Shown piece by piece: positions 1 through 64,000 of a stretch of DNA of 64,000 bases. Below the pieces are notes generated by a model. The model did no database searches. It was not told the DNA's origin and saw only the letters and a list, made by a program, of their open reading frames with translations. Source of the DNA: an uncultured Paracoccaceae bacterium (GTDB lineage: Bacteria; Pseudomonadota; Alphaproteobacteria; Rhodobacterales; Rhodobacteraceae); NCBI GenBank assembly GCA_938028765.1, contig CALIZF010000001.1, forward strand, positions 1-64,000, given 5' to 3'. Position 1 is the stretch's first letter; each line of letters starts with the position of its first letter. Position numbers and translations under genes: made by a program.

Positions 1-1
1 C

Positions 2-199
2 CTGAACGGCGAGGTGAAGCGCCGGACAGAGGTCGTCGGGATCTTCCCCGACGAGGCTGCCGCCATCCGCCTGGTGGGCGCCATCCTGCCCGGGCAGAAC
101 GACGCGCGGGCCGTCCAGCGCGCCCGCTGCATGACGCCGGAGCGCGTCGCCGCCGTCCGCGATGATCCCACGGTCAGCCGCGCCACCACGGCGGGATGA
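2..199 (+). mobile_element. C-terminal fragment of an IS256/Mutator-family transposase (truncated by window edge)
   Basis: Translation LNGEVKRRTEVVGIFPDEAAAIRLVGAIL..QNDARAVQRARCMTPERVA resembles the IS256-family C-terminus (EIKRRTxVVGIFPNEAAxxRLVxAxLxEQNDEWxVxRRYM). Confidence 0.8.
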
Positions 200-1250
200 C
201 GTCCCCGGCCCATGCCGGAGCACGCAATGGCCCGCGGCCAGCTACACCACCCCGTGGGACACGATCTCCGGGGACCGGCAACCGCTTCAAGCCGCGGGGG
301 CGCGCATGCGGCCCGGGAAGTCGCAGTCATCCGCGCCGGGGATGTTGCGGCAGTGGCGCAACTGACAGAGCGATTTCACCGGAGGCGCCGGCGCACCGGC
401 CTGCCGGACCACGACGATCCGGTCGCCAGGGATCGCGCGGATCGTGTCGGGCAGAATGCAGCAGCCGGACGTGCGGAAGGTGGCAGGGATCACCGCTCGG
501 GATGCGCGGTGCTAGCGGAGGGCGCAGAGGGGGTCGTGGCGCCTCCGACGGCGGGCATGGTCGCGACGGCGGCACATCCTTGCCCGCGGCACGGGTTGCC
601 GCGGCGCCGGGGCAGCGTTGCGATCTGGCACCTGATCCGGCGCGCCGCGATCGCGGGGACGGAGGGCACGGAAGGTGAGGGGGGGGCACCCGCTGCACGC
701 TGTCGGCGGGACCGGCGCTGCACGCGCCATGGTGCCGGTGCCGGCGTGCGGCGCGCGGTGCCGACCCGTCAGGCGACCGGGCGTCGGGTGCCGGCCGAGG
801 GTCGGCGCGGTTTCGAGGACATCGCCCGTGTCGCTGGCCGGCCTGCGCGCGATCGCCCACCTTCGCCGGATCGCCGAGGCGCAGGCGCTGGACGACCCGT
901 TCCGCCGCGGGGGCGCGGACCGTGCGGCGCCAACACCGGCTGCCAGGCACCGTCTGGCCTGGACGGAAGACGCGATGGAACGCGGCGACCGCACCGCGGT
1001 GGCGCTGTGGAAACGGCGCAGCCCGGCGTTTCGCCGGGCGTCGATTGCCGCCGGCGCATCAGCGGTGCCGATACGTCTGCACGCAGGCGTGTTCGGCCCT
1101 GATCGGCGCGACGGAATGATCGCGCGATCGCTGCAGGGCGCCGCAGCAGGGTGGGAACACCCCGCGCTGCCGGACCCCGCGCCGGACGGCAATGCCGACA
1201 CGGCCGGGGCGATCCGCCGCGCCCCCCGGCGGCGGGGCGGGTCGCTCCCA

Positions 1251-1700
1251 TCAGGCCACGATCGGCGCGAGGCTCAGCAGCACCGCCGCCGTCAGGCCGA
1301 CCCGCAGCCGCAGCCACCATGGCGGGGCAAGGCCGGCGCGGACGAAATGCCAATCAAGCATCAGAAGGCCCGCGAACCCCGCCATCAGGTTGACCGCGGC
1401 CGACACCGGACCGCCGCCCACCATGAAGAAGGCCCAGAGCGCGGGGATCACCGACAGCGCATATCCGGCCCCCGCCATCGGCCCTGTCCCGCGCGCGGCG
1501 AACCCCCACAGGACGCCCGACATGAACGACAGGATCACCGCTCCGTAGGCAAGACCAACATAGGGGCCGACGAACCGCGGGCCGAGCGCGCGCGCGCCCC
1601 AGTCCTGCAAGCCCGCGTCCAGGACCGTGACGCCGCCCCAGACGAAGGGGATCAGCCCTGCAAGGCCAAGGGCCAGCGGGATGTTGGGAACCGGTGTCAT
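1251..1700 (-). CDS. DUF3429-type integral membrane protein
   Basis: 149 aa hydrophobic ORF with DUF3429-like pattern (PFVWGGV..YGAVILSFMSGVLWGFA), abuts ispH. Confidence 0.75.
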   Translation of the reverse strand: MTPVPNIPLALGLAGLIPFVWGGVTVLDAGLQDWGARALGPRFVGPYVGLAYGAVILSFMSGVLWGFAARGTGPMAGAGYALSVIPALWAFFMVGGGPVSAAVNLMAGFAGLLMLDWHFVRAGLAPPWWLRLRVGLTAAVLLSLAPIVA

Positions 1701-1701
1701 G

Positions 1702-2652
1702 TCAGGCAGGTTCGCGCAGCACGCGGGGCACCTTGAACTCCACCCGCTCGACCGCCGTCTCGACCGTCTCGCGCGACAGCTCGAACCGTGCGGCGAAGGC
1801 TGCGATCACCTCGTCCACCAGCACTTCGGGCGCGCTGGCCCCTGCCGTCAGGCCGATGGCCCGGGCGCCCTCGAGCGCACGCCAGTCGATGTCGGCCGCC
1901 CGCTGCACCAGCTGCGCATGGCCGCAACCCGCAGCCCGCCCCACCTCGACCAGCCGGCGCGAGTTCGACGAATTTGGCGCGCCGATCACCAGGAGGGCGT
2001 CGATCTTCGGCGCGATCGCCTTCACCGCCGCCTGCCGGTTCGTGGTGGCATAGCAGATGTCCTCGCGCGCCGGCCCCTCGATGGCCGGGAACCGCGCCCG
2101 CAGCGCCGCGACCACGGCAGCGGTATCGTCCACCGACAGCGTCGTCTGGGTGACGAAGGCCAGCCTCGCGGGATCGCGCACCGACAGATGCGCCACGTCC
2201 TCGACCGTCTCGACCAAGAGCACCTCGCCCGGCGGCAGCTGACCCATCGTGCCGACCGTTTCGGGGTGGCCGGCGTGGCCGATCATTACCAGTTGCCGCC
2301 CCTCGGCGTGGTGCCGCGCGGCCTCGACATGCACCTTGGTGACGAGGGGACAGGTCGCGTCCACCACGATCATGTTCCGCCGTGCCGCCTCGGCCGGGAC
2401 AGCCTTCGGTACGCCGTGGGCCGAGAAGATCACCGGCCGGTCGTCGGGACAGTCGTCCAGGTCCTCGACGAACACGGCACCCCTGGCGCGCAGCCCGTCC
2501 ACGACATAGCGGTTGTGCACGATCTCGTGCCGGACGTAGACGGGTGCCCCCCATTTCTCCAGCGCCATCTCGACGATGCGGATCGCGCGGTCCACGCCCG
2601 CGCAGAACCCGCGCGGCGCGGCGATATAGAGCGTCAGGGGGGGCTTCGTCAT
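1702..2652 (-). CDS. ispH: 4-hydroxy-3-methylbut-2-enyl diphosphate reductase
   Basis: IspH signatures [44 protein letters not shown]. Confidence 0.97.
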
Positions 2653-2751
2653 GGCGCGTCTCCATCCTGCGCCAGAGGTAGGCGAGGCGCAGGGCGGCGT
2701 CCAGCCGAACCCGCCCGGCCGCCCGACCGCGCGGGCGACCGGGGCCGTACC

Positions 2752-3414
2752 TCACCCTTCCGCAGGGGTCTCGGCCGGTTCGGCAGCCGACGCGGGCGCG
2801 GGCGCGGAAACCGGCGCGGACGCGGGCATCGGACCGACCGCCGCCGCGGCGGCGCTGCGGTCGAAGAACCGCGGCTCGCGCGGCTCGCGCGGCGGCCGCC
2901 CGATGATGTCCTTCAGCTCGTCGAGCTCGATGAAGTTGTCGGCCTGCCGGCGCAGATCGTCGGCGATCATGGGCGGCTGGCTGCGGATCGTCGAGACGAT
3001 CGATACCCTGACCCCCTGACGCTGGAGGCTTTCGACCAGCGGCTTGAAGTCGCCATCGCCCGAGAACAGCACGATGTGATCGACCTTCGGCGCAAGCTCC
3101 ATCGCATCGACGGTCAGTTCGATGTCCATGTTGCCCTTGACCTTCCGCCGGCCCTGACTGTCGGTGTATTCCTTCGCGGGCTTGGTGCGCATGGCAAAGC
3201 CGTTGTAGTGTAGCCAGTCCACCAGCGGGCGGATCGGCGAATACTCCTCGCTTTCGAGCAGGGCAGTGTAGTAGAACGCCCGCACGAGCTTGCCGCGACG
3301 CATGAACTCCTGCCGCAGGAGCTTGTAGTCGATGTCGAAGCCGAGCGCACGCGCAGCCGCGTAGAGGTTGGACCCGTCGATGAACAGCGCCAACCTGTCG
3401 TCCTTGTAAAACAT
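2752..3414 (-). CDS. NYN-domain (LabA/DUF88-like) protein, putative RNase
   Basis: MFYKDDRLALFIDGSNLYAAARALGFDIDY...LFSGDGDFKPLVESLQRQGVRVSI; conserved NYN acidic residues. Internal start chosen. Confidence 0.9.
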   Translation of the reverse strand: MFYKDDRLALFIDGSNLYAAARALGFDIDYKLLRQEFMRRGKLVRAFYYTALLESEEYSPIRPLVDWLHYNGFAMRTKPAKEYTDSQGRRKVKGNMDIELTVDAMELAPKVDHIVLFSGDGDFKPLVESLQRQGVRVSIVSTIRSQPPMIADDLRRQADNFIELDELKDIIGRPPREPREPRFFDRSAAAAAVGPMPASAPVSAPAPASAAEPAETPAEG

Positions 3415-3540
3415 GCTTGTCTCCTCAAATCCACATCCGGCAAAAGCTCCGTGAGTGTGCGGGAGGGACGTTGCCGAAGGTGCGCCCAGAATTAGGCCAA
3501 GGACGCGCTTTCGCAACAGAGTTCATACGAAAGTGTAGCA

Positions 3541-4122
3541 TTGTCTCGCGATCCTGAACAATCGTGCCTGATCGCCCTTGGGGCGAACCTGCCGATCGAC
3601 GATCAGCCGGCAGAGGAAACGCTGCGCCGGGCCGCGGCGCTGCTGCCGGCCGCGGGGTTCGCCGGCCTGCGGCTGAGCCGGATCTGGCGCACGCCATGCT
3701 TTCCGGCCGGCGCCGGCCCGGACTACGCGAACGCGGCGGCGGCGGCGGTCTGGACCGGCGCCGGCGGGCCGCGCGCCGCGCTGGCGGCGCTGCACGCGCT
3801 CGAGGCGCGTTTCGGGCGCGAGCGGCGACAGAGATGGGGGATGCGGACGCTCGACCTTGACCTGATCGCCTTCGGATGGGCGGTGCGCCCCGATGCGGGC
3901 ACGCAGACCGCCTGGCGGCGCCTGCCGCTGGCCGAACAGGTGCGCGCGGTTCCCGACCGGCCGATCCTGCCGCATCCGCGCCTTCAGGACCGCGGGTTCG
4001 TCCTCGCGCCGCTGGCCGAGGTGGCACCGCACTGGCGCCACCCGCTGACGGGCGACAGCGTGGCCGAGATGCTAGCGGCGCTGCCCCCCGACGCGCTGGC
4101 GGAGATGACGCCCCTCGGCTGA
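3541..4122 (+). CDS. folK: 2-amino-4-hydroxy-6-hydroxymethyldihydropteridine diphosphokinase
   Basis: LIALGANLP...[27 protein letters not shown]...[24 protein letters not shown] start. Confidence 0.95.
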
Positions 4123-4314
4123 CGCGGTCGCCGGCGCCGCGGGGAACCGGCACCCCCCGGCCGCGACCGGACCCCGCAGGGCCTGCGGATCGGCCGCCGG
4201 CCGCGCGACCTGCGCGACCGGAACGGTGCCTCGGCAGCGCAACCGGGGAACGCGACCCTGCCCGCAGCGCGCGGGGCCTTGACGCGGCCGGCGTCGTCGG
4301 CGCCTCGCCAAGGC

Positions 4315-4343
4315 TTGCAAGTGCGCGGGAACCGGGCTACACC
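4315..4343 (+). promoter_or_regulatory. candidate sigma70 promoter upstream of rpoZ
   Basis: TTGCAA-N17-TACACC about 37 bp before the GTG start of rpoZ. Confidence 0.35.
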
Positions 4344-4379
4344 CTCGGGTTCTTACCACCCGCCGAAGGGGAGTGTGCC

Positions 4380-4733
4380 GTGGCCCGCGTGACGGTTGAA
4401 GATTGCGTTGACAAGGTTCCGAACCGTTTCGAGCTGGTGTTGCTGGCAGCGCACCGCGCGCGCGAGATCGCGGCCGGCGCGCCCCTGACGGTCGAGCGCG
4501 ACAACGACAAGAACTCTGTCGTGGCGCTGCGCGAGATCGCCGAGGAAACGCAACGCGCAGACGCCCTGCGCGAGCGCATGATCGCCAGCCACCAGACCCA
4601 GATCGAGGTGGACGAACCCGAGGAGGACCGGATGGCCCTGTTGATGGGGGCCGACGCCGACCGGCCCGCGCACGACGACCTGAACGAGGAACGGATGTTG
4701 CGGATGCTGCTGGAGGCCCAGGGCCAGGGCTGA
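4380..4733 (+). CDS. rpoZ: DNA-directed RNA polymerase omega subunit
   Basis: [33 protein letters not shown]...[17 protein letters not shown] start. Confidence 0.96.
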
Positions 4734-4757
4734 CGCCCTGCTCGGTGCGGGCGCGGC

Positions 4758-6892
4758 ATGATCGACACACGCGCCATCGATGTCGATGATCTCGTCGCGC
4801 TTGTCCGAAACTACAACCCGCGCACCAGCGAAGATCTGATCCGCCGCGCCTACGATTATGGCCGGCAGATGCACGAAGGGCAGTTCCGTCGATCGGGCGA
4901 GCCCTATTTCACGCATCCTGTGGCGGTGGCCGCGATCCTGACCGAGATGCGGCTGGACGACGCCACCATCGTCACCGCCCTCCTGCACGACACGATCGAG
5001 GACACGAAATCCACCTACGCCGAGATCGCGGCGCGGTTCGGCCACGAGGTGGCCGAACTGGTCGACGGCGTGACCAAGCTGACGAACCTGCAGCTGTCGT
5101 CATCGGAATCGAAGCAGGCCGAAACTTCCGCAAGCTGTTCTTCGCGATGTCCCGCGACCTGCGGGTGATCCTCGTCAAGCTGGCGGACCGGCTGCACAAC
5201 ATGCGCACCATCCGGTCGATGTCGCCGGAAAAGCAGGCCCAGAAGGCGCGCGAGACGATGGAGATCTACGCCCCCCTCGCCGGCCGGATGGGGATGCAGT
5301 GGATGCGCGAAGAGCTCGAGGATCTTGGCTTCCGCGTTCTCAATCCTGAGGCGCGCAACTCGATCCTGCGCCGGTTCGTCATGCTTCAGCGCGAGACGGG
5401 CGACGTCATCCCCGAGATCACGTCCGACATCCGCGCCGAGCTCGACGCCGCCGGGATCGAGGCCGATGTCTATGGCCGCGCGAAGAAGCCCTATTCGGTC
5501 TGGCGCAAGATGCAGGAGAAGGAACTGGCCTTCTCGCGCCTCTCCGACATCTTCGGCTTCCGCATCATCACGCGCGACGTTGCCGACTGCTACCGCGCGC
5601 TCGGCGCGATCCACCAGCGGTGGAAGGCGGTGCCGGGGCGATTCAAGGATTACATCTCGAACCCCAAGGCGAACGGTTACCGCTCGATCCACACCACCGT
5701 GTCGGGCCGAAGCGGCAAGCAGGTGGAGGTGCAGATCCGCACGCGCGAGATGCACGAGGTCGCCGAGGCGGGTGTGGCCGCCCACTGGGCCTATCGCGAC
5801 GGGGTGCGCAGCGTGAACCCCTTCGCGGTCGATCCGGCGAAGTGGATCGCGCAGCTGACCGAACGCTTCGACGAGGGCGACCACGACGAGTTCCTCGAGC
5901 ACGTCAAGCTCGAGATGTACTCCGACCAGGTCTTCTGCTTCACGCCCAAGGGCGATGTGGTGCGGCTGCCCCGCGGGGCGACGCCGCTGGACTTCGCCTA
6001 TGCGATCCACACGCGGATCGGCAATGCCTGCGTGTCGGCCAAGGTGGACGGGCTGCGCGTGCCCCTGTGGACGCGGCTGAGGAACGGGCAGTCGGTCGAG
6101 ATCATCACCGCCGAGGGGCAGAAGCCGCAGGCGAGCTGGATCGACATCGTGGTGACGGGGCGCGCCAAGGCCGCGATCCGCAAGAGCCTGCGCGAAGAGG
6201 ACCGCGGGCGGTTCGTCAAGCTGGGCCGCGAGCTTGCCCGCGTCGCCTTCGAACGGGTGGGCAAGAAGGCGACCGACAAGGCCCTGCTGACCGCCGCCCG
6301 CACGATGGGCCTGCCCGACGAGAGCGAGCTTCTGGCGCGCATCGGGGCGGCCGAGGTGACGGCGCAAAAGGTGGTGGAACTCCTCTATCCCGAACTCGGC
6401 CGCCGCGGCGCCGAGGACGAGGTGGACGCCTCCCGCCCCGTTCTGGGCCTGCCCGACGACCAGGCGTTCCGCCGCGCCCCCTGCTGCCAGCCGCTGCCCG
6501 GCGAGCGGATCGTCGGCATCATTTACCGCGGCAAGGGCGTGGTGGCCCATGCGATCGACTGCCCGGCCCTCGTGGACCTCGAGGATCAGCCGGAACGCTG
6601 GCTGGATCTGCACTGGTCGCCCGGCCGGCACGCCCCAGTGAACACCGTGCGGCTCGACATCACCATCGCCAACGCGGCGGGTGTCCTCGGGCGCATCTGC
6701 ACCATCATCGGGGATCGCAAGGCCAACATCAGCGACCTACATTTCATTGACAAGAAGCCCGACTACTACCGTCTGATCGTGGAGGCGGACCTGCGCGACG
6801 TGGAACAGCTGCACGGGGTGCTGACCGCGCTGGCGGCCGAGGTGGACGTGGCGCGGGTGGAGCGCCACCGGGACATGACTCTCAAGCCCTGA
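4758..6892 (+). pseudogene. rsh: bifunctional (p)ppGpp synthetase/hydrolase (Rel/Spo homolog), interrupted by an apparent 1-nt deletion near 5121-5125
   Basis: Two ORFs (4758..5168 and 5147..6892) together give one Rsh protein. The frame switches at KQAE|NFRKLFFAMSRDLRV, where GAAAACTTC is expected and GAAACTTC is present. Confidence 0.93.
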
Positions 6893-6919
6893 CGGGCGCG
6901 CAGGAGGAGTGCAAGGGCG

Positions 6920-7618
6920 GTGTTCAGGCGACGCACGCCGCGGTCGTGGTTCAGGCTGATGGCGGAAACCGTCTGGCCGCAATCCGGCTGGCGGCGCGCC
7001 GGCACCTATGTGCTGCACCGCCTGCGCCGCCTGCCCGACAGCCCCCGGCGGATCGGCCGCGGCGTGTTCGCGGGGATCTTCGTGTCGTTCCTGCCGCTCT
7101 ACGGGATCTTCATGGGCTCGGCCGCGGTGATGGCGCTGGCGATCCGCGGCAACGTGCTGGCCGCGGTATTCGCCACGCTGGTCGGCAACCCGCTGACCTT
7201 CCCCATCATCGCCTGGGTCGCGCTCGAGACCGGCTACTGGATGCTGGGGGGCGACTACGCGGCGCCGATGAGCACGCTTGTGGATGCCTTCGGCGGTGCC
7301 GCATCGCAGCTGTGGCACAACATCCTGTCGGCCTTCGGCCCGGAAGAGGCCCGGTGGGACAACCTCGCGAAGTTCTACCATCAGGTGTTCCTGCCCTACA
7401 TGCTGGGGGGCATCCCGACCGGCATCGTCGCCGGGCTTGCCGGCTACTGGGCCAGCCTGCCGTTGGTGGCGGCCTACCAGAAGCTGCGCGCCCGCCAGAC
7501 CCGCGCCCGGATCGAGCGTCGGCTGGCCGATCGCGCCGCCGCCCTCGCCCGGGCCGAGGCCGAGGCGCGGGCCGAAGCGACCCTCAGGGCGGGCCCGGAC
7601 GACGGCGGCGGGGACTGA
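6920..7618 (+). CDS. DUF2062 domain-containing protein (copy 1)
   Basis: YVLHRLRRLPDSPRRIGRGVFAGIFVSFLPLYGIF...NPLTFPII; DUF2062 pattern; AGGAGG upstream of GTG. Confidence 0.85.
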   Translation: MFRRRTPRSWFRLMAETVWPQSGWRRAGTYVLHRLRRLPDSPRRIGRGVFAGIFVSFLPLYGIFMGSAAVMALAIRGNVLAAVFATLVGNPLTFPIIAWVALETGYWMLGGDYAAPMSTLVDAFGGAASQLWHNILSAFGPEEARWDNLAKFYHQVFLPYMLGGIPTGIVAGLAGYWASLPLVAAYQKLRARQTRARIERRLADRAAALARAEAEARAEATLRAGPDDGGGD

Positions 7619-7622
7619 CGGG

Positions 7623-8303
7623 ATGTTGTTCCGCCGCCGCACTCCCCTTCCGCTTGTCGCCCGCCTGCGCGGTCTGATCTGGCCCGACGGCGGCATGGCG
7701 CGCGCGTTGCGCTATGTGCTGCATCGGCTGCGCCGGCTGCCCGACAGCCCGCGAAAGATCGCGCGCGGGGTGATGGCCGGCGTGTTCGTGAACTTCCCGC
7801 CCCTGTTCGGGGTGCAGTTCGCCTCCGCCGCGCTGATCGCCTGGGCGATCGGGGGCAACCTCCTGGCCGCGCTGTTCTGCACATTCCTGACCAACCCCCT
7901 GACGACGCCCTTCATCGTTGCCGCATCGCTCGAACTCGGATGGCTGATTCTCGGGATGAAAGGGACGATGGGGGTGGACGCGGCGCTGTCGTCGATCGCC
8001 GCGGCGGGGACCGAGCTGTGGGACAATGCGCTGGCGCTGGTGTCGGGGGGCGTGCTGCATTGGCAGCACACTGCGGCCTTCGCCGACACCATCCTGCTGC
8101 CCTACACGGTCGGCAGCCTGCCCATCGGGATCGTCGCCGCGGCGCTGGCCTATGCGGCCGCGCTGCCGCTGGCCGGCGCCTGGCAGCGCAGCCGCGCCGC
8201 GGCCGCACGGGCGCGGATCGAGCGGCGGCTGGCGCAGCGCGCTGCCGCGCTGGAACGCGCCGCCGCCGCCCGGCCCGGCGCGGGTCCCGGCGCGGCGCCT
8301 TGA
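7623..8303 (+). CDS. DUF2062 domain-containing protein (copy 2)
   Basis: RYVLHRLRRLPDSPRKIARGVMAGVFVNFPPLFGVQF...NPLTTPFI; clear paralog of the preceding gene. Confidence 0.85.
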   Translation: MLFRRRTPLPLVARLRGLIWPDGGMARALRYVLHRLRRLPDSPRKIARGVMAGVFVNFPPLFGVQFASAALIAWAIGGNLLAALFCTFLTNPLTTPFIVAASLELGWLILGMKGTMGVDAALSSIAAAGTELWDNALALVSGGVLHWQHTAAFADTILLPYTVGSLPIGIVAAALAYAAALPLAGAWQRSRAAAARARIERRLAQRAAALERAAAARPGAGPGAAP

Positions 8304-8352
8304 CCGCAAGGGGGCAGTTCCGCCCAGGCGCGGCCTGCGTTAGATGCGGCGG

Positions 8353-9408
8353 ATGGCCCTGACGCTGACCCGCCTGACCGACGCCCTCACCCACGGGTTC
8401 GACACCGTCATCGACGTGCGCTCGCCCGCCGAATACGCCGACGATCGCCTGCCGGGCGCGATCAGCCTGCCGGTCCTGTCGGATGCCGAGCGCGCGCGGG
8501 TCGGCACGATCTACAAGCGCGAAAGCCCCTTCACCGCCCGCAAGGTCGGCGCCGCCCTGGTGGCGCGCAACGCCGCGCTGCACCTCGAGGGACCGCTTGC
8601 CGGCATGGGCGGCGGGTGGCGGCCGCTCATCTACTGCTGGCGCGGCGGGCAGCGGTCGGGATCGTTCGCCACCATCCTGCGCGCAGTCGGCTGGCGCGTC
8701 GAGACGGTGGAGGGCGGCTATCGCAGCTGGCGCCGGCTGGTGTCGGATGCGCTCTACGACCGGCCCTGGCCCTGCCCGGTCGTTGTGCTTGACGGCGACA
8801 CCGGCACGGCCAAGACGGCGCTGCTGTCGCGGCTGGAGGCCCTCGGCCATCAGGTGCTGGACCTCGAGGCGCTGGCGAACCACCGCGGGTCGGTCTTCGG
8901 TGCGCGAGCGGGCGGACAGCCGACGCAGCGAAGCTTCGAATCCGCCATCGCCGCCGCGCTCGCCCGCCTCAACCCCGCCCGCCCGCTGGTGGTCGAGGCC
9001 GAATCGGCGACGATCGGCGCGGTGTCGGTGCCGCCGTCGCTCTGGAATGCAATGCGCGCGGCCCCCCGCATCGCGCTGACCGCACCGCTGCCGGCGCGCG
9101 CGGCCTTCCTCGCCCGCGCCTATGCCGACCTGACGGCCGACCCTGCGGCACTTGCCGGGGCGATCGACAGGCTTCGCCCGCTGCACCCGAAGGAACGGAT
9201 CGCTGCATGGCAGGCCCAGGCCGCAGCCGGCGCCTTCGCCGATCTGGCCGAGGGGCTGATGCGCCACCACTACGACCCGCTTTATGCCCGGACCCGCGCC
9301 CGCCGCGCGCCGCCCGCGCTGACGCTGGGCGCCGACGACCTGTCGGACGCCGGGCTGGCCGCGCTGGCCCCGCGCCTTGCGGAGGCGGTGGCGGCGGTCA
9401 GTCGCTGA
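8353..9408 (+). CDS. mnmH: tRNA 2-selenouridine synthase (rhodanese + P-loop)
   Basis: DVRSPAEYADDRLPGAISLPVLSDAERARVGTIYK...PLIYCWRGGQRSGS (rhodanese Cys)...DGDTGTAKTALL. Confidence 0.93.
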   Translation: MALTLTRLTDALTHGFDTVIDVRSPAEYADDRLPGAISLPVLSDAERARVGTIYKRESPFTARKVGAALVARNAALHLEGPLAGMGGGWRPLIYCWRGGQRSGSFATILRAVGWRVETVEGGYRSWRRLVSDALYDRPWPCPVVVLDGDTGTAKTALLSRLEALGHQVLDLEALANHRGSVFGARAGGQPTQRSFESAIAAALARLNPARPLVVEAESATIGAVSVPPSLWNAMRAAPRIALTAPLPARAAFLARAYADLTADPAALAGAIDRLRPLHPKERIAAWQAQAAAGAFADLAEGLMRHHYDPLYARTRARRAPPALTLGADDLSDAGLAALAPRLAEAVAAVSR

Positions 9409-9733
9409 GGCCCGGTTCGTCGAGCAGGGTGCGGCCCTGCCTGTCTTCGAGCTCGATCACCCAGAGGTCGGGATCGCGCCCGCGCGCCCGCGCCAGTGCG
9501 GCGTCCACGTCGCGTTCGGCCCCCTCGGCCAGCGTCGCCCAGACGCGCCGGCCCGTCGCAGGATCGAGCACCCGCTGGAACGCCGCCGCGCGCCCGTCGA
9601 GCGTGGCGCACTTGACCGCGACCGCACCCGCGGTCGGATCGCCCTTCGCCGCGATGTAGACGGGGATCCCCGCCAGCCGCAGCCGCGCGAGATAGGCCTG
9701 CACCCAGAGGCCGGCAGCGAGGCGCGCGGTCAT
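9398..9733 (-). CDS. DUF1491 family protein
   Basis: 111 aa MTARLAAGLWVQAYLARLRLAGIPVYIAAKGDPTAGAVAVK..., downstream of era. Confidence 0.8.
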   Translation of the reverse strand: MTARLAAGLWVQAYLARLRLAGIPVYIAAKGDPTAGAVAVKCATLDGRAAAFQRVLDPATGRRVWATLAEGAERDVDAALARARGRDPDLWVIELEDRQGRTLLDEPGLSD

Positions 9734-9763
9734 CGCGCACAGCCCCCGGCCCGGCCGGCCGGA

Positions 9764-10681
9764 TCAGTCGCCGTCACGGAACTCCAGCCCCATCTCGGCA
9801 TAGCGTTCGGCCTCTTCCAGCCAGGTCTCGCGCACTTTGACGGTGAGGAAGAGGTGCACCGGCCGGTCGAGGAAGGCCGCGATCTCGGCCCGCGCCGCGG
9901 CGCCGATGGCCTTGATCGTCTGGCCCTTCGCGCCCAGCACGATCGGCTTGTGCGCCTCGCGCGAGACGTAGACGACCTGGTCGATCCGCACCGACCCGTC
10001 GGGCCGGTCCTGCCAGCCCTCGGTCTCGACCGTGAGCTGATAAGGCAGTTCCTCGTGCAGCCGCAGGGTCAGCTTTTCGCGCGTCATCTCGGCCGCGATC
10101 ATCCGCATCGGCAGGTCGGCCAGCTGGTCTTCGGGGTAGAGCCAGGGCCCCTCGGGCAGTTCTATCGCCAGCCAGTCGCGCAGGTCGTCCACGCCGTAGC
10201 CGCGCTCGGCCGAGATCATGAAAGTCCGCGCGAAGGGGAAGGCCGCATTGGCCGCGGCCGACAGCGGCAACAGCGCCTCGGCCTTCACGCGGTCGATCTT
10301 GTTGATGGCCAGCGCCACGAGGCGCCCATCAGGCAGCTTGTCGCGCAGGTCGGCGAGGATCGCCTGCACCCCCTCGGTCAGGCCGCGGTGTGCCTCGACC
10401 AGCAAGACCACGATGTCGGCATCCGCTGCCCCGCCCCAAGCCGCCGCGACCATCGCGCGGTCCAGCCGCCGGCGCGGCCGGAACAGGCCCGGCGTATCGA
10501 CGAAGACGATCTGCGACCGCCCCGCCATGCAGACGCCGCGGATGCGGGTGCGCGTCGTCTGCACCTTGTGCGTGACGATGCTGACCTTCGCCCCCACCAT
10601 CCGGTTCAGCAGCGTGGACTTGCCCGCGTTCGGCTCGCCGATCAGCGCCACGAACCCTGCCCGCGTCGGTTCCTCAGCCAT
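9764..10681 (-). CDS. era: GTPase Era
   Basis: G1 [13 protein letters not shown]3 DTPGLF, G4 NKID and C-terminal KH domain ([13 protein letters not shown]). Confidence 0.97.
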
Positions 10682-11417
10682 TCCCGCCCTCCAGCACGTG
10701 CAGCATCGCCGCCGCTGCCGCCTGTTCGGCGGCGCGTTTCGACCCCGCGGCAGCCTCCGCCGCCTCGCCCGTTGCCAGCGTCACGCGCACCGTGAACTGC
10801 GGCGCGTGGTCGGGCCCGGTCCGCGCAACCTCGGCATAGGCCGGGGGCGGCAGGCCGCGGGCCTGGGCCCATTCCTGCAGCGACGATTTCGCATCGCGGC
10901 GCGCCTCGCCTGCCTGCGCGATCCGGTCGGCCCAGAGCCGCAGGATTACCGCGCGGGCCGCCTCGAAGCCCCCGTCGAGATAGACGGCGGCGATCACCGC
11001 CTCGAGCGCGTCGCCCAGCAGCGCGTCCTTCCGCCGCCCGCCCGTCAGCGCCTCGGACCGGCCGAGGCGCAGCACGTCGCCCAGCCCGATCCCGCGCGCC
11101 ACCTCCGCGCAGGTTTCGAGCCGCACCAGCGCGTTCAGCCGCGGCGCCAGCATCCCTTCGGCCGCCTCGCCGTCGGCGCGGTAGAGCGCCTCGGCCACGA
11201 CGAGGCCGAGGACGCGGTCGCCGAGGAACTCGAGCCGTTCGTTCGAGGGGCGCGCCGGCCCCGACAGCGAGGCATGGGTCACCGCCCGGACCAGGAGCGC
11301 AGGATCGCGGAAGTCGTGGCCGATCCGCGCGGCGAACCCCGCAAGCTCGGCCGACAGTCCGCGTCGGCGCGGGGCGCCGCCTGCCCCCCCTGCGGCGATG
11401 CCGCCGCGCGTCCTCAC
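10674..11417 (-). CDS. rnc: ribonuclease III
   Basis: [24 protein letters not shown]...[16 protein letters not shown] and dsRBD; GTG start chosen to avoid overlap with lepB. Confidence 0.95.
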
Positions 11418-11430
11418 GCAGCCCCTGCCG

Positions 11431-12219
11431 TCATTCGATGGCCTTGAAGAACCGGCCCGCCCGCCAGGTCCAGACATACAGCATCGAGGTGCCGGCGGAC
11501 GAGAACATGATGCGGTCCGCCCGGCCGATCAGGTACTCGGCCGGGACGAAACCCACCCCGCCCACGGCGCGGGCATAGCGGCTGTCCTGGCTGTTGTCGC
11601 GGTTGTCGCCCATGAAGAAATAGTGCCCCGCCGGCACCGTGAACACCGGCGTGTTGTCGCCGAAGCCGTCCTTGTCGATGTTCAGGATGTCGTGCGTCCG
11701 CCCGCCCGGCAGCGTCTCGCGGAAGCGCGACTTGGTGCAGACCCCGCCCTGCCCCACCGGCGCGTTCTCGCACCGCGGCAGCGCGCGCATCGGCCCTTGC
11801 GGCTCGAACACCTCGGCGAAGACGCCCGCCGGTTCCTGCGGCACCGGCACGCCGTTCAGCACCAGCTGCCCGTTCACCATCTGCACCGTGTCGCCCGGCA
11901 GGCCGATCAGCCGCTTGATGAAGTCCGACCCGTTCACGGGGTGGCGGAACACCACCACGTCGCCGCGTTCCGGTTCCGAGAAGAACAGCCGGCCGCTGAA
12001 CGGGCACAGCGAGAACGGGCAGGAATGCCGCGAATAGCCGTAGGCCATCTTGTTGACGAAGAGGAAGTCGCCGATCAGCAGCGTGTCCTTCATCGAGCCC
12101 GAGGGGATCCAGAACGGCTGGAAGAACAGCGTGCGGAACACGCCCGCGATCAGCAGGGCATAGACGATCGTCTTGACCGTCTCGAACAGCCCCCCGCCCG
12201 TCTTCGCCTTCGCCGCCAT
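11431..12219 (-). CDS. lepB: signal peptidase I
   Basis: [49 protein letters not shown]. Confidence 0.96.
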
Positions 12220-12498
12220 GCCAGCCCCCGCGCCTGCCCGCGCCCCCCTTGGGCCGCCGGGGGCGGCGAGTCAAGGGCACCGGCCGGCCTTGGGCGCGCG
12301 CCGGCGCGCTGCCCCGGACCCCGGAGTGTTTCCGGCAGGACGACGGGAAATGGGCGCGACGGCGCGGGCACGGAATTGCAGACATCGACCGTCCCGTCCG
12401 CTCCTGCCGGACCGGCGGCACGACCGGCGAGGAGGAAGAACAAGGCGCAGCCCCCGCCGTTTCGCGCTGCCGCCCGCGCGGCCGGCGCGCGGCCGATC

Positions 12499-13686
12499 CT
12501 AGCGGCCGAGCGCCCGGACCCCCCGCGCGATGCCGTCGAGCGTCATCGGCACCATGCGGTCGCCGGGGAAGATGTCGCGGATCAGGCGGATCGACTGGGT
12601 ATGGTCCCAGAACCGTTCGGGCACCGGGTTGATCCAGAGGTGCGCGGGCCATTGCGCGCAGGCGCGGTTCAGCCAGACCGATCCCGGCTCGGCGTTCCAG
12701 TGCTCGGACGCTCCGCCGGGGTGCAGGATCTCGTAAGGGCTCATCGTCGCATCGCCCACGAAGATGCATTTCCAGTCCGCGCCGTAGGTGCGCAGCACCT
12801 CGGCCGTCGGCGTCTGCGCATCCCACCGGCGACGATTGTCGCGCCAGACGGCTTCGTAGAGGCAGTTGTGGAAGTAGAAGTGTTCGAGGTGCCGGAACTC
12901 GGCCCGCGCGGCCGAGAAAAGTTCCTGCACCGCCTGCACATGCGGGTCCATGCTGCCGCCGACGTCGAGGAACAGGATCACCTTCACCGCGTTGCGCCGC
13001 GCCGGCCGGGTCTGCACGTCGAGCCAGCCGCGGTCGGCGGTGGCGCGGATCGTGCCGTCGAGGTCCAGCTCCTCCGCCGCGCCCTCGCGCGCCCAGCGGC
13101 GCAACCGCTTCAGCGCCACCTTGATCGCCCGCGTCCCGAGCTCCACCCGGTCGTCCAGATCGCGGAACTCGCGCCGGTCCCAGACCTTGACGGCCCGTTG
13201 GTGACGGCTTTCGTCCTGGCCGATCCGCACGCCTTCGGGGTTGTAGCCGAAGGCGCCGAAGGGGCTGGTGCCAGCAGTGCCGATCCACTTCGACCCGCCC
13301 TGGTGGCGGCCCGTCTGCTCGGCCAGCCGCCGGCGCAGCAGGTCCATCAGCTTCTGGAACCCGCCCGCGGCCTGCACGGCGGCGCGTTCCTCGTCGGTCA
13401 GGTGGCGTTCGGCCAGTTTCGCCAGCCATTCGGGCGGCAGATCCAGCGCTGCCAGCACCGCTTCGGGCGCGATCGCGTCGAGACCGCGGAACGCCTCGGC
13501 GAATGCGCGGTCGAAGCGGTCGATGTGGCGTTCGTCCTTCACCAGCGCGGCGCGGGCGAGCCAGTAGAATCCTTCGGCGTCGAAGGTGACGAGGCCTGCC
13601 TCGAGCGCTTCGAGGAAGGTCAGGTATTCCCGCAGGCTGACGGGCACGCCCGTGGCGCGCAGGCGATCGAGAAAGGGCTGGAACAT
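12499..13686 (-). CDS. CoxE-like VWA domain protein
   Basis: VKVILFLDVGGSMDPHVQ MIDAS-like motif; C-terminal WINPVPERFWDHTQSIRLI. Confidence 0.87.
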   Translation of the reverse strand: MFQPFLDRLRATGVPVSLREYLTFLEALEAGLVTFDAEGFYWLARAALVKDERHIDRFDRAFAEAFRGLDAIAPEAVLAALDLPPEWLAKLAERHLTDEERAAVQAAGGFQKLMDLLRRRLAEQTGRHQGGSKWIGTAGTSPFGAFGYNPEGVRIGQDESRHQRAVKVWDRREFRDLDDRVELGTRAIKVALKRLRRWAREGAAEELDLDGTIRATADRGWLDVQTRPARRNAVKVILFLDVGGSMDPHVQAVQELFSAARAEFRHLEHFYFHNCLYEAVWRDNRRRWDAQTPTAEVLRTYGADWKCIFVGDATMSPYEILHPGGASEHWNAEPGSVWLNRACAQWPAHLWINPVPERFWDHTQSIRLIRDIFPGDRMVPMTLDGIARGVRALGR

Positions 13687-13741
13687 CGGAGCACCTCGCG
13701 CGCGCAGGGTGGCGCAGGCGGCGCGCGCCGGCAAGGGCGCG

Positions 13742-13906
13742 TCAAAGCATGCGCTCGACCGCGATGGTGGCGAAAAGGCCGAGGATCGCCCCCGCGATGG
13801 CAAAGGCGGCGGCGTATTGCGCGATATCCGCACGGGCACCGCCGCGCCTGCGCGCCAGCATCCCGCCCCACAGCGCGCCGCCGAGCGCGCCCGCCAACAC
13901 GATCAT
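13742..13906 (-). CDS. small hydrophobic protein (54 aa)
   Basis: MIVLAGALGGALWGGMLARRRGGARADIAQYAAAFAIAGAILGLFATIAVERML; two TM-like stretches; lies between two same-strand genes. Confidence 0.5.
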   Translation of the reverse strand: MIVLAGALGGALWGGMLARRRGGARADIAQYAAAFAIAGAILGLFATIAVERML

Positions 13907-13918
13907 CCGAAGGCCCCC

Positions 13919-15313
13919 TTACCGCGCCGCCCGGCCGACCGCCGCCACCGTCTGCGCCGCCCGCGGCACGAGGCCCGCGATCTCGGCCGCGCGGGCGCGC
14001 ACCGCCGCTTCGCCCCCGAAGCCATAGCGCCCCCAGGCGAGGCTGTCGACCCGCGCCGCCCGCGCCTCGGCGCCGCGGCCCAGCATGTCGAGCGCCTCAG
14101 CCCGGATCATCAGGAGCGTGGCGAGCAGGGCGGCGTTCTCGGCCGCGCGGACGGGCGGGATCGCCCGGTCGGCCAGCTGCAGCGCCTCGGCCGCTTGGCC
14201 CGACGACAGCGCGAAGGCTGCCATCTGCATGTCGACATGCGCGACGTGGATCGCCCCGCCCGGCAGGCTGCGGAAGATCGCTGCGGCCGCGCCGAAGTGC
14301 ATCACCGCCTCTTCGACCTCGGACGCCATGGCCAGCCGCGCGACGGCGAAATGGCTGAACGCGCGCCGGTTGTCGCGCCAGCCCGCCGCCTCGGCAAGCG
14401 CCAGCGCGCGCCGCGCAGCCTCGCGCCGCTGCGGGCCGGGCGTGCGGGGGCCGAGTGCGGTCTCGATCGCCTGGGTCCAGCTGCGGGGCGTGGGGCCGGG
14501 ATCGCCTGCCGACCCGCGCCCCGCACCGCCGGGGTTCAGCCGCGCAAGCAGGTCGGGCAGCACCGCCGCCACCTCGGCCCGCGTCATGCCGGACCGCAGT
14601 TCCGGCGCATAGATCGCGCGCAGGACCAGCATGTCGAAGCCGGTCAGCACGGTGTGGAAATTGTCGTCGTTGAAGACCGAATCCGACAGGTGGTAAAGGT
14701 CGTTGAGCGGCCCGAGCGCCTGCGCCAGTTCCTCGTGCAGGCAGTCGCGCACCTCCTGCGGGGCGACGTCGGCAGGTATGAACACCGCCACCCGGTCGCG
14801 CACCGTCAGCGTCGTCCAGTCGGTCGCGTCGCCGAACCGCTTCCGGCGGAACTCGTCCCAGTCGGCCACGCGCGGCACGACGAAGCACGCCGCCTGCGGC
14901 ACGATCGCCTGCATCTGGGCGCGCGGCAGGAACTCGACCGTGATCCCCGCCGTCTCGCCTGCGGCGGCGGGGGCGATGTCGATGCCGGCCTCGGCGCGCA
15001 GGCGTGCGATCAGGCGGGCCAGGTCCGCGGTCGCGGCGGGCGGCACCGCGCCCGTCATGCGCACCCGCACCGGCCCTTCGAACCGCGTCAGCCGCGCGAT
15101 CTGCCGGCCGCTTTCCATCTCGAATGTCAGCGCGAGGAAGTCGCGCGCGATGTCGATGTTCGACCGGATCGGGGCGGCGGCGCGCGCGCCGTCGAAGCGT
15201 TTCATCGGCGGCAGCGGATCGGTCGCCACCGCGCGCCGCTGCGGCACCTCGACCGTCGGGGTCGCGCAGGAGGCCAGCGCCAAGGCCGCCGCGGCCAGGA
15301 AAGTCCGGCGCAT
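13919..15313 (-). CDS. DUF2927 domain-containing lipoprotein
   Basis: Lipobox-like signal MRRTFLAAAALALASCATP; DUF2927-like RSNIDIARDFLALTFEMESGR. Confidence 0.8.
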   Translation of the reverse strand: MRRTFLAAAALALASCATPTVEVPQRRAVATDPLPPMKRFDGARAAAPIRSNIDIARDFLALTFEMESGRQIARLTRFEGPVRVRMTGAVPPAATADLARLIARLRAEAGIDIAPAAAGETAGITVEFLPRAQMQAIVPQAACFVVPRVADWDEFRRKRFGDATDWTTLTVRDRVAVFIPADVAPQEVRDCLHEELAQALGPLNDLYHLSDSVFNDDNFHTVLTGFDMLVLRAIYAPELRSGMTRAEVAAVLPDLLARLNPGGAGRGSAGDPGPTPRSWTQAIETALGPRTPGPQRREAARRALALAEAAGWRDNRRAFSHFAVARLAMASEVEEAVMHFGAAAAIFRSLPGGAIHVAHVDMQMAAFALSSGQAAEALQLADRAIPPVRAAENAALLATLLMIRAEALDMLGRGAEARAARVDSLAWGRYGFGGEAAVRARAAEIAGLVPRAAQTVAAVGRAAR

Positions 15314-15565
15314 CAGGCCGCCCCGCGGCCGCGGAGGCCGGGCATCCGGGCAAGCCTTGCATCGCCGACCGACCGAAGGGCGCAAAGGCGGCGCTCCGCT
15401 AGGGTGGTATCCATGTCGTCCGCCTCCGCCGTCCGCCCTCAGTTAACCAGACCGTTGCGGGATTCGGAACCACCCGCCACACGCCAGCCGCGAAACAATC
15501 GCCGACGCCGGTTGCGCTTGGCCGCGGCGCCGCGCGAGGCTAAAACGGGCCGGGAGGGGGCGGAG

Positions 15566-16345
15566 ATGCGGATCGCGACGTTCAACATCAACGGCATCAA
15601 GGCCCGGATCAGCGCGCTGACCGAGTGGCTCGAGGGGTGCGGCTGCGACGTCGTCTGTCTGCAGGAAATCAAGTCCGAGGACCGCGCCTTCCCCCGCGCG
15701 TATCTGGAGGATCGCGGCTGGCGGGTCGAGACACACGGGCAGAAGGGGTTCAACGGCGTCGCCGTCCTGTCGCGGCTTGCCATCGAGGACGTGGCCCGGG
15801 ACCTGCCGGGCGACGGGACGGACGACCAGGCGCGCTGGATCGAGGCGACCGTGATCGGCCGGCGGCCGGTGCGCGTCTGCTGCCTCTACCTGCCGAACGG
15901 CAACCCCGCGCCGGGCCCCAGGTTCGACTACAAGCTCGCGTGGATGGCGCGGATGCGCGCCCGCGCCGCGGCGCTTCTGGCCAGCGAGGAGCCGATCGTG
16001 TTCGCCGGCGACTACAACGTCATCCCGCAGGCCGAGGACGCGGCGCGGCCAGAGGCCTGGGTCGGCGACGCGCTGTTCCGCCCGGAATCGCGCGCGGCGT
16101 TCCGGCGGCTGATCCACCTTGGACTGACGGATGCCTTCCGCGCGACCGAACCGGGGCCGGGCCACTACACCTTCTGGGACTATCAGGCGGGAGCGTGGGA
16201 GAGGAACAACGGCATCCGCATCGACCATGTGCTGCTGTCGCCGCAGGCGGCCGACCTGCTGACGGGCGCGGGCATCGACAAGGCAGTGCGCGGCGGCGAC
16301 AAGCCTTCGGACCATGTGCCGGTCTGGATCGACCTCGACGCCTGA
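15566..16345 (+). CDS. xthA: exodeoxyribonuclease III
   Basis: MRIATFNINGIKAR, CLQEIKSED, GDYNVIP, GIRIDHVLLSP, SDHVPVWIDLD. Confidence 0.95.
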   Translation: MRIATFNINGIKARISALTEWLEGCGCDVVCLQEIKSEDRAFPRAYLEDRGWRVETHGQKGFNGVAVLSRLAIEDVARDLPGDGTDDQARWIEATVIGRRPVRVCCLYLPNGNPAPGPRFDYKLAWMARMRARAAALLASEEPIVFAGDYNVIPQAEDAARPEAWVGDALFRPESRAAFRRLIHLGLTDAFRATEPGPGHYTFWDYQAGAWERNNGIRIDHVLLSPQAADLLTGAGIDKAVRGGDKPSDHVPVWIDLDA

Positions 16346-16351
16346 TCCCGC

Positions 16352-17533
16352 TCAGGCCGAGGCCGCCGTTACGTCCAGGCGGTGGATCCAGTCGAACCGC
16401 CCTGTCAGCACCTCTGGCGCGACCGCAGCGACCGCGCGCATTCCCAGATGCACGGCATCCCGCAGCGGCCCGCGGAGATGGTAGAGCCGGGCGTTGCCCG
16501 CCGCCGCCGCGACGATCCGCGCGCAGCGCGCCGCCCGCGCGGCCTGGTAGGCCGCCAGTGCCGCAGCGTCATCCGGCCCGGCGTCGAGGCAGGCGGCCAG
16601 AACCCAGGCATCCTCCAGCGCCATGTTCGCCCCCTGCGCAAGAAAGGGCAGCGTCGGATGGGCCGCATCGCCCAGGATCGCCAGCGCGCCCCCGCACGCG
16701 GCGCGTCCCCAGACCGGCGCGACCGGGTGCCGGAAGAGGCCCCACAGCCACAGCGCATCCACTTGCGCAAGCCAGCCCCGCACCCGCGGGCCGAAGTCCG
16801 CGAAGGCCAGCCGCAACGCCGGCGGGTCGTCGCGCAGGGACCAGCTTTCCTCCACCCAGCCGCGGCGTTCCTCGACCGCGACGAGGTTGCGCAGCCTGCC
16901 GCCGCGCAGGGGATAGGTGACGAGGTGCCGCCCCGGCCCCATGTGCACCTCTGCCACCGGCTCGGCCCCCGGCGGCTCGGGGATGGTGGCGCGCCAGGCG
17001 ACGTGACCGGTGAAGCGCGCCCGCGCGGGACCGTTCAGCGTCGCCCGGACGACGGAGTGCAGCCCGTCGGCTCCGATCGCCAGGTCCGCGCGCAGCGACC
17101 CGCCGTCGGCCAGCCGCAGCACCGCCCCGCCGGACGACAGATCGGCCGCGGCCACCCGCGCGGCGGTGCGCAGCGTCACGCCGGCCGTGCGGGCGGCGTC
17201 CAGCAACAGCGCGATCAGGTCGGCCCGGTGCAGGAACCTCCAGTCGCCCTTGCCCGCGAGCGGCAGCCGCACGACCGGTGCGCCGTCGCGCCCGTCCGCC
17301 AGCACGACCGCCCGGGCGCGCAGCCCTGCGCGGTCCAGCGCGTCGCCGAGCCCGAGGGCGCGCAGCACCGTCGCACCGTTCGGCGCAATCTGGATCCCCG
17401 CCCCGACCTCGGCGATCGCGGGGGCCTGTTCGAGGACCGTCACGGCCGCGCCCCGCCGCGCCAGCGCCAGGGCGGCGGCAAGGCCGCCGATGCCGGCCCC
17501 GACCACCGTGACCGCGCGCCCCTCGAGCGGCAT
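16352..17533 (-). CDS. FAD-dependent monooxygenase (salicylate/3-hydroxybenzoate hydroxylase-like)
   Basis: GAGIGGLAAALALARRGAAVTVLEQ Rossmann motif; GIQIAPNGATVLRALGLG; LAILGDAAHPTLPFLAQGANMALEDA. Confidence 0.88.
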   Translation of the reverse strand: MPLEGRAVTVVGAGIGGLAAALALARRGAAVTVLEQAPAIAEVGAGIQIAPNGATVLRALGLGDALDRAGLRARAVVLADGRDGAPVVRLPLAGKGDWRFLHRADLIALLLDAARTAGVTLRTAARVAAADLSSGGAVLRLADGGSLRADLAIGADGLHSVVRATLNGPARARFTGHVAWRATIPEPPGAEPVAEVHMGPGRHLVTYPLRGGRLRNLVAVEERRGWVEESWSLRDDPPALRLAFADFGPRVRGWLAQVDALWLWGLFRHPVAPVWGRAACGGALAILGDAAHPTLPFLAQGANMALEDAWVLAACLDAGPDDAAALAAYQAARAARCARIVAAAAGNARLYHLRGPLRDAVHLGMRAVAAVAPEVLTGRFDWIHRLDVTAASA

Positions 17534-17543
17534 CGCCCTCCCC

Positions 17544-18344
17544 TCAGACGGTGCGCAGGACCGGCGCCGGCAGGTCGATCCCCGCGAAGGCGGCGGTCCA
17601 GACCTGCCCCGGCGCGATCGGAGCGGCATCGGTCAGCGTGCCGGTCGAGACAAGTTCGCCCGCCGCCAGCGGCGGGGCGCCGGGTTCGGCGGCCAGCGCG
17701 GCGACTAGATGCGCCAGCGCCCGAAGCGGCCCGCCCAGCACATGCGCGGCACGGCCCTGCGCGACCGGCACCCCGTCGCGCGCCAGCGTCACCGCGAAAT
17801 CGTCAGGTATCCGGGCCGGCCGCCGCGGCCCCAGCAGCAGCGCCGCGTGCAGCCCCCGCGCCGCCGTCGCATCCGCGCCTGCGAAGCGCCAGCCGGGATA
17901 GACCGACTGCACCACCTCGAACCCGGCGGCGATCCAGCCGACGCAGGCCGCCAGCGCCGCCGCGTCCATGCCGGGCTCGGGCGCGCGCGCAAGGCCCAAG
18001 ACCACCTCGGGCTCGATCCGCGGCTCGGCAAGGCCGCCGACCGCCAGCGCCGCGGGCGCGGGGTCGTGCACCGTGCGGTCGTAGACATGCGCCCAGATCG
18101 GGCGGTCCACGCCGTAGAGCGGCCAGATCGTGGTATTGGTGAAGCCGATCTTGCGCCCGACCGGGCGCGCGCCGCCCGCGATCCGGCGCGCATGCAGGCG
18201 GTTGCGCACCGCCGCGGCGGCAGCGGCATCGAAGCCGGGATCCGTCGCGCTGACCGGCGGGACCGGGATGCCCCGATCGATCGCCGCCTCCAGCCGGTCC
18301 GCGATGCCGTCGAGGTCAGCCGCCGCCAGCACCGGCATCACCAC
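17544..18344 (-). CDS. 2-keto-4-pentenoate hydratase family protein
   Basis: VGRKIGFTNTTIWPLYGV...EPRIEPEVVLGLARAPEPG...GFEVVQSVYPGW; fumarylacetoacetate hydrolase-like fold. Confidence 0.85.
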   Translation of the reverse strand: MVMPVLAAADLDGIADRLEAAIDRGIPVPPVSATDPGFDAAAAAAVRNRLHARRIAGGARPVGRKIGFTNTTIWPLYGVDRPIWAHVYDRTVHDPAPAALAVGGLAEPRIEPEVVLGLARAPEPGMDAAALAACVGWIAAGFEVVQSVYPGWRFAGADATAARGLHAALLLGPRRPARIPDDFAVTLARDGVPVAQGRAAHVLGGPLRALAHLVAALAAEPGAPPLAAGELVSTGTLTDAAPIAPGQVWTAAFAGIDLPAPVLRTV

Positions 18345-18356
18345 CCCCGATCCCTG

Positions 18357-18779
18357 TCAGTCGTCGCGATGCACCCGCTCGCGCCGCTCGTGCCTTTCCT
18401 GTGCTTCGAGCGTCATGGTCGCGATCGGCCGGGCGTCGAGGCGGCGCAGGCTGATCGGCTCGCCCGTCATTTCGCAATAGCCGTATTCGCCGTTCTCGAT
18501 CCGCCGCAGCGCCGCGTCGATCTTGGCGATCAGCTTGCGCTGCCGGTCGCGCGTGCGCAGTTCCAGCGCGCGGTCGGTTTCCTCGGACGCGCGGTCGGCG
18601 ATGTCGGGCACCGACCGGGCGCTGTCGGACAGCCCGTCGATCGTCTCGGCCGACTGCGCCAGCAGTTCCTGCTTCCAGACGATCAGCTTGCGGCGGAAAT
18701 ACTCCAGCTGCCGCTCGTTCATGAAGGGTTCGTCCTCGGCGGGACGGTAATCCTCGGGCAGAAACACCTCGGCCTTCAT
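18357..18779 (-). CDS. dksA: RNA polymerase-binding transcription factor DksA (single-cysteine form)
   Basis: MKAEVFLPEDYRPAEDEPFMNERQLEYFRRKL...YGYCEMTGEPISLRRLDARPIATMTLEAQERHERRERVHRDD. Confidence 0.95.
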   Translation of the reverse strand: MKAEVFLPEDYRPAEDEPFMNERQLEYFRRKLIVWKQELLAQSAETIDGLSDSARSVPDIADRASEETDRALELRTRDRQRKLIAKIDAALRRIENGEYGYCEMTGEPISLRRLDARPIATMTLEAQERHERRERVHRDD

Positions 18780-19003
18780 GTGCGTTCCCCTGTTCTCGCC
18801 CGACCCGGCATCGACCAGGGTCCGCGTCTGCCCTGGGTCGCGTGTCGGCATCCGGCTCTCCTTGCGCGGCCAAATACCTGCTGCGGCCCCGGTTGTCACT
18901 AGGGCATTCCGGGCACGGGGCGCTGCGGCGCGGCGACGGATGGCTTGCCCCGCCCGCCACGCCGCCCTATTCTGCCGGTCCCGTTCCAAATACCCGACCG
19001 ATC

Positions 19004-19846
19004 ATGCGTTTTTCCTCGACCGACAGCTATGTCGCCACGCCCGACCTGACGGTTGCGGTGAACGCCGCCGTGACGCTGCAGCGGCCCCTTCTGGTCAAGG
19101 GCGAACCCGGCACCGGCAAGACGGAACTGGCCCGGCAGGTGGCCGCCAGCCTCGGCCTGCCGCTGATCGAATGGCACGTGAAATCCACCACGCGCGCCGC
19201 GCAGGGCCTTTACGAATACGATGCCGTCAGCCGCCTGCGCGACAGCCAGCTTGGCGACGCGCGCGTGCATGATGTGCGCAACTACATCCGCAAGGGCAAG
19301 CTCTGGCAGGCCTTCGAGGCCGAGGGGCGCGTCGTCCTCCTGATCGACGAGATCGACAAGGCCGACATCGAGTTCCCGAACGACCTTCTGCAGGAACTCG
19401 ACCGGATGGAGTTCCACGTCTACGAGACCGGCGAGACGGTGCGCGCCCGCCACCGGCCCGTGGTCATCATCACGTCAAACAACGAGAAGGAACTGCCCGA
19501 CGCCTTCCTGCGCCGGTGCTTCTTCCACTATATCCACTTTCCCGATCCCGACACGATGCGCGCCATCGTCGCCGTGCATTTCCCGGGCATCAAGGAATCG
19601 CTGCTGACCGCCGCGCTGACCCAGTTCTACGAGATCCGCGAGATGCCGGGGTTGAAGAAGAAGCCCTCGACCTCCGAGGTGCTCGACTGGCTGAAGCTCT
19701 TGCTGGCCGAGGACCTGTCGCCCGAGGATCTGCGCGCCGATCCGCGCAGCGCGCTGCCGAAGCTGCACGGGGCGCTGCTGAAGAACGAACAGGACGTGCA
19801 GCTGTTCGAACGGCTCGCCTTCATGGCGCGGCGGCAGGGGCGCTGA
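19004..19846 (+). CDS. MoxR-family AAA+ ATPase
   Basis: Walker A VKGEPGTGKTELA, Walker B VVLLIDEIDKAD, IITSNNEKELPDAFLRRCFFHYI. Confidence 0.92.
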   Translation: MRFSSTDSYVATPDLTVAVNAAVTLQRPLLVKGEPGTGKTELARQVAASLGLPLIEWHVKSTTRAAQGLYEYDAVSRLRDSQLGDARVHDVRNYIRKGKLWQAFEAEGRVVLLIDEIDKADIEFPNDLLQELDRMEFHVYETGETVRARHRPVVIITSNNEKELPDAFLRRCFFHYIHFPDPDTMRAIVAVHFPGIKESLLTAALTQFYEIREMPGLKKKPSTSEVLDWLKLLLAEDLSPEDLRADPRSALPKLHGALLKNEQDVQLFERLAFMARRQGR

Positions 19847-20918
19847 GGCCGGGGCGCCGCGCCGGCGGGGCCAGCAGCCGCGCCTCCCATCCGGCGAGGG
19901 TGGGGCGCGCGGCGGGCGCGGTGCGGGCGGCGCAGGCATCGGGGAACAGGGCCGCCAGTTCCGCCCGCAGCGGGGGCGGCGCGGCGGCGAGCGTCATCGG
20001 ACCGATCTGGAAGCTCTCGGTCTCCAGCCCCTCGGACCACAGGATGTGGTGACTGGGTAGCACGAGGTGCAGATAAGTCACCCGCCGCACCGGGCGCTGC
20101 ACCACCGTCGTGCCGTTCACGAGGTGGATCGCCGCCGCCAGCACCTCGGGCGCGCCGAACAGCAGGTCCGCCCGCGGCCCGCCGATCAGGATGCGGTGCT
20201 GCGGCGAGACGGTCAGATCGCGCGCCGGCCGCCCCAGGCCGAAGGCGCCCGCGCGGATCGTCACCGGCGCGAGGTGCGGCGCGCGCGCCAGCGCCGCGGG
20301 GCCGAGCGTCGTGCGCGCGAGCGCGACGAGCGGCTGCGGCCCGGCGTCGCGGGTCAGCACCGGATCGCCCGGCGCCAGCGCCTCGACCGGCCACTGCCCG
20401 CCGGGCACCGCGATCCGCGTGCCGGGGGCGAAGCAGGGGACGACAAGCCTGTCGTAGGGCACGCGCGGCACGCCCGCCGACCCCGGCCCCTCCTCTGCCC
20501 GCACCACCAGAAGCGGCTTGCCGACCGGCGGCCAGGCGGTCGGCGGGCCGACGAACGACAGCCCCTCGACCGTGCCGTAGGCGGGGCTGGAGTTGCGGAC
20601 GTTGTAGCCGATTGCCTGATACTGCTGCCCGGTGTCGGGATCCTTGAGCGTCAGCAGGTATTCCGCCTCGACCACCGTGCCCGAAGGATAGGTCACGCCG
20701 CCGATCGTCTGCGCCCCGTCGAGCCGCTGGTCGGCATCGTTGTCGTCGAAGTTCGCATCGTTGTCCGATATCCGCGTCTCGATCCAGCTCGGGGCGTTCA
20801 GCGTGATCGTCCGGCCGACGAGATGCGAGCCGTCGCCTTGCGTGAACCCGCTCAGCGAGCCGCCGCCGCTGACGGTGACGTTGTCTGCCTCGAGCATCCA
20901 GACCGAATAGGTCGCCAT
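19821..20918 (-). CDS. Hint (hedgehog/intein) domain protein, paralog 1 (catalytic Cys present)
   Basis: C-terminal Hint pattern VVPCFAPGTRIAVPGGQWPVEALAPGDPVLTRDAGPQPL...LTVSPQHRILI; conserved N-terminal domain shared with the next gene. Confidence 0.85.
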   Translation of the reverse strand: MATYSVWMLEADNVTVSGGGSLSGFTQGDGSHLVGRTITLNAPSWIETRISDNDANFDDNDADQRLDGAQTIGGVTYPSGTVVEAEYLLTLKDPDTGQQYQAIGYNVRNSSPAYGTVEGLSFVGPPTAWPPVGKPLLVVRAEEGPGSAGVPRVPYDRLVVPCFAPGTRIAVPGGQWPVEALAPGDPVLTRDAGPQPLVALARTTLGPAALARAPHLAPVTIRAGAFGLGRPARDLTVSPQHRILIGGPRADLLFGAPEVLAAAIHLVNGTTVVQRPVRRVTYLHLVLPSHHILWSEGLETESFQIGPMTLAAAPPPLRAELAALFPDACAARTAPAARPTLAGWEARLLAPPARRPGLSAPAAAP

Positions 20919-21056
20919 CTGCGTTCCGCTGCCTCCCCCGTCTGCTCTGGTACCGCGCCGATCCGTATTCACGGCAGGGGTTATCGGCCGGTTGACGGGC
21001 GAATACGGCAGCCGTGTGGCGATCCGGCGGCGGAACAGAGGGCGCGGCCGCGCCGG

Positions 21057-22112
21057 TCAGGCGACGAGCGCCCGCGCCTCCCATCCGCGGAGCGCGCGCG
21101 AGGCGTTGGTCTGCGTTCCTGCCGCCGCAAGCTCGGGCAAGAGCGCGCCGATCTCGGACCGAAGCCGCGGCGGCGCCCCCGGCGACAGGGCCGCGACGGA
21201 CAGGAAGCTTTCGGTCTTAAGGCCTTCGGCCCAGACGATCCGGTCGCGGTCGAACACGAGGTGCAGATAGGTGACGGCCCGCGGCGGCCCCCGGCGGATC
21301 GTCCCGCCATCGACGAGGTGCAGGGCGGCCACCGGCACTTCGGGCGTGCCGAACATCAGATCGGCCCGTGCTTTGCGCACGAGGATCCGGTGCTGCGGCA
21401 AGACCGTCGGATCGCGCCCCGGCCGTCCCGGCCCGAAGGTGCCGGCGCGGATCGTCACCGGCGCGAGGTGCGGCACGACCGCGGCCATGGCGGCGCTGAC
21501 GGTCGTGCGGGCCAGCGCACGCAGCGGCTGCGGCCCCGCGCCGCGAACGCAGACCGGATCGCCGGGGGCGAGCGTCTCGATCAGCCGCGGCCCGCCGGGG
21601 CAGCGGATGCGCGTGCCGGGGGTGAAGCCGGGCACGACCGTGTCCGAATAGGGCAGCCGCGGCTGGCCGAAATCGCCCGGCCCCTCGCTGGCCTGCACGA
21701 CCGTCAGCGCCACCCTGACCGGCGGCCAGGCGCCGGGCGGCCCGACGAAGGCAAGGCCCTCGACGGTGGCGTATTCGGGCCGCGAATTGTTGACGTTGTA
21801 GCCGATGACCGTATAGGCCTTGCCGGCCGCGGGATCGCGCGGGACAAGGCGATAACCGGCCCCGACGATCGTTCCGTCGCGGTACGTCCGGCCGTTGATG
21901 CGCTGCGCGCCGTCCAGCACCTGGCTGCGGTCGTTATCGTCGAAGAGGGGATCGTCGTCGCGGATGCGGGTCTCGAGGAAGGCGGTGTTGTTCAACGTGA
22001 TGGTGCAGCCCGCAAGATGCGAGCCGTCGCCTTGCGTGATCCCGCCGAGCGACCCGCCGCCGCCGACGGCGATGTCGGCGGCCTCGGGCATCCTGACCGA
22101 GAATGCGGGCAT
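21057..22112 (-). CDS. Hint domain protein, paralog 2 (nucleophile position is Gly)
   Basis: Same architecture as paralog 1, but VVPGFTPGTRIRCPGG...PTVLPQHRILV. Confidence 0.83.
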   Translation of the reverse strand: MPAFSVRMPEAADIAVGGGGSLGGITQGDGSHLAGCTITLNNTAFLETRIRDDDPLFDDNDRSQVLDGAQRINGRTYRDGTIVGAGYRLVPRDPAAGKAYTVIGYNVNNSRPEYATVEGLAFVGPPGAWPPVRVALTVVQASEGPGDFGQPRLPYSDTVVPGFTPGTRIRCPGGPRLIETLAPGDPVCVRGAGPQPLRALARTTVSAAMAAVVPHLAPVTIRAGTFGPGRPGRDPTVLPQHRILVRKARADLMFGTPEVPVAALHLVDGGTIRRGPPRAVTYLHLVFDRDRIVWAEGLKTESFLSVAALSPGAPPRLRSEIGALLPELAAAGTQTNASRALRGWEARALVA

Positions 22113-22235
22113 CTGCGGCGGCGTTCCTTCTGTTCGGCCGATAGGCCCGAGCGCCCGCACGGCGGGTGCAGGATTCTGCCGCACTCTTGGGGATTTCGTG
22201 GCAGGAATGCGGCGCCGCCGGGGCGGCGCGTCTCC

Positions 22236-23387
22236 ATGACCCCGGGCGCGCGCGTTGCCGCGGCCATCGCGGTGCTCGACCGGATCGCGGCCGGCGAGGC
22301 AGCCGAGCGGGCGCTGACCAACTGGGCGCGCATGGCGCGCTATGCCGGGTCGGCCGACCGCTCGGCGGTGCGCGATCTTGTGTTCGACGCGCTGCGCCGG
22401 TGGCGGTCGTCGGCCGCACTGGGCGGCGGAGCGGACGGGCGGTCGCGCATGATCGGCCTTCTGCGCGGCCAGGGGATCGACCCCGCGCCCCTGTTCACCG
22501 GTGCCGGCCATGCGCCCCCGCCCCTGACCGCGGCCGAGGCGGCGGCAGCCCCGCCGCTGTCGGGGCTCGACGCGCTCGACTGCCCGGACTGGCTTGCCGG
22601 CCCGTTGCAGGACAGCCTCGGCGATGCCTTCGCGCCCGTGATGCGCCTGATGCGCGACCGCGCGCGCGTGTTCCTGCGGGCGAACGCCGCGCGGACGACG
22701 CCGGACGCGGCCATCGCCGCGCTGGCCGCCGACGGGATCGCGGCGCGCCCGCATCCGCTCGCCCCCTGGGCGCTCGAGGTCACCGCGGGCGCGCGGCGGA
22801 TCGCGGGATCGGCCGCCTTCCGCGGCGGGCTGGTGGAGTTGCAGGATGCCGCCAGCCAGGCTGTTGTCGCCGCGCTGGACGTGACGCCGGGCATGCCCGT
22901 GCTCGACTTCTGCGCGGGCGGGGGCGGCAAGGCGCTGGCGCTGGCCGCCCTGGGCGCGGCGGTGACCGCGCACGACGCGGCCCCCGCCCGGATGCGCGAT
23001 TTGCCGGCACGGGCCGCCCGCGCCGGGGTGACCGTGGCGATCGCGCCGCCCTTCCGGCCGGACGGCTGGCCGCTGGTGCTGGCCGATGCGCCCTGCTCGG
23101 GCTCGGGCGCATGGCGGCGGCAGCCCGAGGCGAAATGGCGCCTGACGCCCGAGGCGCTGGCGCGCCTGACCGCCGCGCAGGATGCCGTGCTGCACGCCGC
23201 GGCGGGGCACGTCGCGCCGGGGGGGCGGCTGGCCTATGCCACCTGCTCGCTGCTCGCCGCCGAAAACGCGGACCGCATCGCAGCCTTCCGCGCGCGCAGC
23301 CCCGTCTGGCAGGTGCTGGCCGAACGACGCTGGACGCCGCGCGACGGCGGCGACGGGTTCTACCTTGCAATCATGGGTCGTTCTTGA
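22236..23387 (+). CDS. RsmB/Nop2-family rRNA (cytosine-C5)-methyltransferase
   Basis: VLDFCAGGGGKALALAA, DAPCSGSGAWRRQPEAKWR, AYATCSLLAAEN. Confidence 0.93.
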   Translation: MTPGARVAAAIAVLDRIAAGEAAERALTNWARMARYAGSADRSAVRDLVFDALRRWRSSAALGGGADGRSRMIGLLRGQGIDPAPLFTGAGHAPPPLTAAEAAAAPPLSGLDALDCPDWLAGPLQDSLGDAFAPVMRLMRDRARVFLRANAARTTPDAAIAALAADGIAARPHPLAPWALEVTAGARRIAGSAAFRGGLVELQDAASQAVVAALDVTPGMPVLDFCAGGGGKALALAALGAAVTAHDAAPARMRDLPARAARAGVTVAIAPPFRPDGWPLVLADAPCSGSGAWRRQPEAKWRLTPEALARLTAAQDAVLHAAAGHVAPGGRLAYATCSLLAAENADRIAAFRARSPVWQVLAERRWTPRDGGDGFYLAIMGRS

Positions 23388-23426
23388 TGTTGGTTTACAC
23401 TACTTCGGGATGTTCCGCGGTTGTGT

Positions 23427-23441
23427 TTAAGCCCCGGTTAA
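23427..23441 (+). promoter_or_regulatory. candidate CtrA-binding site upstream of cckA
   Basis: TTAAGCCCCGGTTAA exactly matches TTAA-N7-TTAA, 46 bp before the cckA ATG. Confidence 0.6.
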
Positions 23442-23487
23442 GGATTTGGCGCACCTATGGGGGGGCCGCGAATCTGGGCCCGATGCC

Positions 23488-25923
23488 ATGTCGAACCTCG
23501 CCCCACCGCTTGCGTCGTCCGGCCCGCTGTCGCGGCTGGCGGTGCGTGCGCTTCCCCTTCTGGCGCTGGCGCTGACGGCGGCGGCCGGCGCCGCGGCCGC
23601 GGGGCCCGGGGTGGTGCGCACGGGCCTGATCGCCGTCGCGACGACGCTGGCGTTGACGGCCGCGGTGCTGCGCGCCGGCGCGCTCGCCGCCCGGCTGCGC
23701 CGGCGCAGCTTCGCGCGCCATCTGCGCCGGATCGTCGCCGACGATGCCGCGCCATGCCTGGCCACCGACCGCGACGGGCAGGTGATCTACCGCAACCGCG
23801 CGGCCGAGGCACGGTTCGACCGGGCAGACCGCCCGACACTGGCCGCCACTCTCGCGGACGTGTTCGCCCATCCCGCCGCCGTCCTCTACCGCCTGCAGAG
23901 CCGCGCCGACCGCGCCGGGGCCGCGCGCGAGGATGTGGTGACGCGCCGCGGCCATATCCGGCTGTCGGTCCACAGGGTCGAGGACGGGCTGTTCCTGTGG
24001 CGACTGGAAGAGATCGCGGATCGCGCCGGCCCGGGCGCGGCGCGCGGGGCCGAGGGGCTCAGCCTGCCGATGCTGGTTGCGGCGCGCACCGGGACGATCC
24101 TGTTCGTGAACGAGGCGATGCGCCGCTTGGTCGGCGGCCGGCCGCGCACGCTTGACCGCGTGTTCGCCGATCCCGGCGTGCGGTCGGGCGACACCCTTGT
24201 CGTGGCGGGCCCGGACGGCCCCGTGCGCGCCCAGATGGTCGAGATCGCGGCGGCGGGCGACCGGCGCGAGATCTACCTGCTGCCGGCCCCCGATACCGCC
24301 CCGGCGCCGGCCACGGCGGAAGAGGATTTGCCGGTCGCCGTCGTGCGGCTGGCCGCGACCGGGGCGATCCGCGGGGCGAACCGCCGCGCGCGCGAACTGC
24401 TCGACCTCGCACCCGGCGCGCTGCCTGCGCTGCCGGACCTGCTCGACGGCCCGGGCCGGCCGCTGCGCGACTGGCTGGCCGACATCGCCGCCGGCACGCT
24501 GCCGCCGCGGCCCGAGGTGATGCGCCTGCGCGCCCCCGCCGAGGACCGGTTCGTGCAGGTCGTGCCCCAGCGCGACCCCGACGGCGCGCTGTCGGTCGTG
24601 CTGACCGACGCCACCGCCCTCAAGACGCTCGAGGCGCAGTTCGTCCAGGGCCAGAAGATGCAGGCGATCGGCCAGCTTGCGGGCGGCGTCGCGCACGATT
24701 TCAACAACCTGCTGACGGCAATCTCGGGCCATTGCGACCTCCTGCTGCTGCGCCGCGACCCGACCGACCCGGACTATGCCGACCTGATGCAGATCCACGA
24801 GAACGCGAACCGCGCGGGCGCGCTGGTGTCGCAACTGCTCGCCTTTTCGCGCAAGCAGCCGATGCGGGCGGAACGGATCGACGTTCCCGACGTGCTGGCG
24901 GACGTGACGCACCTGCTGCGCCGGCTCGTGGGCGAGCGGGTGACGCTCGACCTCGTCCCGCCCGACGACCTGCCGCCGATCCGGGCCGACCGGAGGCAGC
25001 TCGAGCAGGTGCTGATGAACCTCGTGGTGAACGCGCGCGACGCGATGCCTGCCGGCGGCCCCGTGCGCATCGCTACCGACCTACGCCGCCTCGACCAGCC
25101 GCTGCCGCGCGGGCACGTCACCGTGCCGCCGGGCGACTATGTGATCGTCACCGTGTCGGATCAGGGCACCGGCATCCCGCCCGAACTGCACGACCGGATC
25201 TTCGAACCCTTCTACACCACGAAGCGCCCCGGCGAGGGGACGGGCCTCGGCCTTTCGACCGTCTACGGCATCGTCAAGCAATCCGGCGGGTTCGTCTTCG
25301 TGGACAGCGTCGAGGGCGAGGGCAGCACCTTCAGTCTCTGGTTCCCCGCGTGGCGCGCGGCCGCCGAAGCCGAAGCGCCCCGGCCCGCAGGCGTCGGCGC
25401 ACCGCGTTCGTCGCCCGCGCCCGACGCCGCGCAACCCCCAGCAGACGTGGCCGGTGCCGGAACAGCCGACGCTGTCGCACTGCCGCCCGCGCCGCTGGCC
25501 GACCTCGTGCCTTCGGCGCCGACCGACCGCGACGCGCCGGCCGACCGGCCCCGACCGCGCGCCGGCGTCGTGCTGCTGGTCGAGGACGAAGCGGCCGTGC
25601 GCGCCTTCGCCAGCCGGGCCCTGCGCCTTCGCGGCCACAAGGTGATCGAGGCCGACAGCGCGGAACAGGCGCTTCGCGCGCTCGAAGACCCCGACATCGC
25701 GGTGGACGTGTTCGTGACCGACGTGATGATGCCCGGCATGGACGGTCCGACCTGGGTGCGTCGTGCGCTGGAACGCCGGCCGGGGGTCCGCGTGGTTTTC
25801 GTGTCCGGCTATGCCGAGGACGCGATCCCCGAGGGCGATCGGGAAATCCCGCACGCCGTCTTCCTCGCCAAGCCATTCTCGCTCGAGGATCTGACAGCGA
25901 CGGTGCAGCGGCAGCTTCACTGA
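23488..25923 (+). CDS. cckA: hybrid histidine kinase CckA (cell-cycle kinase with receiver domain)
   Basis: H box [22 protein letters not shown] box [12 protein letters not shown] boxes; C-terminal [22 protein letters not shown]...[12 protein letters not shown]. Confidence 0.93.
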
Positions 25924-26104
25924 TACCCAATCGGCGGGCCGGCGCGACTCATCAACTGGATGGCCCCTGCGCCATCCCCGATACGCACCAAGGCCCGCCT
26001 TCTCGGTCCCTTGGGCGTCGGTCGCGTCGGGTTGCAGCTGTCGTCAGGGCGTGCCGCCCCGCCCGGCCCGGGTCGCTTGTCACCCGGGCAGGCGGCCGTG
26101 CGCG

Positions 26105-26914
26105 TCAGAGCTCCGGCACCACCCCCGCCGGGTGCTGCGGCGTCGCGCCGAACGGATCGGGCGCGTAGATCACCGCCGTCAGGCAAAGCCCGGCCGGCGG
26201 CGCGACGGGACCGCAGGCCGACCGGTCGCGCGCCGCCAGCGCGCGGGCGACGTCGCCGGGGGTCCAGGCGCCGGCGCCGACCCGCTCGAGCGTGCCGGCG
26301 ATCGACCGGACCTGACTGTGCAGGAAGCTGCGCGCGGCGAGGTGCAGCCGGATCTCCTGCCCTCCCGGCACCGGCACCGCCTCGACCACGAGCGACCCGA
26401 GCGTGCGGACCGGCGACGACGCCTGGCACAGCGCCGCGCGGAAGGTGGTGAAGTCGTGCCGCCCGACCAGCAACGCCGCCCCGGCCCGCATCGCCGCAGG
26501 ATCGAGCGGCTGCGGCACATGCCAGACCCGACCGGCATCGAGCGCCGGCGGCGCCCGCCGGTTCAGGATGCGGAACGTGTAGCGGCGCCCGATCGCCGAG
26601 AACCGGGCGTGGAACGCCGGATCGACCGCCGCCGCCGCCAGCACCGCCACCGGCAGCGGCCGCAGATGCGCGTTCAGCGCCGCGGCAAGACGCGCCGGCT
26701 CCCAGTCCCGGGTCAGGTCGGCATGCGCCACCTGCCGGGTTGCATGCACGCCCGCATCGGTCCGCCCCGCGCCCTGCACGGCCGGCGCGGCGGGATCGAG
26801 CTGCGCCAGCGCTTCCTCGAGCGCCGCTTGCACCGAAGGCTGCCCTGCCGCCTGCCGCTGCCAGCCGCAGAAGGGGCTGCCGTCGTATTCGATCAGGAAG
26901 GCAAAGCGCGGCAT
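26105..26914 (-). CDS. truA: tRNA pseudouridine(38-40) synthase
   Basis: [54 protein letters not shown]. Confidence 0.96.
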
Positions 26915-27236
26915 GGCATCGGATATCCGGTCCCGGGCGGCACCCGCTGAACACGGGCCCTGCCGGCCCAGGGCCCCCCGGGGGGCGATACCCGCTCGCC
27001 GACCTGTCTGCAAGCGCGCCAGCCGCGGCGCCCGCCGGCATCGCGCCCCTCGCCGGGCCGTCTGCGCAGGCGGGCCGGCCCATCCGGGCCATCGCGCGCC
27101 CCGCGGCGTCGCCCGCGCCCCGCCGGCCCCGCAGGGCCGGCGCGCCGCCGAGCGGGGGCTCGATGCCCCCCGAGGCGGCTCCCCCGTCGGATCGCCGCTG
27201 CAGCGGTGCACGCCGCGGCCCTACCAAAGCCCTGCC

Positions 27237-28688
27237 GTGAAGGCTATCTTGCGCCAGGGAACGGAGGCCGCGTTGCGTCTGAACGAAATCGCGCAGGACG
27301 TGGCGCACGACGTGGGCAGCCGCTTCGCCGCCCTCTCCGGGACGATCCTCGAACCGGTCGTCCGGCTTGGGGTGACCGGCCTTGCGCGAGCGGGCAAGAC
27401 GGTCTTCATCACCGCGCTGGTGTCGAACCTGATCGACCGGTCCCGGATGCCGCAGCTGCGCGCCGCCGCCGCGGGGCGGATCGAGGCCGCCTGGCTGCAG
27501 CCCCAGCCCGATCCCACGGTGCCGCGCTTCGACTACGAAGGGCACCGCGCGGCGCTGCTGTCCGACGCACCGCGTTGGCCCGAATCGACCCGGTCGATCT
27601 CGGAGCTGCGGCTGTCGTTCCGCCTGCGCCCACAGGGCGTCCTCGGCGGCCTGACAGGCCCGCGGACCGTGCACCTCGACATCGTGGACTATCCGGGCGA
27701 ATGGCTGGCCGACCTTGCGCTGATCGACACGCCCTACCAGGCCTGGGCCGAGGCCGCGCTGGCGCGCCTCGCCGCGCGGCCCGAGGGCGCAGCCTACCGC
27801 GCGCAGGCGCTGGCCGAGCCGGCCGACGCCGCCCTCGACGAAAGCCGTGCCCGCGCCCTCGCCGCAGCCTGGCGCGACACGCTCGCCGCGTTGCGCGCTG
27901 CCGGCTTCAGCGATGCCACGCCGGGGCGCGCGCTGATGCCCGGCGACCTCGAGGGATCGCCCGCGCTGGCCTTCGCGCCGCTGCCGCGGCCGGCCGCCCC
28001 CCGCCGGGGTAGCCTCTGGCGAACGATGGAGGCGCGCTATGACGCCTACCGCGCCCGCGTCGTGAAGCCGTTCTTCCGCGACCACTTCGCCCGCATCGAC
28101 CGGCAGGTGGTGCTGATGGACGTGCTGGGCGCGATCCACGCCGGCCCGCAGGCGGTCGAGGACATGCGTCGCGCGATGGCCGGCATCCTCGGCGCCTTCC
28201 GGCCCGGGCGGGGCGGTGTGCTGTCCAGCCTGATCCGCGGCATCCGGGTCGAGCGGATCCTGTTCGCCGCCACCCGCGCCGACCACCTGCACCACAGCCA
28301 GCACGCCCGCCTCGCCGCGATCCTCGACGCCATGCTGGCCGAGGCGCGCGAGCGGGCGCGCTATGCCGGCGCGCTGACCGCCGCAATGCCCATTGCCAGC
28401 CTGCGCGCCACGGTCGAGGCCGAGGCGACCCGCCATGGCCGCAGCGTGCAGGGCGTGCGCGGCACCCTTCTGGGCACCGGCCGGCAGGCGATCCTCTATC
28501 CCGGAGAACTGCCGGCCGACCCCGCGCGCCTGCTTGCCCCCGCCCGCGACGGGGCGGACCGCTGGCTCGACGCCGAATACGGGGTCATGGCTTTCGCGCC
28601 CGCGCGCATGACGCTCGCCCCCGGCGAAGGTCTGCCGCACATCCGGCTCGACCGGGCGGCGGAATTTCTCTTCGGCGACCGGCTCTAG
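27237..28688 (+). CDS. YcjX-family (DUF463) P-loop protein
   Basis: RLGVTGLARAGKTVFITALVSNLI; VHLDIVDYPGEWLADLALID; VVLMDVLGAIHAGPQAVEDM. Confidence 0.9.
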   Translation: MKAILRQGTEAALRLNEIAQDVAHDVGSRFAALSGTILEPVVRLGVTGLARAGKTVFITALVSNLIDRSRMPQLRAAAAGRIEAAWLQPQPDPTVPRFDYEGHRAALLSDAPRWPESTRSISELRLSFRLRPQGVLGGLTGPRTVHLDIVDYPGEWLADLALIDTPYQAWAEAALARLAARPEGAAYRAQALAEPADAALDESRARALAAAWRDTLAALRAAGFSDATPGRALMPGDLEGSPALAFAPLPRPAAPRRGSLWRTMEARYDAYRARVVKPFFRDHFARIDRQVVLMDVLGAIHAGPQAVEDMRRAMAGILGAFRPGRGGVLSSLIRGIRVERILFAATRADHLHHSQHARLAAILDAMLAEARERARYAGALTAAMPIASLRATVEAEATRHGRSVQGVRGTLLGTGRQAILYPGELPADPARLLAPARDGADRWLDAEYGVMAFAPARMTLAPGEGLPHIRLDRAAEFLFGDRL

Positions 28689-28701
28689 CGAAAGGCCCGC
28701 G

Positions 28702-29721
28702 ATGACAGACCGCGATCCCGAACCGCTTGCCCGCCCGCTGCTGATCGACCTCGGCCCCGAGGCCGCGCCGCCCTCGCCCGAGGCCGCCCCCCCGGTGCCC
28801 GAACCCGATCTGCCCGGCCCGCCCCCGCGCGTGGCCGCGACGCCCGCCGCCGGCGGGGCGGCGGGGCGTCTGTTCCTCTGGGCGGCCGGGGGGTTCCTGT
28901 CGCTGGCGTTGACCGTCGCGGTGGCCGATTTCGTGACCGGCCTGCTTGCGCGCAACGCTGTGCTGGCGGCCGTGGCCGGCGGTCTGGCCGCGCTGGCGTT
29001 CCTGGCCGCGCTGGCCCTCGCCTGGGGCGAATGGCGGGCGTGGCGGCGGCTCGGCCGGGTCGAGGACCTGCGCGCCGCGGCCGAGGCGGCGGCGCTGTCG
29101 GGCGACCTCGGCGCTGCGCGCCGTGCCGTGGCCGGCGTCCGGGCGCTCTATGCCGGGCGGGCCGAGGCGGCCGACGCGCTGGCGCGCCACGCCGCGCAGG
29201 CCGAGGCGGTGCTGGATGCGGACGCCGCCCTCGCGCTGGCCGAGCGCCTGATCCTCGAAGGTCCGGATGCGCAGGCGCGCCGCGCCGTCGAGGCGGCCGC
29301 GCGTCAGGTCGCGGCGGCGACCGCGCTGGTGCCGCTGGCGCTGGCGGACGTGGCGGTGGCGCTGGTCGCCAACCTGCGGATGATCCGGCAGATCGCGCAG
29401 ATCTACGGCGGACGGGCCGGTACCGTCGGGTCGTGGCGCCTGTTCCGGCGGGTGTTCGCGCACCTCGCGGCCACCGGCGCGCTGGCGGTCGGGGACGACC
29501 TGATCGGATCGGTCGCGGGGGGCGGGATGGTGGCGAAACTGTCGCGCCGCTTCGGCGAGGGCGTGGTGAACGGCGCCCTGACCGCCCGCGTCGGGATCGC
29601 CGCGATCGAGGTCTGCCGGCCGCTGCCTTTCCGCGCGCTGGACCGCCCGGGCGTGTCGGGCACGGTGGGGCGGGCGCTTGCGGGCCTGTTCGGGCGCAAC
29701 GGCGACGGCGCGCCCGGCTGA
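28702..29721 (+). CDS. YcjF/TIGR01620-family membrane protein (DUF697)
   Basis: Follows the ycjX homolog; TM segments plus VPLALADVAVALVANLRMIRQIAQIYGGRAG. Confidence 0.87.
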   Translation: MTDRDPEPLARPLLIDLGPEAAPPSPEAAPPVPEPDLPGPPPRVAATPAAGGAAGRLFLWAAGGFLSLALTVAVADFVTGLLARNAVLAAVAGGLAALAFLAALALAWGEWRAWRRLGRVEDLRAAAEAAALSGDLGAARRAVAGVRALYAGRAEAADALARHAAQAEAVLDADAALALAERLILEGPDAQARRAVEAAARQVAAATALVPLALADVAVALVANLRMIRQIAQIYGGRAGTVGSWRLFRRVFAHLAATGALAVGDDLIGSVAGGGMVAKLSRRFGEGVVNGALTARVGIAAIEVCRPLPFRALDRPGVSGTVGRALAGLFGRNGDGAPG

Positions 29722-29878
29722 CGCACTGGACCGTCCCGCGCCTCCGCGCTATAGCGCGGCCCATGCGGAGACGCGCGGGCACCTTGCGAATTACCCGCCC
29801 GGCAGCCTGACCCCAGGCTGGCCGGGACACGCACGCCCCTGACGCCCAGGACCCCGCACGCCCGCAAGGATCGCCCAC

Positions 29879-32818
29879 ATGTGCGCCGACACGCCCGACT
29901 ATCGCCCGACCGTCTTCCTGCCCGAGACCGACTTTCCCATGCGCGCGGGGCTGCCGCAGCGCGAACCCGGCTGGCTGGCCCGCTGGGATGCGCTCGGCCT
30001 CTACGACCGGCTGCGCGACAAGGCCGCCGCCGCAGCCGCCGCCGGCCGCCCGCGGCCCGGCTTCGTGCTGCACGACGGCCCGCCCTATGCGAACGGCCAT
30101 CTGCACATCGGGCACGCGCTGAACAAGATCCTGAAGGACATGGTGGTGCGCAGCCGCCAGATGCTGGGCCACGATGCGCGCTATGTCCCCGGCTGGGACT
30201 GCCACGGTCTGCCGATCGAGTGGAAGATCGAGGAGCAGTATCGCGCCAAGGGCCTGAACAAGGACGACGTGGACGTGGTCGCCTTCCGCCAGGAATGCCG
30301 CCGGTTCGCCGAGGGCTGGGTGGAGGTGCAGCGCGCCGAGTTCCGGCGCCTCGGCGTGACCGGCAACTGGGCCGACCCCTACCGCACGATGGACTACCAC
30401 GCCGAGGCGGTGATCGCGGCCGAGTTCATGACCTTCCTGATGAACGGCAGCCTCTATCAGGGATCGAAGCCGGTGCTGTGGAGCCCGGTCGAGCGCACCG
30501 CGCTGGCCGAGGCCGAGGTGGAATACCACGACCATCAGAGCCACACGATCTGGGTGCCGTTCCGGGTGACCGCCGGCCCGGCAGCGCTCGCCGATGCCCG
30601 CGTCCTGATCTGGACCACCACGCCCTGGACGATCCCCTCGAACCGCGCGGTGGCCTTCAACCCTGCCATCGCCTATGGCCTCTACGAGGTCACGGGGCGG
30701 ACCGAGGCCTCGAACGCCACAATCGGCGCGACCTACCTCGTCGCCGACGCCCTCGCAGAACCGGTGTTCGCGGCGGCGAAACTCGACGGCACCATGTGGC
30801 GGCGCCTGCGCGACGTGACGGCGGACGAACTCGGCGCGCTGACCCTCGCCCACCCCTTCCGCGACCTTGAGGGCGCCGCAGGCGAATGGGACTACCCCGT
30901 GCCCATGCTGCCCGGCGACCATGTGACGGACGAGGCGGGGACGGGCTTCGTCCACACCGCGCCCAGCCACGGCGACGACGACTATACGCTCGGCCAGCGG
31001 CACGGCCTGCCGATGACCTTCAACGTCGAGCCGGACGGGACGTTTCGCGCCGACCTGCCGCTGTTCGGGGGCCTTGCGATCCTGACGCCCGATGGCAAGG
31101 AAGGCCCGGCCAACGTCGCCGTCATCAAGGCGCTGCACGCGGCCGGGGCGCTGTTCGCCAAGGGCAGACTCAGGCATTCCTACCCGCATTCCTGGCGGTC
31201 GAAGGCGCCGCTGATCTACCGCAACACCCCGCAGTGGTTCGTCGCCATCGACCGGCCGCTCGACGACGGCAAGGGCCAGCACGGCGACACGATCCGGGCG
31301 CGGGCGCTCGCCTCCATCGACCGGCTGGTGGCCTTCACCCCGCAGACGGGCCGCAACCGCCTGTCCAGCATGATCGCGGCGCGGCCGGACTGGGTTCTGA
31401 GCCGCCAGCGCGCCTGGGGCGTGCCCCTGACCTGCTTCACCCGGCGCGGCGTCCGGCCCGACCACCCCGAGTACCTGCTGCGCGACGCGCGCGTGAACGC
31501 CCGGATCGTCGCCGCCTTCGAGACGGAGGGGGCGGATGCCTGGTATGTGCCGGGCTTCAAGGAACGGGTGCTGGACGGGTTGCACGATCCCGCTGGCTTC
31601 GACCAGGTGTTCGACATCCTCGACGTCTGGTTCGACAGCGGATCGACCCATGCCTTCGTGCTGCGCGACCGGCCGGACGGCACCCCGGACGGGATCGCGG
31701 ACCTCTACCTCGAAGGCACGGACCAGCACCGCGGGTGGTTCCATTCGTCGCTCCTGCAGGCCTGCGGCACGATCGGCCGGGCGCCCTACCGGGGCGTGCT
31801 GACGCACGGCTTCACGCTGGACGAGCGCGGCATGAAGATGTCGAAGTCGCTCGGCAACGTCATTGCCCCGCAGGCGGTGGTGGACCAGTACGGGGCCGAT
31901 ATCCTGCGTCTCTGGGTGGCGCAGACCGACTACACGCAGGACCAGCGCATCGGGCCCGAGATCCTGAAGGGCACCGCCGAAAGCTATCGACGGCTGCGCA
32001 ACACCTTCCGCTTCCTTCTCGGCGCCTTGAAGGGCTGGGACGAGGGCGAGCGGGTGGATCCGGCCGCGATGCCCGGGCTCGAGCGGTGGATCCTTCACCG
32101 GCTGGCCGAGATCGACGGGCAGGTGCGCGCAGGCTATGCCGCCTACGACTTCCAGGGCGTCTTCCAGACGGTGTTCGCCTTTGCCACCGCGGATCTGTCG
32201 GCCTTCTGGTTCGACATCCGCAAGGATTCCCTCTACTGCGATCCGCCGGGCAGCCTGCGCCGGCGCGCGGTGCGGACGGCGATGGATCTGGTTTTCCATC
32301 GCCTCGTGACCTGGATCGCCCCGGTCCTCGCGTTCACGGCCGAGGAGGTTTGGCTGTCGCGCTTCCCGGACGACGCGGGCAGCGTGCACCTGCAGGACTT
32401 CCCCGAAACCCCCGCCGCGTGGCGGGACGACGCGCTGGCCGCGCAGTGGGACCGCATCCGCGCAGTGCGCCGCGTGGTGACCGCTGCCCTCGAGGTACAG
32501 CGGACGGCCAAGGTCATCGGTGCCTCGCTGGAAGCAGCACCGGTCGTCCATGTCGAGAATGCGGGCGACCGCGCCGCGCTGGCTGCGACAGACTTCGCCG
32601 ATGTGTGCATCGTCTCGGCGGTGCAGGTGACGGGCGATCCCGCGCCGGCCGAGGCGTTCCGCCTGCCCGAGGTGCCGGGCGTGGGCGTGGTGTTCGAGCT
32701 TGCGCCGGGCGAAAAGTGCCAGCGGTGCTGGAAGATCCTGCCGGACGTCGGCAGCCACCGCTACCCCGGCACGTGCGCCCGCTGCAACGATGCCCTCGGC
32801 CGCGCCGCCGCCGGATGA
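29879..32818 (+). CDS. ileS: isoleucyl-tRNA synthetase
   Basis: HDGPPYANGHLHIGHALNKILKD, KMSKSLGN, C-terminal Zn motif CQRCWKI..CARC. Confidence 0.98.
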   Translation: MCADTPDYRPTVFLPETDFPMRAGLPQREPGWLARWDALGLYDRLRDKAAAAAAAGRPRPGFVLHDGPPYANGHLHIGHALNKILKDMVVRSRQMLGHDARYVPGWDCHGLPIEWKIEEQYRAKGLNKDDVDVVAFRQECRRFAEGWVEVQRAEFRRLGVTGNWADPYRTMDYHAEAVIAAEFMTFLMNGSLYQGSKPVLWSPVERTALAEAEVEYHDHQSHTIWVPFRVTAGPAALADARVLIWTTTPWTIPSNRAVAFNPAIAYGLYEVTGRTEASNATIGATYLVADALAEPVFAAAKLDGTMWRRLRDVTADELGALTLAHPFRDLEGAAGEWDYPVPMLPGDHVTDEAGTGFVHTAPSHGDDDYTLGQRHGLPMTFNVEPDGTFRADLPLFGGLAILTPDGKEGPANVAVIKALHAAGALFAKGRLRHSYPHSWRSKAPLIYRNTPQWFVAIDRPLDDGKGQHGDTIRARALASIDRLVAFTPQTGRNRLSSMIAARPDWVLSRQRAWGVPLTCFTRRGVRPDHPEYLLRDARVNARIVAAFETEGADAWYVPGFKERVLDGLHDPAGFDQVFDILDVWFDSGSTHAFVLRDRPDGTPDGIADLYLEGTDQHRGWFHSSLLQACGTIGRAPYRGVLTHGFTLDERGMKMSKSLGNVIAPQAVVDQYGADILRLWVAQTDYTQDQRIGPEILKGTAESYRRLRNTFRFLLGALKGWDEGERVDPAAMPGLERWILHRLAEIDGQVRAGYAAYDFQGVFQTVFAFATADLSAFWFDIRKDSLYCDPPGSLRRRAVRTAMDLVFHRLVTWIAPVLAFTAEEVWLSRFPDDAGSVHLQDFPETPAAWRDDALAAQWDRIRAVRRVVTAALEVQRTAKVIGASLEAAPVVHVENAGDRAALAATDFADVCIVSAVQVTGDPAPAEAFRLPEVPGVGVVFELAPGEKCQRCWKILPDVGSHRYPGTCARCNDALGRAAAG

Positions 32819-33062
32819 GGCGATCCGCGCCGTCTTGACGGGCCTTGCCCGGCAGCGCGGCGCGGGGCGCAGCTTCTGCCCGTCGGAAGCGGCGCAGGCC
32901 CTCGCCGCGGACTGGCGCCCGCTGATGCCTGCGGTGCGCCGCGTGGCCGCCGCGATGCAGGCCGAGGGGGCGCTGCGGGCGACGCAGCGGGGCGCCCCGG
33001 CCGATCCCCTGACCGCGCGCGGGCCGATCCGCCTTGCCCTGCCGGACCCGCGCGGCGGGTGA
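32790..33062 (+). CDS. DUF3253-like small protein
   Basis: 90 aa: DEAIRAVLTGLARQRGAGRSFCPSEAAQALAADWRPLMPAVRRVAAAMQAEGALRATQRG; overlaps the ileS 3' end. Confidence 0.75.
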   Translation: MPSAAPPPDEAIRAVLTGLARQRGAGRSFCPSEAAQALAADWRPLMPAVRRVAAAMQAEGALRATQRGAPADPLTARGPIRLALPDPRGG

Positions 33063-33096
33063 CGCCCGCGCCGCGCCTGCCCCTCGGACCTCCGAC

Positions 33097-33816
33097 TCAG
33101 ACCCCCGAGGCGCGGCCGGACCGGTCGCGGGTCGCCGGAAAGACCTGCTGCATGATCCCGACCAGCAGAAGATAGACCGATGCGATCAGAAGCCCCGTTC
33201 CCGCCCAGCTTTCGCGGTGGAAGTCGCCCCAGGCCGACCAGGCTGCGAAGACGGTCCAGGCCAGCGCGACGGGCAGCGTCACCCGCCGCCAGCGGGCGGT
33301 GCGCACGGGATGGACGAACTTCAGCGGCGTGAACATCGCCCCCGCCAGCACCACCACCAGCCCCAGGGTCACCCAGTAGCCGGGCTCGAGCGCGAAGATG
33401 ACGACCGCCACCATGTTCCAGCACGCCGGGAAGCCCGAAAAGGAATTGTCTTTCGTCTTCATCCGCGTGTCGGCGAAGTAGAGCGCCGAGGCGAAGGTGA
33501 TGACGATGATCACCGCCCACCCCGTCCAGCCCGGCAGCAGGCCGCTGGCGAACAGGGCGTAGGCCGGGATGAACACATAGGTAAGGTAGTCGATGATCAG
33601 GTCGAGCAGCACGCCGTCGATCTGCGGCGCATGCAGCTTGACGCCGTAACGGCGGGCAAGCGGACCGTCGATGCCATCGACCACGAAGGCGACGACCAGC
33701 CACAGGAACATCAGGCTCCAGTTCGCCTGCACCGCGGCAAGGAGGGCGAGCATCGAGAAGACCGCCCCCGTGGCGGTCAAGAGATGCACCGAATAGGCTT
33801 TCACGCGGGGTGTCAT
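33097..33816 (-). CDS. pcs: phosphatidylcholine synthase (CDP-alcohol phosphatidyltransferase family)
   Basis: KAYSVHLLTATGAVFSMLALLAAVQANWSLMFLWLVVAFVVDGIDGPLARRYGVKLHAPQIDGVLLDLIIDYLTYVFIPA. Confidence 0.92.
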   Translation of the reverse strand: MTPRVKAYSVHLLTATGAVFSMLALLAAVQANWSLMFLWLVVAFVVDGIDGPLARRYGVKLHAPQIDGVLLDLIIDYLTYVFIPAYALFASGLLPGWTGWAVIIVITFASALYFADTRMKTKDNSFSGFPACWNMVAVVIFALEPGYWVTLGLVVVLAGAMFTPLKFVHPVRTARWRRVTLPVALAWTVFAAWSAWGDFHRESWAGTGLLIASVYLLLVGIMQQVFPATRDRSGRASGV

Positions 33817-33871
33817 CGGCGTGTCATGCCCCGGCGAGCGGCGCGATGCAACGCGCCTTGCCGGCGCGGCC

Positions 33872-34807
33872 TCACCCGCGCGGATGCGCGGCGGCATAAA
33901 CCTCGATCAGGCGCGCCGCGTCCACGGCGGTATAGCCCTGCGTGGTGGCAAGCGAGGCGTGACCGAGAAGCTCCTGGATGGTGCGCAGGTCGCCCCCGGC
34001 CGACAGCAGATGTGTGGCAAAGCTGTGGCGCAGCGCATGGGGCGTCGCCGTCGCGGGCAGGCCGAGGCGCGCCCGCGCCCGTTCCATCGCGGCCTGGATC
34101 AGGCGCGCGTGCAGAGGCCCGCCGCGCGCGCCGCGGAAGAGCGGGCCCTCGGGCGCAAGATCGAAGGGGCAGAGGGCGGCATAGCGGGCGACCGCCGCCT
34201 GCGCCGCGGGCAGGACGGGGACGATCCGGGTGCGCCCGCCCTTGCCGCGGATCCTGAGCGTGTCGGGCAGGGGCAGTTCCGCGCCCGTCAGCGACAGCGC
34301 CTCGGATATCCGCAGGCCGCAGGCGTAAAGCAGCGTGGCCACCGCCACGTCGCGCGCCGCGATCCAGTCCGCGCGCGCATCGTCCCCGACCGCGCCGATG
34401 ACGAGACGCGCCCCGTCCTCGGACAGCGGGCGGGGCAGCTTGCGCCGGTAGCGGGGCGCGCGGGCCGACAGGACGGCGGTCGCGTCCGCCCCCTCGCGGT
34501 CCATCAGCCAGCGGGTGAAGGCCTTCACCGCCGACAGCCGCCGCGCCATGGTGCGGGCCGACACGCCCCGGCCCTGTTCATGCGCCATGAAGGCGCGCAG
34601 GTCGGCCTGCGGCAGCGCGGCCACGGCCGCCGGCCCTTCCGGGCCGCGATGACCGGCGAGGAACGACAGGTAACGCGCCACATCGTCGCCGTAAGCGCGC
34701 ACCGTTCCCGCCGCCCGGCCCTTGGCCTGCAGGGCCTGCGTCCAGTCCGCCAGCGCCGCGCGCAGCGCGGCCGACGGCATCGCCGGTGACGGTGCCCCGT
34801 CGGTCAC
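33872..34807 (-). CDS. xerC: tyrosine recombinase XerC
   Basis: YACGLRISEALSL, GKGGRTRIVP, TPHALRHSFATHLLSAGGDLRTIQELLGHASLATTQGYT; GTG start overlapping the upstream DUF484 gene. Confidence 0.9.
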   Translation of the reverse strand: MTDGAPSPAMPSAALRAALADWTQALQAKGRAAGTVRAYGDDVARYLSFLAGHRGPEGPAAVAALPQADLRAFMAHEQGRGVSARTMARRLSAVKAFTRWLMDREGADATAVLSARAPRYRRKLPRPLSEDGARLVIGAVGDDARADWIAARDVAVATLLYACGLRISEALSLTGAELPLPDTLRIRGKGGRTRIVPVLPAAQAAVARYAALCPFDLAPEGPLFRGARGGPLHARLIQAAMERARARLGLPATATPHALRHSFATHLLSAGGDLRTIQELLGHASLATTQGYTAVDAARLIEVYAAAHPRG

Positions 34808-35511
34808 GCCAGGAACCGGCGCATCTGCCGCTCGAACACGCCGGCGAACACGGCCAGAAGGTCGGTCCCCTGTGCGGGGCGGAACTTGTGGGGATCCTCG
34901 GCGCCGAGCGCCAGCATCCCCGGCAGCCGTCCGGGGCCGAGATCGAGGCGCATCAGCGCCTCGGATCGCACGTCCGCGGCGCGGTCGCCGTGGACGCGGC
35001 CGTTGTCGGGGATCGCCTGCCGCAGCACGACCGGCCGCCCCTGCGCGCCCCGCCCCATGTAGGCGGCGACATAGCCCGGCTCGGTCACGCACAGCAGACC
35101 GCCAAGGCGCATCAGCGCGGGATCGCCGCCTTCGGTGCTTTCCAGCACCAGCCGCACCGAGTCGACCCGCAACGCCGCCGCCACCGGCCCTTGCAGCGCG
35201 GCGAGGAACCCGGTGAAGGCCGCCGGTTCCAGCAGGGCGAGGATCGCGCGGTGGACGATGTTGGTCGCGGCGAGATTGTCGTAGGCCGCAGCGATGACGC
35301 TGCGATGCGTCGCCTCCAGCCGGTCGAGCCGCGCCTCAAGCCGCTTCATCGCCACGCCGCGCAGATCGACCACATTGCCACCCATCGCGCGCTCGTTCGC
35401 GGCGATCAGCGCGCCCATCAGGTCGGGATCCTCGAGCACCAGCTCTGGCCGGGCGATGATCAGGTCGCGCACCTCGTCGGCCAGCCCGACCGCCCGCGCC
35501 GTATCCGCCAT
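34804..35511 (-). CDS. DUF484 family protein
   Basis: VRDLIIARPELVLEDPDLMGALI...NVVDLRGVAMKRLEARLDRLEATHRSVI; upstream of xerC as is common. Confidence 0.88.
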   Translation of the reverse strand: MADTARAVGLADEVRDLIIARPELVLEDPDLMGALIAANERAMGGNVVDLRGVAMKRLEARLDRLEATHRSVIAAAYDNLAATNIVHRAILALLEPAAFTGFLAALQGPVAAALRVDSVRLVLESTEGGDPALMRLGGLLCVTEPGYVAAYMGRGAQGRPVVLRQAIPDNGRVHGDRAADVRSEALMRLDLGPGRLPGMLALGAEDPHKFRPAQGTDLLAVFAGVFERQMRRFLA

Positions 35512-35564
35512 GCCCGTCCTCCGCCTGTCCCGCCCGTGGTTTTTCCGCCGACACTACACCGGTT

Positions 35565-36218
35565 TCACAGGATTTTCTGCCCCGTTTTTCGCCAGTCCGC
35601 CAGGAACTGGTCCAGCCCCCGGTCGGTCAGGGGATGGGACGCCAGCGCCTTGATCACCGCCGGCGGGGCCGTCATCACGTCGGCGCCGATCCTGGCCGCC
35701 TCGGCCACATGGTTCACGCTGCGGATCGAGGCGGCGAGGATCTGCGTTCTGAAGTCGTAGTTGTCATAGACCTGCCGGATGCCGGCGATCAGCTGCATCC
35801 CGTCGAGATTGATGTCGTCGAGCCGTCCGACAAAGGGGCTGACGAAGGTCGCCCCCGCCTTGGCCGCCAGCAGCGCCTGGTTGACGCTGAAACAGAGCGT
35901 GACGTTGACCATGAACCCCTCGCCCGTCAGCACCTTGCAGGCCCTGAGGCCGTCCCAGGTCAGCGGCAGCTTCACAGCGATGTTGGGCGCGATGGCCGCG
36001 AGGCGCCGCCCCTCGGCGATCATCGCCGCCGCCTCGGTCGCCACGACCTCGGCCGAGACGGGGCCCTCGACGATCCCGCAGATCTCGCGCGTGACCTCGA
36101 CGATGTCGCGGCCCGACTTCAAGATCAGCGACGGGTTGGTGGTGACGCCGTCGGCCATGCCGAGTTCGGCAAGCTCGCGGATCGCGGCGACATCGGCGGT
36201 ATCGACGAAGAACTTCAT
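35565..36218 (-). CDS. transaldolase / fructose-6-phosphate aldolase family
   Basis: [32 protein letters not shown]...[17 protein letters not shown]...SPFVGRLDD. Confidence 0.94.
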
Positions 36219-36258
36219 CGGCGGCACTCCTGCAGGTTCGCGCCCGTGATAGCGCGGG

Positions 36259-36407
36259 GCGGTCCCGCGCGCGAGGGGGGGCGAGTCGAGCGGCTCGGAG
36301 ACGACGAGGCGGCGGGCGGCGGTCCCGCGCGCGAGGGGGGGGGCGACCTCGCTCAGGCCGCGATCCGCGCCTACTTGCACAGCTGTCCCGCGCGCGAGGG
36401 GGCGCGA
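36259..36407. repeat. CRISPR-like cluster: three 26-28 bp repeats separated by 34 and 35 bp unique segments
   Basis: R1 36259-36284, R2 36319-36346, R3 36382-36407, sharing GTCCCGCGCGCGAGGGGG. The minus-strand translation gives (P)PLARGTA three times, typical of spuriously translated type I-E repeats. Confidence 0.55.
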
Positions 36408-36452
36408 CAGGTAGGGGGTGCAGCGCGGCGCGCGCGCTGCTAGTGATCTGGC

Positions 36453-38660
36453 ATGCCTGCCGATCCACCCGCCGATGGCCCTTTCGCCGAAGGCACGCCC
36501 GTGGCCGTGCTGCTGGCCGATCCGCCCTGGGCCACCTACGACTATCGCGCGCCCGCAGGGGGCTGCGCGGCGGGCGACGTGGTGACAGTGCCGGTCGGGC
36601 CGCGGCGGGTCACGGGCGTGGTCTGGGGGCCGGGGACGGCCGGGTTCGACGCCGCCCGGCTGCGTAGCGCCGACCGGGTGCTGGACGTGCCGCCGCTGTC
36701 CGCCGCCATGCGGTCCTTCGTGGCGCGGGCGGCCGACTATACCCTGACCCCGGCAGGCGCGATGCTGCGGCTGGTGCTGCGGGCGCCGGGCCTGGCCGAT
36801 CCGCCGGCCGCGCGGCGGCTGCTGCGCCCCGGCCCCGTCGTGCCGTCGCGCCAGACGCCGGAACGCGCGCGGGTGCTGGCGATCCTGGCGGACTATGGCG
36901 GGGCGGGCCTTGCGCCGGGGGAACTGGCGCAGCTGGCCGGGGTGGGACCGGGCGTCGTGCGGGGCCTTCTGGCCGCCGGGGCGCTGGTCGCGGTGGAGGC
37001 CCCGCGGGACGCACCCTATCCGCGGCTGGACCCCGACGCGCCGGGCCTTGCGCTGAACCCCGACCAGCAGGCGGCGGCGGCGCGGCTGGCGGCGGCGGTG
37101 CGGGCCGGAGACTACGGTACGACGCTGCTGAAGGGCGTCACCGGATCGGGCAAGACCGAGGTCTATCTCGAAGCGGTGGCCGAGGCGCTGCGCGCCGGGC
37201 GGCAGGCGCTGGTCCTCGTGCCCGAGATCGCGCTGACAGGCGCCTTCCTTGCGCGGGTCGAGGCGCGCTTCGGCGCCCGGCCGGGCGAGTGGCACTCGGG
37301 CGTCCCGGGGGCCGAGCGGCGGCGCCTGTGGCTCGCGGCGGCGCGGGGCGAGGCGGGGCTGGTGGTCGGGGCGCGGTCCGCCCTGTTCCTGCCCTTCCGC
37401 GACCTTGCGCTGATCGTCGTGGACGAGGAACACGATGCCGCCTACAAGCAGGAGGACGGGGTTCTCTACCATGCGCGCGACATGGCGGTGCTGCGCGCGC
37501 GCATCGAGGGGGCGGCGGCCGTCCTTGCCTCGGCGACGCCCAGCCTCGAGACCTGGGCGAATGCGCAGGCCGGCCGCTATGGCCGCGTCGATCTGCCCGT
37601 GCGCACCGGCTCGGCCGCCCTGCCCGAGCTTCGGGCGATCGACATGCGGGGCGAACGGCTGGCGGCGAACCGCTGGATCTCCGGGCCGCTGGCGGAAGCG
37701 GCCGCGGCGGCGGTGGCGGCGGGGGAACAGGTGCTGCTGTTCCTCAACCGGCGCGGCTATGCGCCCGTCACCGTCTGCCGCGCCTGCGGGCACCAGATCG
37801 GCTGCACCAACTGCGACGCGCGGATGGTCGAGCACCGTTTCCTCGGGCGGCTCGTCTGCCACCAGTGCGGCGCGACCCGTCCGATGCCCTCTGCCTGTCC
37901 GGCCTGCGGGGCCGAAGGGCGGCTCGCCCCGGTCGGCCCGGGGGTGGAACGGCTGGCCGAGGAGGTGGCAGAGCGGTTTCCCGGCGCGCGGGTGCGGGTG
38001 CTGTCGTCCGACCTCTTCGCCTCGGCCCGGGCGCTGAAGGCAGAGATCGCGGCGATCGCCGAAGGAGCGGCCGACATCGTGATCGGCACGCAGATCGTGG
38101 CCAAGGGGCACAACTTTCCGCTGCTGACGCTGGTCGGCGTGATCGACGCCGACCTTGGGCTGATGGGATCGGACCTGCGCGCGGCGGAACGCACCTTCCA
38201 GCTGATCGGGCAGGTGGCGGGCCGGGCGGGCCGGGGCGACCGGCCGGGCACCGCGCTGATCCAGACCCACCAGCCCGACCATCCGGTGATCCGCGCCCTG
38301 CTGACCGGACAGGACGAAGCCTTCTGGGCGGCCGAGGCGGCGGCGCGTCGGGCGGCGGGGATGCCCCCCTTCGGTCGGTTGGCGGGCGTGGTGCTGTCCT
38401 CGCCCGATGTGCAGGCGGTGTTCGACACGGGTGCGGAGCTGGCGCGGAAGGACGCGCCCCTCAGGGCGGTCGGTGCCGAGGTCTGGGGGCCCGCGCCCGC
38501 ACCCGTCGCCCGCATCCGCGGCCGGCATCGGGTGCGGCTTCTGGTCAAGGCGGCAAAGGGCGCACCGCTGCAGCCGGCGCTGGCCGCCTGGGTGGCGCAG
38601 GTGCGCATACCGCCAAGCGTCCGGCTGACGCTCGACGTGGATCCGCAAAGCTTCCTCTGA
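36453..38660 (+). CDS. priA: primosomal protein N' (PriA helicase)
   Basis: [31 protein letters not shown], Zn motifs [17 protein letters not shown] / [18 protein letters not shown]. Confidence 0.97.
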
Positions 38661-38674
38661 CCCCGCCGCAGACG

Positions 38675-40921
38675 TCAGCGCGCCAGGCGAAAATAGAGCG
38701 CGGGCAGTCGTTCGGGCAGTGCGGCGATGCGCGGCAGCACCACGAAGCCGCGCGGCCCGAAGATGCGCGTCAGCGGGTCGGCATTGCGCGGCCCGAGCGC
38801 GAGGCAGAACACGTCGATGCCCGCGCGGCGCAGTTCCATCACCGCATGCCGGGCGTCTTCTGCCAGGTAGCGCGGATCGGGACAGTCCACGTCCGACGGT
38901 TCGCCGTCGGTCACCAGCAGCACCAGGCGCCGGTGCGTGCGCTGCCGGGCCAGCCCCGCGCCGGCATGGCGCAGCGCCGCCCCAAGCCGGGTCGAGCGCC
39001 CCGGTGCAAGACCCGCCAGCGCCGCGGCGGCGGCCGGGCCGAACGGCTCGCCGTATCGCTTGACCGGGTAGACGCGCACCGCCTCGCGTCCGTCGGAATC
39101 GAAGGCGAACATCTCGAACGGGTCGCCCAGGGCGGCCATTGCATGGCCGAACAGCGCCGCCGCGTCGCATTCGAGATCCAGCACCGTGCCGGGCCCCTCG
39201 GGCGCGCGGTCGGCGGTCGATTGCGACGCATCGAGGATCAGGCTTACGGTCAGGTCGCGCCGGCGCCGGGCGGAGGCCTGATAGACCCGCGGATCGGGTG
39301 CCAGACCGCCGCGCAGGTCGGCCACCGCCCCGATCGCCGCGTCGAGATCGAGCGTCTCGCCCTCGGCCCGGCGGCGCAGCCGCTCGGCGCGGCCGACGCG
39401 CGCCGCGCGCACCAGCGCGTCGATGCGTGCGGCGGTGCCGGCGTGGCGGTCCAGCGCCTCGGTCACGAACCGGGGCCGGCCGCGGGCCGGGGCAGCCTCG
39501 AGCACCGTCACCCAGTCCGGCCGCAGGCGGCACGCCTGCCAGTCCCATTCGGGCAGCCGGGCGACGGGCAGCGCCTCCTGTGGGGCGGCGTCGCGTGCCG
39601 GTGCGGCGCGGCCGGCGTCGCGGTCGGCCTCGGTCCGGCCGCCCTCGGCTTCGGCCTGCACGAGGCGGATCGCATCGACCAGGAGTTCTGTTTCCAGCGT
39701 TTCGGCCGGCGCATCGTCGCCGTAGTCCCAAAGGCCGGTGTTGTCGTCGCGGTAGGGCGGCTCGACCACATGGGTCCGCGGGTTGAACTGCACCCGCATC
39801 TGCCCGAGGTCGTTGCCCAAGAGGTTGCCGATCGCGCGGCTGATGCCCGGGTCGTCCCAGCGGTCGCGCGCGGCGAAGAACAGATCCCGGCCCTTGCGCA
39901 CCCAACCGTCGATGTCCTCGAACTCGGGGTCGATCAGCGCACGCGCCAGCCGCGCAAGAAGGCCGGGCGCGGTCAGGGCGCCCGAGGCAGGCGCGACGTG
40001 GAACGGCAGCCACAACCGGGCGAGGCCGGGCAGCTGCCGCATCGCCAGGTGTTCGACTCGCGCATCCTCGATCAGCGAGACGGCCGCGATCTGCAGCGGC
40101 TTCAGCTTGCCGACGGGGAACCGCGGCCCGCCGAAGGTCATGTGGGCGCCGACATGCGCCAGCGCGGCGCGGAACAGATCCTCGGCCCGCGGCCCGCGAA
40201 ACCCGGGGAAGGTCGCCGGAACGGTGACGATCCCGGGCGCGAAGCCCACCCGTCGGCGGGCGCCGTCCGGCCGGCCGGGCAGCGCCTCGCGGATCGGCAG
40301 GCGGATGCCCCAGAGCGCGGTGAACCAGGCGCGCATCCGCCGTTCGACGTCGCCGAAGCCGGTCTCGGCCATCTCGCGCGCCAAGAGACGCCCGGATTCG
40401 GGGGTTTCGCCGGCGAAGAAGGCGCGCCGCCGCTCGGGGTCGGCCCCGCCCGCGCGCAGCCCGGCGAGAATCCAGGAGTCGAGGGCGGACACATCGAGGC
40501 CGGCCAGCAGCGCGTCGGTGCGCGCGAGCACCGGCACCACGGATTCCGGCGCGGTCGCGGCGAGGCGCTGCACGAGGCTGGCCCACCGGCGGAACCGCGG
40601 GCCGTCGCCGATCCGCTGCGCGGCCGCGACGGCGGCGCCGGCGAAGAGTGCGGCCGCCGGCGGGCCGGCCTTGATCGCCACGGCCGAGACATGCGCGGCA
40701 AGGTCGATCGCGGGTTCCGGCCCGACCGCCGCGGCGATCGCGGGGCCCGCGCGCCGGAAGGCCTCGGGCACGTCGGCGCCATAGCCCGCATCGGCCAGCC
40801 GTGCGCAGGCCCGCTGCCAGGGCGCAAGCCACGGCCCCCCGAACGGGCCGACCTCCGCCATGTCCCCGCCGGGGCCGCCGGGCGGGACCGCGCGCGGGGA
40901 CGGGCGGCGCGACTTGTGCAC
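38675..40921 (-). CDS. NorD/CbbO-like VWA domain protein
   Basis: Long N-terminal domain and C-terminal VWA ([18 protein letters not shown], DxSxS MIDAS); [32 protein letters not shown]; next to the CbbQ/NorQ ATPase gene. Confidence 0.87.
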
Positions 40922-40926
40922 GGCGT

Positions 40927-41733
40927 TCAGCCCGCCGCAGCGACCACATGCGCGAGCGCGTCGCGCAGATCGGGATCGTCCGTCATCGGCAGGATCAGCG
41001 CGATGCGGCAGGCTTCGCCGAGGGGAACGCCCCGCGCCATCAGCTTGGCCGCATGGATCAGCATCCGCGTCGAGGCGCCCTCCTCCAGCCCCTGGCCGCG
41101 CAGGTTGCGCGACCGCCGCGCGATGTCCACAAGCCGCGCGGCAAGTGCCGGCGCTGCCCCCGATTCGGCCGCGACGATCTCGGCCTCGACCGCGGGATCG
41201 GGCCAGCCGAAATCGAGCGCCACGAACCGCTGCTTGGTGGATTCCTTCAGGTCCTTCAGCACCGACTGGTAGCCGGGGTTGTAGGAGATGACGAGGTGGA
41301 AATCGGGATGGGCCCTGACCAGTTCCCCCTTCTTCTCGAGCGGCAGGATGCGCCGGTCGTCGGTCAGCGCGTGAATGACCACGGTTGTGTCCTGCCGCGC
41401 CTCAACGATCTCGTCGAGGTAGCAGATCGCGCCGTGGCGCACAGCGAGCGTCAGGGGGCCGTCGGCCCAGACCGTGCCGGCCGGTTCCAGAAGGAACCTC
41501 CCGACGAGGTCCGAGGCGGTCATGTCCTCGTGGCACGAGACGGTGACGAGCGGCTTGCCCAGCCGCCAGGCCATGTGTTCGACGAAGCGGGTCTTGCCGC
41601 AGCCGGTCGGCCCTTTGAGCATCACCGGCAGGCGGTGCGCATGGGCGGCCTCGAACAGTGCGATCTCGCCGCCCGAAGGGCGATAGTAGGGTTCTTTGGC
41701 GATGCGGTAGGCATCGAGGGTCATCGCGTCCAT
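40927..41733 (-). CDS. CbbQ/NirQ/NorQ-family AAA+ ATPase
   Basis: [47 protein letters not shown]...[29 protein letters not shown]. Confidence 0.92.
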
Positions 41734-41782
41734 CCATGGGAGGACCGGGGCGCAACAGCGCGCCCCGGCCGGGGCCCGGCGC

Positions 41783-42823
41783 TCAGCGGTGCGCCGCGGC
41801 CTTCTGGTTCGGAATGCCCTCGATCGGGCATTCGGGCGTGCCGACCGTCGCGCGGGTGATCGATTCCACCATCTCGCGCGTGCCCTCGGGGTCCGAGATC
41901 CACTTGGTGTAGAAGTCGTAGGGGCAGGCCGCGACCCCGCGCCCGTCCTCGCCCGAGTTGATCATGCCGGTATAGCCGCGGTGCAGAAGCTTGAAGAGAT
42001 GGTTCTGCGACTGGCCGTTGCGGCGCGCGTCGCGGATCGCCGGCACCGACAGCTGGGCATACTGGATGCCCATCTCCTCCTCGCCGCATTCGCCCAGGGT
42101 GCGGCCGTCGAAGCCGACGATGGCGGAGTGGCCGAAGTAGGAATACACCCCGTCGAAACCCGCGGCGTTCGCCACCGCGACATAGACGTTGTTGGCCCAG
42201 GCCATCGCCTTGGCCATCATCACCTGCTGGTCCTTGGCGGGATACATATAGCCCTGACAGCGTACGATCAGCTCGGCCCCCTTCATCGCGCAGTCGCGCC
42301 AGATCTCGGGGTAGTTGCCGTCGTCGCAGATGATCAGACTGATCTTCAGGCCCTTCGGCCCCTCGCTGACGTAGGTGCAGCTGCCGGGATACCAACCCTC
42401 GATCGGCACCCACGGCATGATCTTGCGGTACTTCTGCACGATCTCGCCCTGGTCGTTCATCAGGATCAGGGTGTTGTAGGGTGCCTTGCGGGGGTGTTCC
42501 TCGTGCCGCTCGCCGGTCAGCGAGAATACCCCCCAGGTCCGCGCCGACCGGCACGCCTCGGCGAAGATCTCGGTCTCGTCGCCGGGGACGGTCGAGGCCG
42601 TCTCGTACATCTCCTGCTGGTCGTACATGATCCCGTGGGTCGAGTATTCGGGGAAGATGACCAGATCCATTCCCGGCAGGCCGATCTTCATGCCCTTGAC
42701 CATGTCGGCGATCCTGCGGGCGTTGGTCAGCACCTCGGCCCGCGTGTGCAGGCGCGGCATCTTGTAGTTCACGACGGCGACGCCGACCGTGTCCTTGCTG
42801 CTGGTGATATCGCCGTGATACAT
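41783..42823 (-). CDS. amiE: aliphatic amidase (acylamide amidohydrolase)
   Basis: Near-identical in long blocks to recalled Pseudomonas AmiE ([26 protein letters not shown]); Glu-Lys-Cys triad in [25 protein letters not shown]. Confidence 0.95.
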
Positions 42824-42866
42824 GTTCTCCTCCGTGTCTGGTTGTCGGGATGCGCGCGGGGGCGGG

Positions 42867-43556
42867 TCAGACCGCCATGTGGCGGTGCACGAGGTCGTCG
42901 GTCAGGGCCGCGATCGGGCCTTCGGCGGCGACGGCGCCGCGTTCGAGAAGGGCAAAGCGCTGCGCAGCGCGGCGCGCAAAGCCGACGTTCTGCTCGACGA
43001 TCAGGATCGTCATGCCGCTGCGGTTCAGCGCCAGAAGCACGTCCTCGATCTGTTCGACGATGTTGGGCTGGATCCCTTCCGTCGGCTCGTCGAGCAGAAG
43101 GACCTTCGGCCGTGCCAGGAGCGCGCGGGCAATGGCAAGCTGCTGCTGCTGGCCGCCCGACAGGTCGCCCCCGCGCCGGTCGAGAAACGCGCGCAGGATC
43201 GGGAACAGGTCCAGAACGCGGTCGTCGATCGCGCTGCGGCCGGTGCCGCAGAGGGCGCCCAGGATCAGGTTCTCGCGCACCGTCAGGTCGGCGAGGATCC
43301 CCCGCCCCTGCGGCACATACCCCAGGCCCGCGCGCGGCCGCAGGTGCCGCGGCAGCGACAGAAGGTCGGCCCCCGCGAGGCGCACGCTGCCCTCGCAGCG
43401 GTCCATGTGCCCCATCAGCGCGCGCATCAGCGTGGTCTTGCCCACACCGTTGCGGCCCATCACGCAGAAAAACGATCCTTCGGGGACGACGAAGGTCAGG
43501 CCGTTCAGCGCGCGCGAGCGGCCGTAATAGGCGTCGAGGCGGCTGATCTCAAGCAT
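42867..43556 (-). CDS. branched-chain/urea/amide-type ABC transporter ATP-binding protein (UrtE-like)
   Basis: [56 protein letters not shown]. Confidence 0.9.
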
Positions 43557-44331
43557 CCGAGAAGCCCTTTCCGCCGAGGTAGGCTGTGCGCACCGCCGGA
43601 TCGCGCTCGATCTCGTCCACCCCGCCCTCGGCCAGTAGCCGCCCCTGGTGCATAACCGAGATCCGGTCTCCGATGGCCTTCACGAACGACAGGTCGTGCT
43701 CGACCACGATCAGGGTGTGCAGGCCGCGCAGGCGGTTGAAGAGTTCAGCCGTCTTGCGCGTCTCGGCCTCGGTCATGCCGGCGGTCGGTTCGTCCATCAG
43801 GATGACCTCGGGATCCTGGGCGAGCAGCATAGCGATCTCGAGCCACTGGGTCTGGCCGTGCGACAGGTGCGCAGCGGTCTGGTCCAGCCGGTCGGCCAGC
43901 CCCACCAGTTCGGCGATCTTCGACAGCCCGTCGTCCTCGGCGCCCCGGGCGCGGGCGAACAGGTTGGCCAGCACGCCGGTCGCGCGGGCGCGGGCGATCC
44001 GCAGGTTCTGCCGCACCGACAGCGGGCGGAACACGCTCGGCACCTGGAACTTGCGCCCGATCCCCGCGCGGGCGATCTGGTGTTCCTCGAGCGTGTCGAT
44101 ACGTATGCCGCCCAGCCAGATGCGCCCGACGGTCGGCTTGACCTTGCCGCAGATCATGTCGAGCGCGGTCGTCTTGCCGGCCCCGTTCGGCCCGATCAGG
44201 CAGCGCAGCTCGCCTTTCGCCACTGTCAGGTTCAGGCCGTCCACGGCCTTGAACCCGCCGAAGCTGACCCCGACCCCTTCGAGACGCAGATGACCCTCGC
44301 CGACCGGGTGGAGCGCGACGGGCGCGTTCAT
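43549..44331 (-). CDS. ABC transporter ATP-binding protein (UrtD-like)
   Basis: LIGPNGAGKTTALDMICGKVKPTVGRI...LSHGQTQWLEIAMLLAQDPEVILMDEPTAGMTEAET. Confidence 0.9.
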   Translation of the reverse strand: MNAPVALHPVGEGHLRLEGVGVSFGGFKAVDGLNLTVAKGELRCLIGPNGAGKTTALDMICGKVKPTVGRIWLGGIRIDTLEEHQIARAGIGRKFQVPSVFRPLSVRQNLRIARARATGVLANLFARARGAEDDGLSKIAELVGLADRLDQTAAHLSHGQTQWLEIAMLLAQDPEVILMDEPTAGMTEAETRKTAELFNRLRGLHTLIVVEHDLSFVKAIGDRISVMHQGRLLAEGGVDEIERDPAVRTAYLGGKGFSDA

Positions 44332-45431
44332 GCCTTCCCTCCTGTCGGGCCCGGCGCGGGCACGGCCGCGGGATCGGGCGCCGCCCCGCGCAGCCGCCGA
44401 GCGATGTCTTGCGCGGCGCCGGCGATCCCGCGCGGCAGGAAAAGGACCACCGCGATGAACAGAAGGCCCATCAGGAGCGACCAGGATTTCAGGAACACCT
44501 GCGATTCCGACAGCGCGCCCTGCACGCCGGTGACGAAGATCGCGCCGATCGCCGCGCCGAGCAGGCTTTGCCGCCCCCCGACCGCCACCCAGATCACGAT
44601 GGCGAGGCTGAAGGGCACGTCCATGAAGGTCGGCGAGGCGAACTCCATCACGACTGTGTAGATCATGCCGGCAAGCCCGGCGATCGCGGCTGAGAAGGTC
44701 ATCGCGAAGATCTTGAACCGCGCCACGTCGTAGCCGAAGAAGCGGACCCGGTCCTCGCTGTCGCGGATCGCCTGCAGGATCAGGCCCGTCCGGCTCATCG
44801 CCGCGAGGTAACCGATCAGAAGGACCGCGATCAGGACGCCCGCGGCGAGGTAATAGACGTCGGCCGAATAGGCGTCGAATTCGTGCCCGAACAGCGCGAG
44901 AAGGCCGAGGTCGGTAATCCCGTTGAACCCGCCGGTGTAGGCCTGCTGGTCGATCACGACGAGGTTGAGCACCACCATGACCGCCAGCGTGATGATGGCG
45001 ACATAGACCCCGGTCACCCGGCCGCGGAACATGAACCACCCCAGCAGCGCGGCCATAAGCGCAGGCCCGGCGATGCCCGCCGCAAGCGCGAAGCCCTGGT
45101 TCTGGAACGGCACCCATAGAAGCGGCAGCCGCTCGACGTTGTTCCACACCATGAAGTCGGGCAAGCCGTCGGCGCCGGTGTGGATGGGTGTCGTCCTGAG
45201 CTTGAGATACATCGCCATCGCGTAGGCGCCCAGCCCGAAGCTGACCGCCTGCCCGAGGTTCAGGATCCCCGCGTAGCCCCAGGAGAAGCTGAGCGCCACG
45301 GCCAGGATCGCGAGGCAGCAGTAGCGGGCATACTTGTTGAGCAGGAACACGTCGCCGACGAACAGCGGCACGGCCAGGAGGACGGCGGCGAAGATCGCGA
45401 CGGGGCCGAGGGTGCCGAGGGCGCGCGGCAT
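44328..45431 (-). CDS. ABC transporter permease (UrtC-like)
   Basis: LSFSWGYAGILNLGQAVSFGLGAYAMAMYLKLR...; LivM/UrtC architecture. Confidence 0.9.
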   Translation of the reverse strand: MPRALGTLGPVAIFAAVLLAVPLFVGDVFLLNKYARYCCLAILAVALSFSWGYAGILNLGQAVSFGLGAYAMAMYLKLRTTPIHTGADGLPDFMVWNNVERLPLLWVPFQNQGFALAAGIAGPALMAALLGWFMFRGRVTGVYVAIITLAVMVVLNLVVIDQQAYTGGFNGITDLGLLALFGHEFDAYSADVYYLAAGVLIAVLLIGYLAAMSRTGLILQAIRDSEDRVRFFGYDVARFKIFAMTFSAAIAGLAGMIYTVVMEFASPTFMDVPFSLAIVIWVAVGGRQSLLGAAIGAIFVTGVQGALSESQVFLKSWSLLMGLLFIAVVLFLPRGIAGAAQDIARRLRGAAPDPAAVPAPGPTGGKA

Positions 45432-45432
45432 G

Positions 45433-46302
45433 TCAGGCCCGCCCCCGGCGGGTGAACAGGCCTTGCGGCCGGAAGCGGATCAGCACGACGACCGCCAGCA
45501 GGACCACGGCCTTGGCGATGGTGTCGTTGCTGAGATAGGCGATGAAACCCGACAGCTCGCCCAGCAGGCCCGAGCTTGCGACGGTGCCGAAAAGGCTCTG
45601 CACACCGCCCAGCACGACCACCATAAAGGCATCGACGACGTAGGCGGTCCCCATCTCGGGCGCGACGCTCTTCAGCGGTGCGACGAGGGCGCCCGCCAGC
45701 CCGGCCAGCCCCGCACCATAGGCGAAGGTCAGCGAATAGACCCGGTCGGCGTTCACCCCGAAGGCCTGCGCGACCTCGCGGTTCTGGGTGATCGCCCGCA
45801 GCCGCAGCCCCAGCGCGGTGCGGTAGATGATGGCCCAGGTCGCGGCGAAGGCGGCCAGCGCCACGACGAGGACGAAGACGCGGTAGGCGGAAACCGACAC
45901 CCCGAGGAGGTCCAGGCTGACGTCCAGGATATGGGGCGCCGCCACATAGCGCAGCTCGCCCCCCGCCGACAGGCGCACGGCCTGCTGCAGGACGACCCCA
46001 ACCCCCCAGGTCGCCAGGATCGTGTCGAGCGGGCGGGCATAGAGCCAGCGGATCACCGACCGTTCCGTGAGAAGCCCCAGCAAGGCCACCGCGACGAAGA
46101 CAAGCGGCATGCTGGCGATCAGCCCGAGGCCGAGGAACGTCTGCGCGAACCACGCGCCATAGGCGCCGAGCATGACGAATTCGCCATGCGCAAGGTTGAT
46201 GACGCCCGTCGTGCCGTAGATCACGGCAAGGCCGAGCGCGACCATCAGGAGGATCGAGGCGATCGAAAGCCCCGTGACGAACTGGGCGGCGATGTCGAGC
46301 AT
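45433..46302 (-). CDS. ABC transporter permease (UrtB-like)
   Basis: LMVALGLAVIYGTTGVINLAHGEFVMLGAYGAW...LRAITQNREVAQAFGVNADRVYSLTFAYGAGLAGLAGAL. Confidence 0.92.
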   Translation of the reverse strand: MLDIAAQFVTGLSIASILLMVALGLAVIYGTTGVINLAHGEFVMLGAYGAWFAQTFLGLGLIASMPLVFVAVALLGLLTERSVIRWLYARPLDTILATWGVGVVLQQAVRLSAGGELRYVAAPHILDVSLDLLGVSVSAYRVFVLVVALAAFAATWAIIYRTALGLRLRAITQNREVAQAFGVNADRVYSLTFAYGAGLAGLAGALVAPLKSVAPEMGTAYVVDAFMVVVLGGVQSLFGTVASSGLLGELSGFIAYLSNDTIAKAVVLLAVVVLIRFRPQGLFTRRGRA

Positions 46303-46362
46303 GTGCGGTTCCCGTGACGGACCGCGCCGGGGGTGCGTCGCCGCGCCCCCGGCACCGGCCGG

Positions 46363-47610
46363 TCAGACCTCCTTGAGGCCGTCAGCCGTGCAGCGCTGGT
46401 TCGGATAGGCCTTGTAGGGATCGGGTTCCTGCCAGGTCTCGGACTGCTTGAGGATCGTGAACTGCCCGTCCGATCCGCACTGGCCGATCTTGGGCCACAG
46501 CCAGGTATGCAGGTTCTCGGGCTCGATCCGCACCCGGCCCTGCGGGGCGACCATCTCTTCGCCCTTGATTGCCTCGCGGATGGTCGGCGGGGTGATGTCG
46601 GATGCCGCCAGCTTCTGGACCGCCTGCTTGAAGAGGTAGACCTGGAAGTAGGACGGTTCCGAGACGAAGTGGGTCACCTTGTCGCCGCCCCAGCGGCTGC
46701 GGTAGGCCTCGACGAAGCGCTGGTTCTCGGGCGAATCCCAGACCATGAAATAGGGCGCCGAGGTGAAGTGCCCCGCCGCGGCGTCACCGCCCATGGCCGC
46801 GACCTCGTTCTCCGACGTTGTCAGGCTCGCCATCGGCATCGTCTCGGGGTCGAGGCCGGCGGCGCGATACTGCCGGTGCAGCGCTACGACCGAGTCGCCG
46901 ACCACGGTCGAGAAGATGACGTTCGGCTTCTCGCTGCGGAACTTGTTGATGACGGACGAGAATTCCGAGTGCCCGAGCGGCACGTATTCTTCTGCGACGA
47001 CCTCGGCCCCGAGTTCGGCCAGAAGCTTCTTGCAGTAGTTGTTCTCTTCCTTCGGATAGATGTAGTTGGATCCGATCAGGTACCAGCGCTTGCCGAACTT
47101 CTCGACCAGCCAGGGCACGAAATCGTCCTGCTGCTGGTTCGGCACGGCGCCCGTGTAGATTACGTTCTTCGAGCACTCGCGCCCTTCGTAGAGCGTGGGG
47201 TAGAAATAGAGGTTGTTCTGCCGCTCGAACACCGGCAACACCGCCTTGCGGCTGGCCGAGGTGTAGGATCCGAACACGCTGACGCAGCGGTCCGACAGCA
47301 CGAGCTTGCGCGCCTTCTCGGCGAAGGTGGCCGGATCGGAAGCGGGATCCTCTTCCACCGGGACGATCCGCATCCCGTTGATGCCGCCGGCGGCGTTGAT
47401 TTCCTCGATCGCCATGATCGTCGCCTTGTGCAGCGACTCTTCGATGATCGCAGTCGTTCCGGTCAGCGAGAACAGCACGCCGACCTTGATCTCGCCGCCC
47501 TGCGCGTAGGCGAGGCCCGTGTTCTTGACCCAGACGTGCGGAAACAGGCCGGTCCCCGCGGCGACTGTCGTAGCGGCACCCTTCAGAAATGTTCGACGGC
47601 GCATGGGCAT
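46363..47610 (-). CDS. Tat-exported substrate-binding protein of urea/short-chain amide ABC transporter (UrtA/FmdD-like)
   Basis: Twin-arginine signal MPMRRRTFLKGAATTVAAG; IKVGVLFSLTGTTAIIEESLHKATIMAIEEINAAGGINGM... Confidence 0.92.
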   Translation of the reverse strand: MPMRRRTFLKGAATTVAAGTGLFPHVWVKNTGLAYAQGGEIKVGVLFSLTGTTAIIEESLHKATIMAIEEINAAGGINGMRIVPVEEDPASDPATFAEKARKLVLSDRCVSVFGSYTSASRKAVLPVFERQNNLYFYPTLYEGRECSKNVIYTGAVPNQQQDDFVPWLVEKFGKRWYLIGSNYIYPKEENNYCKKLLAELGAEVVAEEYVPLGHSEFSSVINKFRSEKPNVIFSTVVGDSVVALHRQYRAAGLDPETMPMASLTTSENEVAAMGGDAAAGHFTSAPYFMVWDSPENQRFVEAYRSRWGGDKVTHFVSEPSYFQVYLFKQAVQKLAASDITPPTIREAIKGEEMVAPQGRVRIEPENLHTWLWPKIGQCGSDGQFTILKQSETWQEPDPYKAYPNQRCTADGLKEV

Positions 47611-47655
47611 GATTGTGCACTCCCTGTGTCGGTATGGCTGGGCAGGATCGCACGG

Positions 47656-47680
47656 TGCGGACGCGCGTTCGCGCGCCGCA
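47656..47680 (-). other. strong RNA hairpin in the leader of the amide-transport/amidase operon
   Basis: Minus-strand TGCGGCGCGCGAACGCGCGTCCGCA forms about 10 bp with one bulged T; no following U-tract. Confidence 0.5.
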
Positions 47681-47719
47681 GCACGGGAAGGCGAGGGTCC
47701 GCAGCTGGTGCGGGCTACG

Positions 47720-47768
47720 CTGCGAAGATTGGCATTCGCAGAAAGTGATCGCGCAGTGTTGCGCAATC
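47720..47768 (-). promoter_or_regulatory. tandem hairpins in operon leader, candidate AmiR (ANTAR) RNA target
   Basis: Minus-strand GATTGCGC-AACACT-GCGCGATC (8 bp stem, hexaloop) then 5 nt then CTGCGAA-TGCCAATC-TTCGCAG (7 bp stem). Confidence 0.4.
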
Positions 47769-47828
47769 TTCTTGCGATTTTTCTGGCGACGCCGTTGCCG
47801 CCATGGCCGAATCATCAGCCTGATGAAA

Positions 47829-48425
47829 TTATGTTGCTTTCAAGATGTCGTGGCTGTCAAGCAGCGCGGTGGCCACCGCCCCGACGGTCACGCAGCGTTC
47901 CATGGCGCGGGCGCGCAGAAGCGCGTAGGCCTCGTCCTCGGACATGTTCCGCTCGGCCATCAGGATGGCCTTGGCCCGCTCCACCGTGCGCACCGACCGG
48001 AGGGTTTCCTCGAGCTTGTCGATCCGCCCGCGCAGCCGCCCCTCGTAGCGGAACTTGTCGCGCGCCACCTGGATCGTGGGAGCCACGACCTCGGAGGGGG
48101 CAGGATGCGGCAGCACCGCGTCGCACCCGGCCAGGCGCAGAACCTCGGCGCTGGCCGTCCGGCCGGCAGGGATCAGCACCACCAGCGCCAGCGGCGCCTG
48201 GCCGGGCATCCAGGGAACCCGCCGGTGCAGGTCGGGCGCATAGACGGCCATCAGCACATCGCCCGCAGAGGGCAGCGGATCGGGTTCCGGCCAGTCCACC
48301 GCGACCCGCGCCCGCATCTGCAGCAACGCCCGCCGCAAGCTGTTCGTGCCCGGCCCCGGCGGCGCAACGATTCGGGCGAACAGCGTCGGCTCTGCCGGCA
48401 CCGCCGAGGGCCTCACGCGACGCAT
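47829..48425 (-). CDS. amiR: AmiR-like ANTAR-domain antitermination regulator
   Basis: C-terminal ANTAR pattern LRSVRTVERAKAILMAERNMSEDEAYALLRARAMERCVTVGAVATALL; follows and overlaps amiC. Confidence 0.85.
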   Translation of the reverse strand: MRRVRPSAVPAEPTLFARIVAPPGPGTNSLRRALLQMRARVAVDWPEPDPLPSAGDVLMAVYAPDLHRRVPWMPGQAPLALVVLIPAGRTASAEVLRLAGCDAVLPHPAPSEVVAPTIQVARDKFRYEGRLRGRIDKLEETLRSVRTVERAKAILMAERNMSEDEAYALLRARAMERCVTVGAVATALLDSHDILKAT

Positions 48426-49555
48426 TCCCCGAACGTGCGCCCGGTGCCGACCAGATAGGGGTCTGCCCGCAGGGCGCGGGTCGATTGCATGACGAGGTCG
48501 AACTGGCCGCGCCGGTTGCAGCGGCCGATCCGCGCCCAGAGGTCGGTGTGCCCGGTCAGCGGATTGACCGCGATGCGGCCCTGCGGCGCCTCGATCTCGG
48601 TGCGCATAACGAAGGGCCGCAGCAGGTCGGTGTCGGTCGTGTTCGCCTCGGCCAGCGCGCGGGCAAAGACATGCACCTGGAAATAGGCTGCCTCAAAGCA
48701 CATGTTGAGGCTCACATCGCTGCCGTAGCGAGCCTGCAGGCGGCGAACGAACTCGGCGTTGCGCGGATTGTCCACCGAGGCGAAATAGGGCGCGGCGGTG
48801 AAGTGCCCTTCGCCCACGTCGTGCCCCATCGCGGCAATCTCGGCCTCGGTCGTGGTGATCGAGGCGATCGGCATCACCTTCGGGTCCATGCCGAGATCGG
48901 CATAGGACTGATAGAGATAGGTGGTCGATTCGCCCACGACGGTGGAGAAGATGACATCGGGCTGCGCGGCCCTGATTTCGGCCATCGCGGCGCGGAAATC
49001 GCGCCGCGGGGCCCAAAGCGGCAGGTAGCGTTCGCCGACCACGGTTCCGCCGTTCGCCCCGATCAGCTCGCGCATAATTCGGTTCGTCTCGCGCGGATAG
49101 ACGTAGTCCGACCCGACGAAGAAAAACCGCGGCCCGAAGCGGGGCATCAGATACTGGCAGAGCACCACGCAGGTCTGGTTGGGCGAAGCGCCGGTATAGA
49201 CTACGTTGGGCGAGAACTCGAACCCCTCGTAGACGGTGGGATACCACAGCAGGCCGTTGAGCCGCTCGACCACCGGCAGCACGGCCTTGCGGCTCGACGA
49301 GGTGTAACAGCCGAAGATCGAGCGCACCTGGTCCTCGACCATCATCCGCCGCGCGCAGCGGGCGAAATTCGCCGGCTCGGACGCCGGATCGTAGATCACG
49401 GGCTGCAGCGGCCGGCCGGCGACACCGCCGGCCGCGTTGATCTCCTCGATGGCCGCCAGTGTGCCCTGGATCTGCGTCCGCTCGATGACCGCCATGAAGC
49501 CGGTGTTCGAGAACAGCACGCCGACGCGCCAGGGACCGTCGTCAAGCCCGTCCAT
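48413..49555 (-). CDS. amiC: AmiC-like amide-sensing negative regulator
   Basis: WRVGVLFSNTGFMAVIERTQIQGTLAAIEEINAAGGVAGRPLQPVIYDPASEP...; no signal peptide; overlaps amiR by 13 nt. Confidence 0.88.
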   Translation of the reverse strand: MDGLDDGPWRVGVLFSNTGFMAVIERTQIQGTLAAIEEINAAGGVAGRPLQPVIYDPASEPANFARCARRMMVEDQVRSIFGCYTSSSRKAVLPVVERLNGLLWYPTVYEGFEFSPNVVYTGASPNQTCVVLCQYLMPRFGPRFFFVGSDYVYPRETNRIMRELIGANGGTVVGERYLPLWAPRRDFRAAMAEIRAAQPDVIFSTVVGESTTYLYQSYADLGMDPKVMPIASITTTEAEIAAMGHDVGEGHFTAAPYFASVDNPRNAEFVRRLQARYGSDVSLNMCFEAAYFQVHVFARALAEANTTDTDLLRPFVMRTEIEAPQGRIAVNPLTGHTDLWARIGRCNRRGQFDLVMQSTRALRADPYLVGTGRTFGECVA

Positions 49556-49587
49556 GCTGGGGACCCCGCGGTCTGCAACTGGACCGA

Positions 49588-49615
49588 AGACTAAAGTAGG
49601 TTGCCGCTCAGTCAA
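49588..49615 (-). promoter_or_regulatory. candidate sigma70 promoter for amiC-amiR
   Basis: Minus-strand TTGACT-N16-TAGTCT about 33 bp upstream of the amiC ATG. Confidence 0.35.
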
Positions 49616-49928
49616 GCCGTGCAAGGCCGCGGCGACCGGAACCGGACCGGGACGCCCGCAGTGCGGGCAAAGGCGACCGGGTTTGCCGATTTCGCGTTCA
49701 GCAAGATATCGCGCGGCGCGCCGGCTGCGCCGGCAGGGCCGCCGCCGCCGCGCCCCCCCCCTGCCCCGGCCCGCCGGGGCGGGTCAGAAGGGGTCAGCCG
49801 AAAGGATGCGGTCGTCCACGCGGCCGCTGCCGACGCAGGCGCCGCGCGAGCGGCCCTGACGAAGGATCGTCCCTGCCTGCCCCGCGACGCCGGTTCGCCT
49901 GCCCGCCGCTGCCCGGTTGATGACAAGG

Positions 49929-51011
49929 TCAGCCGCGGGTCTGTTCCGCGGGCCGCGCGACGGCGGCGCCGGGGGCGTCCAGCAGCCAGTCGGTGACCAT
50001 CCCCCCGGCCCACATCGCGGTCAGCGCAACCCAGGCCGTCAGGGCGAAGATCGATCCGCCGGTAACGCCGGCCCCGATCGCGCAACCGCCCGCCAGCATG
50101 GCGCCGAACCCCATCAGCGCAGCGCCGGCAAGCGACCGCCGCATGGGCAGGGCGCCCTCGAACCCCTCGAGCCGCAGCCCGCCAACCGCTGCCGCAGCGA
50201 GGAACGCACCGGCCGCCACGCCCGGCACAAGGCCGGTGTCGAACCCGAGCGCGGGCCGCGGCAGAAGGAAGGCCATCAGCGTGTCGGCCGACGGACCCGA
50301 GAAGGTGACGGAGGTGACCGAAACCGGGTCGAAGCTGACCTGCGCCAGCCGGAACGTCAGCACCCAGCCGAGCGCCACCGAGAACCCCACGCCGGAGGCG
50401 AAGACGAGCGTGGCCGCACCGATCCGGTTCCGCCGGGCCAGCACCAGCGCCAGCGCCGCCAGCGCCGCGCCGATCGCAAGGCCCGCGCCGTCCCGCAGGC
50501 CCGCCATGGCCAGGGCATCGACGTTGTGCCCGCCTCGCGTGGTCCAGAGGCCCGCCAGCGCCGTGCGCAGCGGCGCCAGAAGGCCCGACAGGCTCATCTG
50601 CGCCACGACGGCGAAGACGAGGCCCGACACGACCGACCGCAGGTTGCCCGTCGCCGCCAGCACCAGAAGCCGCCCCGGACAGCCGCGCGCCAGCACCATG
50701 CCAGCCCCCACCATCAGCCCGCCGAGGATCGCCCCGGACAGGCTGCCCGCAACGGCCATCATCCGCGCCTGATCGGGCGCGAAGAGGCCCAGAAGGCGCG
50801 CCCCCTGCACCCAGACGACCGCGGTCGAGAACGCAAGCAGCCACACCGCAACCCGCGGGCCGAGCGTGCCGCGCGCGAACTCGACCGTCGCCGCGCGCAG
50901 GCAGAAGGCCGACCTCTGCGCCGCCACCCCGAAGACAAGGCCGGTCAGCGCCCCCGCCGCAACGGCGGCCCGCGTCTCGCCGAAGGCATCCACCAGCGCG
51001 GCCAGATCCAT
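49929..51011 (-). CDS. YeeE/YedE-family (TsuA-like) sulfur-compound transporter
   Basis: Repeated motifs QRSAFCLRAATVEF, GAGMVLARGCPGRLLVLAATGNLRS, GFGAMLAGGCAIGAGVTGGS. Confidence 0.9.
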   Translation of the reverse strand: MDLAALVDAFGETRAAVAAGALTGLVFGVAAQRSAFCLRAATVEFARGTLGPRVAVWLLAFSTAVVWVQGARLLGLFAPDQARMMAVAGSLSGAILGGLMVGAGMVLARGCPGRLLVLAATGNLRSVVSGLVFAVVAQMSLSGLLAPLRTALAGLWTTRGGHNVDALAMAGLRDGAGLAIGAALAALALVLARRNRIGAATLVFASGVGFSVALGWVLTFRLAQVSFDPVSVTSVTFSGPSADTLMAFLLPRPALGFDTGLVPGVAAGAFLAAAAVGGLRLEGFEGALPMRRSLAGAALMGFGAMLAGGCAIGAGVTGGSIFALTAWVALTAMWAGGMVTDWLLDAPGAAVARPAEQTRG

Positions 51012-51168
51012 CGCCTCACCCCCCCCCTCGCCCGTCCGCCGCCCCCCTAGCACCAAAGGCGGCCGGCGCGCCTTGATGCGCGTCAAGCGCGGTGCTGTGC
51101 GCCTCCGGCGAGGCGAGGCTGCGCGATTGCCGCTAGCCGGGGTGCTGCGCGGGGCGTAAACCGCAACC

Positions 51169-52401
51169 ATGCGCACCATGACCATCGCCGATGCCGCGTC
51201 GCTGCCGTTCTGGCGGCGGCCCGTGTTCCTCCTGTGCCTGATGGCCGCGGCGATGCCGCTGAGCTTCGCGACATGGTCGGCCCTCCTCAACAACTTCGTG
51301 GTGGATCGGGCAGGGTTCACCGGGGTCGAGATCGGCTGGCTGCATTCGGTGCGCGAGGTTCCGGGGTTCCTCGCCATCGGCGTGATCGCCGTGCTTCTGG
51401 TGATGCGCGAGCAGGTTCTGGCCGTGGTCGCGCTTGTCCTCCTCGGCGTCGCCACCGCGATGACGGCAGCCTTCCCGTCGTTCGGGGGCCTGCTCTTCGT
51501 CACGCTGATCGGTTCGATCGGGTTCCATTACTACGAGACGGTGAACCAGTCGCTGCAACTGCAGTGGATCCCCAAGGCGCGGGCGCCGCATGTGATCGGC
51601 TGGATCGTCGCCGTGGGCTCGGGGGCGTCGCTCTTCGCCTACGGTCTGATCGTGGCGACGTGGACGACCTTCGACCTCGACTACGAGGTCGTCTTCGTCG
51701 CGTCGGGCGCGGCCACCGTGGCGCTGGCCGGCTTCGCCTTTCTCGCCTATCCGCAATTCGAGGCGCCGAACCCGCAGCTGCGGCGGATGGTGCTGCGCCG
51801 GCGCTACTGGCTCTATTACGCGCTGACGTTCATGGCGGGCGCGCGGCGGCAGATCTTTGTGGTCTTCGCAGCCTTCATGATGGTCGAGAAGTTCGGGATG
51901 CAGGTCCACCAGCTGACCGCACTGTTTCTGATCAACTATCTGGCCAACATGTTGGCCGCGCCGATGCTGGGCCGGTTCGTCGGACGGTTCGGCGAGCGGC
52001 GCGCGATGATGGCGGAATACCTCGGCCTGATCGGCGTGTTCCTGGCCTACGGTGGCCTCTACTGGTTCGGCTGGGGTCTGGTCGTGGCCTGCGCGCTCTA
52101 TGTGCTCGACCATCTGCTCTTTGCGATGGCATTCAGCCTCCGGACCTACTTCCAGAAGATCGCGGACCCCGAGGACATCGCGCCGACTGCCGCGGTCGCC
52201 TTCACGATCAACCACATCGCCGCGGTCTTCCTGCCGGCCGCGCTCGGCTATTTGTGGCTGACGCGGCCCGATGCGGTGTTTCTGCTCGCCGCCGGCATCG
52301 CGGGAACCTCGCTTGCGCTGTCGTTCCTCGTCCCCCGCCACCCCGAAAAGGGGTTCGAGACGCTCCTGCCGCTGCGGGTGCGCGCCGCGCCGGCCGGGTA
52401 G
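51169..52401 (+). CDS. MFS transporter
   Basis: About 12 hydrophobic segments; [33 protein letters not shown]. Confidence 0.8.
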
Positions 52402-52477
52402 CGGCGCCTGCCGCAGGGTGACTGGTGCGGGCCGCCGGCCGGCCCTATATTCTCCCTATCCCCGAGGAGACGCGCCC

Positions 52478-53140
52478 ATGTTCTTCGCCAGCAGGAAGGC
52501 CCGGATGATCGCCCCCGACGAGGCCCTGCCCGGCCGCCCGACCCCGATCCCGACGGCCGAGACGCATTTCCTGTCGGGCCTGCCGCTGAAGTCGCCCGTG
52601 CCCGAAGGCATGCACGAGGCGATGTTCGGCATGGGCTGCTTCTGGGGGGTCGAACGCAAGTTCTGGACCGTTCCGGGCGTCTGGCTGACGATGGTCGGCT
52701 ATGCCGCGGGCTACACGCCCAACCCGACCTATCGCGAGGTGTGCACCGGCCAGACCGGCCACAACGAGGTGGTGCGCGTCATCTACGATCCCGCGCGGGT
52801 GGGCTACGAGGATCTGCTGCGCGTGTTCTGGGAAAACCACGACCCCACGCAGGGCATGCGGCAGGGCAACGACATCGGCACGCAGTATCGCAGCGGCATC
52901 TACTGCTACACGCCGGACCAGACCGCAGCGGCCGAGGCGTCGCGCGCCGTCTATCAGCACCGGCTGCGCCGGGCGGGCTATGGCGCGATCACGACCGAGA
53001 TCCTGCCGGCCCCGCCCTTCTACTACGCCGAGGATTATCATCAGCAGTATCTGGCCAAGAACCCCGACGGCTACTGCGGGATCGGCGGCACGGGCGTGAC
53101 CTGCCCGATCGGCCTCAACCTGCGCGCCGCCGGCGCGTGA
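52478..53140 (+). CDS. msrA: peptide-methionine (S)-S-oxide reductase
   Basis: [58 protein letters not shown]...[20 protein letters not shown]. Confidence 0.96.
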
Positions 53141-54294
53141 GCCGCACGCACGACCTGATCGTGGTGGGCGCCGGCCCCGCCGGTGCGTCCGCCGCGCGCG
53201 CCGCGCGGGCCGGGGGGCTGTCGGTCGCGCTGGTGGACAAGGCCGCCTTCCCCCGCGACAAGCTGTGCGGCGGCGGCATCACCGGGCGGTGCCGGCAGCA
53301 CCTCGATGCCGTGTTCGGCACGGGCTTCGCCGCCGGGCTGTGCCTGACCACGACGCATGTGCGCCTGACCGACCGCGGCCGCCCCCTGGGCGACCTGCCT
53401 GACGCGCCCCCCATCCACATGACGATGCGGCGCGACTTCGACGCGGCCCTGGCCTCGGCGGCCGTGGCGGCGGGGGCGGACCCGTTCCTCGGCCGCCGCA
53501 TCGCCGCGATGGACCCGGCGGCGGGGACGGTGCGCCTTGCGGACGGCACGGCGCTGTCAGCACCCGTCCTGATCGGCGCCGACGGCGTGGCCTCGCCGGT
53601 GGCGAAGGCGCTTTACGGTCGCGCCTTCGACCCCGCCCGCACCGCGCTGGCGCTGGAAGTCGAGGTGCCCGACCGCGACGGGGTGGCGGTCGAGATCGAC
53701 CTGGCCGCGGTGCCCTGGGGCTACGGCTGGGATTTCCCGAAAGCGCAGGGGCGCACCCTCGGCCTCGGCGGCATCGGGCGGCGGGCGGGGGATCTCGAGG
53801 CGGCGCTGGCCGCCTTCCTCGCCCCGCGCGGCGCAGGCGGGGCGGCGGCGGCCTGCAAGGGCGCCTTCCTCCCCGCGGGCGACTATCGCCGCACGCCCGG
53901 ACGCGGGCGGGCGCTTCTTGCCGGCGACGCCGCGGGCCTTGTCGATCCGATCACCGGCGAGGGGATCGGCTGGGCCGTGTTGTCGGGCGCGCTGGCCGCA
54001 CGGGCGGCGGCCGATGCGCTGGCCGTGGGCGCGCCCGACACCGCCCTGGCGCGCTACCGCAGGGCGCTGGCGCCGGTCCACCGCGAGCTTGCCTGGGCCA
54101 ACCGGCTGAAGCATCTCGTCTATGCCCCGCGCCTGCGCCCGCTGTTCCTGCGCGTCCTCGAACGCGAACCGGAGGTGCAGCGGCGGTTCCTCGCGCTTTT
54201 GGCGGGCGAGCGGGACTATGCCGACATGGGGCTGGCCTCGTTCCGCCGGATGGCAGGGCGGATGCTGCGGGCTGCCCTCGCCCGCCCCGCCTGA
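53137..54294 (+). CDS. geranylgeranyl reductase-family FAD-dependent oxidoreductase
   Basis: [76 protein letters not shown] overlap with msrA. Confidence 0.88.
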
Positions 54295-54365
54295 TCGCGC
54301 CGCCGCCCTGCCCGCTTGACCCCGACCGCGCGCGCCGCCATGACCGCGCGCGACAGGAGGCCCTC

Positions 54366-55238
54366 ATGCCCACCACCACCGCCCTGACCACGTTGCCCGG
54401 CGAAGAGGCCGCTGGCCGCCTTGCCGCGGCGCTCGAACGGCTCGACCCTGCGCCGGTCGGCGTCGGTGTGTTCGAGATCGAGGACGGATCGGGCCGGTGG
54501 GAGGTCGGCGCCTACTTCACCGAGGCGCCCGACGACATCGCGCTGGCGCTGCTGGCCGCCGCGCATGGGGCGACACCTTTCGCGGTGTCGGACCTGCCCG
54601 ACATCGACTGGGTCGCCCATGTCCGCCGCGCGCTGCACCCCGTCGAGGCGGGGCGCTTCTTCCTCTACGGCAGCCACGATGCGGGGCGGGTGCCGCCGGG
54701 CCGCGTCGGTCTGCTGATCGAGGCGACGGTCGCCTTCGGCACCGGCCATCACGGCACGACGGCCGGCTGCCTGATCGCATTCGACCGGCTCCTGTCGCAA
54801 GGCGCCGCGCCGGCGCGGGTGGCTGACGTGGGCTGCGGCACGGGAGTGCTGGCGCTGGCGGCGGCGGCGACGTTGCCGGACGCGGCGATCGTCGCGTCCG
54901 ACATCGACGCGGTGGCGGTCGAGGTGACGCTGGCGAATGCGGCCGTCAACGGGCTCGAGGGCCGGCTGACGGTCGTCGAGGCCGCAGGGTTCGGCCATCC
55001 CGCGCTCGCCGAGGGAAGGCCCTTCGACCTGATCTTCGCCAACATCCTGAAGGGCCCGCTGATCGCGCTCGCCCCGGCGCTGGCGGCGCGCCTCGCCCCG
55101 GGCGGACGGGCGATCCTGTCCGGGTTGCTCGTCACCCAGGCCGAGGACGTGCTGGCGGCCTATGCCGCCGAGGGCCTGCGCCTTGCGGCGCGCGACGACC
55201 TGGGCGACTGGGCGACGCTGACGCTGGAACGGGGCTGA
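54366..55238 (+). CDS. prmA: ribosomal protein L11 methyltransferase
   Basis: AFGTGHHGTTAGCL, VADVGCGTGVLALAAA, FDLIFANILKGPLIALAPALAA. Confidence 0.94.
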   Translation: MPTTTALTTLPGEEAAGRLAAALERLDPAPVGVGVFEIEDGSGRWEVGAYFTEAPDDIALALLAAAHGATPFAVSDLPDIDWVAHVRRALHPVEAGRFFLYGSHDAGRVPPGRVGLLIEATVAFGTGHHGTTAGCLIAFDRLLSQGAAPARVADVGCGTGVLALAAAATLPDAAIVASDIDAVAVEVTLANAAVNGLEGRLTVVEAAGFGHPALAEGRPFDLIFANILKGPLIALAPALAARLAPGGRAILSGLLVTQAEDVLAAYAAEGLRLAARDDLGDWATLTLERG

Positions 55239-55347
55239 TCCCGGGCGCGGGCGGCGGACATCCCGGAACTTCGCCGCAATTGCCGCGATCCTGCGACATT
55301 CCCGCACGACGGTCGGGATCGCCGTGGGCCGCGACGCCGGCGTAGTC

Positions 55348-55702
55348 ATGGCCAACCGGAACCACCGGGACTTCTGCGAACGGATCGCACGGATCCTGCG
55401 GATGCGCGCCCAGGGTTACGGCTTCGAGACGGCGGGCACGCCCGGGCGGTCCTGCCATGTGCGGCGCCAGCGCCGGCGGGTGCCGGTGATCGCGCCGTCG
55501 CGGGTCGTCATCGCCGGGGTCGTGTTCCTGAAGGCGATGCTGCACGCGGGCCTCAGGGCGCGGGCCTCGGGGCGCGAGCCTCAGGGCGCGGGTTGCGGCC
55601 CTCCGGGCCGGCAGCGCGCCCGACCGCGCCGGGGCGCTGCTGATGCATCCAGACCCGGCGACCCTCTGGGTGGCCGGCCTGCCGGTGCGGGTAAAGCCCT
55701 GA
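55348..55702 (+). pseudogene. conserved small protein (MANRNHRDF...), frame broken by a 28-bp (2x14) repeat expansion
   Basis: Removing two of the three 14-bp units at 55550-55591 restores ...KAMLHAGLRARVAALRAGSAPDRAGALLMHPDPATLWVAGLPVRVKP*. Confidence 0.7.
55550..55591 (+). repeat. three tandem 14-bp units
   Basis: GCCTCAGGGCGCGG / GCCTCGGGGCGCGA / GCCTCAGGGCGCGG, units 1 and 3 identical. Confidence 0.9.
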
Positions 55703-55722
55703 CGGCGCAGCCGGCCGGAACG

Positions 55723-55757
55723 GAAAAGGCCGCGCCGGTGCGTCCCGGTCGCGGCCT
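55723..55757 (-). terminator. candidate intrinsic terminator downstream of DUF1127 gene
   Basis: Minus-strand AGGCCGCGACCGG-GACGCA-CCGGCGCGGCCT followed by a short T-tract (TTTT). Confidence 0.5.
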
Positions 55758-55802
55758 CTTGTGGTTCCGTCTGCCCGTCTGCGGGCAGCAACCCCGTGCG
55801 CG

Positions 55803-56012
55803 TCAGCGCCGGGCGATGATCTGGTCGATGTCGGCGCGGCAGAGACCGATGTCGTCAAGTTCGCGGTCCGAAAGTCTCGCCAGCGCGTTGCGCGTCACGC
55901 GCGCATCGTTCCAGGCGGCGACAGCGGCGACGATGCCGGCGAAGAACCGCGCGACCCGGCCCCCGTTCAGGGCGACCGAGCCGGCCGAACGGGTGTTGTC
56001 GAGGGCGGCCAT
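55803..56012 (-). CDS. DUF1127 domain-containing small protein
   Basis: 69 aa ending WNDARVTRNALARLSDRELDDIGLCRADIDQIIARR; typical DUF1127. Confidence 0.92.
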   Translation of the reverse strand: MAALDNTRSAGSVALNGGRVARFFAGIVAAVAAWNDARVTRNALARLSDRELDDIGLCRADIDQIIARR

Positions 56013-56067
56013 GATGCTTGTCCTTCACACACTGCTTGAATGGCGGGCGTTGTGCCCGTCGACAAAG

Positions 56068-56096
56068 CATCTAGTGATGCTGCAGACGCGAAGCAA
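56068..56096 (-). promoter_or_regulatory. candidate sigma70 promoter for the DUF1127 gene
   Basis: Minus-strand TTGCTT-N17-TAGATG about 56 bp upstream of the ATG. Confidence 0.35.
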
Positions 56097-56349
56097 GGAT
56101 CGGGGGGGCATGCCGGGCTTGCGCCCGGCGCATGCCTGGGGTTTGCCGATTCGGCACCGGCGATCAACAGCTTGGATCCCGCCAGCATGCCGTTTCCGAG
56201 CCTCGGGGCGTCGTTTCCGCATTGCAGCGTGAACGCCCCGCTGGCGGCTGTTCGCTTTTCGTGCTAGCCCTGCGCAAAACTGCCGTTGCCGGCGCGCAAC
56301 GGGCAAGGGACAGCAGGATCCGCGCGGCACGGATCCGGGGGCAGGGCCG

Positions 56350-56856
56350 ATGCGGGTGCTGGGAATCGATCCGGGGCTTCGGACGCTTGGCTGGGGGGTG
56401 ATCGACGTGGGCGGCACGCGGATCGCGCATGTCGCCAACGGCCTGTGCCGCACCGGCGAGGGCGACCTTGCGCCGCGCCTTGCCGACCTCTATGCGCAGC
56501 TGACCGCCGTCGTCGCGCGCCATGAGCCCGACCATGCGGCGGTCGAGCACACCTTCGTCAACAAGGACGCCGCCGGCACGCTGAAACTGGGCCAGGCGCG
56601 GGCGATCGCGCTGCTTGTCCCGGCGCTCGCGGGCCTGCCGGTTGGCGAGTATGCACCAAACGCGGTCAAGAAGGCGGTGGTGGGCGTCGGCCATGCGGCC
56701 AAGGTGCAGGTGGACCACATGGTGCGCCTGCAGCTGCCGGGTGTGGCGATCGCGGGGCCGGATGCGGCCGATGCGCTGGCCATAGCGATCTGCCATGCCC
56801 ATCACCTGCAATCGGCGGGCCGGCTGGCCGCGGCGGTGGCGCGGGCGGCGTCGTGA
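56350..56856 (+). CDS. ruvC: crossover junction endodeoxyribonuclease RuvC
   Basis: [62 protein letters not shown]. Confidence 0.96.
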
Positions 56857-57518
56857 TCGGGCGGCTGTCCGGGCGGCTCGACTGGAAGGGGGCCGATCAG
56901 GTGCTGATCGATGCAGGCGGCGTCGGCTACCTTGTTACCGTGTCGGACCGGACGCTGGCGGGCCTGCCGCCGGAAGGTGCGGATTGCGTTCTGTGGACCG
57001 ACCTTCTGGTGCGCGAGGATCTGCTGCAGCTGTTCGGGTTCGCAACGCTGATCGAGCGGGAATGGCACCGCGCGCTGATGACGGTGCAGGGGGTGGGGGC
57101 GAAGGCGTCGCTCGCCATCCTCGGCACGCTCGGGGCCGAGGGGGTGGCGCGCGCGGTCGTTCTCGGCGACGCGCGGTCGATCCAGGCGGCACCGGGCGTG
57201 GGGCCCAAGATCGCGCAGCGCGTGGTGCTGGAGCTGAAGGCAAAGGCGCCCGCGCTGATGGCGGCCGGCGGGGCAGCGGCGGCGGCCGCACCGCCCCCGC
57301 AACCCGCCCGCCGCGGTCGGGCTGCATCGCCGCCCGCGCCGCCACCCGCGCAACTGCCCGCCGCCGCCGCCACGGCCGAGGCGCTGTCAGCGCTCGTGAA
57401 CCTCGGCTACGGCCAGGGCGAGGCGGCCGCGGCGGTCGCCGAGGCCGCGGGTGCCACGCCCGAGGCCGCCATGCCCGAGCTGATCCGCGCCGCGCTGAAG
57501 CGGCTGGCGCCAAAATGA
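56853..57518 (+). CDS. ruvA: Holliday junction helicase subunit RuvA
   Basis: [31 protein letters not shown]...[17 protein letters not shown]...[17 protein letters not shown]. Confidence 0.95.
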
Positions 57519-58534
57519 CCGACCCGATCCTGTCCCCCGCCGCGCAGGAGGCCGACCCCGACCGCGCCCTGCGGCCGCAGAGCCTCGACGACTTCGTGGG
57601 CCAGGCCGAGGCGCGGGCGAACCTGCGCGTCTTCGTCGAAAGCGCGCGCCGGCGGGGCGAGGCGATGGACCACACGCTGTTCCACGGCCCGCCCGGTCTG
57701 GGCAAGACGACGCTGGCGCAGATCGTCGCGCGCGAACTGGGGGTGGGGTTCCGCATGACCTCGGGCCCGGTCCTGGCCAAGGCGGGGGATCTGGCCGCGA
57801 TCCTGACGAACCTCGAGGCGCGCGACGTGCTGTTCATCGACGAGATCCACCGGCTGTCGCCGGTGGTCGAGGAGGTGCTCTATCCCGCGCTGGAGGATTT
57901 CGCGCTGGACCTCGTGATCGGCGAGGGGCCGGCGGCGCGGACGGTGCGGATCGACCTGCAACCCTTCACGCTGGTCGGGGCGACGACGCGGCTCGGCCTG
58001 CTGACCACGCCGCTGCGGGACCGCTTCGGCATTCCGGTGCGGCTGGAGTTCTACACCGTGCCCGAGCTCGAGCACATCGTGGCCCGCGGCGCACGGCTGA
58101 TGGGCGTGGCGGCGGAGCCCGAGGGCGTGCACGAGATCGCGCGCCGCGCCCGGGGAACGCCGCGGATTGCGGGGCGGCTGCTGCGGCGGGTGGCGGATTT
58201 CGCCCTGGTCGAGGGCGGCGGCCGGATCACGCGGGCGCTGGCCGACGGCGCGCTGACCCGGCTGGGGGTGGACGACCTCGGCCTCGACGCCGGCGACCGG
58301 CGGTATCTGTCGCTGCTCGCCGACCACTACGGCGGCGGCCCCGTGGGGGTCGAGACGATCGCCGCCGCCCTCAGCGAGGCGCGGGACGCGATCGAGGAGG
58401 TGATCGAGCCCTACCTTTTGCAGCAGGGCTTGGTCGCGCGAACCCCGCGCGGCCGGATGCTGGCCGCGCGCGCCTGGCGGCACCTCGGGCTCGACCCGCC
58501 GCGCGGGCCGGGGCAGGCGGACCTGTTCGGATAG
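57515..58534 (+). CDS. ruvB: Holliday junction helicase subunit RuvB
   Basis: [77 protein letters not shown]. Confidence 0.97.
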
Positions 58535-58675
58535 GCATCGCCAGCGGCGGCCGATGCGCGGTGCCCATCTGCCGGCCGCACCGTTGTCCCGGCTCGCGGA
58601 ATTGCGTCGCGGGGCCATGACGGCGCCGGTGCGAGGGGCTAGACTGCCTGCAACAGGATCTGACCGGAGCTGCCA

Positions 58676-59434
58676 ATGTCCGCGCTGCCGACCCACCGTG
58701 CCCTGCGCCTCGGTGTCAACATCGATCATGTGGCCACTCTGCGCAACGCACGCGGCACCCCCTGGCCCGACCCCGCACGCGCCGCCCGCATCGCAGCCGA
58801 CGCGGGCGCGGACGGCATCACCGCGCATCTGCGCGAGGACCGCCGCCACATCCGCGACGACGACATCCCGGCGATCATGGCGGCCACCGGCCTGCCCCTG
58901 AACTTCGAGATGGCGGCAACAGACGAGATGCAGGCGATCGCGCTGCGCCACCGGCCGCATGCCGTCTGCATCGTCCCCGAACGGCGGGAAGAGCGGACGA
59001 CCGAGGGCGGCCTTGACGTGGCCGGGGATGAGAACCGGCTGGGCGACTTCATCGCGCCCCTGCGCGCGGCGGGCATCCGGGTATCGCTGTTCATCGGCCA
59101 CGATCCCCGGCAGATCGAGGCAGCCGCGCGGATCGGCGCGGCGGTGGTCGAACTGCACACCGGCGCCTACTGCGACCTCGATACGGAAGGGCGGACGGCG
59201 GAACGGGATGCGGAACTCTTGAACCTGATCCGCGGGGCGGCGCTGGCCGGCGAACTCGGGCTCGAGGTCCACGCCGGCCACGGCCTGACCTTCGGCAACG
59301 TCGGTCCGGTGGCGGCGATCCCCGAGGTGCGCGAGTTGAACATCGGCCATTTCCTGGTGGCCGAGGCCGTGTTCATGGGCCTCGGCCCCGCGGTGGCCGA
59401 GATGCGCCGACTGATGGACGCAGCGCGCGCCTGA
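58676..59434 (+). CDS. pdxJ: pyridoxine 5'-phosphate synthase
   Basis: [79 protein letters not shown]. Confidence 0.97.
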
Positions 59435-59457
59435 CGGGGGCCCGGGGGAGGGCGGCC

Positions 59458-60366
59458 ATGGACCGCGGACCGACCATGCCCGACCCGGCCGCAGACCTGC
59501 CGATGCGGCTGGCGATCTGCATCGTGCATGGCGCACGCCCGGGCGGAGAATGGATCGTGCGGCTTCAGCTGGGCAAGATCGCCGAGACGCTGGGGGGCGA
59601 TTTCCGCGTGCTGTCCGCAGCGCCGCGGGCGACCGACCGGATGCTGGCGATCCTGCGCCGGCGGCCCTGGGTCGAGATTGCCGACCTGCCCGAACCCGGC
59701 GTGCGCGGCAGCGCCGAACATGCCTGGTATCTTGACCGCCTGGTGGCCGAGGCCGACCGGCAGGGCTTCACCCATTTCGCAACCCTCGACGTCGATTCCT
59801 TCCCGGTCCGGCCTGGCTGGGCCGAGGATCTGGCCGCGCAGCTGCATCCCCGCCGTCCCTTCGCGGCGGTGCAGCGGCTCGAGAACGGCGAGCGGAACCT
59901 GCCGCACCCCAGCGGCCTTTTGTGCCGGATGGACTTCTGGCGCGCCGCGCGCCCGACCTTCCTGCCCACGCGGCGCGACTATTTCCTGCGCCGGCCGGGA
60001 TTCTTCCTGCGCCATGGGGAGCGGCGCGACACCGGGATCGGCTATGCGATGGCTGTCCGGCGGCAGGGGGGCGACTGGTTGCGCCTGCCGCGGTCGAACC
60101 GGCGCGACGACCACCGGGTGATGGCGGGGGTCTACGGCGGCATGTTCTTCCACCTCGGGTCCATGAGTCGCGAGCCGCTGTTTGAATGCGACTGGTGGGA
60201 CACGCGCGAGGGGCGGTTCTTGTGGGCGACGCGGCACCTCGGCGTCTTCCGCGGCCGGCGGCGGGCCTTCGCCCGCGCGATCGTCGCACGGAACCGCGCG
60301 GCGCGGGCGCGGATCGTCGGGGCCCTGCGCGCCGACGCAGACGCCTATCTGGCGGGCCTCGCATGA
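59458..60366 (+). CDS. putative GT-A-like glycosyltransferase
   Basis: [30 protein letters not shown]...[18 protein letters not shown] (DxD-like); family not certain. Confidence 0.6.
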
Positions 60367-60794
60367 CTCCGCCGGACCGGTCCGCCCGCATCCTCGGGAT
60401 CGGCACCGACCTTGCGAATATCGCGCGCATCGCGGCGACGCTGGCGCGGTTCGGCGACCGGTTCCGCAACCGGGTGTTCACGCCGCTCGAACAGGCGAAG
60501 GCGGAACGGCGCAAGGACGTGGCGGGCACCTATGCCAAGCGCTGGGCCGCGAAGGAAGCGTGTTCCAAGGCGCTCGGCACCGGTCTGCGCATGGGCATCG
60601 CCTGGCGCGACATGGAGGTGGTCAACCTGCGGTCGGGCCAACCCGCGATGCGGCTCACCGGTTGGGCCGCCGAACGCCTGGCCGCGCTGACGCCGCCGGG
60701 CCATGCGGCCGTGATCCACGTCAGCCTGACCGACGATCACCCCTGGGCGCAGGCCTTTGTAGTGATCGAGGCCCGGCCCCTGCCCCCGCCATGA
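60363..60794 (+). CDS. acpS: holo-[acyl-carrier-protein] synthase
   Basis: [39 protein letters not shown]...[18 protein letters not shown]. Confidence 0.95.
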
Positions 60795-60873
60795 CCCCGC
60801 GCCGTCCGTGTCACGCGGACGTTGCAGGGCGGGGCGAGGCTCTGCCGATGCCGCCCGATCCCGAACGCCGCCC

Positions 60874-61554
60874 ATGAGCCCGGCCGCCGCCGAGATGCTG
60901 ACGGTCCACGGCCCCCTCGCGATCGGGCTCTGGGTGGCGTTCGGCTGCGCGGCGGTGCCGGTTCCGGTCTGGCCGCTTCTGATCCTGGCCGGCGCGCTGG
61001 CCGAGGCGGGGGCCGTCGCCGGCGGGCCGGTCGTGGCGGCGGCGCTGACCGGCGCGCTGGCGGGTGATGCGGCAGGCTACCTGATCGGCCGGGGCGGGGG
61101 CGGCCTGCGGGCGCGGCTGGCGGCGCGGCCGCGGATCGCGCCAGTGGTGGCGGCCGCCGAGGGGCGGCTGGCTGCGAATGCCTTCGGCGCGGTATTCGTC
61201 ACCCGCTGGCTGGTGGCGCCGCTGGGGCCCTACGTCAACATCGCGGCCGGAATGGCGCGCGTGCCGGTCTGGCGGGTGCTGCCGCCGGCGGTTCTGGGGC
61301 GGGCGCTCTGGATCGTCGGCTATTTCGCGCTCGGCTGGGCCTTCGCGGATGCGCTGGAAACGCTGGGGGCCACGATCGGCGAGATCACGCGGTGGGTGGC
61401 GGCGCTGGCGGCGGCGGGCATGGCGCTGTGGCTCATGCGGGCGCGCCGGCGGGTGCGGCGTCAGCGCAGCGCAGCGGTTTCGGCCGACATCCAGGCGCGG
61501 AACGCAGCCAGCGGCGGCCAGTCCGCGCGCGCCTCGGGCCAGACCAGCCAGTAG
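60874..61554 (+). CDS. DedA/VTT-domain membrane protein
   Basis: [18 protein letters not shown]...[40 protein letters not shown]. Confidence 0.85.
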
Positions 61555-62375
61555 GACCCGCCACCTTCGACCGGACCGCCAAGGACGGGGGCGAGGCGAC
61601 CGGCGGCGATCTCGCCGTCGGCGAGGTATTCGGGCAGAAGCGCCACGCCAAGGCCCGCGACGGCCGCCTGCGCAAGGGGCGCGAACTGGTCGAACAGCAT
61701 CCCCCTCGGGGCGACGGCGGGGGCGCCGCGGGCGGCAAACCAGGCCGCCCAGGCGGTGGGGCGCGTCTCGATCTGCAGAAGCGGCAGGGCGGCAAGGTCG
61801 GCGGGCGCCGCGACGGGATTGGCCGCAAGGAAGGCCGGCGCGGTGCAGGCGATCAGCCGTTCGGCGAAGAGGTGCAGATGCCCCGCGCCGCGCCAGTCGT
61901 CGGTGCCGAAGTGGATCGCGGCGTCGAAGGGCTCGGCGTCGAAGTTGAACCGCTTGAGGCGGGTTGCGAGGTTCACCGTGACGCCGGGGTTCGCGCCGAG
62001 GAACCGCGGCAGGCGGGGGGCCAGCCAGCTCGCCCCGAAGGCCGGCAACACCGCAAGGCTGAGGGTGCCGCCGCCGGGGTTCGCGGCGAATTCCATCGAC
62101 GCCCGCTCGATGAGGTCGAGCGCACGGGTGACGTCGCGGCCGTATGCGCGGGCGGCGGGGGTGGGCACCAGCCGGCCCTTCTGGCGCTCGAACAGCGGCC
62201 GACCGAGCTGCCCTTCCAGCGTTGCGACCAGCCGGCTGACCGCGCCCTGGGTCAGTGCAAGGTCGCGCGCCGCCGCGGCGGTCGATCCCGTGCGCAGCAC
62301 CGCCTCGAACGCGGCAAGAAGCGAGACCGAGGGCATGAAGCGGCGCGGACGGGGCATGGTATGCCTATAACGCAT
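61461..62375 (-). CDS. LysR-family (GcvA-like) transcriptional regulator
   Basis: N-terminal [53 protein letters not shown]; divergent from gcdH. Confidence 0.92.
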
Positions 62376-62453
62376 GGTCGCGCGCGAATCGAGCGTTTCC
62401 CCGCGCTCGGCAAGGCGCGTAAATGGCATCGACCGAACCCGAGGGAGGCCGCC

Positions 62454-63689
62454 ATGCCCGACACTGCGCAGACCCACAGCCCGACACTGAAGGCCAAGGA
62501 CGCGCCCGACCTGGGCCGCTTCGACTGGGCCGACCCCTTCCGCCTCGACGAGCAGCTGACCGAGGACGAGCGGATGATCCGCGACAGCGCCCGCGCCTAT
62601 GCGGCCGAAAGGCTGATGCCCCGCGTCACCGCCGCCTACCGCGACGAGGCGACCGACCCCGCGATCTTCCGCGAGATGGGCGAGATGGGCCTTCTCGGGG
62701 TGACGATCCCCGAGGACTACGGCGGCCTCGGCGGATCCTATGTCGCCTACGGCTTGGTCGCGCGCGAGGTGGAGCGGGTCGATTCGGGCTACCGCTCGAT
62801 GATGTCGGTGCAGTCGAGCCTCGTGATGTATCCGATCTACGCCTACGGGACCGAGGAGCAGCGGCGGAAATACCTGCCCGGCCTCGCCTCGGGCGCGCTG
62901 ATCGGCTGCTTCGGCCTGACCGAACCCGATGCGGGGTCCGACCCCGCGGGGATGAAGACGGTCGCGCGGAAGGCGGACGGCGGCTATGTGCTGTCGGGGT
63001 CCAAGATGTGGATCTCGAACAGCCCGATCGCGGATGTCTTCGTGGTCTGGGCGAAGTCCGAGGCGCACGGGGGCAGGATCCGCGGCTTCGTGCTGGAAAA
63101 GGGCATGGCGGGACTGTCGGCGCCGAAGATCGGGGGCAAGCTGTCCCTGCGCGCCTCGGTTACCGGCGAGATCGTGATGAAGGACGTGGCCGTGGGCGAG
63201 GACGCGCTGCTGCCGCATGTCGAGGGGCTGAAGGGCCCCTTCGGTTGCCTCAACCGGGCGCGCTACGGCATTTCCTGGGGCGTGATGGGGGCGGCCGAGT
63301 TCTGCCTGCACGCCGCGCGGCAATACGGGCTCGACCGGCGGCAGTTCGGCAAGCCGCTGGCGCAGACCCAGCTTTACCAGAAGAAGCTGGCCGACATGAT
63401 GACCGACATCGCGCTTGGCCTGCAAGGTTCGCTGCGCGTCGGGCGGCTCTTGGACGCGGCGAACGCGGCGCCCGAGATGATCTCGATCGTCAAGCGCAAC
63501 AACTGCGGCAAGGCGCTGGACATCGCGCGGATGGCCCGAGACATGCACGGCGGCAACGGGATCCAGGAGGATTATCACGTCATGCGCGTGTCCCAGAACC
63601 TCGAGACGGTGAACACCTACGAGGGCACGCATGATGTGCACGCGCTGATCCTCGGGCGGGCGGTGACGGGGCTTCAGGCGTTCTTCTGA
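62454..63689 (+). CDS. gcdH: glutaryl-CoA dehydrogenase (acyl-CoA dehydrogenase family)
   Basis: [36 protein letters not shown]...[21 protein letters not shown]...[20 protein letters not shown]. Confidence 0.93.
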
Positions 63690-63850
63690 CCGCGCGGCGG
63701 CCTGCGCAGTGCCTGTGCCCCGGCGGGGCGGGCGCGGCGCGCGGCCTTCGGGTGTCCCTGCGGGTGTCACCTCGTCCCGGGGGCGGACCGCTATCGTGGC
63801 ACCGGACGGGGCGGGCGGCGCGTGGTCGTCCCCCGGCGCCCCCCGTAATG

Positions 63851-63880
63851 CCGGGTCGTCCCCGGTCGTCCCTAGTCGTC
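63851..63880. repeat. 10-bp tandem repeat, three units
   Basis: CCGGGTCGTC / CCCGGTCGTC / CCTAGTCGTC, next to the 3' end of the following gene. Confidence 0.7.
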
Positions 63881-64000
63881 CAGCGTCGCGCGGGGCGTCA
63901 GCGCGCGGGGGTCGAGCTTCAGATGCAGGATTGCGGGCGCCCCGGCGGCGCGCGCTGCGGCGAAAGCGTCCGGGAAGGCTGCGTCGTCCGCGACCGTCGC
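63872..64000 (-). CDS. C-terminal end of a thiamine-diphosphate-dependent (acetolactate synthase-like) enzyme, truncated by window edge
   Basis: ...FPDAFAAARAAGAPAILHLKLDPRALTPRATLDD* resembles the ThDP-enzyme C-terminus. Confidence 0.6.
   Translation of the reverse strand, partial: ATVADDAAFPDAFAAARAAGAPAILHLKLDPRALTPRATLDD

Follow-up and report, generated by a model that had tools for sequence, protein, structure and literature searches.

A MoxR-class AAA+/VWA pair encoded beside aliphatic amidase is a candidate amidase activase associated with a C-terminal His-Arg/Lys tail

Our analysis suggests that a MoxR-class AAA+ ATPase and a VWA protein, encoded directly after amiE in an uncultured Paracoccaceae bacterium, probably act as an activase for the amidase, docking on the C-terminal tail of AmiE and remodelling the stalled enzyme, by analogy with the CbbQO activases of Rubisco. 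The genes lie in a 64,000-nucleotide stretch of contig CALIZF010000001.1, hereafter the window. Every AmiE encoded beside such a pair ends in His-Arg or His-Lys (34/34), and none of the other AmiE proteins does (0/41). The preliminary description of this DNA had proposed that an AAA+/VWA system activates or matures an amidase; at the level of sequence, this proposal is supported by the AAA+ tree, by the failure to find norB or Rubisco in the 83.6% complete genome, by conserved linkage and by the tail.

The pair belongs to a ten-gene operon on the minus strand (transcribed 49624 to 38675), in which gene reading and family searches confirmed all ten same-strand genes in the order originally described. 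The operon begins with an AmiC-like sensor, a cytoplasmic-type binding protein (48413..49624, start codon uncertain; Peripla_BP_5, 461 bits) that shares 62–68% identity with AmiC-position proteins of related operons. Its neighbour is an AmiR-like ANTAR regulator (47829..48425; ANTAR, 59 bits), and this adjacency of Peripla_BP_5 sensor and ANTAR antiterminator bears out the earlier identification of amiC-amiR. A transporter follows, consisting of an Urt-type substrate-binding protein (SBP; 46363..47610; Peripla_BP_5, 469 bits), UrtB-like (45433..46302; TIGR03409, 317 bits) and UrtC-like (44328..45431; TIGR03408, 348 bits) permeases, and UrtD-like (43549..44328; TIGR03411, 324.6 bits) and UrtE-like (42867..43556; TIGR03410, 290.7 bits) ABC ATPases. 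The UrtB, UrtC, UrtD and UrtE equivalogs all scored above cut-off, while the SBP reached 413 bits against the UrtA profile (cut-off 493), and the two Peripla_BP_5 proteins, SBP and AmiC, each fell under that cut-off. The SBP reading frame opens at 47766, but translation probably starts at 47610 (MPMRRRTFLKG..., Tat-like), which leaves a leader of 218 nt between amiR and the SBP gene. A search of this leader for signs of AmiR control showed structure above that of shuffled sequences (z −2.4), with no Rfam match and no coding-strand terminator. The operon then continues with amiE, the AAA+ gene and the VWA gene, at operon-like spacings of 49 nt (amiE-AAA) and 5 nt (AAA-VWA).

The proposed client, AmiE (41783..42823, minus strand; 346 aa), matches the aliphatic amidase family NF009802 with 718 bits (cut-off 427) and aligns without gaps over 341 residues with solved aliphatic amidases. 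It is a cysteine amidase without a cofactor and without a metal or sugar-phosphate site, and its proposed docking tag is encoded by the His-Arg codons CAC CGC (41786..41791, minus strand) immediately before the TGA stop. The AAA+ ATPase, for which we propose the name AmiQ (40927..41733, minus strand; 268 aa), combines AAA_5 and CbbQ_C domains, with intact Walker A/B and helix-2-insert (10 residues) motifs. Its partner, the VWA adaptor AmiO (38675..40921, minus strand; 748 aa; name likewise proposed here), has a VWA domain with a MIDAS DxSxS motif at residue 564 and a conserved C-terminal end. Full-length relatives of AmiO, at 40–48% identity, adjoin amiE, and its match to NorD is confined to residues 444–746. 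A scan of the genome contigs with AmiO as query gave just one remote match, which was uninformative.

An AAA_5 and CbbQ_C ATPase with a helix-2 insert, joined to a VWA partner with a MIDAS, constitutes CbbQO-type architecture. In the A. ferrooxidans systems Q1O1 and Q2O2 (Tsai et al. 2015), a MoxR AAA+ with CbbQ_C is likewise paired with a VWA/MIDAS adaptor of ~750 residues, the pair genes lie directly after the client gene, and the client ends in HK/R; the client there is Rubisco, whereas here it would be a cofactor-free cysteine amidase. NorQD, which acts in FeB insertion into cNOR, also shares the AAA_5 and CbbQ_C composition, the VWA partner and the same helix-2-insert motif, but NorD resembles AmiO only in its C-terminal part, and AmiE takes no metal.

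An AAA+ tree, one of the checks that the preliminary description had proposed, placed AmiQ outside both the NorQ clade (support 100/99) and the CbbQ clade (support 99/96), with CbbQO as a closer relative of the pair than NorQD. The earlier statement that no norCB or cbbLS client occurs in the window could be extended to the source genome, which is 83.6% complete: no Rubisco and no NorB was found in it, neither of its haem-copper oxidases being NorB-like, and it contains one CbbQ_C protein only. We rejected membership of NorQD on the basis of the separate clade, the lack of linkage to norCB and the failure to find norB in the genome, and membership of the CbbQO Rubisco activases on the position outside CbbQ and the failure to find Rubisco nearby or in the genome at this completeness. 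A conventional NorQD or CbbQO pair whose client, NorCB or Rubisco, is encoded elsewhere would fit the shared protein families and the incompleteness of the genome, but the same tree, the single CbbQ_C gene and the missing clients largely refute it, and we consider it scarcely credible. A single clade of all amidase-linked AAA+ proteins was rejected (p 0.001), while one that also included a tubulin-linked row was not (p 0.23). A derivation of CbbQ from amidase-linked AAA+ proteins, which rests on branches with support of 83–87, is therefore moderately supported.

A survey of AmiE neighbours, also suggested in the preliminary description, revealed that linkage of the pair to amiE is conserved in alpha- and betaproteobacteria, far beyond chance. 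Among 32 amiE genes in 399 genomes sampled across the phylum, nine were followed by the pair, eight by the Clp-type AAA+ AmiB and 15 by neither. In relatives of the window the order is amiE-AAA-VWA-amiC-amiR, as against amiE-amiB-amiC-amiR in a cluster with a related transporter, in agreement with the earlier idea that the pair takes the AmiB position. AmiB of the amiEBCRS operon thus occupies the same slot directly after amiE, yet the window AAA+ is not an AmiB, since the AmiB relatives identified in this survey are Clp-type (AAA_2 and ClpB_D2-small), have no VWA partner, and accompany AmiE proteins with tails other than HR/HK. The neighbourhood also raises the question of whether the motor opens an AmiC-AmiR regulator complex, freeing AmiR, as amiC was found near the pair in 12/21 loci and amiR in 11/21. 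However, three amiE-AAA-VWA loci (L149, L151, L154) have no detected amiC nearby, and the tag is present on AmiE and absent from AmiC and AmiR, making AmiC-AmiR a very improbable client.

The strongest indication that AmiE is very likely the client comes from its C-terminus. In a first set of proteins, the -H[RK] tail occurred in 22/22 linked AmiE sequences versus 0/31 others; genomes drawn later gave 12/12 versus 0/9 (Fisher p 3.4e-6), so that tail and pair are associated one-to-one in both sets. In a tree built without the tail, all seven independent phylogenetic contrasts agreed (7/7, p 0.016), and a scan of AmiE alignment columns showed that linked and unlinked rows differ consistently at three places only, position 335 and the two C-terminal residues. 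Rubiscos beside CbbQO in the loci examined mostly end in HK or HR as well. Previous studies have shown that CbbQO-activated Rubisco needs a terminal HK/R motif (PMC4660213, PMC8718961), that deleting this tail or adding one alanine abolishes activation, that a tail peptide raises activase ATPase activity (PMC4660213), and that the last three Rubisco residues set activase specificity (PMC8718961). AmiE carries the same two-residue tag that is needed on Rubisco, and the motor therefore very probably services the amidase. We found no earlier report of the AmiE tail in the literature. A plasmid ami operon of Pseudomonas veronii Yu15 is described as containing amiE, amiC and amiR together with genes for a CbbQ/NorQ-class AAA+ protein and a NorD-like one, for which assembly or activation of the amidase is proposed; in the section consulted, that account concerns a single operon and includes neither a comparative test nor a tail motif (PMC13209695, 2026).

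In the mechanism we propose, AmiQ, expected to be a hexamer, and AmiO would operate like CbbQO: the free C-terminal His-Arg or His-Lys of AmiE would be recognised, an acidic AmiE surface residue would probably also be bound by the AmiO MIDAS, and ATP would be spent to remodel stalled AmiE and restore its activity. The docking role of the tail and reactivation as the outcome are both carried over from the Rubisco systems, in which mutagenesis has probed the tail. Because AmiE has no metal or sugar-phosphate site, Rubisco-type inhibition lacks an obvious counterpart. As a guess, and a rather doubtful one, stalled AmiE might have its catalytic cysteine carbamoylated from urea or an analogue, which a Urt/Fmd-type porter could import along with amides.

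The tag could instead serve binding for assembly, localisation or turnover. If the pair were an assembly or folding chaperone that bound the tails of new subunits and promoted AmiE oligomerisation, with no part in repair, tag and linkage would fit equally well; the sister machine NorQD is a maturation factor (PMC13036017), and the P. veronii proposal points the same way. Such a role is nevertheless unlikely, as solved AmiE contains no inserted cofactor and the closer relative, CbbQO, repairs finished enzyme. Moreover, many AmiE proteins, some up to 88% identical to that of the window, have no pair beside them and evidently dispense with an AAA+ partner, so obligate maturation looks less likely and we favour conditional reactivation. 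Negative control, with the tail as a degron by which the pair disarms AmiE or delivers it to degradation, would accord with the typical use of C-terminal tags by AAA+ unfoldases and with the Clp-type nature of the alternative partner AmiB; we regard it as improbable, given that no protease-docking partner is encoded and that MoxR/VWA machines of known function activate their clients.

To our knowledge, the CbbQO activases characterised so far act on Rubisco, and we know of no client for many MoxR/VWA pairs. An amidase activase would add a second client whose chemistry is unrelated to that of Rubisco yet whose tag is the same, making the HK/R end a general address label; it would also help to account for the recurrent AAA+ genes adjoining amiE, AmiB included, and would offer a simple, easily assayed enzyme for studying the motor mechanism. 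We tentatively entertain, at somewhat less than even likelihood, the broader idea that C-terminal His-Arg/Lys is a portable docking tag by which a single family of AAA+/VWA repair motors engages enzymes as unrelated as aliphatic amidase and Rubisco (forms I and II), with CbbQ having arisen within an amidase-servicing lineage. This suggests a search rule for further clients, namely proteins ending in HK/R that adjoin orphan MoxR/VWA pairs; among neighbours of the unassigned pairs at L007 (tubulin-linked), L066, L156, L162 and L165, no convincing HK/R tail was seen. AmiB-linked AmiE proteins, for their part, have an apparently conserved tail, often GKEKxAG, which we take only as a lead because most of them form one clade.

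The AAA+ and VWA genes that follow amiE, for whose products we propose the names AmiQ and AmiO, close a cluster of ten genes on the minus strand (49624 to 38675), in the order amiC, amiR, Urt-type binding protein, UrtB-, UrtC-, UrtD- and UrtE-like genes, amiE, AAA+ and VWA. This is the same-strand arrangement reported in the preliminary description, with its families now matched by profile models. AmiE scores 718 bits against the aliphatic amidase model (cut-off 427), each of the four transporter genes exceeds the cut-off of its UrtB-E model, and neither the binding protein nor AmiC reaches that for UrtA. The AAA+ protein comprises AAA_5 and CbbQ_C domains and is partnered by a VWA protein; in the pair, Walker A and B, the MIDAS (DxSxS) and the helix-2-insert motif are all intact, the last being a ten-residue stretch that fits GRXLL/IXXXXT, as given for NorQ (PMC13036017). 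Between amiR and the gene for the binding protein lies a 218-nt leader (47611-47828, minus strand), which is more structured than its shuffles (z -2.4) and is a possible AmiR antitermination site.

A survey of amiE neighbours, proposed in the preliminary description, shows that the pair recurs beside amiE. In 23 plasmid records, 80% or more of the VWA protein was matched: the match lies within about 6 kb of amiE in 18 of them, is CbbO beside Rubisco in two, and was assigned to neither group in three. By itself amiE is present in only 64 plasmid records out of 72,556 (E 1e-60). The VWA protein was matched in 13 of 385 genomes of the class sample, along nearly its whole length and adjoining amiE in the window's genome and one other (G379), and over its C-terminal part only, always adjoining norB, in the remaining 11. 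Of 399 genomes in the phylum sample, 32 have amiE, followed by the AAA+/VWA pair in nine, by AmiB in eight and by neither in 15. AmiB relatives are Clp-type proteins with AAA_2 and ClpB_D2-small domains, in contrast to AAA_5 and CbbQ_C in the window AAA+. Since Paraburkholderia, Burkholderia and genome G556 have the order amiE-AAA-VWA-amiC-amiR, whereas a cluster with a related transporter in genome G879 runs amiE-amiB-amiC-amiR, the same slot is held by two AAA+ types in different lineages, bearing out the earlier suggestion that the pair takes the AmiB position. No amiE with both was seen among the loci compared, several of which are plasmid-borne. One plasmid operon containing amiE, amiC, amiR, a CbbQ-class AAA+ and a NorD-like gene has been described; in that 2026 paper, the latter two proteins are said to possibly serve assembly or activation, their role being unclear to the authors (PMC13209695). 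In the openly accessible literature that we searched, neither an amidase activase nor an AmiE tail tag is reported.

We scanned the AmiE alignment for columns separating linked rows, encoded beside the pair, from unlinked rows, in which no pair lies nearer to amiE than roughly 10 kb, and found position 335 and the two final residues, and no others. Every AmiE encoded beside the pair ends in His-Arg or His-Lys (HR/HK), that of the window in ...NQKAAAHR-stop. In the first set, 22/22 linked and 0/31 unlinked AmiE carry this tail, and in genomes drawn afterwards 12/12 and 0/9 (Fisher p = 3.4e-6). Because the scan and the motif come from the first set, independent testing is confined to the genomes drawn later and to published work on Rubisco. 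Tag and pair agree in 75 of 75 rows after addition of a Rhodococcus locus, with an Acidithiobacillus caldus row set aside and L185, cut by a contig end, left out. On a tree built without the tail, 7/7 independent pairs agree (p = 0.016); in a larger set, 6/6 do so on well-supported branches (p = 0.031), with 12 pairs on the best tree. The tail after a conserved position spans 7 to 11 residues of varying sequence, with HR/HK always at the very end. These data, comparative throughout, say that tag and pair belong together.

On the A. caldus megaplasmid (L035:10001-12931), the gene for an AmiE ending in HK precedes a VWA gene broken into two ORFs, with no AAA+ nearby, perhaps a decaying copy or one borrowing a CbbQ. 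Clp-type AmiB adjoins amiE in gammaproteobacteria, one alphaproteobacterium and Rhodococcus (L046:9090-10142, L037, L198:8163-9188, L199:6808-7875), being divergent from amiE in Rhodococcus; AmiE tails beside AmiB differ from HR/HK, often reading GKEKxAG, and AmiB may be a second AAA+ partner that also reads the AmiE tail. NorB beside NorQD often ends in PAE or PGE (norB genes of L048-L067), which might be a comparable signal.

We built a tree from 51 AAA+ sequences, each labelled by its neighbour gene. NorQ forms one clade (support 100/99) and CbbQ another (99/96), and the amidase-linked proteins, including that of the window, surround the CbbQ clade; the placement that had been called for sets the window AAA+ outside both clades. 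It scores 393 bits against solved CbbQ and 332 against NorQ. A single clade of all amidase-linked rows was rejected (p = 0.001); one that also takes in a tubulin-linked row was not (p = 0.23). The AmiE tree intermingles proteins that have the pair with proteins that lack it, and one of the latter shares 88% identity with the window AmiE, implying that the pair is optional for the AmiE family. The lack of a conventional client (norCB, cbbLS), first noted for the window, extends to its genome as searched (2.94 Mb, 83.6% complete), which has one CbbQ_C protein, no Rubisco detected and two haem-copper oxidases, neither NorB-like (22% identity or no match). On an Agrobacterium (L007:14-6562) and a Rhodococcus (L199:11103-14738) plasmid, amiE has tubulin-like genes and a small hypothetical gene in its vicinity, which in Agrobacterium precede a second CbbQ-class AAA+/VWA pair; a Miltoncostaea (Actinomycetota) plasmid has CbbQ-class AAA+ and VWA genes with no recognisable client adjoining (L066:5995-9705).

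AmiE and CbbQO-served Rubisco share this tail pattern, although the enzymes are unrelated. CbbQO-associated Rubiscos of forms I and II have a C-terminal HK/R motif absent from others, deleting one or two tail residues or adding an alanine abolishes activation, and the tail peptide stimulates the ATPase (Tsai et al. 2015, PMC4660213). The last three Rubisco residues set activase specificity, and carboxysomal Rubiscos without CbbQO are generally two residues shorter at the C terminus (PMC8718961). The tail of an AmiE without the pair (L195, ...NPRSVG), compared with that of one with it (L166, ...NPESVGHK), looks like the same shortening. In our fetched loci, most Rubisco subunits encoded beside CbbQO have HK or HR at the end, the exceptions being L011 (...ANK) and L159 (...KHA).

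In the simplest account, AmiQ/AmiO would serve AmiE as CbbQO serves Rubisco, acting as an ATP-driven motor that would dock on the free AmiE C terminus and open a stalled client. From this analogy we infer that the pair binds the AmiE tail, with reactivation as the outcome. A candidate stalled state is AmiE with its catalytic cysteine carbamoylated by urea, which is our guess at the cause of stalling. Urea is a slow inhibitor of Pseudomonas aeruginosa AmiE. Related formamidases are inhibited by urea, and one formamidase is reported to have a cysteine carbamoyl-switch (PMC10781810, citing Martinez-Rodriguez 2019); Fmd porter substrates are short-chain amides and urea (PMC10781810). Two clusters of the amidase/AAA+/VWA type, those of Ancylobacter and Shinella, carry urease gene clusters inside this region (L008:13857-18944, L009:13968-19721). 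Amidase operons of this kind are often joined by genes for a cytosine-permease-like protein and an alpha/beta hydrolase (L004:8689-11088, L006, L013, L043, L146, L147).
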